64,000 nt of DNA from Deltaproteobacteria bacterium. GTDB taxonomy: Bacteria; Myxococcota_A; UBA9160; UBA6930. A program made the translations under genes and the position numbers. A model generated the notes under the pieces. That model was not told the DNA's origin. It saw nothing but the letters and a program-made list of their open reading frames with translations, and ran no database searches. How positions within the stretch are numbered: position 1 is the stretch's first letter; each line of letters opens with the position of its first letter. Shown one piece after another: positions 1 through 64,000 of the stretch. The DNA lies in NCBI GenBank assembly GCA_028817435.1, contig JAPPPQ010000015.1:1-64000 (forward strand), in the 5' to 3' direction.

Positions 1-54
1 CCGCCTGAGCGAAGCGCCGAGCCACGGCCTGCCCATTCAGCTTTACGATGCGCA
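1..54. repeat. Left arm of a 54-bp perfect inverted repeat (partner 276-329, inside parA)
   Basis: Positions 1-54 are the exact reverse complement of 276-329; base n pairs with 330-n and identity breaks at 55/275. Confidence 0.95.
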
Positions 55-155
55 TCTGCCGCGCCCGGCGCGGGCGGCGCATTCGCGGCGGGCGCATCGG
101 GAAAGATTGCGCCGAGGCCGCGGCCCAGTGCCTTGCGTCGTCTCGCCATTGGCAT
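1..155 (-). CDS. parB: ParB N-terminal fragment (truncated; fused at its distal end to an inverted copy of parA sequence)
   Basis: Minus strand from ATG at 155/149 reads MPMARRRKALGRGLGAIFPDAPAANAPPAPGAADA..., the classic ParB N-terminus (RRKALGRGLGA), directly downstream of parA. Reading beyond position ~54 enters a duplicate of parA sequence. Confidence 0.75.
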   Translation of the reverse strand, partial: MPMARRRKALGRGLGAIFPDAPAANAPPAPGAADAHRKAEWAGRGSALRSG

Positions 156-163
156 TTCTCCCT

Positions 164-1024
164 TCATCGCTGCATTGGCGTTGCGCTCGCCAGCGGCGGC
201 GGATTGCGCGGAGGGCGCGGGTGGTGGGCCAAAAACTCCACCGCCAGCTGGCTGTAAGCCAGCGCGCCCCGGGATTGCGCATCGTAAAGCTGAATGGGCA
301 GGCCGTGGCTCGGCGCTTCGCTCAGGCGGACATTGCGGGGAATCACCGCCTCGAAGACCCCCGCGCCGCCGCTGCCGAAATGGCGGCGCGCCTCGTCCTC
401 CACCTGCCGGCTCAGGTTGGCGCGGTGGTCCACCATGGTGAGGACAATGCCCTCCCGGGCCAGGCCGGGGTTCCAGGTAGCCTGCACGCGCTCGATGGTG
501 GCGAGCAGCCGGGTCAGCCCTTCCAGGGCGTAATATTCGCATTGTAGGGGAATCAACACAGAATTGGCCGCTGTAAGGGCGTTTAGCGTGAGCATACCCA
601 GGGAAGGCGGGCAATCCACCAGGATGAAATCGTAGAGGGGGAGCGCCTCGGCCAGCGCATTGCGGAAGCGATGCTCCCGCTCGGCCACGGTCACCAGCTC
701 GATTTCCGCCCCGGCCAGATCGCCGCTGGCGGGCAGCAGGTGCAGGTGGCCGATGCCGGTGGCGGCGATGGTCTCGCGCAGCCCGGCTGCGCCCGAGAGC
801 ACATCGTAGATTTGCCGCGCCGGGGCGCTGGCGCCCAGCGCGCTGCTGGCATTGGCCTGCGGATCCAGATCCACCAGCAGCGTGGCGCGCTCCAGCGCGG
901 CCAGGCTGGCCGCCAGATTGACCGCCGTGGTGGTCTTGCCGACTCCACCCTTCTGATTGGCGACTGCGCTCACCCAGGCGCGCTCGCCCGCGCCCTCCGC
1001 GCCGCCGCCGCCGTTCCACTCCAC
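164..1024 (-). CDS. parA: ParA/Soj family chromosome-partitioning ATPase
   Basis: Deviant Walker A KGGVGKTTTAVNLAA, DLDPQANAS, VDCPPSLGMLTLNAL, VRLSEAPSHGLP. Confidence 0.95.
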   Translation of the reverse strand: MEWNGGGGAEGAGERAWVSAVANQKGGVGKTTTAVNLAASLAALERATLLVDLDPQANASSALGASAPARQIYDVLSGAAGLRETIAATGIGHLHLLPASGDLAGAEIELVTVAEREHRFRNALAEALPLYDFILVDCPPSLGMLTLNALTAANSVLIPLQCEYYALEGLTRLLATIERVQATWNPGLAREGIVLTMVDHRANLSRQVEDEARRHFGSGGAGVFEAVIPRNVRLSEAPSHGLPIQLYDAQSRGALAYSQLAVEFLAHHPRPPRNPPPLASATPMQR

Positions 1025-1083
1025 GCCCCTGCCCTCCCGCGCTATCTCTTACCACGCCGGGAAGGCGCAACGCTACCGGGCGA

Positions 1084-1099
1084 TGTTTCACGGGGAACA
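1084..1099 (-). promoter_or_regulatory. parS-like site 1 (TGTTCCCCGTGAAACA on minus strand)
   Basis: + strand TGTTTCACGGGGAACA; one mismatch per half-site from TGTTNCACGTGNAACA consensus; 7 nt upstream of the permease ATG. Confidence 0.65.
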
Positions 1100-1105
1100 C
1101 CATCC

Positions 1106-2614
1106 ATGGACGCTTTCTTGCCCGCGCTTCCGCTGCTGGTCCTGATAACGGCCCTGGTGCTGAAACGGGGGGCGGTGGTGAGCTCCCTGCTCGGCAGCGC
1201 GGCGGTGCTGGCGGTCATTTGGCTGGACCGGCGCTACGCCCTGGATTTCGCCGCGGCGCTTTCGACCGATCTGCCGGTGGTGTTGATTCTGACCCTTTCC
1301 GTGGCCCTGGTCATTGTGCCGGGGCAAATTCTCAATGCGCTGCTGCAGGCCTCGGGCACCTTGGCGGCCATCGGCGCGCGCATTGAAAGCCTGCGGCTGT
1401 CGCGCGTCAAGATGGCGTCAATCCTTATTCTGGGTGTGGCACCAATGCTCGAATCTCTGACCGGCTTCGGGGTCTCGCTGTTTTTCACGGTGCCGGTGCT
1501 GGTGCGGTTGTTCAGCCTCAAAAAGGCGCTGCTGCTGTCGCTGCTGAGCATGAACATTATGCCGTGGGGCACGCTGGCGCTGGCCACCTCGGTCGGCGCG
1601 CAGCTTTCCGGCGCGCCGTTGCGGGAGTTGGCGGTGATGAGCAGTTGGACGAGTTTCGCGGTTTTCCCGGCGCTGGGGTTGCTGATATTCGTCATTTGCC
1701 GCGAGAAAAACTCGCGCTCAACGCCCGACCTGCTCTACCCGCTGCTGGCCGGTGGGGTGTTGTCGTGCTGCCTGGTTTTCTACAACGCCTTCGCCACCCC
1801 GGAACTGGCCGGCGTCTGTGCCGGCTTCACCACCGCCGCGCTGGCGCTGCTCGCCGAAATTTTGCGGCGCGGGCCGGGCCTGCTTGCCGCGCCAGCGGCG
1901 GGCGCGGGCGAAACCCGCAGCGCGCAGCCGCTGTGGCGCCTGCTGGCCCCGTATCTGGCGCTCATTGCGCTCATCGGCTTGTCCCGAATCACCGCAGTCA
2001 ACGACGCATTGCAACGCCTCTTCAGCCTCGAAAGCGGCGGTGTCCAATTGTTTGTGTTCACCAGCCCGGGGGTGTTTATTTTTCTCACCGTCCTGCTGAT
2101 GCGCGCGTGGTCGGCCGCTTACCGCGGTCACCCCGGCGTCTTCCTGGGCGGCGTCAAGCGCGCCGCCTATCCGGTGGCCGGCATCATGCTGTTCGTGGTC
2201 TTCGCCCAACTTCACCGCGCCAGCGGCCTGTTCGAAGATCTGGCCGCGCGGCTCGTCGCCCTGAGCGCGTCGGAGATTACTTTCGCCGCGCCGCTGCTCG
2301 GCATGCTGAGCGGCTACGCCACCGGCTCCAATGTCGGCGGCAATGCGCTGTTCATGGCACTGCAGAGCGATGCCGGCCGCCATTTCGAGCACGCCCTGGT
2401 ATTCGCCGCGCTGCAAAACAGCGCCTCCGGCCACGCGGTCTTTCTGTCGCTCCCCATCATTCTGCTGACGCTTTCCATCGCCGCCGCTGGCAGCGGGGAC
2501 GCTGACCGCAGCCGGGTTCACGCCTGCCAAACCTGGCTCATCCGCCGCGCCCTGCTGTGCGCCCCGCTCATCTACGCCGCGCTGGTAATTCCGTTCCATC
2601 TGCTGATTCGCTAG
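1106..2614 (+). CDS. L-lactate permease (LctP family)
   Basis: Multi-TM protein starting MDAFLPALPLLVLITALVLKRG; APMLESLTGFGVSLFF motif. Upstream part of the ORF overlaps parA and is not coding. Confidence 0.85.
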   Translation: MDAFLPALPLLVLITALVLKRGAVVSSLLGSAAVLAVIWLDRRYALDFAAALSTDLPVVLILTLSVALVIVPGQILNALLQASGTLAAIGARIESLRLSRVKMASILILGVAPMLESLTGFGVSLFFTVPVLVRLFSLKKALLLSLLSMNIMPWGTLALATSVGAQLSGAPLRELAVMSSWTSFAVFPALGLLIFVICREKNSRSTPDLLYPLLAGGVLSCCLVFYNAFATPELAGVCAGFTTAALALLAEILRRGPGLLAAPAAGAGETRSAQPLWRLLAPYLALIALIGLSRITAVNDALQRLFSLESGGVQLFVFTSPGVFIFLTVLLMRAWSAAYRGHPGVFLGGVKRAAYPVAGIMLFVVFAQLHRASGLFEDLAARLVALSASEITFAAPLLGMLSGYATGSNVGGNALFMALQSDAGRHFEHALVFAALQNSASGHAVFLSLPIILLTLSIAAAGSGDADRSRVHACQTWLIRRALLCAPLIYAALVIPFHLLIR

Positions 2615-2656
2615 TTTGCGCCCGCACGCCGCATCACTGAACGAGGAGGAAGCGCC

Positions 2657-3463
2657 ATGAGGAACCGGAACCTTTTCGCCTTGGCCTTGCTGCCCTGGCT
2701 GCTGTGGGCCGCAACCCCGTCCGCCGCCGCCGCGCAGAACTTGGAAGAGGCGCTGGCCGGCGATCACCGCTCGGCAGAGAACGCCGCCCGCGACCAATAC
2801 CGCCACCCGGCAGAGACCCTGCGCTTCTTCGGCCTGCAAGAGAATCTGCGGGTGCTGGAGATCGCCCCCGGCGGCGGCTGGTACACCGAGGTGCTCGCGC
2901 CGTTTTTGGCGCAGAAGGGGGAGCTGACCGTCGCCTCCAGCGGCAACTACAGCAGCTACAACGACAAGCTGACCGGCGACCCCGGCACCTATGGCCGCGT
3001 GCGCGTGGTGCCCTTCTCCCGCAAGCGCCTGCTGCGCAAGCCCCGCTACCTGGAAGAAGTGGCCGAAGGCTCCATGGACATGGTGCTGACCTTCCGCAAC
3101 AGCCACAACTGGATTCGCCGCGGGGCGGCCCCGCGCATTTACCGGGCCTTCTTCCGCGTGCTGCGACCGGGCGGCACCTTGGGCGTGGTGCAGCACCGCG
3201 CCGCGCCCGGCGCAGATGCAGAAACCAGCACAGAGCAGGGCTATGTGCCGGAGGATTACCTGGTGCAGTTGGCCGAACAAGCCGGCTTCCGCCTGCAAGA
3301 GCGCTCCGATATCAACGCCAACCCCCGCGACACCCGCGACCACCCCAAAGGCGTATGGACCCTCCCCCCCGTCCTGCGCCTGAAGGACCAGGACCGCGAC
3401 AAATACCTCGCCATCGGCGAAAGCGACCGCATGACTCTGCGCTTCACCAAGCCCATGCCGTAG
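2657..3463 (+). CDS. Predicted exported class I SAM-dependent methyltransferase (COG4798-like)
   Basis: Signal peptide MRNRNLFALALLPWLLWAATPSAAAA; RVLEIAPGGGWYTEVLAPFL; RBS gaggagg upstream. Confidence 0.8.
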   Translation: MRNRNLFALALLPWLLWAATPSAAAAQNLEEALAGDHRSAENAARDQYRHPAETLRFFGLQENLRVLEIAPGGGWYTEVLAPFLAQKGELTVASSGNYSSYNDKLTGDPGTYGRVRVVPFSRKRLLRKPRYLEEVAEGSMDMVLTFRNSHNWIRRGAAPRIYRAFFRVLRPGGTLGVVQHRAAPGADAETSTEQGYVPEDYLVQLAEQAGFRLQERSDINANPRDTRDHPKGVWTLPPVLRLKDQDRDKYLAIGESDRMTLRFTKPMP

Positions 3464-3491
3464 GGGCAGCGCCAGCCCCGCCGCCCCAGCG

Positions 3492-3513
3492 CGGTGTGTT
3501 CCCCGTGGAACCC
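3492..3513. repeat. 22-bp direct repeat, copy 1, containing parS-like site 2 (TGTTCCCCGTGGAACC, 3497-3512)
   Basis: CGGTGTGTTCCCCGTGGAACCC; second copy at 4782-4803 with one mismatch. Confidence 0.85.
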
Positions 3514-3542
3514 CCCCGTCCGTAACCACCAGGAGAGCTTCC

Positions 3543-4736
3543 ATGGCTGACCTCGCATCTCTGCTTGACAGCGTACGGCTCCACTTGGGCGATTGGGTCG
3601 AAGTCTTCACAGCCAACCTCGAGTATCTGTTGCTTTCCGCTGTTCTCGTTTTCCCTGTCTTCGTCACATGGCTGTGGCTACCACTACGCCGCCAATTTTG
3701 GAGCCGCCGGTTTTGGGTCAGAATCAACTGCCGCCACCCTAGTGTCCAGAGCTATCTGCCCCAAGAGGTCGATAGGTATATAGCTTCAGTAGTAGATTCA
3801 GCAAAGCAATCAGGCAAGATGGCGAGCTTCATTTGGGCGGCAATCACAGTCGCCTTGTCCCTCGGCGTCTTTCAGCAGGGCGTTGTCTTTGCGCGATTCA
3901 TTGACCGCAGCCTACACGGCCTTTTCGCCCTTGTGGCTGGAGCGGTTGTATGGGTTGCAACTAGGTGGCTGTGGATGCGCGCCCCACTGTGTATCAAAGA
4001 GCGGATCGAAGGAGAGCGGAAGCGTTGGATTGATCTTCGGGAAATGGGATATGACGGGTGGAAAGGGTGGGCAGTGTGGGAATTTGAAGATGCAAAATTG
4101 CTGAATCAACGCAAACCTGCCCTGCGTGCTGGCGATGAGACAACCGCTTGGGAAATGCTCAAAAGTCCACTAGAGAAATCCTTCTGGGAGATACTCATGG
4201 AAAGGCGTGTGCCACATATCTACCAGCTTGTGATACCGACCCCAGAGGGCCCGGGAGATCACCGCCGCCTAGATTTCGCATTGCTTGATCCGAAGACTGG
4301 TGAGCCTGTGCTCGGAATCGAAACCGATGAATGGCGTCATTTTGTGGACAAGGACCTTCAATGGAATTTGAAACGGCACGATTTCGTGGGCAAGAATAGG
4401 TGCGAGAAGTGCAATGGCCACAATGGCCGGTGTGATTTCACGAAAAACGCCCCCGACGATGATTTCAAACGGGAATTGGAGATATGGAATGAGGTTGGCA
4501 TCCCGATATACAGAATTCCCGGTGCATACTGGTTTAGAGGATTGGCCCCCAACGACACGAAGCACCCAGAGAAAATCAAAGAAAACCAGCAACGGATATT
4601 GGACGTTGCACTGCGAGAGCGAGACCGGGTTATCAGAGACTCAATCGCCAAAACGAAACAGAGGCATATCCGGAAAGAGAAACGGAAGGAGGCCATGTTG
4701 CAATGGCTAACACGCCTTCTGCGCCGCCAGCAGTAG
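3543..4736 (+). CDS. Membrane-anchored PD-(D/E)XK/DUF559-like nuclease-domain protein
   Basis: N-terminal hydrophobic helices (YLLLSAVLVFPVFVTWLWL, FIWAAITVALSLGVF, LFALVAGAVVWVATRWLW), then LEKSFWEIL...RRLDFALLDPKTGEPVLGIETDEWRHF...GIPIYRIPG, resembling a PD-(D/E)XK core; Cys cluster RCEKCNGHNGRC. Markedly lower GC than its neighbours. Confidence 0.6.
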   Translation: MADLASLLDSVRLHLGDWVEVFTANLEYLLLSAVLVFPVFVTWLWLPLRRQFWSRRFWVRINCRHPSVQSYLPQEVDRYIASVVDSAKQSGKMASFIWAAITVALSLGVFQQGVVFARFIDRSLHGLFALVAGAVVWVATRWLWMRAPLCIKERIEGERKRWIDLREMGYDGWKGWAVWEFEDAKLLNQRKPALRAGDETTAWEMLKSPLEKSFWEILMERRVPHIYQLVIPTPEGPGDHRRLDFALLDPKTGEPVLGIETDEWRHFVDKDLQWNLKRHDFVGKNRCEKCNGHNGRCDFTKNAPDDDFKRELEIWNEVGIPIYRIPGAYWFRGLAPNDTKHPEKIKENQQRILDVALRERDRVIRDSIAKTKQRHIRKEKRKEAMLQWLTRLLRRQQ

Positions 4737-4781
4737 TTGTCTTGGTGTCTGTGCAGTGAGGCGATTGGAAATTTGTTTCGC

Positions 4782-4803
4782 CGGTGTGTTCCCCATGGAA
4801 CCC
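4782..4803. repeat. 22-bp direct repeat, copy 2, containing parS-like site 3 (TGTTCCCCATGGAACC, 4787-4802)
   Basis: CGGTGTGTTCCCCATGGAACCC; 21/22 identical to 3492-3513. Confidence 0.85.
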
Positions 4804-4804
4804 T

Positions 4805-5386
4805 CTACTCCCGCTCAGGCACGGTGTAGGGGGTGAGGCGGTGGAGTATGGGGGCGAGGGTGGGCTTGTTTTGGGCGATTTCGGCGGGGGTGAGGCCCCG
4901 CACTTCGTGGGGAAACACCAGCCAATCGGCGGTCTGGTGTATGTGGTAATCCGGGGCACGGCGGGTGCGGTTGTTGCAGGGCTTGAACCACGGGGCGGCG
5001 ATGCGGATGTCGCGCGGTGTGTCGTCTCCCGCCCGGGATTGCAGCTCGTCCAGCAGCGCAGCAACGCTCAGGCCGGTGTCGTAGATGTCGTCCACAATCA
5101 GCATGGCATCGGTGGCGCGCACGCGCCGGGCCACTTCGCCCAAGCCGCGCACCTCCACGGCCCCGCCGCGCTTGCCCATGCCTCGATAGGAAGATGTGCC
5201 GATGGCGAAGTAGTCGGCGCAGATTCCGCAGTGTTGCAACAGCTCGTGCACGGCAATGCCCACTGGCGCGCCGCCGCGCCAGATCGCGGCGAGCCATTTG
5301 GGGCGGAAGCCGCTCTCAATCACCCGCGCGCCCAGCTCGAAGGAATCCCGCAGCAACTCTTCGGCGGTGATGTGGCGCTTCTGCAA
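4805..5386 (-). CDS. Phosphoribosyltransferase (hypoxanthine/xanthine type)
   Basis: PRPP-binding motif AMLIVDDIYDTGLSV; WLAAIWRGGAPVG. Confidence 0.85.
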   Translation of the reverse strand: MQKRHITAEELLRDSFELGARVIESGFRPKWLAAIWRGGAPVGIAVHELLQHCGICADYFAIGTSSYRGMGKRGGAVEVRGLGEVARRVRATDAMLIVDDIYDTGLSVAALLDELQSRAGDDTPRDIRIAAPWFKPCNNRTRRAPDYHIHQTADWLVFPHEVRGLTPAEIAQNKPTLAPILHRLTPYTVPERE

Positions 5387-5388
5387 AG

Positions 5389-5404
5389 TGTTCCCCGTGA
5401 AATG
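5389..5404 (+). promoter_or_regulatory. parS-like site 4 (TGTTCCCCGTGAAATG)
   Basis: Shares TGTTCCCCGTGRAA with the other three sites; sits exactly between the PRT start and the jag stop. Confidence 0.55.
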
Positions 5405-6382
5405 CTACCTGCCGCGCGGGCTCAGGCGGGGGGGGAGGGATTCGGAGCGGGCGCGGGCGTCGGCGAACTCGGGGGCGGCTTCGGGGACTACGAGCACCTG
5501 GCGGTAGTCGCCTTCGCCGATGCTGGTGGTGGCGATGCCGGGTGCGCCGCGCAGGGCTTCGTGGATGCTGCGGCGGTCCTGGCTGTTCATCGGGTCCAGG
5601 GCCACGCTGCGGCCGCTGCTGCGGGCGCGCTCAGAGGCGCGCTCGGCCAGCCGCGCCAGGTAGTCCTGGCGCTTTTCGCGGTCGCCTTCCACATCCAGCA
5701 CCACGCGGCGGGGCGGGCCAGCGGGGGCGGACGAGCCCTCCGGCCCGGCCTGCTCGCTCTGCACGCGGGCGGCCTGGTTTGCCAGAAGCTGCAGCGCCTC
5801 CACGGCGCGGCCTCCCCCGGCGGCCAGCGCGCGGGCCGCGGGGCCTTCCAGCAAAATCACATCCAGGCCCTGCTCGGCCCGCTGGCCAATCTGGAAGGGG
5901 CCGAGGTCCATGCGCTCCAGTGCGCCGCGCACAAACTCGCCGGTGGGGCCCAGCTCGCCCTGGGGCGCGCCCAGCGAGGGCTCTGCAGATGCAGGCGCGG
6001 CTTCCCCGCGCACCGCCTCCCCGCGCTCATCGCTGCCATGCTCATCGCCGTATTGTGGGCGGCGGCGGCCTCCGCGGTCGTCGCGCTCGCGCCTGCCCCC
6101 GCCGCGCGGGCGCTCGCGGGATTCGCTGCGGCCGCGGCGCTCCCGGGGTGCGCCGCGCTCGTAGCCGCGCGGGCCGCGGCCGCGCTCCGCCGAATGGGAC
6201 TGGCGGCGGGCGGCGCTGGGCACGGCCACAATCAGCGCGCGGTCGCCCAGGCCGGCGGCCTCCCTGGGGCTGCCGGTGGTCAGGTCGGCCTCCGAGCAGC
6301 CGAAGAAGCTGCAGGCCTCGGCAATGGCGGCGGCAGTGCTGTCTGCGAAGAATTCCCGGGCTTCAGATCTGGGGTCGAACAT
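5405..6382 (-). CDS. jag: Jag/KhpB-like RNA-binding protein (Jag-N, Arg-rich linker, KH, R3H)
   Basis: Directly downstream of yidC; R3H-like C-terminus (ALDPMNSQDRRSIHEAL...), KH-like GQRAEQGLDVILLEG. Confidence 0.85.
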   Translation of the reverse strand: MFDPRSEAREFFADSTAAAIAEACSFFGCSEADLTTGSPREAAGLGDRALIVAVPSAARRQSHSAERGRGPRGYERGAPRERRGRSESRERPRGGGRRERDDRGGRRRPQYGDEHGSDERGEAVRGEAAPASAEPSLGAPQGELGPTGEFVRGALERMDLGPFQIGQRAEQGLDVILLEGPAARALAAGGGRAVEALQLLANQAARVQSEQAGPEGSSAPAGPPRRVVLDVEGDREKRQDYLARLAERASERARSSGRSVALDPMNSQDRRSIHEALRGAPGIATTSIGEGDYRQVLVVPEAAPEFADARARSESLPPRLSPRGR

Positions 6383-6410
6383 GGCGTCTCCTCGTTTCCA
6401 CGTTGCGCAA

Positions 6411-8165
6411 TCAGCGCATGCGGTTGGTAATGAGCTGCTGGCCGAGGCCAATCAGCGTGCTGGTGAACCAGTAGAGCACCAGCCCGCTGGCGAACTGGTA
6501 GAAAAGCACGGTGAACATAATGGGCATGACGATCAGCATCATGCGCGCCTGGGCGGGCTCCATGGCCGTGGGGGTGAGCTTTTGCTGCAGCGCCATGCTG
6601 CCGCCCATCAGCAGCGGCAGCACGCGCACCGGCAAATCCAGGCCGGGTATGGTGAACAGCGCCTCGGGTTGGGAGAGGTCGTCAATCCAGCCGAAGAAGG
6701 GCTGCTGGCGCAGGTGAATGGAGCCCTGCAGGGCGTAGTAGAAGCCGATGAAGACCGGAAGCTGCAGCAGCATGGGCAGGCAGCCGCTGAACATCGAGAA
6801 GGGACTCATGCCGGCCTCCCGATACACGGACATCATCGCCTCGGATTGCTTCTGGCGGTCGTTGGGGTAGCGCGCCTGCACCTCCTTGATGCGCGGCTGC
6901 AGCACCGAGAGCTTCTTCATGGACTTCATCTGCCGCGCCATCAGCGGCGCCATGAGCAGCCGCACAAACAGCGTAATAATGAGAATGGCGACGCCGTAGT
7001 TCGGCACCAGGGCGTAGGACGCCGTGAGCGCCCAATTGAAGAAGCGCGTAAGGGCGGGGAACCAGCCCTTCAGCACCGCCTCGTCCAGGTGCGCGGCGGC
7101 CAGGTCGGGGCGCTCCAGGCGCTCGGCCTCTTTGGGGCCCAGGTAAACGCGGAACTCCCGATCCAGCCTGCCGCCCGGCGGTATCTCTGCCTCGCGGAAG
7201 CGCAGTTGAAGCAGCGCCTCGCGCTCCACCTCCACCGGGTTGAAGGCCACCACGGCCTCGCGGGGGTTGTCCGGCAGCAGCGCGGCCAGGAAGTAGCGGG
7301 TGTGAGCGCCAGCCCAGTCCACATCGCCGGCAATTTGCAGCGGCTCGTCGCTGCCGCCGCCGCTGAAGAGAAAGCCCGATGGCGGCACGACGACGAAAAC
7401 CTCGTTGTCGCCGTCCTGGTGGGCGGCCAGCGTGAATTCGCTGAAATCGTCGCTCTCGCGCGAGCGCGCCGGCCAAATGGTGTTGAAGCTCGGCCGCAGG
7501 CTGCGCGCGGAGCCGTTCTCTATCTCGATCCGCAGCCGGAACAGGTAGCGCTGCAGGTCGAAGATGTAGGTCTTGCGGATGTGTATGCCCAGCACCTCCC
7601 GGTGGAAGACGAGGGTGCAGGTTTCGGCCTGCGAGCCTTCGGCGGAACGCAGCTCGTCCCGCGCCGCGCCGCCACTGGGGCAGGGGGTTGGCTGCTCGAC
7701 CCGGTAATCGAGGGCGGACAAATTGCCGTGGCCGAGGCCGCGCAGCGGTGTGGCGAGGGAGAGGGGGTAGCGGGAGGAGGGCGTCGCGATGTCGACGGGC
7801 GGCCTGCCGGGGCGGGAGGGATCGTCGTAGCCGCGCAGCTCCCAGCGCAGCAGTGCGCCCCCCCGGCTGCTGAAAACGGCGTCGAAAAGGCCGGTGGAGA
7901 TGGTCACCCGCTCTTCCGGGAGGGCGGGGACCGGGCCAGCGGCGGCGGACGGCGGGGAGGAGGCGGCCGATTCGGGGCCGCCGATGGGTTGCGCGGCATC
8001 CCCCGGCGCGGGGCCGGTTGCGCCGCCTGCGGCGGGGGGTGCGCCGGAATCCACCGGCGTTTCGCGCGCTGGGGCGGGCGATGGCTCGGTGGACTGGATA
8101 TAGACATTCCAGAGTGCGAGCACCGCAAAGGAAAGGGCGATGAATAGGACGAAATTACGATCCAT
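6411..8165 (-). CDS. yidC: Membrane protein insertase YidC
   Basis: [77 protein letters not shown]. Confidence 0.97.
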
Positions 8166-8403
8166 GTGTGTTTTGGTGGGATTGCGGAACCGGGTCGAAG
8201 CCGCCCGGGTGGAATGGGTGGCAGCGCAGGATGCGCCGGGCCGCCAGAATGACGCCGCGCGGCGGGCCGTGCGCCTCAATGGCCTCCGCCGCATAGGCCG
8301 AGCAACTCGGCGCAAAGCGGCACTGGCCGCCGAAGACGGCGGACAGGGTGCCAGCATAGCAGCGAATGGCGAAGACGAGCAGCGCAGAGATTGCGCGCCT
8401 CAT
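8155..8403 (-). CDS. yidD: Membrane protein insertion efficiency factor YidD
   Basis: [19 protein letters not shown]...[16 protein letters not shown]. Confidence 0.95.
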
Positions 8404-8810
8404 CGCCGGAGCAGTCCGGCTAGCTCCCGGGCGATGCCATCAGCGCTGAGCCGCGCAGCGCCGGGGCGCGCAATCAAAACCAGATCGGTCCCGGGAGGCA
8501 GGGCGGCCCGGCGGCGGCGATACCACTCGCGCAACCGGCGCTTCACGCGATTGCGCGCTACGGCATTGCCGACGCGGCGGCTCACCGCCAAACCGAGACC
8601 CCCGCGGGCGGGTTGCGCAGTTGCGCCCGTGGCAGAGCGGGAAGGCGCGATCTGCGCGACAAAATGCGCGCTGCTGTGCCGACGGCCCGCGCGCCGCACG
8701 CGGATGAAATCCTTGGAGCTGCGCAGCCTGTCCGCCCGCCGGAGCTTCTCATCCCCGCGCGCTGCGCTGCGGTCGGCACTCCCTGCGGGGCAACCCGCCT
8801 CCGGCAACAC
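8400..8810 (-). CDS. rnpA: Ribonuclease P protein component
   Basis: [27 protein letters not shown]; between rpmH and yidD. Confidence 0.95.
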
Positions 8811-8812
8811 GG

Positions 8813-8962
8813 CTACTTCACGCCGACGGAGACAGAGAGGCGCTTGCGCCCCTTCGCGCGGCGGCTCTTGAGGACGGCCCGGCCCGAACGGCTGCTCATG
8901 CGCGCCCGAAACCCGTGAGTCCGCTTGCGGCGAATGCGGCTCGGCTGATAGGTTCGCTTCAT
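8813..8962 (-). CDS. rpmH: 50S ribosomal protein L34 (absent from supplied ORF track because <60 aa)
   Basis: Translated by eye: [49 protein letters not shown]. Confidence 0.97.
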
Positions 8963-9241
8963 CGCAGGCATCCTACCCCACGCCGCCGCCCGCCGTCAAG
9001 CCCCCGCCCCCGGGGGCGCCCCACCGACGATAAATTTCACTCCGGCTGCATTTTTCTGTCGCGGATGGCCATTGCGATGGTGTATTCTCTACTCATCACC
9101 GGGGGAGGGGCAGATCCGACAAAAGGCGCGCGCATCGGGCGCGGGTGCTTTTGTAGAAGCGGCAAGGGTTTCGCTTCACTTTGTCGGATGTCGGCTGTTG
9201 TGGCTGCCTCTTCTGAATTGCAACACGGGGGAAATAAAGAA
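8963..9241. other. rpmH-dnaN intergenic region; candidate replication origin/regulatory region
   Basis: Divergent intergenic gap with a locally AT-richer stretch (~9030-9085) and a perfect 10-bp inverted repeat ATCCGACAAA (9114-9123) / TTTGTCGGAT (9180-9189). I found no consensus TTATCCACA DnaA box. Confidence 0.35.
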
Positions 9242-15474
<6,233 letters not shown>

Positions 15475-15483
15475 CCCCGCCGC

Positions 15484-16803
15484 ATGGCCGAGCCGGTGAG
15501 CGGCCCCCGCGCACAGAGCGAATCGAAGGCCCTCATGCGCCGTGCCCGCCGCCGCATTCCCGGCGGCGTGAACAGCCCGGTGCGGGCTTATGGCGCGGTG
15601 GGGGGCGCGCCGCCCTTCATCGCCCGGGGCCGCGGCCCGCGCATTTTCGATGTGGATGGCAACGGCTATCTCGACTATGTCGGCTCCTGGGGGCCGCTGA
15701 TTCTCGGCCACGCGCCCCCCGCCGTGGTGCGCGCCGTGAAGCGCGCCGCCACCCTCGGCGCCAGCTTCGGCGCGCCCACACCGGGCGAGGTGGAGATTGC
15801 CGAGGCGATTTGCCGCGCGCTGCCCGCGGTGGAGCAGCTGCGCTTCGTCTCCTCGGGAACCGAGGCGGCCATGAGCGCGCTGCGCCTGGCCCGCGCCGCC
15901 ACCGGGCGCAGGAAGATTCTCAAATTCGAGGGCGGCTACCACGGCCACGCCGACGCACTGCTGCTCGGCGCGGGCAGCGGCGTCGCCACCCTTGGCATTC
16001 CCGGCTCGCCGGGCGTTCCCGAGGAATTCACCAAGCTCACGGCGCAGGTTCCCTACAACGATCTCTCGGCGGTGGCGGGCGCATTTCGCAATCACGGCGA
16101 AGATCTCGCCTGCGTCATCGTCGAGCCCGTGGCCGGCAACATGGGCTGCGTGCCGCCGCGCCCGGGCTTTCTGGAGGGGCTGCGCGAAATCTGCGACCGC
16201 CACGGCGCGCTGCTGATTTTCGACGAGGTGATGACGGGCTTTCGGGTGGCCTGGGGCGGCGCACAGCGGCGCTACAAGGTATCGCCGGACCTCACCTGTC
16301 TGGGCAAGGTGGTGGGCGGCGGGCTGCCGGCGGCGGCCTATGGCGGAAGCCGCGCGCTGATGCAGCAGGTAGCGCCAGCCGGGCCGGTCTATCAGGCGGG
16401 CACGCTCTCGGGCAATCCTCTCGCCGTGGCGGCGGGCCTTGAAACGCTGCGGCAACTGGAGCGCCCCGGCGTTTATGAGCGGCTGGAGGCGCGCAGCACA
16501 GCGCTGGCGGCGGGCCTGCGGGCGCGCGCCGAGGCCCGGGGCATTGAGTTTTGCAGCGCGGCGGTGGGGGGAATGTTCGGCTTCGCCTTCCATCCCGGCC
16601 CGCTGCGCAACCTCGAGGACGCCCGCGCCGCGCACACCGGCCGCTTCAAGCGCTTCTTCCGCGCCATGCTGGAGGCGGGCATCTACCTGCCGCCCTCGCC
16701 CTACGAATCCGCATTCATGAGCCTCGCCCACCGGCGCGCCGACATTGCCGAGACGCTGCGCGCCGCCGAATCCGCCTTCGACAAGGCCGCCCGCGTCCGC
16801 TGA
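15484..16803 (+). CDS. hemL: Glutamate-1-semialdehyde 2,1-aminomutase
   Basis: RRIPGGVNSPVRAYGAVGG, FEGGYHGHADALL, FDEVMTGFRVAWGGAQ. Confidence 0.95.
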   Translation: MAEPVSGPRAQSESKALMRRARRRIPGGVNSPVRAYGAVGGAPPFIARGRGPRIFDVDGNGYLDYVGSWGPLILGHAPPAVVRAVKRAATLGASFGAPTPGEVEIAEAICRALPAVEQLRFVSSGTEAAMSALRLARAATGRRKILKFEGGYHGHADALLLGAGSGVATLGIPGSPGVPEEFTKLTAQVPYNDLSAVAGAFRNHGEDLACVIVEPVAGNMGCVPPRPGFLEGLREICDRHGALLIFDEVMTGFRVAWGGAQRRYKVSPDLTCLGKVVGGGLPAAAYGGSRALMQQVAPAGPVYQAGTLSGNPLAVAAGLETLRQLERPGVYERLEARSTALAAGLRARAEARGIEFCSAAVGGMFGFAFHPGPLRNLEDARAAHTGRFKRFFRAMLEAGIYLPPSPYESAFMSLAHRRADIAETLRAAESAFDKAARVR

Positions 16804-16864
16804 ACTCCGGCCCCGCTGGCGGCGCGTTGAAGGGGCGGCCGGCGGCGGCTACCATGCGCGCCGC

Positions 16865-17188
16865 GTGAGCAACCGCCGCAACGACCCGGGCGATTCTTCC
16901 GGCGCGGCGGGCAGCCGGGGCGCGAAAATCTTCAGCGGCGCGCGCGGCCTCGGGCGGCGCGAGGCCCGGGCCTATCAGGGGGTATTGGAAGCGGTGTTGT
17001 GCGTTCCCGCCGGCGCGCTGCTCGGCTACGGAGTGGATCGCTGGCTGCAGGCCGCGCCCTGGGGCGTCCTCGCTGGTTTGGGCCTCGGCTTCATCGCCTT
17101 TGTGCTGGCGGCGGTGCGCTTGCCCGGGCGGCTCTCGCCGGAAGAGCCCGCGCCGCACGCAGAGCCGGCGGAAAGGGAGAGAGAGTGA
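16865..17188 (+). CDS. AtpZ/AtpI-family protein
   Basis: Two TM helices (VLEAVLCVPAGALLGYGVDRWL, GVLAGLGLGFIAFVLAAVR); immediately upstream of atpB; GTG start. Confidence 0.75.
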   Translation: MSNRRNDPGDSSGAAGSRGAKIFSGARGLGRREARAYQGVLEAVLCVPAGALLGYGVDRWLQAAPWGVLAGLGLGFIAFVLAAVRLPGRLSPEEPAPHAEPAERERE

Positions 17189-17574
17189 AGGGGCGTCTCC
17201 CCATGGCGGCGGTGCAGCGGCTGCACCTGTTTCTGGCCGCGGGCGTTGCGTTGTTGGCGCTCTTCGGCGGCGGAGATTTCGCCCTCGCAGTGCTGCTCGG
17301 CGCGGCCCTGCAGGCGCTGAACTTCCGCGCGCTCTACCGCTTCTCCACGCGCATTGTGCTGCGCGCGGGCGGCGCGGCCCCCGCGGTGGCGCTGCTCGGC
17401 TTCGCCCTGCGCCTGGCGCTGCTCGGCGTGGCGATTGTGCTGTCGCTGCGCGCCGGGGCCAACCCGCTTGGGCTGCTGCTCGGCCTTTCGCTGCTGGCCC
17501 CCGCCATGGTCGCCGCCGCCTGGCGCGCGCGCCCCGCGCCCATGGCTTCGCAGCCCGGAGAGTCCGCGCCGTGA
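17185..17574 (+). CDS. ATP synthase subunit I-like membrane protein
   Basis: Four TM helices, LGAALQALNFRALYRF; between atpZ-like gene and atpB. Confidence 0.65.
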   Translation: MKGRLPMAAVQRLHLFLAAGVALLALFGGGDFALAVLLGAALQALNFRALYRFSTRIVLRAGGAAPAVALLGFALRLALLGVAIVLSLRAGANPLGLLLGLSLLAPAMVAAAWRARPAPMASQPGESAP

Positions 17575-18290
17575 GTCTGTTCCGCCAACTCGAGACGCTC
17601 ACCCAGGTGTCCTGGGTAATTTGGTCCGCGCTCTTCGCCGCGGCGCTGGTGCTCGGCAGCGGGCTCGTGGTGCGCGCGCGTCTGGCGGCCGCCGGGGGCG
17701 GCGTGATTCCCGATGCGGGTTTCTCATTTCGCAACATCCTCGAGGTGTTGGTGGAAATGCTGGCGGGTCTGGCCCGCGAGAACATGGGGCCGGACTGGCG
17801 GCGCTACTTCCCGCTGGTGGGCACCTTCTTCTTCTTCATTCTCATCTCGAACTGGGCCGGTTTGGTGCCGGGGGTGGATGGCGCAACCAGCTCCGCCAAC
17901 ACCACCTGGGCCTGGGCGCTGATTTCTTTTGCCGTGCACCAGTATGTGGGAATTCGCGCCCACGGCTTTCGCTACATCCACCACTTTCTGGGCCCGGTGC
18001 TGTTTGACGCAAAGTTTCTGGGGCGCACAATCCATGTGCGGCCGCTGGCGCCGATCTACTTCATCATCGAGGCGATCAGCCATCTGTCGCGGGTCTTCAC
18101 CTTGGCGGTGCGGCTTCTGGCCAATATGTTCGCCGACCACCAGGTGGTTGCAGTGTGGCTGCTGCTGCTGCCGGCCGTGGTGCCCGCGGTGTTCATGGGG
18201 CTGGGCGTGCTGGTCGCCTTTCTGCAAGCCTATGTCTTCGCGCTGCTCTCGATGATCTACATCGGCCTGGCGCTGGAGGAGGCGCACTGA
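17571..18290 (+). CDS. atpB: F0 ATP synthase subunit a
   Basis: LISNWAGLVPGV, SHLSRVFTLAVRLLANMFADH, FVxLQAYVFALLSMIYIGLALEE. Confidence 0.95.
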   Translation: MSLFRQLETLTQVSWVIWSALFAAALVLGSGLVVRARLAAAGGGVIPDAGFSFRNILEVLVEMLAGLARENMGPDWRRYFPLVGTFFFFILISNWAGLVPGVDGATSSANTTWAWALISFAVHQYVGIRAHGFRYIHHFLGPVLFDAKFLGRTIHVRPLAPIYFIIEAISHLSRVFTLAVRLLANMFADHQVVAVWLLLLPAVVPAVFMGLGVLVAFLQAYVFALLSMIYIGLALEEAH

Positions 18291-18335
18291 GCGCCGGTCA
18301 CTGACGCGAACCAACCCAAAAGGAGGGGAAAACTC

Positions 18336-18650
18336 ATGCGCAGGTTCTCAAAGTTCATTTTCTGGTCCATGGCGGCGGCGCTGCTTCCGGCGGCCGCCTG
18401 GGCCGAGGGCGGCGGCGCCGATGCCAGCTTCGGCTACGCCATTGGCGCGGGCATCGCCGTCGGCATGGCGGGGCTGGGCTGCGGCATCGGCCAGGGCCTC
18501 ACCGCGGGCAACACCACGGCGGGCATCGCCCGCAACCCCGGCGCGGCGGGCAGCATGTTCACCAACTTCATCCTGGGAATGGTGCTGATCGAATCGATCT
18601 CGATCTACGGCCTGGTGATCGCAATCCTGCTCTGGCTCAAGATCCCCTAG
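18336..18650 (+). CDS. atpE: F0 ATP synthase subunit c (with N-terminal signal-like segment)
   Basis: GLGCGIGQGLTAGNTTAGIARNPGA...FILGMVLIESISIYGLVIAILL. Confidence 0.95.
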   Translation: MRRFSKFIFWSMAAALLPAAAWAEGGGADASFGYAIGAGIAVGMAGLGCGIGQGLTAGNTTAGIARNPGAAGSMFTNFILGMVLIESISIYGLVIAILLWLKIP

Positions 18651-18951
18651 GGCGGTAGCGGCCCCCGGGCGGCGATGCGGCGGCGGCTCTCCCCGTTTCG
18701 CCGCCGATACTTGCCGCGACTCCGCCCGGAGGCACGCGCCCGCCGAGAGCACTCCTCCGGTCCCGTAAAAAAGGAGTGATCGTTGTCACGGGCATTGCCA
18801 CGGGGTGACCTTTCAACCCCGCCGGAGACCGGCGCGGGCCCCACGGCATTTGCCTTCCTGCAGAGCAAGGGATATGCCACTCTCGCAGCGCGCTGCGGCG
18901 GCGCGCGCCGCGCGGTTGCCGCGTATGTGAACGGGGGGCGCCGGGTCGCCT

Positions 18952-19602
18952 GTGAAATCCGGGACACTGATCGCCTTCGAGGGCATTGACGGCAGCGGCA
19001 AGTCCACGCAGTTGCCGCGCCTCGCCGCGCGCTTGCGCGCCGCCGGGCACGCGGTGCTGTGCAGCGGCGAACCCTGGGAGGGCTGCGAGGCGGGCCGCCG
19101 CATCCGGCGCATGGCGCGCAGCGGCCAGCGCGTCCCGGCGCGCACCGAGCTGGCGTGGTTTGTCGAGCAGCGCCGCGCGCATTTGCGCGAGCGGGTGCTT
19201 CCCGCCCTGGAGCGCGGCGAGATCGTTCTGCTGCACCGCTACTACCTTTCCAGCGTGGCCTACCAGGGCGCGCGCGGCCTGGACTGGCGCGAGATTTTGG
19301 CGGCGCATCCCGCGCCCGAGTTCCCCGCGCCGGATCTGGTGCTGCTGCTCGACCTGCCCCCCACCGCCGGGCTGGCCCGGGTGGAGGCGCGCGCCGCTGC
19401 CGCCGAGCCGGCCTTTGAGGAGCGCGCCTTTCTGGAGTCGGTGCGCGAGATTTTCCTGGCGCTGCGCCTGCCCAGCCTGGCGCGCATTGCCGCGGCGGCC
19501 GCGCCCGCCGAGGTGGAGCGCGAAATTGCCCGCTGCGTGGCGCAACGCCTCGCGCTGCCCGCAAACACCGCGGGCGCAGAGCCCGCGCCGGGTTACTCGT
19601 AG
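18952..19602 (+). CDS. tmk: Thymidylate kinase
   Basis: LIAFEGIDGSGKSTQLPRLA, GEPW, LLHRYYLSSVAYQGARG; GTG start. Confidence 0.93.
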   Translation: MKSGTLIAFEGIDGSGKSTQLPRLAARLRAAGHAVLCSGEPWEGCEAGRRIRRMARSGQRVPARTELAWFVEQRRAHLRERVLPALERGEIVLLHRYYLSSVAYQGARGLDWREILAAHPAPEFPAPDLVLLLDLPPTAGLARVEARAAAAEPAFEERAFLESVREIFLALRLPSLARIAAAAAPAEVEREIARCVAQRLALPANTAGAEPAPGYS

Positions 19603-22022
19603 AGGGCGGCGTCCGGCGTTTTGCGGGGCAGGCGGATGCGCGGAAATGCGCCCAGTGCGAAATCGTCGAAGCTGCCCTGCAGCACCAGCTCCACGGGCAA
19701 AATTGAATCCCGCGCGCGCACTGCGCCGTGGCGCTCCCGCGCGGAGAGATAGCTGTAACTGGAATGCGCGCCGGGGCGCAGATCCGGGCGCTGCACCGCG
19801 CCGAGCCGCGCGCGCTCGAAGTAGAGATCGCGGCCCGCGTCGTGTTCGGGGAGCGCGTCCGGATCACTGCGCAGCGCGTGCAGCGAAACTTCCTCCAATT
19901 GCGCGACGGCGCGGGCCAGGCGCTCTTCGCCGATGCGCTCGCGCTTGCGCACCGGCTCGTCTTTCGCCCGGCCGCTGGGGCCCAGAAAGGCGAGCTCCAT
20001 GATCCGCCCGCCCAGAAAGCGCAGGCCCTCGGGGTGCAGTTCGCCGTTTTGCGGATCGCCGTCGAGCAACCCGGGCCGCAGCGCCAGCCCCTGCGGCCCC
20101 GCCACCGAGGGATTTTCCAGCAGGAAGGCCCGGCTGACGCGGATGCGCTGGGGCGTGGCCTCTGCGATTTCCTTGCGCAGCGCGCGGCCCGCTTGCCGTC
20201 CGCCCACGCTGCCGGCGAAGCTCCGCGCCACCTCTGCCAGCAGTTGCATCCGCACATTGCGCCGCCGCTCCCGCAGCGAGGCTTCCAGCGCCTGCCCGGC
20301 GGCCCGCTCCCGCAGCGCGGCCCGCTCGGCCTGGTTCCGCAGCCCGCCCGCCTCGGCCAGTTGCAGCGCGCCCACATAATTGCCGCGCGCTTCTTCGTGT
20401 TCGAGAAGCCAGGCGCGCAGTTCGCCCGCCCGCTCGCCATTCGGGTGCTGCTCCAGATAGCGCCGCGCCATTACCGCCGGCGCGCGCCGCCCGCCGCGCA
20501 AAAAGGGAAAGCGCAGCAGCCGTATCGGCAGGCCGAGGGCGACGGCCAGCAAGGTGGGCGTCTCCGCCAGCCACTCGACGGGCCGGGGCAGATCCCGATC
20601 GCGCGCCCCCCCCGCCAGCGGGCCGAAGAGCAGCCAGCGCATGCGATCCGCCTGGTCGGCGCGGTGCGCCACGCGAAAGGCGCGGTAGGGATTGGAGGCC
20701 GCGCTGTTCACCAGTGCGGCGGCGTGCCGCGCCATGTTCGAGCGGCCCGGATTTTGCCGGGCCAACCCGCGCAGCAGCCGCCAGCGCGCGGACTCATCGC
20801 CGCGCTCGGCGGCGGCCAGCGCCAGGGCGAAGCGCGCCTCGTCCGCGCGCGGTCCGCGCGGCGCCTCCTGCAACAGCGCGCGGGCCGCGCTCTCAATATC
20901 GCCATCCGGCAACAGCAGCGCGCTCAGCAGCGCGGCCTCGGCCGCTTCTACCTGCGCGGGCGCGGCGCTCTCAGCCGCGCCGGATTCTGCAGGCCGCGCG
21001 CGCCCGGCCCGTTCCGCATCCGCCTGAACTGCGGCGGTCGTGCCTGTGCCGGCCGAGTCCGCGCCAGCCTGAGCTGCGGCGGGCGCGGCAGTGAGGCTGC
21101 GGCGCAGTGCCGCGGCGCGGCGCGCCTGGGCGCGGCGGGCCTCGGCGAGCAGGCCGCGCGCCCGCTGCGAATCCGGCGCGTAGCGCAATGCGCGCTCGGC
21201 GTGGGCTGCTGCGCGCGCCGCATCTCCCGCGCGCAACGCTCGGCGCGCGCGGCGCAGACTGCGCGCGCTTTCGTTTTCGAGCCAGCGCTGTTGACCGGCT
21301 TCCAACCTCTCCAGCAGGTCGGCGGCCTGCCCGGCCTCGGGATTCTCCTCCACGAAGCGCTTCCAGTGGGCCAGGGCCTGCCGCTCACCAGTGGAGAGAT
21401 CGTCGGCCAAATGCTCGCGCAGGCCGAGCTGCAGCAGGGCTTCGGCGGTGTGCACGGGCAGCACGGTGGGGTTGGCGAGGCCCATGCCCAGCGCCCGGCT
21501 CAGCAGGTTGAGCGCGCCGCCCCAGCGTCGCAGCCGGGCCTCGCGCAGCCGCGCATCGGCCAGGGAGAGCGGGTCGGAGGCCACATCCGCCTCCATGCGG
21601 CGGCGCAGCGCGGGGGGCAAATCGCCCCGGTTCAGCAGCTCTGCCTGGGCGCTGCGCCAGCGGGGGCGCTCCTCAATCAGCGCGTTGCGCGCGTCGAGGG
21701 CCCAGGGCAGCAGGCCCGTCGCCGCCTCGCCCCGGGCCGCGCGGGCGGCGTCCAGCGCCTCAATGTCCCGGACGGCCTGCGCGGCGGCTTCCCGGTCGCC
21801 GGCCAGCAGCGCCAGGGCCAGATCCCGGGCCGCCCGGTCGCCCGCTTCGGGGGCGCGCGCCCCCAGACTCGGCAGCGGCTCCAAAGGCTGCGCCGGCGGC
21901 GCAGAAGCACCCGTGGCGCAACCGGCGCAGAGCGCGCAGAGCCAAACCGCGCACAAACGCAGTTTGCGTCGCGGCTGCGCCACCCGGCGCGCCGGCCGGG
22001 CCTCAGGGCGAGAAGCGGTCAC
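19593..22022 (-). CDS. Large lipoprotein with TPR-like/helical repeats, unknown function
   Basis: Lipobox-type start CAVWLCALCAGCATGAS, Ala/Arg/Glu-rich helical repeats; GTG start near 22022 overlapping the upstream gene's end. Confidence 0.65.
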   Translation of the reverse strand: MTASRPEARPARRVAQPRRKLRLCAVWLCALCAGCATGASAPPAQPLEPLPSLGARAPEAGDRAARDLALALLAGDREAAAQAVRDIEALDAARAARGEAATGLLPWALDARNALIEERPRWRSAQAELLNRGDLPPALRRRMEADVASDPLSLADARLREARLRRWGGALNLLSRALGMGLANPTVLPVHTAEALLQLGLREHLADDLSTGERQALAHWKRFVEENPEAGQAADLLERLEAGQQRWLENESARSLRRARRALRAGDAARAAAHAERALRYAPDSQRARGLLAEARRAQARRAAALRRSLTAAPAAAQAGADSAGTGTTAAVQADAERAGRARPAESGAAESAAPAQVEAAEAALLSALLLPDGDIESAARALLQEAPRGPRADEARFALALAAAERGDESARWRLLRGLARQNPGRSNMARHAAALVNSAASNPYRAFRVAHRADQADRMRWLLFGPLAGGARDRDLPRPVEWLAETPTLLAVALGLPIRLLRFPFLRGGRRAPAVMARRYLEQHPNGERAGELRAWLLEHEEARGNYVGALQLAEAGGLRNQAERAALRERAAGQALEASLRERRRNVRMQLLAEVARSFAGSVGGRQAGRALRKEIAEATPQRIRVSRAFLLENPSVAGPQGLALRPGLLDGDPQNGELHPEGLRFLGGRIMELAFLGPSGRAKDEPVRKRERIGEERLARAVAQLEEVSLHALRSDPDALPEHDAGRDLYFERARLGAVQRPDLRPGAHSSYSYLSARERHGAVRARDSILPVELVLQGSFDDFALGAFPRIRLPRKTPDAALYE

Positions 22023-22965
22023 GATCCACCTGCAGCGTGAAGGCGAGGAAGGCTTCCAGACGGCGCGCGGCTTCCAGCTTTTCCAGCGCGCCGTCCTGGT
22101 TCGACACCGATTCATAGAGACGCGCGGCGGCCTGGACCAGTTCGGCGAAGCGGGGCGGATCGAAGCTAAGCGATTCGGGCGGATTGCGCCGGACATATTC
22201 CCGGGCGAGTTCGGCGTAGAGATCGGCCAGGCGCAGCAGGTGCAAATTTGCGTTCTTGCTCTCGCGGTGCTGCACGGCGTTGCGCTGCAGGGCGGCCAGC
22301 GCGCGCACATCGCCATCGGCGGAAAGTCCGCGCGCGGCAGAGAGCCGCAGCGCGCGCTCCACATCGGCGTGCTCAATCTCCTCCCGCGCAATTACCTCGT
22401 AATGGGTGCCCGCTGTTTCGCCGCGCAGTGCGGCGAGCCGCGCCCGCCGCTGCTCCAGTTCCGCCGTCTCCGGCGCGCTGGCCGAGGTGTTGCGCCCGCC
22501 CGCCTTGCTTTTGCGCGGCGCATCCTTTGCTTCGCCTTCCAGTCCGAGAATCTCCGCCAGCGATTCGCAAATTGCAGCACTGCGCAGCGCCTGCTGTTGC
22601 AGCGCGCCCTGCGTGCGCGCGGCGCGCCGATAGGCCGACGCCGCCAGGCCGTAGGCGCGCAGCCGCTCGAGGGCGCGGCCCTTGGCGAAAGCGATGCTTT
22701 CCTCCCACGCCCCGGCGCGCAGCGCGGCGGCGTGAGCGCGCTCCAGATTTTCGAGGCGCAGCAGAGAGGCGCGGTAGACATTGCGCCCGGTGAAATCCCG
22801 CGCGGGGGCGAAGCGATAGGTATCGTCGGGCACATGGTGGCGCAGCACCGCCACCACCTCGAGCAGACTCTCCGACGGCCCGTAGCGCGGATCGGGCGCG
22901 CGCGCGCAGGCGCAGAGCAGCGCGGCGGCCAGCAGCGCCGCGCCCCGCGCGCCGGAGGCGCTCAG
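22003..22965 (-). CDS. Putative lipoprotein, unknown function (start uncertain, non-ATG)
   Basis: In-frame extension upstream of the track ORF reads ...GAALLAAALLCACARAPDPRYGPSESLLEVVAVLRHHVPDDTYRFAPARDFTGRNVYRASLLRL, i.e. a lipobox; overlaps end of the leuA-like gene. Confidence 0.55.
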   Translation of the reverse strand: MSASGARGAALLAAALLCACARAPDPRYGPSESLLEVVAVLRHHVPDDTYRFAPARDFTGRNVYRASLLRLENLERAHAAALRAGAWEESIAFAKGRALERLRAYGLAASAYRRAARTQGALQQQALRSAAICESLAEILGLEGEAKDAPRKSKAGGRNTSASAPETAELEQRRARLAALRGETAGTHYEVIAREEIEHADVERALRLSAARGLSADGDVRALAALQRNAVQHRESKNANLHLLRLADLYAELAREYVRRNPPESLSFDPPRFAELVQAAARLYESVSNQDGALEKLEAARRLEAFLAFTLQVDRDRFSP

Positions 22966-24512
22966 GCCGGACGCCTTGCGGCGATGGCGTTCAGCATCTT
23001 CTCGGTGGCCACCACCGCGGCGGCGAGCTGGTCGGAATCCACACCGAGGGTGGACCAGTTTTCGCCGCCGCTTTCGCCGCGCCAGGTAATGAGGGTTTCC
23101 ACCAGCGCGCTGGTGCGGCCGCCGGGGGGAATGCGCACGCGGAAATCTTCGAGCCGCGGGATTTTGAGAGAGAAGCGGCGCACGGCCTTTTTGAGCGCGT
23201 TCATGAAGGCGTCGTAGCCGCCGTCGCCGTGGGCTTTGGCGCGGGCGCGCTCGCCGTGATAGGCCACCACCACTTCGGCCAGCGGCAGTTCGCCGCTTTG
23301 CAAATGCACCTGGTAATGCTCGACCCGCAGCATCTGCTCGGCCGGCGTCTTCAGCACATCGGCGATGAGAAAGGGCAGGTCTTCGGGCGCGACGCTGTGC
23401 TTTTTGTCGCCCAGCGCCACGATGCGCGCCAGCACTTGGCGGCGCGCTTCGGGATCGAGCTCAATGCCCAGTTGCTCCAGGTTGCGCTCCAGCGAGGCGC
23501 GGCCCGAGAGCTTGCCCAGCGCATAGCGCCGCGTCCGCCCGAAGCGCGCCGGCACCAGGCGGCTTTCGTAAAGATCGCCCTTGGCGTCGCCGTCTGCGTG
23601 AATGCCGGCCGTCTGCGTGAACACATCCGCGCCGACAATGGGCGCGTTGGCCGAGACATCCTTGCCGCTGAAGCTCTGCACCAGCCTTGAGACGGCGAGC
23701 AGCCGCGATTCGTTCACGCCGGTCTGGAAGGGGCCGTGGTCGTGCAGCACCGCCGCCACTTCGGCCAGCCGCGCGTTGCCGGCGCGCTCGCCCAGTCCGT
23801 TTACCGAGACATGCACGCCCCGGCAGCCGGCCCGTGCGGCGGCCAGGCAGTTGGCCGCGGCCAGTCCGTAATCGTTGTGGCAGTGATACTCGAAGTGCAT
23901 TCCGGGCCAGTTCGCGCACATCAAATCCACATAGCGCTCGGCGTCGCGCGGCGATTGCACGCCCAGCGTATCGGCCAGGTAAATGCGCGAAACGCGCTGC
24001 TCGCAGAGCGTTCGCATGAGCGCAAAGACATAATCCGGCGAATCCTTCACGCCGTTTGACCAATCTTCCAGATAGACGCTGGCGCGCACCCTTTGCTTGC
24101 GGGCGTATTGCAGCGTTTCGGCGATGCGCTTGCGGTGGCGCTCCGGCGTCATGCGCAGCTGGCCTGTGCAGTGGCGCTCGGAGCCCTTGGCGAGCAGGTT
24201 CAGCGCGCGCCCGCCGGTTTCGCGCAGCCAGTCCACCGATTTGCGGCCGTCGCAGTAGCCCAGCATTTCGATGCGGGTGATCAGGCCCTGCCCCCGCGCC
24301 CAGCGGCAAATGCGCCGGGCCGCCTCGCGCTCGCCCTCGCTGATCCGCGTCCCCGCCACCTCGATGCGGTCCACCCCCACATCGCGCAGCAGCGACTTGG
24401 CGAGCTGCAGCTTTTCCTCCGGCGTGTAGGCGATCTGCGGCGTCTGCTCGCCATCGCGCAGCGTGGTGTCCATGATCTCGATGCGCCGGGGCTCGCTCAT
24501 CGCCCCCATCAT
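22962..24512 (-). CDS. 2-isopropylmalate synthase / citramalate synthase family enzyme with LeuA regulatory domain
   Basis: IEIMDTTLRDGEQTPQIAYTPEEK, HCHNDYGLAAAN, VNGLGERAGNA, AGIHADGD. Confidence 0.88.
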   Translation of the reverse strand: MMGAMSEPRRIEIMDTTLRDGEQTPQIAYTPEEKLQLAKSLLRDVGVDRIEVAGTRISEGEREAARRICRWARGQGLITRIEMLGYCDGRKSVDWLRETGGRALNLLAKGSERHCTGQLRMTPERHRKRIAETLQYARKQRVRASVYLEDWSNGVKDSPDYVFALMRTLCEQRVSRIYLADTLGVQSPRDAERYVDLMCANWPGMHFEYHCHNDYGLAAANCLAAARAGCRGVHVSVNGLGERAGNARLAEVAAVLHDHGPFQTGVNESRLLAVSRLVQSFSGKDVSANAPIVGADVFTQTAGIHADGDAKGDLYESRLVPARFGRTRRYALGKLSGRASLERNLEQLGIELDPEARRQVLARIVALGDKKHSVAPEDLPFLIADVLKTPAEQMLRVEHYQVHLQSGELPLAEVVVAYHGERARAKAHGDGGYDAFMNALKKAVRRFSLKIPRLEDFRVRIPPGGRTSALVETLITWRGESGGENWSTLGVDSDQLAAAVVATEKMLNAIAARRPA

Positions 24513-24542
24513 AACACTCGCCGCGCGTTAGACTGCGCCGCC

Positions 24543-25484
24543 GTGGCGCAGCGGAATTCAGGGGCGTGGCGCGCGTATCCGGTGGACGCCGCCGCCGCGG
24601 GCCTGCGCCTCGATGCCTTTTTGGCCGCGGCGCTGGGCGTATCCCGCGCCGGGGCGCGCCGGGCGCTGCTTTTGGGCGGTGTGCGCGTGGACGGCCGCCC
24701 CGCGCCGCTGGCCGCCAAGGGCCGCGCCCTTTGCAGCGGCCAGCGGGTGGAGGTGCAAGCGCAGGCCGCCGCCCCGCCCCGCGCGCTGCGCCCGCTGCCC
24801 GCCCCGGAGCTGCCGCTGTGCCTGCTGGCCGAAGGCCCCGGCTGGCTGGCGGTGGACAAGCCCGCCGGCACGCCGGTGCACCCCCTGCTTCCCGGCGAGC
24901 GCGGCGCGCTGCTGAACGCCCTGGTGGCGCGCCGCCCGGAGGTATTTGGCGTGGGCGAGGGCGGTTTGCGCAGCGGCGTGGTGCATCGCCTGGATGTGCA
25001 GACCTCGGGCGTGCTGCTCTTTGCCACAAACGCGGCGCGCTGGCGCGAACTGCGCGGCGCGTTTCGCAGCCGCCGCATTGCAAAGTGGTATCGCGCGCTG
25101 GTGCACGGGCGCATGGAGGGCGCGGGCGAACTGGCGCTGCATCTGCATGTGGCGCAGCACCGCCCCGCCCGCGTGCGCGCCGTTCCGGCGGATGCGCCGC
25201 GCTCGCGCCTTTGCACACTGCGCTGGCGCGCCCTTACCCCACTGCGCGGCGCAACCCTGCTGGAAGTGCGGCCGCGCAGCGGCTTCCTGCATCAGGTGCG
25301 CGCCTCGCTCGCGCACATCGGCCACCCGCTGCTCGGCGATACCGCCTACGGCGCACCGCCCACCCCCGGCATTTCCCGCCATATGCTGCACGCCGCCCGC
25401 ATCGCCTGGCGCAACATCCAAGCCGAAAGCCCCACCCCACCCGACTTCACCGCCGCACAAAATGCGCTGGCGCAGATGGGGTAA
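24543..25484 (+). CDS. RluA-family pseudouridine synthase with S4 domain
   Basis: LRLDAFLAAALGVSRAGARRALLLGGVRVDG (S4), VVHRLDVQTSGVLLFA catalytic motif. Confidence 0.92.
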   Translation: MAQRNSGAWRAYPVDAAAAGLRLDAFLAAALGVSRAGARRALLLGGVRVDGRPAPLAAKGRALCSGQRVEVQAQAAAPPRALRPLPAPELPLCLLAEGPGWLAVDKPAGTPVHPLLPGERGALLNALVARRPEVFGVGEGGLRSGVVHRLDVQTSGVLLFATNAARWRELRGAFRSRRIAKWYRALVHGRMEGAGELALHLHVAQHRPARVRAVPADAPRSRLCTLRWRALTPLRGATLLEVRPRSGFLHQVRASLAHIGHPLLGDTAYGAPPTPGISRHMLHAARIAWRNIQAESPTPPDFTAAQNALAQMG

Positions 25485-25489
25485 TTGAT

Positions 25490-25960
25490 TCATTTGCCGG
25501 TGTGGCCGCTCGCGGTCTCGTGACAGCCGTGACAAAGACACAAGCTGCGGTTGATCCAACCGGCCCAGGCGATGCTCGACGCGCCCAGCAGGTCTCCGGC
25601 AATTTGCACGGCGGAGCCGTGATCCAGCCACAAATGCACGGACAGCAGCACGATGAAGCCGGCTATCGTCAACATCACCGGACGGCGGTCGCCGTGAACC
25701 GGGTAGGTTGCGAGCACGCCGAAACCAGCGACGACGACGATGACGCCCAGAAAAATCCATTCCGTTGCAGGGGAAAAGACTGCGCCGAACACACCGGACG
25801 ATAGGTCGTGGTGCGCCGCCAAAAAGGGCAACGCCAGCAGGGCCACCGGCGTGAGCGCGCAATGCACGGCGCAAATGAGCGAAATGAGGGAAGCGGCTCG
25901 TGACAGCCTGGCGCCTGCGGCAATCATTCCAATCCTCCGTGGCAATTCGGGCCGATGCAT
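25490..25960 (-). CDS. MerC-domain membrane protein
   Basis: ICAVHCALTPVALLALPFL, four TM helices, C-terminal Cys-rich CLCHGCHETASGH. Confidence 0.75.
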   Translation of the reverse strand: MHRPELPRRIGMIAAGARLSRAASLISLICAVHCALTPVALLALPFLAAHHDLSSGVFGAVFSPATEWIFLGVIVVVAGFGVLATYPVHGDRRPVMLTIAGFIVLLSVHLWLDHGSAVQIAGDLLGASSIAWAGWINRSLCLCHGCHETASGHTGK

Positions 25961-25993
25961 CCGATCCGACGCGGCGGCACCATAGCACGCGGT

Positions 25994-26689
25994 TCACCGC
26001 AGTGCGGCGGCGTGGCGGGCGCGGGATTCGATGGCGGCGAAGTCGCCGGCGCGGAGCAGGGGTGGGGGAGCGAGCCAGGAGGCGCCGATGCAGGCGACAT
26101 TGGGGCAGCGGAGGTAGGCGGGGGCGCTCTGTTCGGTGATGCCGCCGGTGGGGCAGAAGCGCAGCTCGGGCAGCACGGGGGCGATGGCCTGCAGGAGTTT
26201 TGCGCCGCCCGCGCTTTCGGTGGGGAAGAACTTTTGCCGCGCGAAGCCGAGGGCGGCGAGTTGCATCATCTCTGTCGGTGTGGCGGCGCCGGGCAGGGCG
26301 GGGACGGGGGCTTCGGCCAGCGCCCGCGCCAAGCCGGGCGGCGCGCCGGGCGCTACCAGAAATTGCGCGCCGGCTGAGACAGCCGAATTGATCTGCGCGG
26401 GGCTGCGCAGCGTGCCGCAGCCGATTTTGAGTTCGGGCAACTCGGCGCGCAGCGCGCGGATTGCCGGCAGCGCGGCTGCGCTGCGCAGTGTGATCTCCAG
26501 CACCGCAATGCCGCCCGCCAACAGCGCGCGCCCAAGTGCAACCGCCTGCGCTGCATCGTCCACCACGGCTACCGGAATCACCGGGGAGAGCGCGAGAATG
26601 CGATCCAGCGCCGCGAGCTTTTCACCGCTGTTTGCGCTCTTTGCGTCCGCCGCGCGCACAATCTCCGCCGTTTTCGCGCGCTCAGACAT
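25994..26689 (-). CDS. eda: 2-dehydro-3-deoxy-phosphogluconate (KDPG) aldolase
   Basis: [41 protein letters not shown]; overlaps edd. Confidence 0.93.
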
Positions 26690-28508
26690 CGGCTGCGCCG
26701 TCGCCGAACAAGGTGCTTGCGCCGCGCTCGGCAGAGCCGATGCGGGCGCGGGCGTCGGCGAAGAGCTCGCGGCCCATGCCGTGGCTGTGCGCGGCCAAAT
26801 TTGCGCGGGCGGGCGCGCGCTGCTCGAAGCCGGGGGCCAGCGCGTTCAGCTTGCCGCCCGCGCAATCCAGCAAAATGGGATCGCCGTCGCGCAGTTTGGC
26901 GAGAGCGCCGCCGCACAGCGCCTCGGGATCCAGATGCAACGCGGCGGGCACCTTGCCGGATGCGCCGGACATACGGCCGTCGGTCACCAGCGCCACGGCA
27001 AAGCCGCTGCTCTGCAGCGCGCCCAGCACCGGGCTCAGTTTGTGAAGCTCGGGCATGCCGTTGGCGCGCGGCCCCTGAAAGCGCAGCACGCAGACCACAT
27101 CGTGCCGCAGCCCGCCCGCGCGGTAGGCTTCAATCAGCTCGTCCTGATCATCGAAGACGCGGGCGGGCGCTTCGACGCGCCAGTGCTCGGGCGCAACTGC
27201 AGACACCTTGGCGATGGCGCGGCCCAGGTTGCCGGTGAGCAGCCGCAGTCCGCCATCTGCGGCAAAGGGTTCGGCCGCACTGCGCAGCACCTCGGCGTCG
27301 CCGCTCTGCGCGGCGGCGGGCCGCCAGCCCAGCCGGCCTTCTTCCAAAAAAGGCGCGCGCGCGTAGCGCGAGAGTCCCGGCCCGGCCACGGTCTGCACAT
27401 CTTCGTGCAGCAGCCCCGCGGCGAGCAATTCGCGGATGGCGAAGGGCAGCCCGCCCGCGGCGGCAAAGTGATTCACATCGGCGTCGCCGTTGGGATACAC
27501 GCGGGCAATCAACGGCACCGCGGCGCTCAGTTCGGCGAAATCCGTCCAATCCGTCTCGAGTCCCGCGGCGCGGGCCATGGCCACCAGGTGGATAGTGTGA
27601 TTGGTCGAGCCGCCGGTGGCGAGCAGGCCCACCATGCCGTTTACCAGCGCGGTTTCATCCAGCACGCGGCCCACCGGGGTGTAGTCGCGGCCGCGGGTCA
27701 GTTGCAGCACGCGGCGCGCGGCTTCGGCGGTCAGCGCTTCGCGCAGCGGCGTTCCCGGATTCACAAAGCTCGCGCCGGGCAGGTGCAGGCCCATGAATTC
27801 CATCAGCATTTGGTTGGTGTTGGCGGTGCCGTAGAAGGTGCAGGTGCCGGGGCTGTGGTAGCTGGCCTGCTCGGCGCGCAGCAGATCGGCGCGGTCGGCG
27901 CGGCCTTGTGCAAATGCCTCGCGCACCTTCGCCTTTTGCCGGTTCGGCAGGCCCGAAGGCATGGGGCCCGCCGGCACCAGAATGGCCGGCAGGTGGCCGA
28001 AGGCCAGCGCGGCGATGCACAGCCCCGGCACAATCTTGTCGCAAACTCCGAGCAGCAGCGCGCCGTCGAAGAGATCGTGGGAGAGCGCAATCGCCGCGGA
28101 CTGCGCAATCACATCGCGGCTCAGCAGCGAGAGCTCCATGCCCGGCCGCCCCTGAGTCACGCCGTCGCACATGGCGGGCACGCCGCCGGCAAACTGCGCC
28201 ACGCCGCCGGCTTCCCGCGCCGCGCGCTTCAACAGCTCGGGATAGCCGCCGAGGGGCTGATGCGCCGAGAGCACATCGTTGTAGGCGGAGACGATGGCGA
28301 TGTTTTGCGCCGCGCCGCGCGCCAGCGCGTGCTTGTCCGCCCCCGGACAAGCGGCGACGCCGTGGGCCAGATTGCCGCAAGAGAGCGCGCTGCGCGGCTC
28401 GCGCTCTGCGGCGCGGGCAATGCCGTCCAGGTAGCGCCGCCGCCCGCGCCGGCTGCGGCGGCGGATGCGCTCGGTCACGGCCTCAATAACGGGATGCAGA
28501 TTGGGCAT
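26682..28508 (-). CDS. edd: 6-phosphogluconate dehydratase
   Basis: [60 protein letters not shown]. Confidence 0.95.
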
Positions 28509-28518
28509 GGCCGTCTCC

Positions 28519-29271
28519 TCAAGCCGCCCAGTGAAGCTCCACGGGAACGCGCCGCTGGCAGAGTAGCGCGCAGATGGGCAGCGCCGTCTGCTCGCGCCCT
28601 GCTGTGCGGGCGGAGCTTTCCGGGGCCGCGCTCTGTTCCAAAGCGCGCAACGCCACTGCGCGCTTTTCGCTTCCCGTGATGGCGATGAAAATGCGCCGCG
28701 TTTGCATCAGCGCCGCAAAGGTAAGGGTGACGCGCAGCGGCACGGGGGCGGCTACCGGACTCTCTCCCGCGTGAATGGCGGCGACCAGCGCGCTGTCTGC
28801 GGCGTCTGCACCGCGCAGTGCGGTTTTCAGGCCGCGCGCCCCGGCGAACCACGAGAGCGTGTGGCCGTCCGGGCCCATGCCGAGCAGGGCGGCGTCGAAG
28901 GGCAGCGCGGCGGCGGCGCGGGTGCAAAGCTCTGCGGCGGCGTCGAAAGGATCGGCATCGCGGGTGTGCAGCGAAATCAACTGCGCGCCCGTTGCGCCGA
29001 AGTTGCGCGCGAGCAGAGCGGCGTTGCTGTGGGGGCTGGTCGCGGGGACCCAACGCTCGTCGGAGGGCAGCACGGAGACGCGGCGCCAATGGAGATTGGC
29101 GCGGGCCAGCGCGGCGTAAACCGGGTCCGGCGTCGAGCCGCCGCAGGCCACCAGCGTGGCGCGGCCCGCGCTGTCGAGGCCGTGCCGCAGTTCCGCTTCC
29201 AGTTGCCGCGCCAGGGCGCGGGCCCAGCCGTCGCGGTCTGCGTGCTCGCGCCACGCGGCGGGCGCGCTCAC
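28519..29271 (-). CDS. pgl: 6-phosphogluconolactonase
   Basis: [44 protein letters not shown]. Confidence 0.92.
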
Positions 29272-30734
29272 GGCAGTTCTTCCGACCAGGAGCGGCCGTC
29301 GCGCTCCACCAGCGCCACGGCGGCGGAAGGCCCCCAGCTTCCCGAGGCGTAGCCGGCGGGGGCTTCGTCGCCGCGCTCCCAGGCTTCGAGAATGGGCTCC
29401 ACCCAGCGCCAGGCGGCCTCCACCTCGTCCCGGCGCATGAAGAGCGTCTGATTGCCGCGCACCACATCCATCAGCAGCCGCTCGTAGGCGTCGGGGGTGC
29501 GCGACTTGAAGCGGTCGGCGAAGGAGAGATTCAGCGTGGCGGGCTTGATGCGCATGCTGCCGAGGCCCGGCTCTTTCGTCATCAAGTCCAGCTTGATGCC
29601 TTCGTCGGGCTGCAGCCGGATCACCAGGCGGTTGGCTTCCAGCCGCCCCGCGCCCGGCTGGAAGATGGAGTGCATGACCGGCTTGAAGGTCACCACAATT
29701 TCCGAGGCGCGCACCGGCAGGCGCTTGCCGGTGCGCAGGTAAAAAGGCACCCCCGCCCAGCGCCAGTTGCCGATCTCCGCCTTGATGGCGCAGAAGGTTT
29801 CGGTGCGGCTGTCGCCGGGCACATCGTCTTCTTCCGCATAGCCCCGGGCGGCCGCGCCCTCCGCCGCGCCCCGGCGATACTGCCCGCGCACGGTCTTCGC
29901 CCGCACGGCGTCGCCGGTAATGGGCCGCAGCGCGCGCAACACCTTCAGCTTCTCGTCGCGCACGCAGTCCGCGTCGAAATCCACCGGCGGCTCCATGGCG
30001 GTGAGGCAGAGCAACTGCAGCAGATGGTTCTGCACCATGTCGCGCAGCGCGCCCACATCGTCGTAATAAGCGCCGCGCCCCTCCACGCCCACGGTTTCGG
30101 AGACGGTGATCTGAATGTGATCCACGGCGTGCGCGCTCCAGAGCGGCTCGAAGAGCGAGTTGGCAAAGCGCAGCGCCATCAAATTTTGCACGGTCTCCTT
30201 GCCCAGGTAGTGATCCACGCGGTAAATCGCGCTCTCGTCGAAGATTGCGCCGACGCCGTCGTTGATGGCCCGCGCGCTCGCCAGGCTGGAGCCGATGGGC
30301 TTTTCCAGCACGATGCGCGCGCGCGGCGCGGCGAGGCCCTGCGCCGAGATGTTCTCTGCGATGATTTGGAAGAGCCGCGGCGCGGTGGCCAGGTAGAAGA
30401 CGCGGATGCCGTCGCCGCGGCCGCGCAGCATTTCCTCCAGCGCATCCCAGCTCGCGCCGGGCACGCCGGCGTCCAGCGTCACATGGAAGAGCCGCTCCGC
30501 AAAAGCGCGAAAGCTCCCGGCCTCAAAGCCGTCCTGCGCCGCGCGCTTGAGACCAGCTTCCACCCGCGCGAGAAATTCCTCCCGCGCCAGAGGCTTGCGC
30601 GAAATCGCCAGCACCCGCGCGTCATGCGGAAACTCTCCTTCCCGCAGCCGGTGATAAAAGGCGGGGTAGAGCTTGCGCAGGGCGAGGTCGCCCGTGCCGC
30701 CGAAGACGATGTAATCGAAGCTTTCCATCTGCAT
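29268..30734 (-). CDS. zwf: Glucose-6-phosphate 1-dehydrogenase
   Basis: YIVFGGTGDLALRKLYPAFYHL-like start, RVDHYLGKETVQNLMALRFAN. Confidence 0.95.
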   Translation of the reverse strand: MQMESFDYIVFGGTGDLALRKLYPAFYHRLREGEFPHDARVLAISRKPLAREEFLARVEAGLKRAAQDGFEAGSFRAFAERLFHVTLDAGVPGASWDALEEMLRGRGDGIRVFYLATAPRLFQIIAENISAQGLAAPRARIVLEKPIGSSLASARAINDGVGAIFDESAIYRVDHYLGKETVQNLMALRFANSLFEPLWSAHAVDHIQITVSETVGVEGRGAYYDDVGALRDMVQNHLLQLLCLTAMEPPVDFDADCVRDEKLKVLRALRPITGDAVRAKTVRGQYRRGAAEGAAARGYAEEDDVPGDSRTETFCAIKAEIGNWRWAGVPFYLRTGKRLPVRASEIVVTFKPVMHSIFQPGAGRLEANRLVIRLQPDEGIKLDLMTKEPGLGSMRIKPATLNLSFADRFKSRTPDAYERLLMDVVRGNQTLFMRRDEVEAAWRWVEPILEAWERGDEAPAGYASGSWGPSAAVALVERDGRSWSEELP

Positions 30735-30748
30735 TCCCCGCGCTGCGT

Positions 30749-31231
30749 TCAGAGGTTTGGGTTTTCGTAAAGCTCGAGCAGCATTCCGCCGCGCAGCGCC
30801 GGGCCTTCCAGGTAGGCCCAGCGCGCCTGCAGCTCCGGCATTTCGTGCGACCACACCACCGCAAAGCCCCGGGCCAGCAGTGCATCGCGTTGCGCGTTCA
30901 GGTTCGGGACGATGAAGCGGATGTGCTGCACGCCCTCGCCGTGCCGCGCCAGAAATTCGCTGTGCGGACTCTCGCCGGAGACCACCTCGATCAACTCAAT
31001 CTCGACCGGCCCCGAGCGGCCAAAGGCCAGGCGCAGCGTCACATCCGCCCGCCGCCCGCGAAACAGGCAGCCGCTGAGCGCCGTATCGAGAAAAGTGAAG
31101 GGCCCGAAGAGCGGCGCGAAGGTTTCCAGCGCGCGATCCAGATCCTTCACCACATAGCCAACCTGGTCCAGCGGCGGCAGCCCGAGCTCGGCAGCAGTCG
31201 CGGCGAGCGAAGCGGCGCTTTGGTTCTGCAT
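30749..31231 (-). CDS. VOC/glyoxalase-fold protein
   Basis: LDQVGYVVKDLDRALETFAPLFGPF; GVQHIRFIVPNLNAQRDALLARG. Confidence 0.8.
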   Translation of the reverse strand: MQNQSAASLAATAAELGLPPLDQVGYVVKDLDRALETFAPLFGPFTFLDTALSGCLFRGRRADVTLRLAFGRSGPVEIELIEVVSGESPHSEFLARHGEGVQHIRFIVPNLNAQRDALLARGFAVVWSHEMPELQARWAYLEGPALRGGMLLELYENPNL

Positions 31232-31899
31232 CAGCGCTTTCGCAGCAGGGTGAGGCCGTCGGCGATGGGGAGCATGACGCACTCCACGCGGGGATCGGCG
31301 GCGGCGCGGGTGTTGAAATCGCGGATGGCGCGGGTTTGCTCGTCCTGCACCGACTCGTCGGCGACGCGGCCCAGCCACAGCACATTGTCCACCAAAATCA
31401 GGCCGCCGGGGCGCAGCCGGGGCAGCAGCGCTTCCAGGTAGCCGGGGTAGCCGGTCTTGTCGGCGTCCACAAAGGCCAGGTCGAATTGCTCCGCCTCGGG
31501 CAGCGCCAGCAGGCTCTCTTGCGCGGGGCCGAGGCGCAGCGCAATGCGCCCGTCCAGCCCCGCCTCGCGCCAGTAGCGCCGCGCAATCTGCGTCCATTCC
31601 TCGGAGGTGTCGAGGCAGAGCAGCGAGCCGTCTTCGGGCAGGCCCCGCGCAATGCAGAGCGCCGAGTAGCCGGTGAAGGTGCCGATCTCCACCGCCCGCT
31701 TCGCGCCCATGATGCGGGCCAGCAGCGTCATGAATGCGCCCTGCTCCGGCGCAATCTGCATCATCGAAATGCCGCCCAGCGCGCGGGTCTCTTCCATGAG
31801 CCGCTGCTGCAGCGCGTCGGGGGGCGTGCCGTGGGCCACCAAGTAGGCGTGCACTGCGGCGCTGAGGCCGATGCCCTTCGGCGCGGGCGCTTCGGGCAC
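31231..31899 (-). CDS. O-methyltransferase (caffeoyl-CoA OMT-like)
   Basis: AVEIGTFTGYSALCIARGLP, FDLAFVDADKTGYPGYLE, LILVDNVLWLGRV. Confidence 0.9.
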   Translation of the reverse strand: MPEAPAPKGIGLSAAVHAYLVAHGTPPDALQQRLMEETRALGGISMMQIAPEQGAFMTLLARIMGAKRAVEIGTFTGYSALCIARGLPEDGSLLCLDTSEEWTQIARRYWREAGLDGRIALRLGPAQESLLALPEAEQFDLAFVDADKTGYPGYLEALLPRLRPGGLILVDNVLWLGRVADESVQDEQTRAIRDFNTRAAADPRVECVMLPIADGLTLLRKR

Positions 31900-31902
31900 G
31901 GC

Positions 31903-32226
31903 TCAGCCCTCGCCCTGCTGCTGCAAATGCAGCGCGCGGGCCTGCTCGGCTTCGGCCTCGGGAATCATCCCCTTCTGCTGGTAGAGGCGCGAGAGGCCGG
32001 TGTGGGCCAGGGGGTCGTCGGGGGTGAGGGCGGTGAGCCGCAGCGCGGCCTCGATGGCGGAATCGAGCTCGCCGCTCTTTTCCAGCGCCATGGCCAGGCC
32101 GTTCCAGGCGATGGCGAAATTGGGGTCGGTTTCGACGGCGCGCCGGTAGCCTGCCACCGCCTCGGGCAGGCGGCCTGCGACATAGTGGGCAAAGGCCTCC
32201 CGGTAGATGGCGCGCGCTTCGCTCAT
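31903..32226 (-). CDS. Small TPR protein
   Basis: Tandem TPR pattern AVAGYRRAVETDPNFAIAWNGLAMALEKSGELDSAIEAALR. Confidence 0.7.
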   Translation of the reverse strand: MSEARAIYREAFAHYVAGRLPEAVAGYRRAVETDPNFAIAWNGLAMALEKSGELDSAIEAALRLTALTPDDPLAHTGLSRLYQQKGMIPEAEAEQARALHLQQQGEG

Positions 32227-32305
32227 AGCCCGTTATTATAATGGGGCGGCGGCGCGCCGTCCGCCGCGCGGCGGCGTGCCGCGCCGCAAATTCCGGGGAG
32301 GACTT

Positions 32306-34024
32306 ATGCGCAAATTCATCATCTTCCTGATTTTGCTCGGCGGGCTGGGCTATGCGGGCTGGTTCTTTCTGCTGGAAGAGCCGCAGATCGAGAGCGGCAG
32401 CACGCTGGTGTTGAAGCTGGAAGGCGAGTATGTGGAGGACAGCGTGAGCGCGCTGAGCCAGCTCATCGGCTCGCCGCCGCAATCGCTGGTGGGGCTGCTC
32501 TCGCAGCTTCGCCGGGCCGAGGGCGATTCGCGCATTGAGCGCGTGCTGTTGCGCGTGCGCCACCTGGATATCGGTTGGGGCCAGGGTGGCGAGATCCGCG
32601 AGGCGCTGCGCGCGCTCTCCGAGGCGAAGGAGACCGTGGCGCTGCTCGAATACGAGGGCTACGGCAACCTCGAATATTATGTGGCCAGCGCGGCAGACCG
32701 CGTAATTGCCAACCCCGCCGCCAGCACGCCCTTCGTCGGCCTGGCCGCCGAGTTCCTGTTCCTCGGCGAGAGCTTCGAGAAGCTCGGCATTGAGTTCGAG
32801 TATGAGCGCATCGGCCGCTACAAGAGCGCCGTCGAGGGCTTCGCCGGCCGCCGCATGAGCGACGCCAACCGCGAGATGCAGACCGCGCTGCTCGACGCCA
32901 TGGAGGCGCGCTTCCTCTCGCAAATTGCCGCCGCCCGCGGCGTGGAGGAAGAGCAGCTGCGCGCCGCCGTGGCCGCCGCCCCCACCTCTCCCCGGGGCAT
33001 GCGCGAGCACGCGCTGGTGGATTCCGTATCGGACTACGCCGAGGTGCTGCGCGATCTGGGCAATCCGGCGCTGGTGGACGGCGAAACCTGGGCCCGGGCT
33101 GCGTCCGAAGCAGAGAGCGCCACGCCTCCCCACCGCATCGCCCTGATCTACGGCAGCGGCGTGGTGGTGACCGGCGAGGCCAACCCCCGCAGCGGGCAGG
33201 TGATGGCCTCGGACACGCTGGCCGAGGCGCTGCGCGAAGCCTCGCGGGACGACGGCATCAAGGCCATCGTTTTGCGCATCAACAGCCCGGGCGGCTCGCC
33301 GCTGGCTTCGGAGATGATCTGGCGCGCCGTCCGCGCGGCGCGGACCGAGGGCAAGCCCGTCATCGTCTCCATGTCGGATCTGGCGGCCTCCGGCGGTTAC
33401 TATGTGGCCAGCGCGGCGGACCGCATCGTGAGCCGCCCCGAAACGCTCACCGGCTCCATCGGCGTCTTCGTGCTGCGCCCGGTGCTGGCCGGGCTCTTCG
33501 ACAAGCTGGGCGTCGGCGTGGATTCCCTCACCCGGGGCGAGCACGCAGATATGCTGCTGCTCTCCGCGCCGCTCTCCCCCGAATCCCGCGCTGTGCTGCG
33601 CCGGGATGTGGCGGCGCTCTACGAGACCTTTCTCACCCGCGTGGCCGAAGGCCGCGGCATGGAGCGCGATGCGGTGGACGCCGTGGGCCGGGGCCGCGTC
33701 TGGACCGGCGATCAGGCGCTGGCCCTCGGTCTGGTGGACCGCCTCGGCGGCCTGCGCGAGGCCGTGGCGCTGGCGCTGGAACAGGTGGGCGTCAAGCCCG
33801 ATGCCGAGGTGACGCTGGTGGAGTTCCCGCGCCCGCGGCCCTTCCTGCAGCAGTTGGCCGATCTGGCGGCGCCGCGCTCCCCTTCCCTGGGGCTGGCCGA
33901 AGCCGGGCGCGCCGTGCCTTTGGCGCCGCTGCCCGCCTCGCTGCGGCGCTTGCTCCCCGGCGTGGCGCACCTGCAGCCCGGCGCGCCGCTGCTGCTGCCC
34001 ACCGCCTGGGTGGAAATCCGCTGA
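32306..34024 (+). CDS. sppA: Signal peptide peptidase SppA (long, two-domain form)
   Basis: N-terminal TM, LEYYVASAADRV and VSMSDLAASGGYYVASAADRIVS duplicated domains. Confidence 0.92.
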   Translation: MRKFIIFLILLGGLGYAGWFFLLEEPQIESGSTLVLKLEGEYVEDSVSALSQLIGSPPQSLVGLLSQLRRAEGDSRIERVLLRVRHLDIGWGQGGEIREALRALSEAKETVALLEYEGYGNLEYYVASAADRVIANPAASTPFVGLAAEFLFLGESFEKLGIEFEYERIGRYKSAVEGFAGRRMSDANREMQTALLDAMEARFLSQIAAARGVEEEQLRAAVAAAPTSPRGMREHALVDSVSDYAEVLRDLGNPALVDGETWARAASEAESATPPHRIALIYGSGVVVTGEANPRSGQVMASDTLAEALREASRDDGIKAIVLRINSPGGSPLASEMIWRAVRAARTEGKPVIVSMSDLAASGGYYVASAADRIVSRPETLTGSIGVFVLRPVLAGLFDKLGVGVDSLTRGEHADMLLLSAPLSPESRAVLRRDVAALYETFLTRVAEGRGMERDAVDAVGRGRVWTGDQALALGLVDRLGGLREAVALALEQVGVKPDAEVTLVEFPRPRPFLQQLADLAAPRSPSLGLAEAGRAVPLAPLPASLRRLLPGVAHLQPGAPLLLPTAWVEIR

Positions 34025-34089
34025 GCCCCGAGGCCCCGCCCCGCGCCGCACCGGCGGCAGCCCCGGCGCAAATTGCCGCCGAAGATGGC

Positions 34090-34887
34090 GTGCTGCTCTG
34101 CGCCGAAGCCCACGGCGCGGGCGAGCCGCTGATTCTCTCGCCGGGCTTTTGCCAAACCCGGGAGAACTTCCGCCCGCAGGTCGCGCCTCTCACCACCGCC
34201 GGCTTCCGCGTCATTCTCTGGGACTACCGGGGCCACGGCCAGAGCGATGCACCGGCAGATCCCGCCGCCTACAGCATGGAGCGGGTGACCGGCGATTTGC
34301 GCTGCGTGCTGGACTGGGCCGCGCCGGGGCAGCGCGCCGTGGTGGGCGGGCTTTCCTTCGGCGGGCTGGCATCGCAGCACTTTGCGCTGGCCCACCCGGA
34401 GCGGGTGAGCGCGCTGCTGCTCATTGCCAGCGGCCCGGGCTTCAAGCGCGCCGAGGCCCAGGCCGCCTGGCAGGGGCAGGTGGAGCGGACGGCGGCCTAT
34501 CTGGAGCGGCGCGGGTTTGCCGGCTACGCCGCCGGCCCGGCCGGCCCCGCCGCCATTGGCCTGCGCCCGGAACTGCCGGCGGCGCAGGCCGCCGCCCGCG
34601 CCATCGAGGCTCAGAGCCCGCAGGGCGTCGCCCACTTCGGCCGCCGCGTGGCCGGCCCCGCCCCCGCCACGCTGGACCGGCTCGCCGAACTCGCCATGCC
34701 CGCTTTGGTGCTGGTGGGCGCCCTGGACCGGGATTACACGCGGGCCGCCGAGGTAATGGCCGCCCGGCTGCCCAACGCCCGCCATGTGGTAATCGAAGCG
34801 GCCGGCCACTGCGTCAACCTCGAGCGCGCCGCCGAATTCAACCGCGCCGTCCTCGACTTCCTGCAGAGCCGCCCGGCCCCCGCCTGA
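34090..34887 (+). CDS. Alpha/beta hydrolase
   Basis: DYRGHGQSDAP, VVGGLSFGGLASQHFAL, AAGHCVNLE; start may lie slightly upstream. Confidence 0.85.
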   Translation: MLLCAEAHGAGEPLILSPGFCQTRENFRPQVAPLTTAGFRVILWDYRGHGQSDAPADPAAYSMERVTGDLRCVLDWAAPGQRAVVGGLSFGGLASQHFALAHPERVSALLLIASGPGFKRAEAQAAWQGQVERTAAYLERRGFAGYAAGPAGPAAIGLRPELPAAQAAARAIEAQSPQGVAHFGRRVAGPAPATLDRLAELAMPALVLVGALDRDYTRAAEVMAARLPNARHVVIEAAGHCVNLERAAEFNRAVLDFLQSRPAPA

Positions 34888-34911
34888 CCCGGCCCCCCGC
34901 TCCGGACGCGC

Positions 34912-36585
34912 TCAGCCCGTCTCTGCCGCCGGAGGGCTTAGCAGGGTGGGCAGGCCCTCTTGCACCCGGTCGTTTTCGCGCTCTGCCCGGCGGAACACAG
35001 ACTCTGCCAGCGGCAGGCGCGGCCGCTGTCCCGCCAGCAAATCTTCGATGGTGGCGATTTGTATGCGCGGAATGCCGCCGAAGTGCGCACTCTCGTAGAT
35101 TCCTGCGGCCGCAGCTTCTGCGCGCATTGGTGCAGTTGGCTCTTTCAATGTGACAAAGATGCCGAGCGGCGCGTTTTCGCGCTCCATCACACCCTTCAAA
35201 TCGCGGATCATCGCAACCCCGATATTTGCGCCGCCCTTTACCGAAACGATGACGCGGCCGGTGCGGCGCTTGTCTTCGCGGAAATAAATCAACCCGTCTA
35301 TGCCGCCGTCTGCGCCTTTCTTCTGGGCCTGGTAGGGAATTGCGTCGAGCAGCGAGAGCGCCCACCACTGAAACTGGTATTTGTCCCGGGCAGCCAGGGC
35401 CTTCGCTCCGGCGATATCCTTCGGCGTTCCGTGGACTTCGTAGTGCACACCCGGGAAGGCGTCTTTCAGGCGCTTTTCCACCAGCGAAATGGCGAGATGG
35501 GTGATGTCCATGCCAATCCAGGCGCGCTGCAATTTTTGCGCGGCGTGCACCGTGGTGCCGCAGCCACAGAAAGGATCCAGGATGAGATCGCCGGGACTGG
35601 AACTGGTTTCAATGATGCGTTCGAGCAGCGCCAGCGGTTTCTGCGTCCGGTAGCCCAGCCGCTCCCGCGCCTGGGAATTGATGGGGGCGATGTCGTCCCA
35701 CAGCGCCTGCAGGGGCGCTCCCTTGGCCTCGTCCAGATAGCGCTTCAAGCGAATCCCGCCGCTGCGCGTGAAGTGCAGGCGATTTTCCCGATGCAGACGC
35801 CGCATGGTTTCGATGGGGTAGCGCCACAGCGAAGTGACGCCCTCGAATTCGTATTCGTAGCCGCCGCCCGAGAGGCCCTTCGCCGTCAGATTGTCGTCCT
35901 GCCATTTTCGCCCGTCCGGGTCGGAGAAGCGAAAACGCTTCAGATATTTCTCCGTGTATTGCGCATGAACGGAATTCCAGGTGCGCTGCTCGCTCTTTCC
36001 GTAGAAAAGCAGGGTGTCTGTGTTGCGGCCAAAGCGCCTGGAATCGCTGTGCGCCGAAGTTCGCTTCCATGTCACTTCGTTCAGGAAGTGGCGCGCGCCG
36101 AATATGGCGTCCATCAGTATCTTCAGGTAGTGACTGGCCGTTGAGTCGCAGTGCAGGTAAATGGAGCCCTCGAGTTTCAGAACGCGATGCAATTCCAGCA
36201 GCCGCACGGCCATCATCACCAGATAGGCCATCATGTCGTTCACACCGAGGAAAGAGCGCATGGCCCGCACCATTTCGGAAACCTGCGTGTTTCCGCTTTT
36301 CAGAATCTCCGCGTAAGCGCGCTCGCTCTCGTTTCCCCAGTGCCAGGTATCCTCGAAAGCGAGAACCTGTGACTGGCTCTTACCCCCCCCCCCCCCAGGG
36401 GAGAATTCGCTAAACAAAACATTGTAGTTGGCGTTGCTGTTGAAAGGCGGATCCAGGTAAATCAAATCCACGCTCTCGCTGGAGATGGCATCGCGCAGCA
36501 CGGCGAGATTGTCTCCGTAGTAGAGGCGGTTTGCGGGCGGGGTTTCCACGGGGGCAAGGGTATCGCCCCCGCGCGCCGCCCGCAC
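34912..36585 (-). CDS. Beta-class site-specific DNA (adenine/cytosine-N4) methyltransferase fused to C-terminal Mrr-like PD-(D/E)XK domain
   Basis: DLIYLDPPFNSNANYNVLF (catalytic DPPF), LDPFCGCGTTVHAA (SAM binding), C-terminal GADGGIDGLIYFREDKRRTGRVIVSVKGG. Confidence 0.88.
   Translation of the reverse strand: MRAARGGDTLAPVETPPANRLYYGDNLAVLRDAISSESVDLIYLDPPFNSNANYNVLFSEFSPGGGGGKSQSQVLAFEDTWHWGNESERAYAEILKSGNTQVSEMVRAMRSFLGVNDMMAYLVMMAVRLLELHRVLKLEGSIYLHCDSTASHYLKILMDAIFGARHFLNEVTWKRTSAHSDSRRFGRNTDTLLFYGKSEQRTWNSVHAQYTEKYLKRFRFSDPDGRKWQDDNLTAKGLSGGGYEYEFEGVTSLWRYPIETMRRLHRENRLHFTRSGGIRLKRYLDEAKGAPLQALWDDIAPINSQARERLGYRTQKPLALLERIIETSSSPGDLILDPFCGCGTTVHAAQKLQRAWIGMDITHLAISLVEKRLKDAFPGVHYEVHGTPKDIAGAKALAARDKYQFQWWALSLLDAIPYQAQKKGADGGIDGLIYFREDKRRTGRVIVSVKGGANIGVAMIRDLKGVMERENAPLGIFVTLKEPTAPMRAEAAAAGIYESAHFGGIPRIQIATIEDLLAGQRPRLPLAESVFRRAERENDRVQEGLPTLLSPPAAETG
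36383..36396. repeat. Poly-C(14) tract (poly-G on coding strand) inside the methyltransferase reading frame
   Basis: gctctta-CCCCCCCCCCCCCC-aggggagaattc; encodes the GGGGG run in EFSPGGGGGKSQSQ. Confidence 0.95.
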
Positions 36586-36617
36586 AATCGCCTATTCTCC
36601 ACCGGGCGGGAGGTGCG

Positions 36618-37163
36618 GTGAAGATTTTCGAGGCGCTGGACGAGGCGCTGTGCGAGTGGATCGCGCGGCAGCGGGTGTTCTTCGTGGCGACGGCGCCGGG
36701 GGGCGCGGCGGGGCATATCAATTGCTCGCCCAAGGGACTCGATTCGCTGCGCGTGCTGGGGCCGCGCGAGGTGGCCTATCTGGATTTCACCGGCAGCGGC
36801 GCGGAGACCATCGCCCATTTGCGCGACAACGGGCGCATTGTGCTGATGTTCTGCGCCTTCGAAGGGCCGCCGCGCATTTTGCGCCTGCACGGCCGCGGCG
36901 AAGCGGTCGAGCCGCCGCACCCCGATTACCCGGCGCTTGCCGCGCGCTTGCCGCGCGCCGCCGAGCCGCGCTGCATTGTGCGCGTGGCGGTGCAGCGCAT
37001 CGCCGATAGCTGCGGCTACGGCGTGCCGCTCATGTCTTTCGAGGCAGAGCGCGCGCAGCTTCCCGCCTGGTGCGAGCGCAAGGGCCCGGACGGGCTGCGC
37101 GATTACCAGCGCGCCCACAACCTCCAGAGCCTCGACGGCCTTCCCGCTCTGCGCGGCGGATGA
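36618..37163 (+). CDS. Pyridoxamine 5'-phosphate oxidase-like flavin-binding protein
   Basis: FFVATAPGGAAGHINCSPKGLDSLRVLGPREVAYLDFTGSGAETIAHLRDNGRIVLMF; GTG start. Confidence 0.85.
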   Translation: MKIFEALDEALCEWIARQRVFFVATAPGGAAGHINCSPKGLDSLRVLGPREVAYLDFTGSGAETIAHLRDNGRIVLMFCAFEGPPRILRLHGRGEAVEPPHPDYPALAARLPRAAEPRCIVRVAVQRIADSCGYGVPLMSFEAERAQLPAWCERKGPDGLRDYQRAHNLQSLDGLPALRGG

Positions 37164-37169
37164 GCGCCG

Positions 37170-38771
37170 TCAGCGCTTCGCGCTTTCGGCTTCGGCGTAG
37201 AGGCGCAGGGCGCGGGCGCCGCCCCGGAAGTGCAGGGCGTGCAGGCCGCGCTGCTGCATACGCTCGGCCAAGTGGGCGCTCTTCAGGCCGAACTCGCAGT
37301 AGAGCAGGTAGCTGCGCCCGGTGGCGAAGGCGGAGTGGGCGTCCAGGGCGCGGGCGAAATCGAGCTGCAGCGCGCCGGGGTAGTGCCAGCGCTCGAACTC
37401 CGGGCGGCTGCGCAGATCCAGCACCACCGCGCCGGGGGGCACCGCGCAGGTCTCAATCTCCGGCAGGCCGGTCTCTTCGGGATCCACGCTGCGCAGGTCC
37501 AGGCGCTCCCGCGCCGCCACCGCCCTGGCCAGCAGCGCGGGGTCCAGCTCCGCCTCTTGGTCTTCGATGATGGCGCGGCGCGCGGCGGTGGTGGGGCGGC
37601 GCGGAACCAGCGCGCAGTATTCATCCACCACGGCGGAGAGCGGGCCGGTGCCGATGCGGTTCGCCAGCGCGATGATCTCGTCCTTGTTCGCGCCTACCAG
37701 CGGGCGCAAAATGGGCAGCTCGCAAGCGGCGCCGATGGTCTGCAGGTTGGCGAGAGTTTGCGAGGACACCTGCCCCAGCGCCTCGCCGGTGGCGATGGCG
37801 CGTGCGCCGGTCTCCGTTGCCACGGCTTCGGCGGCGCGCAGCATTTGCCGCTTCAGAATTACCTGCCAGTAGCGCGGCTCGGTCTTCGCCTGCAGCTCGC
37901 GCGATACTTCCCCGAAATCAATGGCGTGCAGCACCGGGCGCGCGCCGTAGTTCCAGGCGCGGGCCAGCGCGTGCACCACCCGCAGCGCGCCGAGCCGATG
38001 GCCGAAGCCGCCCAGGTTGCAGAAGATGTATTCCAGCTCGATTCCGCGCCGCGCGAGCTGCCAGGCGGCCACCGGCGAATCGAAGCCGCCTGAAACCAGC
38101 GCGGCGGCGCGGCCGCCGCTGCCCAGCGGCAGGCCGCCCGGCCCCGGGAGGCTGTCGCAGAAGAAGTAGGCGCTGCCCTCGTAGAGCTCGACGCCGCAGG
38201 TCACCTCCGGGTCGCCCAGATCTACCCGCGCCGCGCCGGGCCGCAGCCGCTCGCCCAGCGCAATCTCCACCTCGCGCCCGCGAAAATGGCCGCGCCCCCG
38301 GCCCGCGCGGCCGCCCACGCGCCGGGCGCGCACGGCGAAGCGCCGCCCGGCCACGCGCCCGGCGAAGTGCCGCGCGCCCTGCTCCACCACCTCCGCCAGG
38401 CTCGCCGCCGGGCCGCGCCAGGCGGGGGAGACCGATTGCAGGCCGAAGACATGGGCCAGCGCCGCCGCCGCGGCCGGGGCGGCCCCGGCGTCCCGGACGC
38501 GCACGAAGAGGCGGTCGTGGCGGCGCAGCGCCTCTCCCGCCAGGCCCTCGCAGGCCAGGGCGTCGCGGATGTTGTGCAGCAGCCGTGCTGCAAACTGCCG
38601 CCGCGTCCCCCGGGCCTTGGTCGAGACCTCGCCGGAGAGGCGCAGCAGCACCAGCGCTCCCTGCGAATCCCCTGCCACCCGGGCAGAGTAGGCGCGCCCC
38701 GCGCCCTCCGCCGCGCCCGGCCTTCCCGCCGGGGGGGCCGCCCCCTGCCGGGCCCTTTGCGGCGGCCTCAT
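37170..38771 (-). CDS. thiI: tRNA 4-thiouridine synthetase ThiI with C-terminal rhodanese domain
   Basis: LVSGGFDSPVAAWQLARRGIELEYIFCNLGG, VGANKDEIIALANRIGT, rhodanese LLYCEFGLKSAHLAERM. Confidence 0.9.
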   Translation of the reverse strand: MRPPQRARQGAAPPAGRPGAAEGAGRAYSARVAGDSQGALVLLRLSGEVSTKARGTRRQFAARLLHNIRDALACEGLAGEALRRHDRLFVRVRDAGAAPAAAAALAHVFGLQSVSPAWRGPAASLAEVVEQGARHFAGRVAGRRFAVRARRVGGRAGRGRGHFRGREVEIALGERLRPGAARVDLGDPEVTCGVELYEGSAYFFCDSLPGPGGLPLGSGGRAAALVSGGFDSPVAAWQLARRGIELEYIFCNLGGFGHRLGALRVVHALARAWNYGARPVLHAIDFGEVSRELQAKTEPRYWQVILKRQMLRAAEAVATETGARAIATGEALGQVSSQTLANLQTIGAACELPILRPLVGANKDEIIALANRIGTGPLSAVVDEYCALVPRRPTTAARRAIIEDQEAELDPALLARAVAARERLDLRSVDPEETGLPEIETCAVPPGAVVLDLRSRPEFERWHYPGALQLDFARALDAHSAFATGRSYLLYCEFGLKSAHLAERMQQRGLHALHFRGGARALRLYAEAESAKR

Positions 38772-38904
38772 TTTTCCCCTTGCGCGCGGCGGCCAAAGGG
38801 CAGACAATAGGGGGCAGCGGGCGCCTCGGCGGGCCACCCCCCGGCCACGGCGAGGCAAGGCGCAGCGGGCGCCGCCGGTTCATCGGGGGACCGGGAGACG
38901 AGCG

Positions 38905-39393
38905 GTGAAGCACTTCAATCCCTTCAAGTGGGCCCTTCTCGCAATGGTTGTGGTGGGACTCGGCGCGGGCTGCGTCGTGCCGCCGGCCGATACCGGCGAG
39001 TTCCAGACCGGATTCGACCAGGAGGCCGAGGAGTCCACCCCCACCCCCACCCGGGAAGTGGCGGACCTTTCGGCGATCTACTTCGACTTCGACCGGTCGC
39101 GGATCCGCGACGATCAGAAGCCCACCCTGCGCGAGAATGTCGCCGTGATTCAGGAGGCGTCCTGGAAGGTCGTCGTCGAGGGACACTGCGACGAGCGGGG
39201 CAGCGACGAATACAACCTCGCCCTGGGCGAGCGCCGCGCCAATGCGGTGCGCCAGTATCTGGTGGACAGCGGCGTGGAGCGCGGGCGCATTGACACCGTG
39301 AGCTACGGCGAAGCGCGCCCGGCGGTGCAGGGCAACGGCGAGGCGGTGTGGAGCTACAACCGCCGCGCCGAATTCCGCATGGTGGAGGAGTAG
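38905..39393 (+). CDS. pal: Peptidoglycan-associated lipoprotein Pal/OmpA family
   Basis: Lipobox AMVVVGLGAGC, IYFDFDRSRIRDDQ, VEGHCDERGSDEYNLALGERRA. Confidence 0.92.
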   Translation: MKHFNPFKWALLAMVVVGLGAGCVVPPADTGEFQTGFDQEAEESTPTPTREVADLSAIYFDFDRSRIRDDQKPTLRENVAVIQEASWKVVVEGHCDERGSDEYNLALGERRANAVRQYLVDSGVERGRIDTVSYGEARPAVQGNGEAVWSYNRRAEFRMVEE

Positions 39394-39423
39394 GCCGGCG
39401 GCGCACCCGGCGCCAATCCCACC

Positions 39424-41070
39424 ATGCCGGTTCACGGCGGAAAGCTCGCAGCGCGCGCGCTTCGGGAGGCGGGCGTGGATGTGGTCTTCACCCTCTCGGG
39501 CGGCCACATCATGCCCCTCTATGACGGCTGCCTGGACGAAGGCATCCGCGTGGTGGATGTGCGCCACGAGCAGGCTGCGGTGCACGCCGCCGACAGCTGG
39601 GCGCGCTGCAACCCGGGCCGGGTGGGCGTGGCGGCCATTACGGCGGGGCCCGGCGTCACCGATGGCGTGACGGGCATCGCCAACGCCTGGCGGGCCAACT
39701 CTCCCATCCTCGTTTTCGGCGGACAGGGGCCGTTTGAGAATCTGCGCCGGGGCTCGCTGCAGGAGATGGACCACCTGGGCGTGGTGCGCCCCATCACCAA
39801 GTTCTGCGACGCCGTCTATCAGACCCGGCGCATTCCCGAGTTCGTCGAGCTGGCGGTGCGCCATGCCGTTTCGGGCGTTCCCGGCCCGGCCTATCTGGAG
39901 ATTCCCATGGATGTGTTCATGGGTTCCGCCGAATGGGAAGAGGCGCCGGTGCCGAAGATCCGCTGCGAGGCGCCGCGCATTTCGCCGCACCGGGACGATG
40001 TCCGCCGCGCACTGGAAGTGCTGGCCGGCGCGCGCCGCCCGGTGCTGATGGCCGGCACCAGCGTCAAGTGGTCCCGCGCCGCCGCGGCCATGAACCGCTT
40101 CATTGCCGAAACGCATGTGCCCACCTACACCAACGGCATGGGCCGCGGCACGGTGCCGCCGGATTCCCCGGAGTTTCTGAACCGCTCCCGGCGCGAGGCG
40201 CTGAAGCAGAGCGACTGCGTCGTGCTGGCCGGCACCCTGCTCGATTTCCGGCTGCGCTTCGGCCGCGCCATCCCGGAGCAGGCGAAGATTGTGCAGCTCG
40301 AGCTGGACAACACGCTGATCGGCCAGAATCGCCAGACCGATGTGCCGCTGGTGGGAAACTTGGCCGGCAGCTTCGAAATGCTGATTGAGGAGATGAAGAA
40401 CCAGAGCCTGCACTTCGATTTCTCGGCTTGGCGCGATGAATTGCGCGCCGTGGAGAACGAGGCCGAGGCGCGGGCCGAGGCGGCGCTGCACAGCGACGAA
40501 TCTCCCGTGGATCCGCAGCGCATGTGCCGCGAGCTGCGCGACTGGCTCGACACGCTGCGCGATCCCATCGTAATCGGCGATGGCGGCGATATCGTCGCAA
40601 CGGCCGCGAAGATTCTCCCGGTGCGCGGCGAAGGCGCGTGGATGGATCCGGGGCCGCTCGGCACCCTCGGCGTCGGCATGCCCTTTGCCATTGCGGCCAA
40701 GCTCGCGCATCCCAAGCGGCCGGTGGTCATCGTCTATGGCGATGGCTCCTTCGGCTTCAACGGCTTCGAATACGACACCGCCGTCCGCTTTGAGCTGCCC
40801 ATCATCGGCATCGTCGGCAACGACGGCGCATGGGGGCAGATGATGCGCCCGCAGCTCAACCTCTACGGCGAGGACCGGCTGGCCGCGGTGCTGCTGCAGC
40901 GCACCCGCTACGACAAGGTGGTGGAGGCCCTCGGCGGGCACGGCGAGTATGTCACCGCGCCCGGCGAAATCCGCCCCGCGCTGGAGCGCGCCGCCGCTTC
41001 GGGCAAGCCCGCCCTGGTGAATGTGGAGATTCGCCAGGACCGCGAATTCAAGGGCGGCATCTACGTCTGA
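39424..41070 (+). CDS. Thiamine-pyrophosphate-dependent enzyme (acetolactate synthase/2-hydroxyacyl-CoA lyase-like)
   Basis: VFTLSGGHIMPLYDG, AGPGVTDGVTGIANAW, GDGSFGFNGFEYDTAVRFELPIIGIVGNDGAWG. Confidence 0.85.
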   Translation: MPVHGGKLAARALREAGVDVVFTLSGGHIMPLYDGCLDEGIRVVDVRHEQAAVHAADSWARCNPGRVGVAAITAGPGVTDGVTGIANAWRANSPILVFGGQGPFENLRRGSLQEMDHLGVVRPITKFCDAVYQTRRIPEFVELAVRHAVSGVPGPAYLEIPMDVFMGSAEWEEAPVPKIRCEAPRISPHRDDVRRALEVLAGARRPVLMAGTSVKWSRAAAAMNRFIAETHVPTYTNGMGRGTVPPDSPEFLNRSRREALKQSDCVVLAGTLLDFRLRFGRAIPEQAKIVQLELDNTLIGQNRQTDVPLVGNLAGSFEMLIEEMKNQSLHFDFSAWRDELRAVENEAEARAEAALHSDESPVDPQRMCRELRDWLDTLRDPIVIGDGGDIVATAAKILPVRGEGAWMDPGPLGTLGVGMPFAIAAKLAHPKRPVVIVYGDGSFGFNGFEYDTAVRFELPIIGIVGNDGAWGQMMRPQLNLYGEDRLAAVLLQRTRYDKVVEALGGHGEYVTAPGEIRPALERAAASGKPALVNVEIRQDREFKGGIYV

Positions 41071-41084
41071 TTGCGAGGCGATCC

Positions 41085-44039
41085 TTGGCCCGCGCTGCTG
41101 AGCCCGGCGCGCCGGATGCGGCGTTGCAGCGCAGCGAGACCCATCTCGCGGCGCTGGCGGTTTCCGGCGACGCCTTGCCGAAGCTGGCCGCTCACTGCGG
41201 CCCGCTGGCCGTGGTGGATCTCGAGACCACGGGACTCTCGCCCCGGGACGGCGCGGAAATTCTGGAGTTCGGCGCGCTGCTGGTGGAGCCGGACGCGGCG
41301 CAGGGCACCACGCTGACCGCTCTGCTGCGCCCGCAGTCGCCGCTGCCCCGCGCCGTCGCGCGGCTCACCGGCCTTGGCGAAGCAGATCTGCGCACTGCCC
41401 CGCCGCTGTCCGCGCTGCGCGGCGAAATTCGCGCCGCCCTTTCCGGGCGGACACTGGTGGCCCACAACGCGGCATTCGAGCGCAGTTTCCTCTCCCACCA
41501 TATTGACGCGAAGCTGGCCGACGCCGTCTATCTCGACACCCTGGACCTGCTCGCCCTGACTCATCCCGACGCGCCGGATCTGCGCCTCGAATCTTTCACG
41601 CGCCGGCTGCTCGGCAGCGAGGAGCACCACCGCGCGCTGTGCGACGCCCTCGACACGGCCCGGGTGATGGCGGTGGTGGGCGCGGGCGCAGCGCGGGGCG
41701 AGCCGCGCTATCGCACCGCCCGCCACGCGCTCGAGAGCTACGCCCCGGATTCTCCCTGGCTGGCGCTGCTCGGCGGCGCAAAATCCACAGGCGGTGCATG
41801 GCAACGGGCGCTGGGCCGCGCGCAGGTGCTGCGCGAGTCCGCGCCGCCGGACGGCGCTTACTCCGAGCCGGGCGAATCCGGTTCCGCGCCCCGCGAAGAG
41901 TCGCCGCGCAACGAGTCGCCGCGCGAAGCGGAGGCGCCGGGCGTCTTCGCCGAAATTGCACCCAGCGCGGAATCCCCCGTGCCCTTCGACGAAGACGCCA
42001 TTGCCGCCGCGCTCGAGGCCGAGGCCCGCGTCCGCCGCTACTTCCCGAACTACAAGCTGCGCCCGGCGCAGATTGAGTTGGCGCGGCGCTTTGCGCGCAA
42101 CTTCGAGCGCGGAGAGGTGCTGCTGGCCGAAGGCGGCACCGGCGTCGGCAAATCTCTCGCCTATCTCGCCGCGGCGATTCCCTTCGCCATGCAGTGCGCG
42201 GAGGGCGAATCGGGCCTGCCCATTCTCATCTCCACGCGCACCAAGTTGTTGCAGGATCAGCTCATGCAGCGCGATATCGCCGCGGCGGCGCAAATGTTGG
42301 GATACGCGGAATTGCGCGCCATGTCCATCAAGGGGCGCGCCAACTACACCTGCGCCCGGCGGCTGCGCGCGGTGCTGTCCGAGGGCGGCGATCAGAACAT
42401 CTTTGCCGAAGATCGGCTGGCCTACGCCGTGCTGGAAGCCAGCGCCCACACCCGCCGCCACGGCGAGCTCGGCAGTGTGCCCGCGGCGGTTTTGCGCCGC
42501 TATCGCTTGTTGCGCGGATTGCAGCGCCGCGCGGTGGCGGCGCGGGCCGGGCAATGCACCCGCGAACAATGCGCAAGAGAGCGCAGTTGTCCCATGGGCC
42601 GCCTGCGCAAGGCGCTGGACAGCGCGCATTTGGTGGTTTCCAACCACGATCTGCTGCTGCGCTGGCCTCCCGATTACCCCGAGTTCCAGCATGTCGTGGT
42701 GGACGAGGCCCACGATCTCTCCGCCGTGGCCGACGAGGTCTATGCCATTGAAGTTGCGCCCGAGCTGGTGCTGGAACTCTTCGACGAAGTTTTCGGCAGG
42801 CCCCCGCGCGGCCAGCGCCGCCGCGGCGAATCGCTGCTGCCCGCCGCGCGGCGCAGCGCGCTGGATGCAAGTGCCCGCGCTTGGCGGCGCGCGCTGAGCG
42901 CGGACTTTGTCGCGCTGGGCCGCGCGCTCGCAGAGCGCGCCGACAGCTTCGGCAAAATGGATGTGCGCGAAGACATGGATCCCGCGCTGGGCGGCGCGGC
43001 TTCCGCTTGCGCGGCGCGGCTGGAAGAGATTGCCGGGCGCGTGAAAAAGGAGTCGAAGGCGGGGACGGAGGATCACGGCCCGGCGCTGCAGCGGGCGGCG
43101 GAAGATTTGCGCGAGGCGGCTTCGGGTTTGCAGTTGGCCTTTGAGAAATCGCAGCCCGACGCCGTGGCTTCCTTTGAGAATCTCGGGCCGCCCCACAACC
43201 GCTGGCGGCTGGCGGTGCGCCGGGTGTCCCCGGCCGCCGAGTTTCACGACAAGTTCATGGACAAGCTGGATTCCTTTGCCGGCGTGTCGGCCAGCCTTTT
43301 TGTGGCGGGCGATGCGGGCGCGGCGCTCGGCGATCTGGACATCGAGGCCCGGGCGGGGGAGCGGTTGCAGCGCGCTTCGCTGCCGAGCCCCTTCGATTAC
43401 CGCGCCCATATGCGCGTGGCGGCGCTGCGCGGCGGCGCAGATCTGGTCTCCGAAACCACCGAGGTGCTCGAAATTCTGGCGCGGCAGCTCGGCGGCCGCA
43501 CCTTGGGCCTTTTCACCAGCCTGCGCCGCATGCGCCAGGTGGGCGATGAGCTCGCGCTGCGGCTGCGCGGCGACGGCCTGGAGATCATCGCGCCGCGCGG
43601 CGACGCCGACGATCCCGGTGCGCTGGTGGAGCGCTTCGCGCGCTCCGGCGGCGTGCTGCTCGGCGCGCGGCGTTTCTGGCAGGGCGTGGATTTGCGGGGC
43701 GACGCCCTGCAGGCGGTGGTGATCGAAAAGCTGCCCTTCGAGCCGCCGACGGAGCTGATGCGCCGCCGCCAGCAGCGCTTCGAAGAGGGCGGCGGCAACG
43801 CCTTCGAGCGCTACGGCCTGTGCCGCATGCTGCTGAACCTGAAGCAGATGACCGGGCGGCTGATCCGCAGCGAGCAGGACCGGGGCCTGGTGGTGATCGT
43901 CGAGGGCCGCACCGGGAAGTCCTACTTCCGCCGCTTGGGCGATGCGCTGCCCGAAGGCGTGGAGGTCGGCGTCACCACGGCCGGAGAGCTGGCGGCGCTG
44001 CTGGGCGAAGTGGGCATTGGCCCCGCCGGCCCGGCCTGA
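41085..44039 (+). CDS. DinG/XPD-like helicase with N-terminal DnaQ-type 3'-5' exonuclease domain
   Basis: Exo: VVDLETTGLSPRDGAEILEFGAL, HNAAFERSF, HHRALCDALDTARV; helicase: EGGTGVGKSLAYLAAAI, VVVDEAHDLS, Fe-S Cys (YTCARRL...QCTREQCARERSCPMG). Confidence 0.85.
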   Translation: MARAAEPGAPDAALQRSETHLAALAVSGDALPKLAAHCGPLAVVDLETTGLSPRDGAEILEFGALLVEPDAAQGTTLTALLRPQSPLPRAVARLTGLGEADLRTAPPLSALRGEIRAALSGRTLVAHNAAFERSFLSHHIDAKLADAVYLDTLDLLALTHPDAPDLRLESFTRRLLGSEEHHRALCDALDTARVMAVVGAGAARGEPRYRTARHALESYAPDSPWLALLGGAKSTGGAWQRALGRAQVLRESAPPDGAYSEPGESGSAPREESPRNESPREAEAPGVFAEIAPSAESPVPFDEDAIAAALEAEARVRRYFPNYKLRPAQIELARRFARNFERGEVLLAEGGTGVGKSLAYLAAAIPFAMQCAEGESGLPILISTRTKLLQDQLMQRDIAAAAQMLGYAELRAMSIKGRANYTCARRLRAVLSEGGDQNIFAEDRLAYAVLEASAHTRRHGELGSVPAAVLRRYRLLRGLQRRAVAARAGQCTREQCARERSCPMGRLRKALDSAHLVVSNHDLLLRWPPDYPEFQHVVVDEAHDLSAVADEVYAIEVAPELVLELFDEVFGRPPRGQRRRGESLLPAARRSALDASARAWRRALSADFVALGRALAERADSFGKMDVREDMDPALGGAASACAARLEEIAGRVKKESKAGTEDHGPALQRAAEDLREAASGLQLAFEKSQPDAVASFENLGPPHNRWRLAVRRVSPAAEFHDKFMDKLDSFAGVSASLFVAGDAGAALGDLDIEARAGERLQRASLPSPFDYRAHMRVAALRGGADLVSETTEVLEILARQLGGRTLGLFTSLRRMRQVGDELALRLRGDGLEIIAPRGDADDPGALVERFARSGGVLLGARRFWQGVDLRGDALQAVVIEKLPFEPPTELMRRRQQRFEEGGGNAFERYGLCRMLLNLKQMTGRLIRSEQDRGLVVIVEGRTGKSYFRRLGDALPEGVEVGVTTAGELAALLGEVGIGPAGPA

Positions 44040-44070
44040 TGCGGGTGTATGCTTGGGGCGGGAGGTCGCA

Positions 44071-44883
44071 GTGGCGGATTTGAGCGGGCGCGTGGCCGTG
44101 GTGACGGGGGCGGGGACGGGCATTGGCCGCGCCATTGCGCTGCGGCTTGCGGAGCAGGGCGCGGCAGTGGGCTTGATCGGCAGGCGGGAGTCGCCCCTGG
44201 CCGAGGTGGCGGCGCAGGCCGGGCCCGCGCGGGTGGTGGCGGCGGATGTCTCCCGGCGCGGGGCGGTGGATGCGGCCTTTGCCGAAATCGCCGCCGAACT
44301 GGGGCCGTTGCACATTGTGGTGGCCAACGCCGGCGCGGGCGGCCCCAACCAGGACGGGCCGGAAGACCGCTGGGACGAGATTCTCCGCGCCAATCTGGAC
44401 GGTGCCTACTACTGCCTGCGCGCCTTCATGCGCCACATGGCGCCGCCGACGCCGGCAGAGCCGACGGAATCCGGCGCGCGCCGCCACGCCGTCGTCATTT
44501 CTTCCTGCGTGGCGCGCTTCGGGACCGGCGGAATCAGCGCATACAGCGCGGCCAAGGCCGGGCAGCTCGGGCTGGTGCGCGCGCTGGCGGTGGAGTGGGC
44601 GCCGCAGGTGCTGGTGAACGCCATCTGCCCGGGCTGGGTCGAAACGCAAATGGCGGCGGACCGCATGCGCGAAATCGGCGAGGCGCAGGCCCGCGCCCAG
44701 GGCCGAGCGCCGGACGCCGGGAGCGCCGCCGCCGCCCGCGCCGAGCTCATCGGCGCGCTGCCCTTGCAGCGCATCAGTCAGCCGGAGGAAATCGCCGCGC
44801 TGGTGGAGTTTCTCTGCTCTCCCGGGGCCGCGGCCTTCACCGGCCAGGCATTCGATCCCAACAACGGCGCTTGGATGGGCTGA
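44071..44883 (+). CDS. Short-chain dehydrogenase/reductase
   Basis: VAVVTGAGTGIGRAIALRLAEQG, NAGAGG, SAYSAAKAG. Confidence 0.88.
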   Translation: MADLSGRVAVVTGAGTGIGRAIALRLAEQGAAVGLIGRRESPLAEVAAQAGPARVVAADVSRRGAVDAAFAEIAAELGPLHIVVANAGAGGPNQDGPEDRWDEILRANLDGAYYCLRAFMRHMAPPTPAEPTESGARRHAVVISSCVARFGTGGISAYSAAKAGQLGLVRALAVEWAPQVLVNAICPGWVETQMAADRMREIGEAQARAQGRAPDAGSAAAARAELIGALPLQRISQPEEIAALVEFLCSPGAAAFTGQAFDPNNGAWMG

Positions 44884-45014
44884 GGCCCCTTCCCCTCGGG
44901 GAAGCCGGGTGGCTTGACAGGGGGGCAGGCTGGGCGATTCTCCGCCCTTCGGCGGCGCGGCGGCGGTATCCTGCCCCCGGCGGGGCAAGGCGCAGAGCGC
45001 CGGAAGGGGAGCAA

Positions 45015-45959
45015 TTGAGCGCGGTTTTCGGCGGCGACTGGGCGCTGATTTTGGGGGGCTCGAGCGGCTTCGGGCTGGCCACGGCCCACAAGCTCGCCGC
45101 CCACGGCATGAATTTGTGCATCCTGCACCGGGACCGGCGCGGCGCCATGCGGCGCATTGCGCCGGAGTTCGAGAAGCTGCGCGGCCTGGGCGTCCAACTG
45201 CTGACGCGCAACGCCGACGCGCTCTCTCCCGAAGTGCGCGGCGAGGTGCTGGAAGAGCTGCGCGGGGCGCTGGGCGAATCGGGCCGGGTGCGGGTGCTGT
45301 TGCACTCCATCGCTTTCGGCAACCTGAAGCTGCTGGTGGCCGCAAAGCCGCAGCGCCGCGCGGTGCGGGCCGAGCTCGCCGCGCGGCTCGGCGTCCCCGA
45401 GCCGAAGCTCGGCGAGGCGGTGGAGGCGCTGTTCGGCGAGGGCTGCGCCGAGCTCGCCGAGCTCGCCGATGCGCCGGACTATCCCGCCTATTCCTATCTC
45501 GACGCCGACGATATCTCGCGCACCGTGCACACCATGGGCACCAGCCTGGTGGATTGGGTGCAGGCGCTGCACGCCGCCGGGCTCTTCGCCGCCGACGCCC
45601 GGGTATTTGGACTCACCAGCGAGGGCAACGCGCTGGCCTGGAAGGGCTACGCGGCGGTTTCGGCGGCGAAGCTGGCGCTGGAAGCGGTGGCGCGCGCCAT
45701 CGCCGCAGAGTTCGCGCCCTATGGCGTCCGCTGCAATGTGCTGCAGCCGGGCGTTACCGAAACTCCCGCGCTGGCCGCCATTCCGGGCAGCGGCCACCTG
45801 AAGGCCCACGCGCTGCTCCGCAATCCCTACCGGCGGCTCACCACCCCCGCCGATGTGGCGAATGTGGTCTACCTGCTCAGCCTGCCCGAAGCCGCGTGGA
45901 TCAACGGCGAGGTGATTCGCGTGGACGGCGGCGAACACATATCGGGGAGCACGGCGTGA
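45015..45959 (+). CDS. Enoyl-ACP reductase-like SDR (FabI/FabL-like Y-x6-K)
   Basis: WALILGGSSGFGLATAHKLAAHG; active-site-like GYAAVSAAK (Y-x6-K); in FAS-like cluster; TTG start. Confidence 0.7.
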   Translation: MSAVFGGDWALILGGSSGFGLATAHKLAAHGMNLCILHRDRRGAMRRIAPEFEKLRGLGVQLLTRNADALSPEVRGEVLEELRGALGESGRVRVLLHSIAFGNLKLLVAAKPQRRAVRAELAARLGVPEPKLGEAVEALFGEGCAELAELADAPDYPAYSYLDADDISRTVHTMGTSLVDWVQALHAAGLFAADARVFGLTSEGNALAWKGYAAVSAAKLALEAVARAIAAEFAPYGVRCNVLQPGVTETPALAAIPGSGHLKAHALLRNPYRRLTTPADVANVVYLLSLPEAAWINGEVIRVDGGEHISGSTA

Positions 45960-46960
45960 CTCTTTACCTGCACGGCATGGGCCACTACCAGCCCGAAACC
46001 GAGCTCAGCAACCGCTTCCTGGCAGAGCTGGACATCGGCACCACCGAGGAGTGGATTGTCGAGCGGGTGGGAATCCGCACGCGGCGCACGGTGCTGCCCC
46101 TGGATTACATCCGCCAGACGCGCAACCGGGATCTGCGCGCCGCCGCCGAGGCCGCGCAACAGAGCAACGCCGAGCTGGCCGCCTGCGCGGCGGAGCTCGC
46201 GCTGCGCCGGGCGGGAATCGGCCGCGAGCGCATCGGCCTGGTGGTGTCCGGCAGTTCCGCGCCCCGGGTGGTCACCCCCGCCGAAGCCAGCTTTGTGGCG
46301 AAAGAGCTCGGCATCGAAGCGCCCGTCTTCGATTTGAATTCCGCCTGCTCCACCTTCACGGCGCAGCTCTACGCGCTCTCGCTGATGAATCCGCCGGCGC
46401 TGCCCGAGTTCGTGCTGCTGACGCAGCAGGAGAGTCTGACCACGGCGCTGGATTACACCGACCGCGGGAGCTGCATCTTGTTCGGCGACGGCGCAGCCGC
46501 CGCCGTGGTTTCCACGCAGGTTCCGGCCCCGGTGCAGCTCAGCCATCTGCATCTCGCTTCAGATCCCCAGGCCGCCGACAAGGTGATGATTGAACGCTGC
46601 GGCTACTTCGAGCAGGACGGGCGCGCTGTGCAGATGTTCGCCATCAAGCGCACCCGCGACGGCTTCGAGCATATCCGCAATATGCAGCAGCAGGAGGGCG
46701 GCTCGCAGCGCCCGCTGCACTTCATCGGCCACCAGGCGAATCTGCGCGTGCTGGAGCAGGTCTGCAAGCGCTGCAACATTCCGCCGGAACTGCATCACTC
46801 GAATGTCGAAACCTGCGGCAACATGGGCGGTGCCAGCGCGCCCTCGGCGCTCTCCATGCACTGGGAAAAGTTCACGCCGCAGGACGATATCGCGCTGGTG
46901 ACGGTGGGCGGCGGCCTCAGTTGGACGCGCGCACTGCTGCGCTTCGGGCAGCCGTTGTGA
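45956..46960 (+). CDS. Beta-ketoacyl-ACP synthase III-like (KASIII/FabH-like)
   Basis: ERVGIRTRR, nucleophile region FDLNSACSTFTAQL, HFIGHQANLRVLE, CGNMGGASAPSAL (Cys-His-Asn preserved). Confidence 0.85.
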   Translation: MTLYLHGMGHYQPETELSNRFLAELDIGTTEEWIVERVGIRTRRTVLPLDYIRQTRNRDLRAAAEAAQQSNAELAACAAELALRRAGIGRERIGLVVSGSSAPRVVTPAEASFVAKELGIEAPVFDLNSACSTFTAQLYALSLMNPPALPEFVLLTQQESLTTALDYTDRGSCILFGDGAAAAVVSTQVPAPVQLSHLHLASDPQAADKVMIERCGYFEQDGRAVQMFAIKRTRDGFEHIRNMQQQEGGSQRPLHFIGHQANLRVLEQVCKRCNIPPELHHSNVETCGNMGGASAPSALSMHWEKFTPQDDIALVTVGGGLSWTRALLRFGQPL

Positions 46961-47685
46961 GCGAGACGCGCGTCGCGCTGGTGACCGGCGCAGGTGGCGG
47001 CATCGGCGCCGCCACGGCCCGGGCGCTGGCCGCCGAGGGCTTCCGCGTCGCGCTGCACTACCGCAGCAGCGAGTCGCAGGCCCGGGCGCTTTCGCAGGAG
47101 CTGCCCGGCGCGCTGCTGCTGCAGGCAGATCTCTCCCAGCCCGCCGAGGCCGAGGCGCTGGTGCGCGCACTGCGCGAATCCGCCGGCCGCCTGGATGTGC
47201 TGGTGAACAACGCCGGCCACAATGTGAACGGACTCATGCCGGCCATGAGCCTGGAGAGCTACGACGCCGTGGCCGGGCTGGCGCGCGGCGCATGGCTGCT
47301 CACCAAGCTGGTGCTGCGCCGCTTCATGCTGCGGCAGAGGTCCGGGCGCATCATCAATGTCTCCAGCGTGGTGGGGCACACCGGCAACCCGGGGCAGGTG
47401 CCCTACACCATGGCGAAGGCGGGACTCGACGCCATGACCCGCTCGCTGGCGCAGGAGCTCGCCGGGCGCGGCATTCTGGTGAACTCGGTGGCGCCGGGCT
47501 TTATCGAGACCGGCATGACCGCGGAGCTGCCCGAGGAAATGCGCGCGGGCGTGCTGGCCCGGGTGCCGCTGGGCCGCATGGGCACGCCGCAGGATGTGGC
47601 GGACGCCATCGCCTGGCTCGCCACCCGCGCCGAATATGTGCACGGCAGCGTTTTGCATGTGAACGGGGGACTCTACGGTGGCTGA
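46957..47685 (+). CDS. 3-oxoacyl-ACP reductase-like SDR (FabG-like)
   Basis: VALVTGAGGGIGAATARALAAEGF, NNAGHNVNG, YTMAKAGLDAMTRSLAQELAGRGILVNSVAPGFI. Confidence 0.88.
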   Translation: MSETRVALVTGAGGGIGAATARALAAEGFRVALHYRSSESQARALSQELPGALLLQADLSQPAEAEALVRALRESAGRLDVLVNNAGHNVNGLMPAMSLESYDAVAGLARGAWLLTKLVLRRFMLRQRSGRIINVSSVVGHTGNPGQVPYTMAKAGLDAMTRSLAQELAGRGILVNSVAPGFIETGMTAELPEEMRAGVLARVPLGRMGTPQDVADAIAWLATRAEYVHGSVLHVNGGLYGG

Positions 47686-48136
47686 GCCGCTGCGCCCCGG
47701 CGAAGTGCTGGCCCGGGTGCCCCAGCGCCCGCCCTTCCGCTTTGTGGACGAGCTGATCGAGCTCGGCGACGAGCGCGTGGTGGGGGCTTACCGCTGGGAT
47801 CCGCAGGCGGATTTCTACCGCGGCCACTTTCCCGGCAACCCGGTGACCCCCGGCGTGCTGTTGGTGGAGTGCATGGCGCAGTGCGGCGTGGTGCCGCTGG
47901 CGCTGCATCTCTTTCACCGCGATCTCGCCGCAGCTGAGGCGCTGCGCATGCAGACTCTGTTCACCGACGCCGATGTGGAATTCTCCGGCATCGTCCGCCC
48001 TGGGGAGCGCGTGCAGGTGGTTTCGCAACTGGATTTCTACCGCCGCCGCAAATTGCGGGTGCACGCGCGCATGACCCGGGAGGATGGCGAGTTGGTCTGC
48101 TCGGGCAAGCTGGCGGGAATCGGGGTGTTGTCGTGA
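47678..48136 (+). CDS. 3-hydroxyacyl-ACP dehydratase (FabZ-like hotdog)
   Basis: QRPPFRFVDELIEL, GHFPGNPVTPGVLLVECMAQCG. Confidence 0.9.
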   Translation: MAEPLRPGEVLARVPQRPPFRFVDELIELGDERVVGAYRWDPQADFYRGHFPGNPVTPGVLLVECMAQCGVVPLALHLFHRDLAAAEALRMQTLFTDADVEFSGIVRPGERVQVVSQLDFYRRRKLRVHARMTREDGELVCSGKLAGIGVLS

Positions 48137-49416
48137 GCGCGGGGCGGCGCGTGGTGGTGACGGGGCTGGGCGTGATTGCGCCCAATGGCAACGGCGTGGC
48201 GGAATTCGAGCGCGCGCTGCGCGAGGGCCGCAGCGGCTTGCGCCACCGCGAGGATATGCAGGAGCTCGGCTTCGGCTGCCAGGTGGCGGCGGTGCCGGAG
48301 GGCGTGGAGGCGCTGGCCGAGCGCAGCTTCAGCGCCGAGGAACTCTTCGCCATGAACGCCATTCACCGCTACGCGGCGCTGGTCGCCCTGGAAGCCTGGC
48401 AGGACGCCGGGCTGGCGCGCCCCGATGCGGCGGATGACCGGGTGGACTGGGACAGCGGCGCCATACTCGGCACCGGCATCGGCGGCATGGACACCATCGG
48501 CGACCGCGTCGTCCCCTTCGTCAACGGGAAGAAGGTGCGGCGCCTCGGCAGCACCGCCGTCGAGCAGGTCATGGCCAGCGGAGTCTCCGCCCGGGTCTCG
48601 GGCCTGCTGGCGCTGGGCAACCAGGTCAGCACCAATTCCAGCGCCTGCGCCACCGGCGTCGAGGCCATTGCATTGGGGGCGGAGCGCATTGCGCAGGGCG
48701 CGGCGGAGCGCATGGTCTGCGGCGGCGCGGAAATCGCCACGCCCTACATTTGGGCCGGCTTCGATGCCATGCGCGTGCTGAGCCGCCGCTTCAACGCCGC
48801 GCCCGAGCAGGCTTCGCGCCCGCTGAGCGCGTCGGCGGGGGGCTTCGTGCCGGGGGCCGGGGCGGGCGCGCTGCTGGTGGAGAGCCTCGACAGCGCCCGC
48901 GGCCGGGGCGCGCGCATCTACGCCGAACTGCGCGGCGCCGCCATCAACTGCGGCGGCCACCGCAGTGGCGGCAGCATGACGGCGCCGAATCCCGAAGGCG
49001 TGCGCCGCTGCATCCGCGCCGCCGTCGCTGCTGCCGGCATTGCGCCCGCCGAGGTGCAGGCCATCAGCGGCCATCTCACCGCCACCGCCGCCGATCCGCG
49101 CGAGGTGGCCTGCTGGGCCGATGCACTGCAGCGCGGCCCCGGCGATTTTCCGCTCATCACCTCCACCAAGTCGCTGATCGGCCACACGCTGGGCGCGGCG
49201 GGCGCCATCGAATCCGTCGCCGCGCTGCTGATGCTGCAGAACGGCTTCGTGCACGCCTCGCGCAACTGCGAAGATCTGCACCCCGAAATCGCGCCCTACG
49301 CCGATTCCGTTCCCCACGAATTGCACAAGGCGCCGGAGCTGCGCCTGCTGATGAAGGCCGGCTTCGGCTTCGGCGATGTGAACGCGGCCCTCGTGCTGCA
49401 GAAATGGGAAGACTGA
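48133..49416 (+). CDS. Beta-ketoacyl-ACP synthase II-like (KASII/FabF-like)
   Basis: VVVTGLGVIAPNG, NSSACATGVEAI (Cys), GHLTATAADPREV (His), KSLIGHTLGAAGAIE (His). Confidence 0.9.
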   Translation: MSAGRRVVVTGLGVIAPNGNGVAEFERALREGRSGLRHREDMQELGFGCQVAAVPEGVEALAERSFSAEELFAMNAIHRYAALVALEAWQDAGLARPDAADDRVDWDSGAILGTGIGGMDTIGDRVVPFVNGKKVRRLGSTAVEQVMASGVSARVSGLLALGNQVSTNSSACATGVEAIALGAERIAQGAAERMVCGGAEIATPYIWAGFDAMRVLSRRFNAAPEQASRPLSASAGGFVPGAGAGALLVESLDSARGRGARIYAELRGAAINCGGHRSGGSMTAPNPEGVRRCIRAAVAAAGIAPAEVQAISGHLTATAADPREVACWADALQRGPGDFPLITSTKSLIGHTLGAAGAIESVAALLMLQNGFVHASRNCEDLHPEIAPYADSVPHELHKAPELRLLMKAGFGFGDVNAALVLQKWED

Positions 49417-49437
49417 AACCCAGAAAGGAGAGAGACA

Positions 49438-49686
49438 ATGGACGCCAGTGACATTCAGGAGCGCGTGGTGAAGATCCTCACGCCCTATGTGAAGGACCAG
49501 GAGGCGCTCGCCAGCGTGAGCGCCGGCACCAACATTCTCGAGGATTTGAAGGTCAACTCGGCCCGCCTCGTGGATGTGGTGCTGGCCTTCGAGGACGAGT
49601 TCGACATTGAGATCGCCGATGAGGATGTGGACGCCGTCAACAGCGTCGGCGACTGCGTCGAGCTGATTGGCAAGAAGCTCGGCTGA
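49438..49686 (+). CDS. Acyl carrier protein, non-canonical NSA attachment motif
   Basis: 82 aa acidic helical protein, ...DLKVNSARLVDVVLAFEDEFDIEIADEDVDAVNSVGDCVELI. Confidence 0.85.
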   Translation: MDASDIQERVVKILTPYVKDQEALASVSAGTNILEDLKVNSARLVDVVLAFEDEFDIEIADEDVDAVNSVGDCVELIGKKLG

Positions 49687-49710
49687 GCGCCGGCCGCCGC
49701 GGGAGGCGAA

Positions 49711-50574
49711 ATGGCGCCGACTCTCTCTGCGGCGGGCCGCCGCGCACTGCGGTTGCAGCGCGCGGTGAGCCTGCTGCTCGCGCCGCTGTGGATTCCCGCC
49801 TTCACCGCGCTGATGTGGGGCGCGCTGCGCTGGCGAATCGCAGACGCTGCGCCGCTGCGCCGCGCCTATGCGCGGCTGCGCGCCGAGTCCCGCGCGCCGT
49901 TGCTCATCTGCGCAAACCATCTGACCATGCTGGATTCCTTCGTGATCGGCTGGGCGCTGGGCGGCATCGGCTTCTATCTGCGCGATTTCGCGGCGCTGCC
50001 CTGGAACACGCCCGAGCGCGTTCACTTCGCCGACACCTGGTGGAAGCGCGCGCTGGTCTATCTGCTGAAGTGCGTTCCCATATCCAGGGGCTCGGCGCGG
50101 GGCGAAGTGGCGCTGGTTTTTGAGAAGCTGCGCTTTCTGATGCTGCGCGGCGATGTGGCGTTGGTGTTTCCCGAAGGCGGGCGCAGCCGCAGCAGCCGCG
50201 TCGAGGAAGCCAACGCGGCCTACGGCGTGGGCAGGCTGGTGAACTCGCTCCCCGGTTGCCGCGTGCTCTGCGTCTATCTGCGCGGCGCGGGGCAGCACAC
50301 CTGGACCGATTGGCCCGCGCGCGGCGAGCGCTTCCGCGCTACGGCCCAGTGCATTGAGCCGCAGAGCGAAGCGCGCGGCCTGCGCGCTTCGCTGGATGTC
50401 TCCCGGCAAATCGTGCGCCGCCTGGCGGAGATGGAGCGCGCGCACTTCGCCGACCACGGCGCGCCCCCGCAACCCGCGCCCGCCGCCGAAGCCGCTTCCG
50501 CTTCCGGTGCAGCCGCCGCGCCCGCGCGAGCTGCTTCTGCCGGTGTTGCAGCCGGAGGTGGCGATGATCGGTAA
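49711..50574 (+). CDS. 1-acyl-sn-glycerol-3-phosphate acyltransferase-like (PlsC family)
   Basis: NHLTMLD (NHx4D-type), VFPEGGRSRS. Confidence 0.85.
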   Translation: MAPTLSAAGRRALRLQRAVSLLLAPLWIPAFTALMWGALRWRIADAAPLRRAYARLRAESRAPLLICANHLTMLDSFVIGWALGGIGFYLRDFAALPWNTPERVHFADTWWKRALVYLLKCVPISRGSARGEVALVFEKLRFLMLRGDVALVFPEGGRSRSSRVEEANAAYGVGRLVNSLPGCRVLCVYLRGAGQHTWTDWPARGERFRATAQCIEPQSEARGLRASLDVSRQIVRRLAEMERAHFADHGAPPQPAPAAEAASASGAAAAPARAASAGVAAGGGDDR

Positions 50575-51256
50575 CGATGTCGTGGATCTCGCCCATCCGG
50601 CGACGCGCCCCGGCGCGCAGCACCCGCGCTTCGACGCCCGCGTCTTCACCGGGGCGGAGCGCGCCGCGCTGGCGCAGAGCCCTGGGGCGGAGCGCCTGCG
50701 CTGGATTTTCTGGGCCGCCAAAGAGTCCGCCTACAAGGCCGCCCGCAAACTCGATTCCCGCACGGTCTGGTCCCCCGCGCGCTTCGCAGTGCAGCTCGAG
50801 CCGGCTGGGCCGCGGGAATTGACGGCGCTCTGCGGCGTGGTGCGCCATGGCGCTCTCGCTTTTTCTTTGCGCGTTGAGTCGAATGCCGAGAAGGTGCACG
50901 CGCTGGCATTTTGCGCGCGGAGCGCGCCGGACGCGCTTTACTGCGATGGCGTGGAGTCCTGCGCGAAAGGCGTGAAAGCCAGCGCCGCGGTGCGCGCCGC
51001 CGCCCGCCGCGAAATCGCCGCATGGCTGGGCGCTGCGCCGGATGCCATTTGCATCGGGCGGCGCGGGCGCATTCCGACTCTGCACATCGCCGGGCTGCCC
51101 GGGGAGGCCGCCGATCTCTCGCTCTCCCACCACGGCCGCTTCGTAGCCTGGGCCTGCGAAATTGAGCGCGCGGCGCTGCGCAACGCCCCGCGGCGCGCGG
51201 CCAATCACTCCGCCCGGCACGGCGCAATGCGCCGCGTGGAACGCCATGCCGTCTGA
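50564..51256 (+). CDS. 4'-phosphopantetheinyl transferase superfamily protein
   Basis: IGNDVVDL, IFWAAKESAYKAARK, LSLSHHGRFVAWAC. Confidence 0.85.
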   Translation: MIGNDVVDLAHPATRPGAQHPRFDARVFTGAERAALAQSPGAERLRWIFWAAKESAYKAARKLDSRTVWSPARFAVQLEPAGPRELTALCGVVRHGALAFSLRVESNAEKVHALAFCARSAPDALYCDGVESCAKGVKASAAVRAAARREIAAWLGAAPDAICIGRRGRIPTLHIAGLPGEAADLSLSHHGRFVAWACEIERAALRNAPRRAANHSARHGAMRRVERHAV

Positions 51257-54200
51257 ACCGCGCGCGCCGGGATTTTTCGCGCGGCTCTCGCGGCGCAAGC
51301 GCCGGGCGGCCGAGCCGGAATCGCCGCCGCCCGCCGCACCCGAAGCCGCGCCCGCCGGGCCGCCGGGCTTTGAGCCCATCCAGCGGCTCGCCATTGTGAA
51401 CCGGGGCGAGGCGGCCATGCGCTGCATTCGCGCGGTGAAGGCGCTGCGCGCGCAAGAGGGTTCGGTGCTGCGCGCGCTGGCGCTTTTCACCGAGGAGGAG
51501 CGCATGGCGCCCTTCGTTCGCCACGCCGATTTGGCAGAGCCGCTTTCGGGCAGCGGCGTTGCGGCGTATCTGGATCACGAGGGAATCGCCTTGGCCCTGG
51601 CCCGCGCGCAGGCGGATGCGGTGTGGCCGGGCTGGGGCTTTGTCGCCGAGGATGCGTCCTTCGTCGAGAAGATCGAGGCGGCGGGGCTGCGCTTTCTCGG
51701 CCCTTCGCCCGCGGCGATGCGCGCGCTCGGCGACAAGATCGGCTCGAAGCGGCTGGCCGAGCGCGCCGGCGTCCCCGTTTCGCCGTGGAGCGGCGCTGCG
51801 CTGCCCGATGCGGAGGCGGCCGCCGAAGCGGCGCGGGACATCGGCTATCCGCTGGTGGTGAAGGCCTCCGCCGGGGGCGGCGGGCGCGGCATTCGCATTG
51901 TGGAGCGCGCCGAAGATCTGGCGGCGGCCTTCCGCTCCGCCGCGGCCGAAGCCGAGGCGGCCTTCGGCGACGGCCGCCTATTCGTCGAGCAAAAGGTCAC
52001 CGGCGGCAGGCACATCGAGGTGCAGATTGCCGCCGACCGCCACGGCACAGTGCACGCAGTGGGCTGCCGCGATTGCTCGGTGCAGCGCCGCCACCAGAAA
52101 GTGCTGGAAGAAGCGCCGCCCCCCGGACTTTCCGGCGAATTGCAGCAGGCGCTGTGCGGCGCGGCGGTGCGCATCGCCGCCGCCGCGGGCTATGTGGGAG
52201 TCGGCACCGTGGAGTTTCTGGTGGGCGGCGGCGAGTGGTTCTTTCTCGAGATGAATCCGCGCCTGCAGGTGGAGCACGGCATTACCGAGGAGACCACGGG
52301 ACTGGACCTGGTGCAGTTGCAGATTCGCATTGCGCGCGGCGAATCGCTGGCCGGACTGGAGGTGCAGAGCCGCGGCTGCGCCATGGAGGCGCGGCTCTGC
52401 GCCGAAGATCCCGAGCGCGGCCACCTGCCCTCCCCCGGGCGCATTGCGCGCTTCGATCCCGCGCTGGGCCCGCGCATTCGCGTGGATACCGGCGTGGCCG
52501 CGGGCAGCCTGGTCCCCGCCGCCTTCGATTCGCTGATCGCCAAAGTGATTGCGGCCGGCGAGACGCGCGAAGAGGCGCGCGCGCGGCTGGCCGCGGCGCT
52601 GGCCGATACCGAGCTGGTCATTGAAGGCGGCGCCAGCAACAAGGGATACCTGGCGGAGATTCTGGAGCACCCGGAATACCGGCGCGGCGGAGTGGACACC
52701 ACCTGGCTGGACCGCTTCGGCGCAGCGCGCGGCGCGCAATCGGAGTTCGCCGCGCCGGCATTGCTGGCCGCCGCGATTCTCACCTATCAGCGCCGCCGCG
52801 CCGAAATGCGCCTCAACTTCTACGCCGAAGCCGGCGGCATTGCCCAGGCCCCCGCCTCCGAAGGGCAGGAAGTGGATCTGAGCCACGGCGGCGAGCAGTA
52901 TCGGCTGCATGTATTTGCGGTGGGCGCTTGGGGCTACCGGGTGCATTTGAAAGAGGGCGCGGAAGGGGGAGAAACCAGCGCAGTGGTGCGCGCCACGTTG
53001 CGCGAACAGGGCGTATGCGCCGCGCGGCTCGATCTCGGCGGGCGCGCGCTGCGCGTGCTCTACGATTTGGGCGAAGCGGGCCTGCGCGTGGAAGTGGAGG
53101 GCCGCGCTTTTGCTTTCTCTTATCAGGCCGCGGGACAGGTGCGCGCCGCCACGCCGGCCATGGTGGTTTCGGTGAATGTGGCGCCGGGCGATGCGGTGTC
53201 GGCCGGCCAACTGCTCGGCGTGCTCGAGGCGATGAAGATGGAAGTGGGCTTCGAGGCGCCGGTGTCGGGCACGGTCAGCGAGGTGCGCGCGCGCAGCGGG
53301 CAGCAGGTGGCGGCGGGCGATGTGCTGCTGGTCATAGACGCCTCGCCCGATGGCGCGGCCCCCGGCGCGGCGGCGCGGATTCGCCTGGCCGAAGAGGCCG
53401 ATCCCCTGCAGCCGCTCTTTGCGCCGCGCGCCGGCGAAAAGTTGGGCGAGCCGGATCTGCTGGCCGCCGAGCGCGCGCCCGCCGCGGCCCGGCGCGCCGC
53501 GCTGGCCGCGGTGCGCGAAGAGACTCGCCGCGTGCTGCTGGGCTACGACGCAACCCCGGCCCGCGCCGAGCGCCTGGCCGAGCTGCACGAAGCGCCGCTG
53601 CCCGACGCGTTGCCGGATTCCTTCTGCCGCGAGCTCGCCAATTTGGGCGAGGAGATCTGCCTGCTGGCGGATCTGGCGGTGCTCTTCGTCCGCTCCCGGG
53701 CGGCCTCGGTATCCGGCGAGTCCGGTCCCTCGAATGAGGCGCGGCTGCGTATGTATGTGCGGCGCTTCCGGGCCGGCGGCGCGGGCATTGCGGAGGATTT
53801 CCTGGAGCTGGTGCGCCGCGCGCTTTCGCACTACGGCTTGCGCGGACTCGAGGCCAGCGATGCGTTGGAGCGCGCGCTGTTGCGGTTGCTGGCCTCGCAG
53901 CAATCCGGACTGCGCGACCGCCTGGCCCGGGCCATGCTGCGCCGCATTGCAGACGCGGCGCGGCGCGGCGTTTCCCCCGGCGCCACCAAGCGCCTGGGCG
54001 AGTCGCTCGACTCGCTGGCGCGAATGCGCGGCCTGGTCACCGACCGGGTGGCCGACGCCGCCATCGAGGCGCGCTATCTGCTGTTCGAGCAGCCCGAGAT
54101 TCAGCGCCGCGCCGAGCACATCAGCAGCAGCGTGCAGGCATGGCTGGATGCGGCGGCGGAAAGCCCCGCGCATCCCCCCGAGAATGTGCTGCGCGACTTT

Positions 54201-57014
54201 GTGGATGTGCACCGGGGAGTCTTTGACCGGGTGGGCGCGTGGATTGATCACGGCGATGCGCTGCGCCGCTCCATTGCGCTGGCCGCCCATTTGCGCCGCG
54301 CCTACTCGCCCATCGCGCCTGTGGAAGCGGCCGCTGCCGAGCCTTTTGTCGCGCCCTTTGTCTCGCGCATGGCGCTGCCGGACGGGCGCTTCGTGCTGGG
54401 CGCGGCCTGCACCCTGCGCGGCGCGGACCAAGTGTTGCCGGCGGCCACCCGGCTCATCGAGGTGGCGCGGCAGCAGGGCGGGGCGCAGGCCCGCGCCCTC
54501 GAAATCTTCGCGCCGCATCCCGATGCCGATGGCGCAGACGGCGGCGCAGCGCCCGGCGCAGCCGAGCTCGGCGAGCTGCTCGCTCCGGCGCTATCCGGGG
54601 GCTTTGCGGCCGAGCGCCTCACGGTCACCTGGCTGCGCCCGGGCGGGCCGGATGTGCATCACACTTTTGTGGCCGATGCGCAATCGGCGCGGGGTTTCCG
54701 CAGCGAGGAAGCGCTGTGCGGCTTGCATCCCGAAGCCGCGCGGCGCATTGATCTGGCGCGGCTCTCGGGTTTCGAGCTCTCGCGGCAGCCCGCGCCCGAG
54801 CCCATTTACTGCTTCTACGCGCGCGCGCGGGAGGAGCCCGCCGACGAGCGCATCTTCGTGCTGGTGGATCTGCGCTTCCGCTCGCCCGAGCGCGAGGCGC
54901 AGCTCCATGTGCCGGCCTTCGAGTTCGCCTTCTACGAGGCGGCGCGGCAATTGCGCGCCGTGCTGTCGCTGCGCGATCCCAAGCGGCGCTTGCAGTGGAA
55001 TCGCATCGGAGTGTTTCTGGCGCAGCCGGTGTTTCTCGATTCCGGAATCGCGCAGCGGCTTTCGCGCAACCTGGCGCCCGCCACCCGCAATCTGGGCATC
55101 GAAAAGGTGGTGGTGCGGCTGGAATTGCTGGACCGCGCCGCCCCCGCGCGTGCCGCCGAGACCCGCGAGTTCGTCATTTCCGATGTGACGGGAATGAACA
55201 TGACTTTGCAAATGCGCGAACCGCGCCGCGCGCCGCTGCAGCCCCACAGCACTTACGAGAGCCGGGTGGTGGCCGCGCGCCGCCGCCGCCTGGTCTATCC
55301 CTACGAGATCATTCGCACGCTCACCGGCGCGGGTGGCGCGCAGGCGGGGTCCGGGGATGCGGCGGGCATTCCCCCCGGCGAATTCGAGGAGTTCGATCTG
55401 GATCCCGCCGCGCCCGCCGAAGCCCCCCGCGCGCGCAGCGTTTCGGGCCGCCCCTACGGGCAGAACCGCTGCGGCGTGGTGTTCGGCGTGATTCGCACGG
55501 CGACGGACAAGGTGCCGGAGGGCATGCGCCGCGTGCTGCTGCTCTCGGATCCCACCCGCGGCATGGGCTCGCTGGCGGCGGAGGAATGCGACCGCGTGGA
55601 GGCGGCGCTGGATTTGGCGGAGCGCGAAAAGCTGCCGCTCGAGTGGATCCCCGTCTCTTCCGGCGCGCGCATCGCCATGGACAACGGCACCGAGAACCTG
55701 GACGCCACGGCGCGGGTGGTGCGCCGCATCGTTCGCTTCACCCAGGCGGGCGGCGCGATTCATGTGATCGTCACCGGCGTGAATGTGGGCGCGCAGAGTT
55801 ACTGGGACGCGCTCTCGACCATGCTCATGCACACCCGGGGCGCGCTGATCATGACGCAGAACGCCTCCATGGTGCTGACCGGAAGCGCGGCGCTGCTGGC
55901 CTCGGGCTCGGTGTCGGCGGAAAGCGAGCAGGCCATCGGCGGCTTCGAGCGCATCATGGGGCCGAATGGCGAGGCGCAATACCACGCCCGCGATCTCGCC
56001 GACGCCTACCGCATTCTCTACGAGCACTACCGCTACACCTATGTGCCGCCGGGCGAGCGCGGCCCGCGCCGCCATGCCACTCAGGATCACGCCGAGCGCA
56101 GCGTCGGCGCAGAGGCCGCCCCCGCCGGCAGCGATTTCGCAACGGTGGGCGAGATTTTCTCGGACCAGACGAATCCCGGGCGCAAGCGGCCTTTTGCAAT
56201 GCGCGCGGTGATGCAGGCGGTGATGGACCGCGACGGCGGCTGCCTGGAGCGCTGGGCCGCCTGGGTGGGCGCAGAGACGGCCATCGTGTGGGACGCGCAT
56301 CTCGACGGGCAGCCGGTGTGCATGATCGGAATCGAGAGCCGCAACATCGCCCGCGAGGGCTACCGCCCCCACGACGGCCCCGCCGCCTGGAACGGCGGGA
56401 CTTTGTTTCCCGAGTCCTCGAAGAAGGTGGCGCGCGCGCTGAACGCCGCCAGCGGCAACCGCCCGGTGGTGGTGCTGGCAAACCTTTCGGGCTTCGACGG
56501 CTCGCCGGAATCCATGCGCAAGCTGCAGCTCGAGCACGGCGCGGAAATCGCCCGCGCTGTGGTGAACTTCGCCGGGCCGATTTTGTTTCTGGTGGTGTCG
56601 CGCTATCACGGCGGGGCCTATGTGGTGTTTTCCCGGGCGCTGAATCCGCGGTTGCGCGCCGCGGCGCTCACCGGTTCCTACGCATCGGTAATTGGCGGCG
56701 CGCCCGCGGCCAAGGTGGTATTCGCCCGCGAGGTGCGCGCGCGGGCCGCGCGGGATCCGCGCGTGCGCGCTCTGGCAGATCGCCGCGGCGCTGCGGGCGA
56801 GCGCGGCGACGAGAAGAACTACGAGCGCACCCTCGACGAGGTCACCTTGGAGAAGCAGGCCGAGCTGGCCCGCGAGTTTGACGCCGTGCACACCGTGGAG
56901 CGCGCCCGCGATGTGGGTTCGCTGGAAGAGATTGTCCCGCCCCGGCAGATGCGCGCCTGGCTGGTGCGCAAGTTGCGCGAGGAGCTGGCCCGCGCGGGGG
57001 AAGGCGCGTGGTGA
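51246..57014 (+). CDS. Single-chain multidomain acetyl/acyl-CoA carboxylase (BC - BCCP - central - carboxyltransferase), eukaryote-type architecture
   Basis: BC: [40 protein letters not shown]; biotin EAMKME (53226-53243); central region [24 protein letters not shown] / [83 protein letters not shown]. Confidence 0.9.
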   Translation: [1922 protein letters not shown]

Positions 57015-57844
57015 AGCGCATTCGCAAGAGCCGCGCCCGCCCGCGCCGCCCCGGCCCGTCCCCCCGGCTCGGCCCCGCAGAAATTGAAGAGATGCGCGCC
57101 GCAGGCCGCTTCGCCGCGGAGCTGCTGGACGCCGTGGCCGAGCGGGTGCGCCCCGGCGTCAGCACCGGCGAGCTCGACCGCCTGGTGGAATCGCTCACCC
57201 GCGCGCGTGGCGCGCGCAGCGCGCCCCACGGCTACCGCAGCGCCGGTGCGCCGCCCTTTCCGGGTCACTGCTGCACCTCGGTGAACGATGTGGTCTGCCA
57301 CGGCATTCCCGACGACGCCCGCGTGCTGCGCGACGGCGACATTGTGAATGTGGATGTGACGCCGGTGCTCGGCGGCTTTCACGGCGACACCTCGCGCACC
57401 TTCGCAGTGGGCGATTCGGTTTCGCCCCGCGCGCGGCAATTGATCGCCGATGCGCGCCGCGCTCTGTGGCTCGGCATTCGCGCGGTGCTGCCCGGCGCGC
57501 GCACCGGCGATATCGGCCACGCCATTGCCAGCTTTGCCGAATCCCGGGGCTATGGCGTGGTGCGCGAGTTCACCGGCCACGGCGTGGGCCGCCAATTTCA
57601 CACCGCGCCCACCATCTATCACTACGGCCGGCCCGGCGCGGGCGAGCCGCTGCTGCCCGGCATGACCTTCACCATTGAGCCGATGATCAATCTCGGCCAC
57701 TGGCGGACGCAAATTCTCGGCGATGGCTGGACCGCCGTTACCGCCGACGGCTCGCTCTCCGCGCAATGGGAGCACACGCTGCTGGTCACGGAGGAAGGAG
57801 TCGAGGTGCTGACTTTGGGCAGCGGCGAAACACCGCCGCTGTAA
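57008..57844 (+). CDS. map: Methionine aminopeptidase type I
   Basis: AGRFAAELLDAVAERVRPGVSTGELD, VNDVVCHGIPD, GDIVNVDVTPVLGGFHGDTSRTF, GHGVGRQFH. Confidence 0.95.
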   Translation: MVKRIRKSRARPRRPGPSPRLGPAEIEEMRAAGRFAAELLDAVAERVRPGVSTGELDRLVESLTRARGARSAPHGYRSAGAPPFPGHCCTSVNDVVCHGIPDDARVLRDGDIVNVDVTPVLGGFHGDTSRTFAVGDSVSPRARQLIADARRALWLGIRAVLPGARTGDIGHAIASFAESRGYGVVREFTGHGVGRQFHTAPTIYHYGRPGAGEPLLPGMTFTIEPMINLGHWRTQILGDGWTAVTADGSLSAQWEHTLLVTEEGVEVLTLGSGETPPL

Positions 57845-57872
57845 TGCGGCAAGTTGGCGGCTTGGCGGCGGC

Positions 57873-59081
57873 TCAATCGCGCAGCAGTTGAAGCAGCTTT
57901 TCGACGGCGCCGAAGAGCTCGTCTTCGGGAATGTTGAGGGGCGGGAACAGGCGCATGACGGGGACCGTGCCGCCCGCCGGGGTTGGGCCCGTGGTGATGT
58001 TGACCAGCACGCCGGCCTCAATGGCGCGCTGCGCCAGAGTTTGCGCGGCCTGGCCGTCGCCGAGCGGCAGGCCGATGAGCAGGCCGCGCCCGCGCGGCGG
58101 TCCGGCGGCGCGGGGATGCGCGGCGGCGAACTCGCCGAGCATGGCCAGCAGCGCCTCGCCCAGCCGCGCGGCCCGCGCCGGCAGCTTTTCTTCCTGCACC
58201 GCGCGCAGCGTCGCGCAGGCGGCGGCGCAGGCCAGGGGATTGCCCGCGTAGGTGCCGCCGTGATCGCCGGGCGCGACGGTTTCGGCCACGGCCTCGCTGA
58301 ACATAAAGGCGGCGATGGGAAAGCCGCCGCCCAATCCCTTGCCGAGCACCAGCACATCGGGGATCACACCCTCGTGTTCCAATGCGAGCATACGCCCGGT
58401 TCTGCCGATGCCGGTCTGCACCTCGTCCAAAATCAACAGCGCGCCGGCGTCTTGGGTGAGCTGGCGCAGGCGCTGCAGATAGCCGGGGGGGGGCGGGTTC
58501 ACGCCGCCTTCGCCCTGCAGCGGCTCGACGATGAGCGCCGCGGTGTCGCCGTCCACGGCGGCGGCGGCGGCATCGGCGTCGCCATAGGGCACGAGCACGG
58601 GCTCGGGCAGCAGCGCGCGATAGGGGTCGCGGTGCTTCGCCTGCCCCACCAATTGCAGCGCGCCCAGCGTCCGCCCGTGAAAGCCGCCCGTTGCGGAGAC
58701 GAACTTGCGCCGCCCGCTGGCCCGGTGCGCCAGCTTCACGGCGCCCTCCACCGCCTCGCTGCCCGAGCTGACGAAGAAGCTGCGGGTGAGCGCGGCGGGC
58801 GCGATTTCGGTCAGCGCGTCGCAGAGATCGAGTTGCGGCAGCGTGTAGAAGAGGTTGGTGGTCTGCATGAGCCGCCCGGCCTGGCTGCGGATGGCCTCCA
58901 CCAGCGACGCATGGCTGTGGCCCAGCGCCAGCACGCCCCAGCCCGCCGTCAGGTCCACGAACTCGCGGCCCGCCACATCGCGCACCCGCGCGCCCTGCCC
59001 CGAGACGATGGCGACGGGCAGGCGCGGAATGCCCGGCAAGAAGCGTTCGGCTTCGCGCCGGCGGATTTCCTCGAAGTTCAA
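57873..59081 (-). CDS. Class III aminotransferase, acetylornithine aminotransferase-like
   Basis: NLFYTLPQLDLCDALTE, FVSSGSEAVEGAVKLAHRAS, ILDEVQTGIGRTG, VLGKGLGGGFPIAAF; TTG start. Confidence 0.9.
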   Translation of the reverse strand: MNFEEIRRREAERFLPGIPRLPVAIVSGQGARVRDVAGREFVDLTAGWGVLALGHSHASLVEAIRSQAGRLMQTTNLFYTLPQLDLCDALTEIAPAALTRSFFVSSGSEAVEGAVKLAHRASGRRKFVSATGGFHGRTLGALQLVGQAKHRDPYRALLPEPVLVPYGDADAAAAAVDGDTAALIVEPLQGEGGVNPPPPGYLQRLRQLTQDAGALLILDEVQTGIGRTGRMLALEHEGVIPDVLVLGKGLGGGFPIAAFMFSEAVAETVAPGDHGGTYAGNPLACAAACATLRAVQEEKLPARAARLGEALLAMLGEFAAAHPRAAGPPRGRGLLIGLPLGDGQAAQTLAQRAIEAGVLVNITTGPTPAGGTVPVMRLFPPLNIPEDELFGAVEKLLQLLRD

Positions 59082-59165
59082 GCGCGCCTCCTTCGGCCGC
59101 GGCCCGCGGCCGGGGCCGGGAGAATCCGCCGTTATGGCCGCCGCGTCAAGCGCTAGGCTTGCCCC

Positions 59166-59528
59166 GTGGCCGATACCATCCTGCTGCAGGGCATTCAGGT
59201 GCCCGCCGCCCTGGGCGTGAGCGCCGCCGAACGCCGTATGCGCCGCCCCGTCACGCTGGATCTCGAAATCGAGACCAGCCTCGCCGCCGCGGGCCGCAGC
59301 GACCGCATTCAGCAGACCATTCACTACAAGCGCGTTTTCGAGGTGGTGGAGGATGTCGCCGCAAATCAGCCGCACCGCCTGGTCGAGGCCCTGGGCCAGC
59401 GCATTGCAGACGCCGTGCTCGGCAAGTTTGCGGTGGACGCCGTCACCGTGGTGGTGCGCAAGCCGAGCCCCATCGCCGGCGTGCTCGACTACGCCGGCAT
59501 CCGCATTCGCCGCGAGCGCAGCGGTTGA
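59166..59528 (+). CDS. folB: Dihydroneopterin aldolase
   Basis: ILLQGIQVPAALGVSAAERRMRRPVTLDLEIE...INYKRV-like IHYKRVFEVVEDV, RKPSPIAGVLDYAGI. Confidence 0.92.
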   Translation: MADTILLQGIQVPAALGVSAAERRMRRPVTLDLEIETSLAAAGRSDRIQQTIHYKRVFEVVEDVAANQPHRLVEALGQRIADAVLGKFAVDAVTVVVRKPSPIAGVLDYAGIRIRRERSG

Positions 59529-60481
59529 TGGCGGAGCGCGCCGCGCAATTGCGCGAGAACTGGCTCGCATTTCGCCAGCGCAGCGCGGCGCGATTGGCGG
59601 AGAGCATGCTGCTGGTGCTGCGCGTGTTGTCCGAAAAGAGCGCGCTGGCGCTGGGCGCGGCGTTGGGCCGAAGCTGGGTGCGGCTCAGCGGGCCGCGCAC
59701 CGCAGACGCCCGCGTGAATCTGCGCATCGCCTTTCCCGCCTGGAGCGAAGAGCGGCGCGAGTCGGTGCTGCTGCGCAGCATGGAGAACATGGGCCGCAAC
59801 CTGGCGGAGTTCGCGCGCATCGGCACCTGGAGCGATGCGGAACTTCGCCGCCGCGTCCGCGTCGAGGGCATGGAGCACGCCGAGGCGGCCAGCGCCGCTT
59901 CTCCAAATGGCGCCGTGCTGGTGCTGACGGCGCACTTCGGCTCCTGGGAGCTGCTGGCCGCTGCCGCCGCCGCCCACGGCATGCCCATCAGCGCCGTGCA
60001 GCGCCCCCGCGACAATCCGCTGCTGGAAGATTTGGTGAGCCGCGTGCGCGCACAGGGCGGCGCAGAATTCATGGCGCGCGGCAACGCGGCCCGCCCCGCA
60101 CTGCGCGCCCTGCGCAGCGGGCGCTATCTGGCGATTCTCTACGACCGCAACGCCCGCCCCGGCGAGGGCGTCTTCGTGCCCTTCTTCGGCCGCCTGGCCA
60201 GCGCCGTGGACGGCCCGCCGCGCCTGGCGCTGCGCACCGGAGTTGCGGTGCTGCCGGCTTTCATCCACCGGGAGCCCGACGGCATTCACCATGTGTGCCG
60301 CTTTTTGCCGCCGCTCTTTGCGCCCCCCGGCGCTTGCGCCAATGCCAACGCCGTGGCCGAAAGCGCAAAGCGCTGGACCCGCATCATCGAAGAGCAGGTG
60401 CGAAGCGCCCCCGAGCAGTGGGATTGGTCGCACCGCCGCTGGAAGACGCAGCCGCAGGGCGAGCCCGCCCCCTACCGCTAG
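59528..60481 (+). CDS. Lipid A biosynthesis lauroyl acyltransferase-like (LpxL/HtrB family)
   Basis: LTAHFGSWELLAAAAAAHG, VQRPRDNPLLEDLVSRVRAQGG, ILYDRNARPGEGVFVPFFGRLAS. Confidence 0.9.
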   Translation: MAERAAQLRENWLAFRQRSAARLAESMLLVLRVLSEKSALALGAALGRSWVRLSGPRTADARVNLRIAFPAWSEERRESVLLRSMENMGRNLAEFARIGTWSDAELRRRVRVEGMEHAEAASAASPNGAVLVLTAHFGSWELLAAAAAAHGMPISAVQRPRDNPLLEDLVSRVRAQGGAEFMARGNAARPALRALRSGRYLAILYDRNARPGEGVFVPFFGRLASAVDGPPRLALRTGVAVLPAFIHREPDGIHHVCRFLPPLFAPPGACANANAVAESAKRWTRIIEEQVRSAPEQWDWSHRRWKTQPQGEPAPYR

Positions 60482-60518
60482 CCCCGCTGCGCGAAGACTT
60501 TCGCGCCTTTACCGCTCG

Positions 60519-61451
60519 CTATTGCTCGCGGGGCTTGAAAGGATTCGGCTGTTGCAGCGCCGCGCGGAAGCTGGTTTCCATTTCGGCAATGGCTTCGCCG
60601 GTTTCCCACACGCCGTCCTTCACCACCTGGCGGGTAATCTGCGGATTGGAAAACAGGCCGATGGCGCCGTTGCCGCTCTCAATTACCTGGCCGTTGATCC
60701 AGGCGCTCTGCTCCATGGCCAGATAGACGACGGGGGGCACGACATTGCGCACCGAAATGCGCGGATTGCCGGCGCTGTAATCCATCACCGTGCTCTTTCC
60801 CTCCAGACTCGCCGTCATGCGCGTGTAGGCCACCGGCGCAATGCAGTTGGCCGTTACGCCGTAAGCTGAAAGCGCATTGGCGCAGGAGAAAGTGAGTCCG
60901 ACAATGCCCATCTTGGCCGCTGCGTAGTTCGGTTGGGTGGGCGATCCGTAGAGGCCGGAGCCGGAGACGAAATTGATCAGCCGATATTGCCCGCCGCGAT
61001 TCTCGCGCCACCAGGCCGAGGCGTGGCGCGTGGTGTTGAAGGCGCCTTTCAGATGCACGGCAATTACCGCATCCCACTGCTCTTCGCCGAGCTTGAAAAT
61101 CATCCCGTCGCGCAGAATGCCCGCCACATTCACCAGAATGTCGAGCCGCCCGTAGTTCTCAATGGCGGCGCCGATCAGCTCGCCGCACTGCGCAAAGCTG
61201 GTCACATCCGCTTCGTTCGCCAGCGCCCTGCCGCCCGCCGCCTCAATCTGCGCCGCCACCGCCCGCGCCGGACTCGCCTCGCCCGCTTCCTCTGCGCCGC
61301 CCGGCGCGCCCTGCATCGAAACGCCCAGGTCGTTCACCACCACCGCCGCGCCCTCGGCGGCAAAGGCCCGCGCCACCTCCGCGCCAATGCCCCGCCCGCC
61401 GCCAGTCACCACCGCCACGCGCCCCCAAAGCCGCCCGCCGTCCTCACCCAT
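60519..61451 (-). CDS. SDR family oxidoreductase
   Basis: VAVVTGGGRGIGAEVARAFAAEGAAVVVNDLG, NVAGILRDGMIFKLGEEQWDAVIAVHLKGAF, NYAAAKMG. Confidence 0.9.
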   Translation of the reverse strand: MGEDGGRLWGRVAVVTGGGRGIGAEVARAFAAEGAAVVVNDLGVSMQGAPGGAEEAGEASPARAVAAQIEAAGGRALANEADVTSFAQCGELIGAAIENYGRLDILVNVAGILRDGMIFKLGEEQWDAVIAVHLKGAFNTTRHASAWWRENRGGQYRLINFVSGSGLYGSPTQPNYAAAKMGIVGLTFSCANALSAYGVTANCIAPVAYTRMTASLEGKSTVMDYSAGNPRISVRNVVPPVVYLAMEQSAWINGQVIESGNGAIGLFSNPQITRQVVKDGVWETGEAIAEMETSFRAALQQPNPFKPREQ

Positions 61452-61475
61452 CGCTGTTCTCCCTTTCCGCCTGCA

Positions 61476-64000
61476 TCACGAGTTGGCTGAATCAGATGCG
61501 GCGCGTTCGTAGTTGTCGTCGAGTTGGGGGGAAAGTAGCAAGATGGCGGCGATGCGGCGGGCGGTGTCGCTGAGGTGACTGGCTTCCGCCGCGTGCAGGG
61601 GGCGGCCCAGGATTTTGTGCTCGCGGTAGGAGAGCCACTTCTTCAGCACGGGGTAGCCGCCGAGTTTGTAATCCCACACGGCGGCGGGGATGCCGGCGAG
61701 GTAGGCGTCGGCGTTCAGGTGAATGTGCCAGGCTTCGCGGCCGAGCGGATCGTTTGGTGCGCGGGCGGGAGCGGGCTCTGTGCGGCCGGCGCCGGGCATG
61801 ACAATGCCGCCCTGTCCGGGGTGGCCCCAGCCCGCGCGCACGGAGAAATCGCCGCCGGACCACTGGCCCCCGCCGCGCTTGGCGGGAGTTGCGATTGGTG
61901 CGAGTTCGGGGCGCAGTTTGCCCTCGGTGACGCCGGGGACGGGGGTTTCGGGATCGAGCAGCGCGGCGAGCTCGCGCCCGAGCGCGGCAGAGCGCCGCAA
62001 AACCCCGGCGCGTTGTGGCAGCGGAATGCGCGGCCAATCCAGACGCAGCGCGCCTGCATTCGCGCTTCGGTAGGTGGGGCTGTGGAGGATGGCGAGGATG
62101 TGGTGGAACAAATCTTCCACACCGAGGCCGCCGCGGAGGCTGTTCAGGTGGCGTGCGGCCATTTCGCTGAGATTGGGAAGCGGCGAGTCCTCCGGAGGAC
62201 CGCAGGTCGGCAGTCCCTCTGTGGCGCGGAGATAGACAGGAAAAAAGCTCGACAAGCCATTTCCAAAATTGTCGGCAAGGTGTTTCGTATAAGCTCCTCG
62301 AGAAAAACTCTCTGCCGCTTGCTTTGCACGAGCTTCCAGCCACAGGTTGCCGTCGAAAACCTGCCTCTTGTAAGTGGCCCGTTTCTCGTCCAGCAATTTT
62401 GTATCGGCTTCCCAGTAAATCCAGCGGGTATCGAAGGGGCGGTAGGCGTGGCGGACAAATCCTGCCGGAGTGGGGCCGCCGCGTTCCAGAAGGGTGCGCC
62501 GGACGCGCCTCGCGTCGAAGCGCGCCGTGTCTTTCATCACAGCGGGGTGGAGGCGCGCGATCTCTGCGTCATCCAGCTTCTCATCGAAGTAATTGGCGAT
62601 TCGCGCCTTCAGCCGCTCCAGATCAATATCCACCAGAAACCCGTTGCGGCTGGTCACCACGCCGGGAAACGAAGCGGGCAGCAACTCCGGCAATTTCGGC
62701 CAACCGAGGTAATCCGCGCCGACCTGTGCAGGCATGAAGGGCAGGCCGAGCGGCAGACTCGGAACAGCCTTCGCATACAATTGGCCCGGCGCTTGCTTTG
62801 CCGTTTCCGTCAAGCGCCGCCGTTTGTCCCGTCCCCACAAATGCCGAAAACCGACGGCGGCCGAGCTCCGCTTCCCGCCCTTCCGCACCAGCAGCGAGAT
62901 CGCAGTTCCCACCTGAATGCCCTCCCGGCTTCGCTCGGTGGAAAACACGCTGGGATCCGGCTCTCCCTCCGGCGTCCGCTTTCCGGTCTTGTATTTGTCG
63001 CCGTTCAGGCAGTCAATGCGAATTGCGTCAAAAGCATCCAGATAGCGCTCGCGCATTCCCGTGAAGCTCATGCCATCCAGCCAGGAGTAATTGGAGATGA
63101 AGCACACCACGCCGCGCCCGGTTTGCTCCACAATGCGCCGCTCGGCCATGCGGAAGAAGCGCACATACAAATCGTTCAATCCCTGTCCTTTGGGGCGCCG
63201 CACGCGCTGCACGCTGCGGTATGCCGTGCTGAGCTCGCGCTCTTCGCCCATGGCCATGCCGGCAAAGCTGTTGTAGGGCGGATTGCCGAGCACGACGAGA
63301 ATCGGCTTGTTCTGCTTGACGCCCTCCGCCCGAATGCGCTCTTCTTCCAGTTCCGGAAAGGCGAAATCGGGCTTGTCCGTGCGGGGTTCCCAACCGGTCA
63401 GCGCATTGGTGAGGTGCACGCCAGGGCGCGCGCCGTTGTCGGGCAATGCGGCATCCAGCGCGCGCAGCGTCAGATCCACTTGCATATGCGCCACCACAAA
63501 TGGCGCGGGCAAAATCTCGAAGCCGAACAATCGCTCGCAGGCCGCGCGCCGCAGCGCGTCTCCGGCCAGCGCACCCGCTCCCTTTTGCCGCAGCGTTTCG
63601 GCCGCGCGCCGCAACACGGCGGCCAGGTAGGCGCCGGTGCCGCAGCAGGGATCGAGCACATAGACGCGCTCATTGGCAAAGCCGTCGGCCACGCCGAGGT
63701 CTTCGCGCAATGCGCGGTCCACGCGGGCGACCATGTAATTCACCACTTCCGGCGGCGTGAACCACACGCCGAGCTCTTTGCGCAGATCCGGATCGTAGGC
63801 CGCCAAAAAAGGCTCGTAGAAATACTGCACCGCCTCATCTTCAGAGAAACGCCGGAAGAAAGCTCCACGGTCCACGCGATTCAGCGCAGCGGCGGCCCAG
63901 TCGAGCACCGGAACCAAACCAAGCGGCCGCAGGCGGGAAGGCGAGGAGACCTGCTCGAAGAGCGCGCTCAAAATTGGCACGCGCAGGTGCCAGGCGGCGG
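61476..64000 (-). CDS. Type ISP-like restriction-modification enzyme, methyltransferase + specificity region (N-terminus runs off right edge)
   Basis: FYEPFLAAYDPDLRKELGVWFTPPEVVNYMVARVDRAL, VLDPCCGTGAYLAAVLRRA, VVLGNPPYNSF (NPPY N6-adenine motif); frame stays open to the window end. Confidence 0.8.
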   Translation of the reverse strand, partial: AAWHLRVPILSALFEQVSSPSRLRPLGLVPVLDWAAAALNRVDRGAFFRRFSEDEAVQYFYEPFLAAYDPDLRKELGVWFTPPEVVNYMVARVDRALREDLGVADGFANERVYVLDPCCGTGAYLAAVLRRAAETLRQKGAGALAGDALRRAACERLFGFEILPAPFVVAHMQVDLTLRALDAALPDNGARPGVHLTNALTGWEPRTDKPDFAFPELEEERIRAEGVKQNKPILVVLGNPPYNSFAGMAMGEERELSTAYRSVQRVRRPKGQGLNDLYVRFFRMAERRIVEQTGRGVVCFISNYSWLDGMSFTGMRERYLDAFDAIRIDCLNGDKYKTGKRTPEGEPDPSVFSTERSREGIQVGTAISLLVRKGGKRSSAAVGFRHLWGRDKRRRLTETAKQAPGQLYAKAVPSLPLGLPFMPAQVGADYLGWPKLPELLPASFPGVVTSRNGFLVDIDLERLKARIANYFDEKLDDAEIARLHPAVMKDTARFDARRVRRTLLERGGPTPAGFVRHAYRPFDTRWIYWEADTKLLDEKRATYKRQVFDGNLWLEARAKQAAESFSRGAYTKHLADNFGNGLSSFFPVYLRATEGLPTCGPPEDSPLPNLSEMAARHLNSLRGGLGVEDLFHHILAILHSPTYRSANAGALRLDWPRIPLPQRAGVLRRSAALGRELAALLDPETPVPGVTEGKLRPELAPIATPAKRGGGQWSGGDFSVRAGWGHPGQGGIVMPGAGRTEPAPARAPNDPLGREAWHIHLNADAYLAGIPAAVWDYKLGGYPVLKKWLSYREHKILGRPLHAAEASHLSDTARRIAAILLLSPQLDDNYERAASDSANS

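Follow-up and report, generated by a model that had tools for sequence, protein, structure and literature searches.

An AT-rich gene for a predicted membrane-anchored, DUF2726-related protein within a native cluster of parS-like sites of a deltaproteobacterium

Between parA and jag, in a contig of a Deltaproteobacteria bacterium, lies a gene of 397 codons (3543–4736) that is AT-richer than its surroundings and is bracketed by two direct repeats of 22 bp containing parS-like sites. A first-pass annotation had taken it for an acquired cassette, possibly a nuclease of defence or DNA surveillance, inserted at a ParB site or having duplicated it. The locus, analysed here in a stretch of 64 kb (the window), raises two questions: what kind of protein does the gene encode, and are the repeats the trace of its arrival?

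Composition and surroundings of the gene

The features of the locus are listed in Table 1. As a whole, the gene has a GC content of 52.8% vs. a mean of 69.4% for the window, the values at its three codon positions being 59.5, 40.2 and 58.8%. Compared, as was done here, with the genes of the 64-kb window only, its third-position value (GC3) is well below the 82–88% found in parA, lacP (permease), the methyltransferase and phosphoribosyltransferase (HPRT) genes, yidC and gyrB, typical neighbours being at about 84%; jag, with a GC3 of 61%, is atypical in all three codon positions. The lowest-GC 1-kb windows of the whole 64 kb fall inside the gene. The gene is compositionally foreign, as had been noticed at first reading, unlike the permease, methyltransferase and phosphoribosyltransferase genes, which are of native composition. 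It starts with ATG, and the AGGAG upstream of it is a good ribosome-binding sequence.

Table 1. Features of the locus, with their positions in the window
Feature	Position	Strand	Basis
parA	164..1024	-	Pfam AAA_31/CbiA
parS-like site 1, TGTTTCACGGGGAACA, adjoining parA	1084..1099	.	palindrome scan
methyltransferase-like exported protein, native composition	2657..3463	+	weak Methyltransf_25/11, under cut-off
parS-like site 2, TGTTCCCCGTGGAACC (left repeat)	3497..3512	.	palindrome scan
RBS-like AGGAG	3531..3535	+	sequence; 7 nt 5' of the ATG of gene 3543–4736
gene for predicted membrane-anchored, DUF2726-like (REase-fold) protein, 397 aa	3543..4736	+	ORF, GC 52.8%/GC3 58.8%, hhalign 88–96%, no close homologue
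hydrophobic segment 1, about residues 28–48	3624..3686	+	Kyte-Doolittle peak 2.15
hydrophobic segments 2 and 3, about residues 92–118 and 120–145	3816..3977	+	Kyte-Doolittle peaks 1.72 and 1.67
DUF2726-like domain, about residues 206–327	4158..4523	+	D244, E260-x-D262, H266, GIPIYRI 319–325
C-x2-C-x2-H-x3-C motif (C287, C290, H293, C297)	4401..4433	+	motif positions, domain alignment
parS-like site 3, TGTTCCCCATGGAACC (right repeat); one departure, CATG for CGTG	4787..4802	.	palindrome scan
phosphoribosyltransferase, native composition	4805..5386	-	Pfam Pribosyltran
parS-like site 4, TGTTCCCCGTGAAATG, phosphoribosyltransferase/jag intergenic	5389..5404	.	site search in the window

Concerning the neighbours, the nearest named relatives of ParA are from Deltaproteobacteria/Proteobacteria MAGs (57–64% identity), the methyltransferase-like protein has homologues at 47–56% in relatives, and a clear match to the phosphoribosyltransferase was found in the window's own genome only. 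Positions 1–54, at the contig end, are a perfect 54-bp inverted copy of positions 276–329; these first bases, a fold-back of the end of the parA gene followed by an apparent parB start, are probably an assembly artefact. Further along (8800–10431), dnaA is absent between rnpA/rpmH and dnaN, and recF between dnaN and gyrB; gyrB is followed by gyrA, and dnaN also lies near gyrB in two more distant MAGs (L023 and L024).

Relationship of the encoded protein to DUF2726

Searches of Pfam, NCBIfam, PADLOC, PHROGs and PDB sequences with the full protein gave no significant match, the PADLOC models of known anti-phage defence included. With the domain alone, DUF2726 (PF10881) was the sole Pfam family at E < 1 (E 0.16), its 12.2 bits missing the gathering cut-off of 24.7; the protein is therefore not filed as a member of that family. 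Of 299 Pseudomonadota genomes, 74 were found to encode DUF2726 proteins, and 28 domains from its loci in this phylum (L140–L168) were aligned as a reference set. Against this alignment, hhalign gave the domain a probability of 88.2% (score 38.2), while 200 shuffled sequences reached at most 3.6% (score 19) and eight other proteins of the window at most 3%. Removal of the cysteine-containing insert raised the probability to 96.3% over 88 columns, the match then reaching the GIP-R motif (GIPIYRIP), and the three choices of insert edges that were tried gave 95.7–96.3%. The match covers the catalytic-type core, with LDFALLDPKTGEPVLGIETDEWRH facing DFVLCD...IELDDSSH of DUF2726, and D244, E260, D262 and H266 align with well-conserved positions of the family (DF, E-D and H). 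Judging from these profile comparisons, the domain is a distant relative of DUF2726, a family of the restriction-endonuclease (REase) fold. Of the nuclease families proposed in the first-pass annotation, DUF2726 is thus the one that held, below its curated cut-off, whereas Vsr and DUF559 found no Pfam match with either the full protein or the domain. This lack of a match sets the protein apart from REase-fold proteins of the Vsr/DUF559 type, which nevertheless have an ExD..H style motif like its own and may be kept as a lead. A published list gives DUF2726, in fusion with AbiJ-NTD3, as a DNase of the REase fold (PMC3710099). A search for DUF2726 in 61 genomes of relatives returned no match, and its controls were empty too, so that absence from these genomes is not demonstrated.

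The architecture also recalls DUF2726. Hydropathy agrees with the three or so N-terminal hydrophobic helices reported earlier, the second and third of which likely form a hairpin, and the LDF (243–245), ETD (260–262), H266 and GIPIYRI (319–325) motifs were found where they had been placed, as was C-x2-C-x6-C, which H293 extends to C-x2-C-x2-H-x3-C. As in DUF2726 proteins, an N-terminal membrane anchor, an (L)DF...ExD..H core and a G(I/L)P-hydrophobic-R end follow one another in the same order. The protein differs by its three membrane segments (one in DUF2726), its length of 397 aa (159–352 aa in DUF2726) and the position of its CCHC motif, inside the domain, whereas the CxxC found in 14 of the 28 Pseudomonadota proteins is C-terminal to it. 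An insertion of some 33 residues, flanked by the motif strand and the last helix, contains the CCHC motif, and this loop probably binds zinc. Since a hydrophobic membrane segment precedes the domain in all 28 DUF2726 proteins, a membrane nuclease, whose place next to the partition complex had been called unusual, would be the norm for this kind of protein. The 397-aa protein is best interpreted as a divergent relative of the membrane-anchored, REase-fold DUF2726 kind.

Whether such a domain still cuts DNA may be asked, as the core carries ExD in place of ExK, and as the literature found contains no experimental characterisation of DUF2726. The AlphaFold (AF2) models, built without alignment, have too low a quality for the fold to be confirmed (pLDDT 46 for the full protein and 39 for the domain alone); at these pLDDT values of 39–46, helices and strands are predicted in an order that a REase fold would allow, and Foldseek with the domain model gave no match at E < 0.1. 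The domain might also be catalytically dead, or no nuclease at all, its REase-like fold serving binding or scaffolding in a membrane protein. This reading is unlikely but keeps some weight; the fit of D244, E260, D262 and H266 to the conserved DUF2726 positions speaks against it. Quite doubtful is the proposal of a new family with a single known example, i.e. a membrane-anchored nuclease with a zinc loop and a REase fold that would act on DNA at the membrane (e.g. that of entering phages or plasmids) and possibly be positioned by residing in the ParB-bound centromere.

The parS-like sites and the jag–parA interval in relatives

The two 22-bp repeats (3492–3513 and 4782–4803) were both confirmed, with 21 of 22 positions identical, and no further match with up to three mismatches was found in the window, nor any in shuffled sequences. 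They each contain one of four parS-like sites that lie within 4.3 kb, between jag and parA and adjoining the latter; the outer two (1084–1099 and 5389–5404) had been overlooked, and the window holds none beyond these four (1084–5404). Sites 1 and 2 fit the palindromic GTTYCMCGKGRAAC pattern exactly, sites 3 and 4 are each one position off, and all four (starting at 1084, 3497, 4787 and 5389), read in one orientation, have TGTTCCCC(G/A)TG(A/G)AA in common. In a genome-wide palindrome scan, five of the ten rows fell on the three sites that fit the pattern in this contig (1085, 3498 and 4788), the only further palindromic row was C25:5763, and no second cluster appeared; the reversed control gave similar totals, and the evidence is thus the clustering and not the count. 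In Caulobacter, the five strongest parS sites are found within 5 kb (PMC5815017). The sites of the window resemble such a chromosomal ParABS cluster near the origin, with palindromic sites beside parA and genes between the sites.

The DNA 3' of yidC was taken from 13 genomes of the same family. In 12 of them, the fetched stretch contains rsmG (that of L120 stops within jag) and, where the interval was covered (L119, L121–L126 and L129–L131), it reads jag – parS – rsmG – (parS) – parA, with one to five sites. Eight genomes (L119, L121, L122, L124, L125, L126, L129 and L131) have parS sites on both sides of rsmG. The more distant Deltaproteobacteria/Proteobacteria MAGs L023–L026 also have jag – parS – rsmG – parA, and gene 3543–4736 is in none of these jag–parA stretches. 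The window's lineage differs from its relatives in that the permease, methyltransferase, 3543–4736 and phosphoribosyltransferase genes sit in place of rsmG. As a side observation, rsmG is absent from 1024–5405 of the window, though nearly all relatives have it in the jag–parA interval, and L124 has a different accessory ORF (327 aa, signal-peptide-like start; 3664–4644 in the reversed orientation of G006:C262:1-7600) between rsmG and parA and between two parS sites.

With three of the window's four sites used, in both orientations as the sites are palindromic, the longest inter-site match with at most one mismatch was 20–23 bp in the same eight genomes, 16 bp in L123 and 33 bp in L027. Since site pairs of relatives match over 20–23 bp, 21 identical positions out of 22 are the normal look of two parS sites of one genome. 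On sequence grounds, the two copies are members of a native four-site parS cluster, that is, putative centromere sites and not insertion footprints.

The insertion at, or duplication of, a ParB site suggested in the first-pass annotation was accordingly rejected, parS clusters and inter-site matches of 20–23 bp being normal in relatives. A cassette that entered at a parS site, either with a 22-bp target duplication or by recombination between two parS copies, could account for an AT-rich stretch extending nearly exactly from the left to the right copy, for the CGGTG flank that both copies have in common outside the parS core, and for the occurrence of this particular 22-bp pair only in the gene's own genome. 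It is improbable all the same: the eight same-family genomes lack the gene and yet have both the matching sites and an rsmG flanked by parS on either side, a GGTG flank before TGTTCC also occurs at one L125 site, and no integrase, transposase or flanking inverted repeat was seen around the gene. That the protein cooperates with the partition complex, e.g. as a membrane nuclease surveying or anchoring the ParB-bound origin region, is suggested by the location of its gene among four parS-like sites within 4.3 kb but is most improbable, the cluster being present in all examined relatives without the gene, and unrelated genes (rsmG, the L124 ORF) lying likewise between parS sites.

Origin and possible role of the gene

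No homologue of the 397-aa protein was found in 41 genomes of relatives, 91 of the class and 378 of the phylum, nor in 50 genomes behind other loci and 399 Pseudomonadota; these sets overlap partly and amount to about 870 different genomes. Plasmids, phages and one IMG/VR scan yielded none either, nor did scanning viral and genomic contigs for a pattern, a method sensitive to close relatives only. Weak matches (E 5e-4 to 1e-2; L019–L022 and L132–L139) were discarded, those inspected being chance alignments, several of them in stop-containing frames. The neighbours of the gene include no mobile-element or known defence gene.

On these searches, the gene is lineage-specific and probably acquired, its foreign origin being argued from its composition and its absence from relatives and not from an exact empty site. 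Of the cassette first proposed, the acquisition thus stands as likely, but not the repeats as its marks. The relatives examined for an empty site lack the gene, but none offers an exact empty site or an identical junction: their interval has one to five parS sites and holds rsmG, not the permease, methyltransferase and phosphoribosyltransferase genes.

We consider it likely that a single, horizontally acquired gene for a membrane-anchored, DUF2726-related REase-fold protein resides in a native parS cluster. It would have entered an insertion-tolerant stretch of the jag–parA interval that also took up the permease, methyltransferase and phosphoribosyltransferase genes in this lineage. The three N-terminal helices would hold a cytosolic REase-fold domain at the inner membrane, where D244, E260 and D262/H266 may carry out divalent-metal DNA cleavage, the most likely activity in view of the family and architecture. 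The domain would act on DNA near the membrane, its most plausible substrate being foreign DNA that enters the cell, and the protein may have a DNA-degrading or defensive role. The CCHC loop, with a zinc ion, may shape substrate binding. The 22-bp flanks are probably unrelated to the entry or function of the gene, and a functional tie of the protein to ParB is unsupported, since relatives that lack the gene have kept the parS cluster and comparable positions are occupied by other genes. The unusual part of the locus is the gene itself, not its bracketing by parS sites.

Close to the origin, the apparent direct repeats that flank a foreign gene can be mere centromere sites, a trap in the search for mobile elements. 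As for the protein, it would be a divergent and isolated addition to the widespread, uncharacterised group of membrane-anchored, REase-fold DUF2726 proteins, marked by its three membrane segments and internal CCHC motif.
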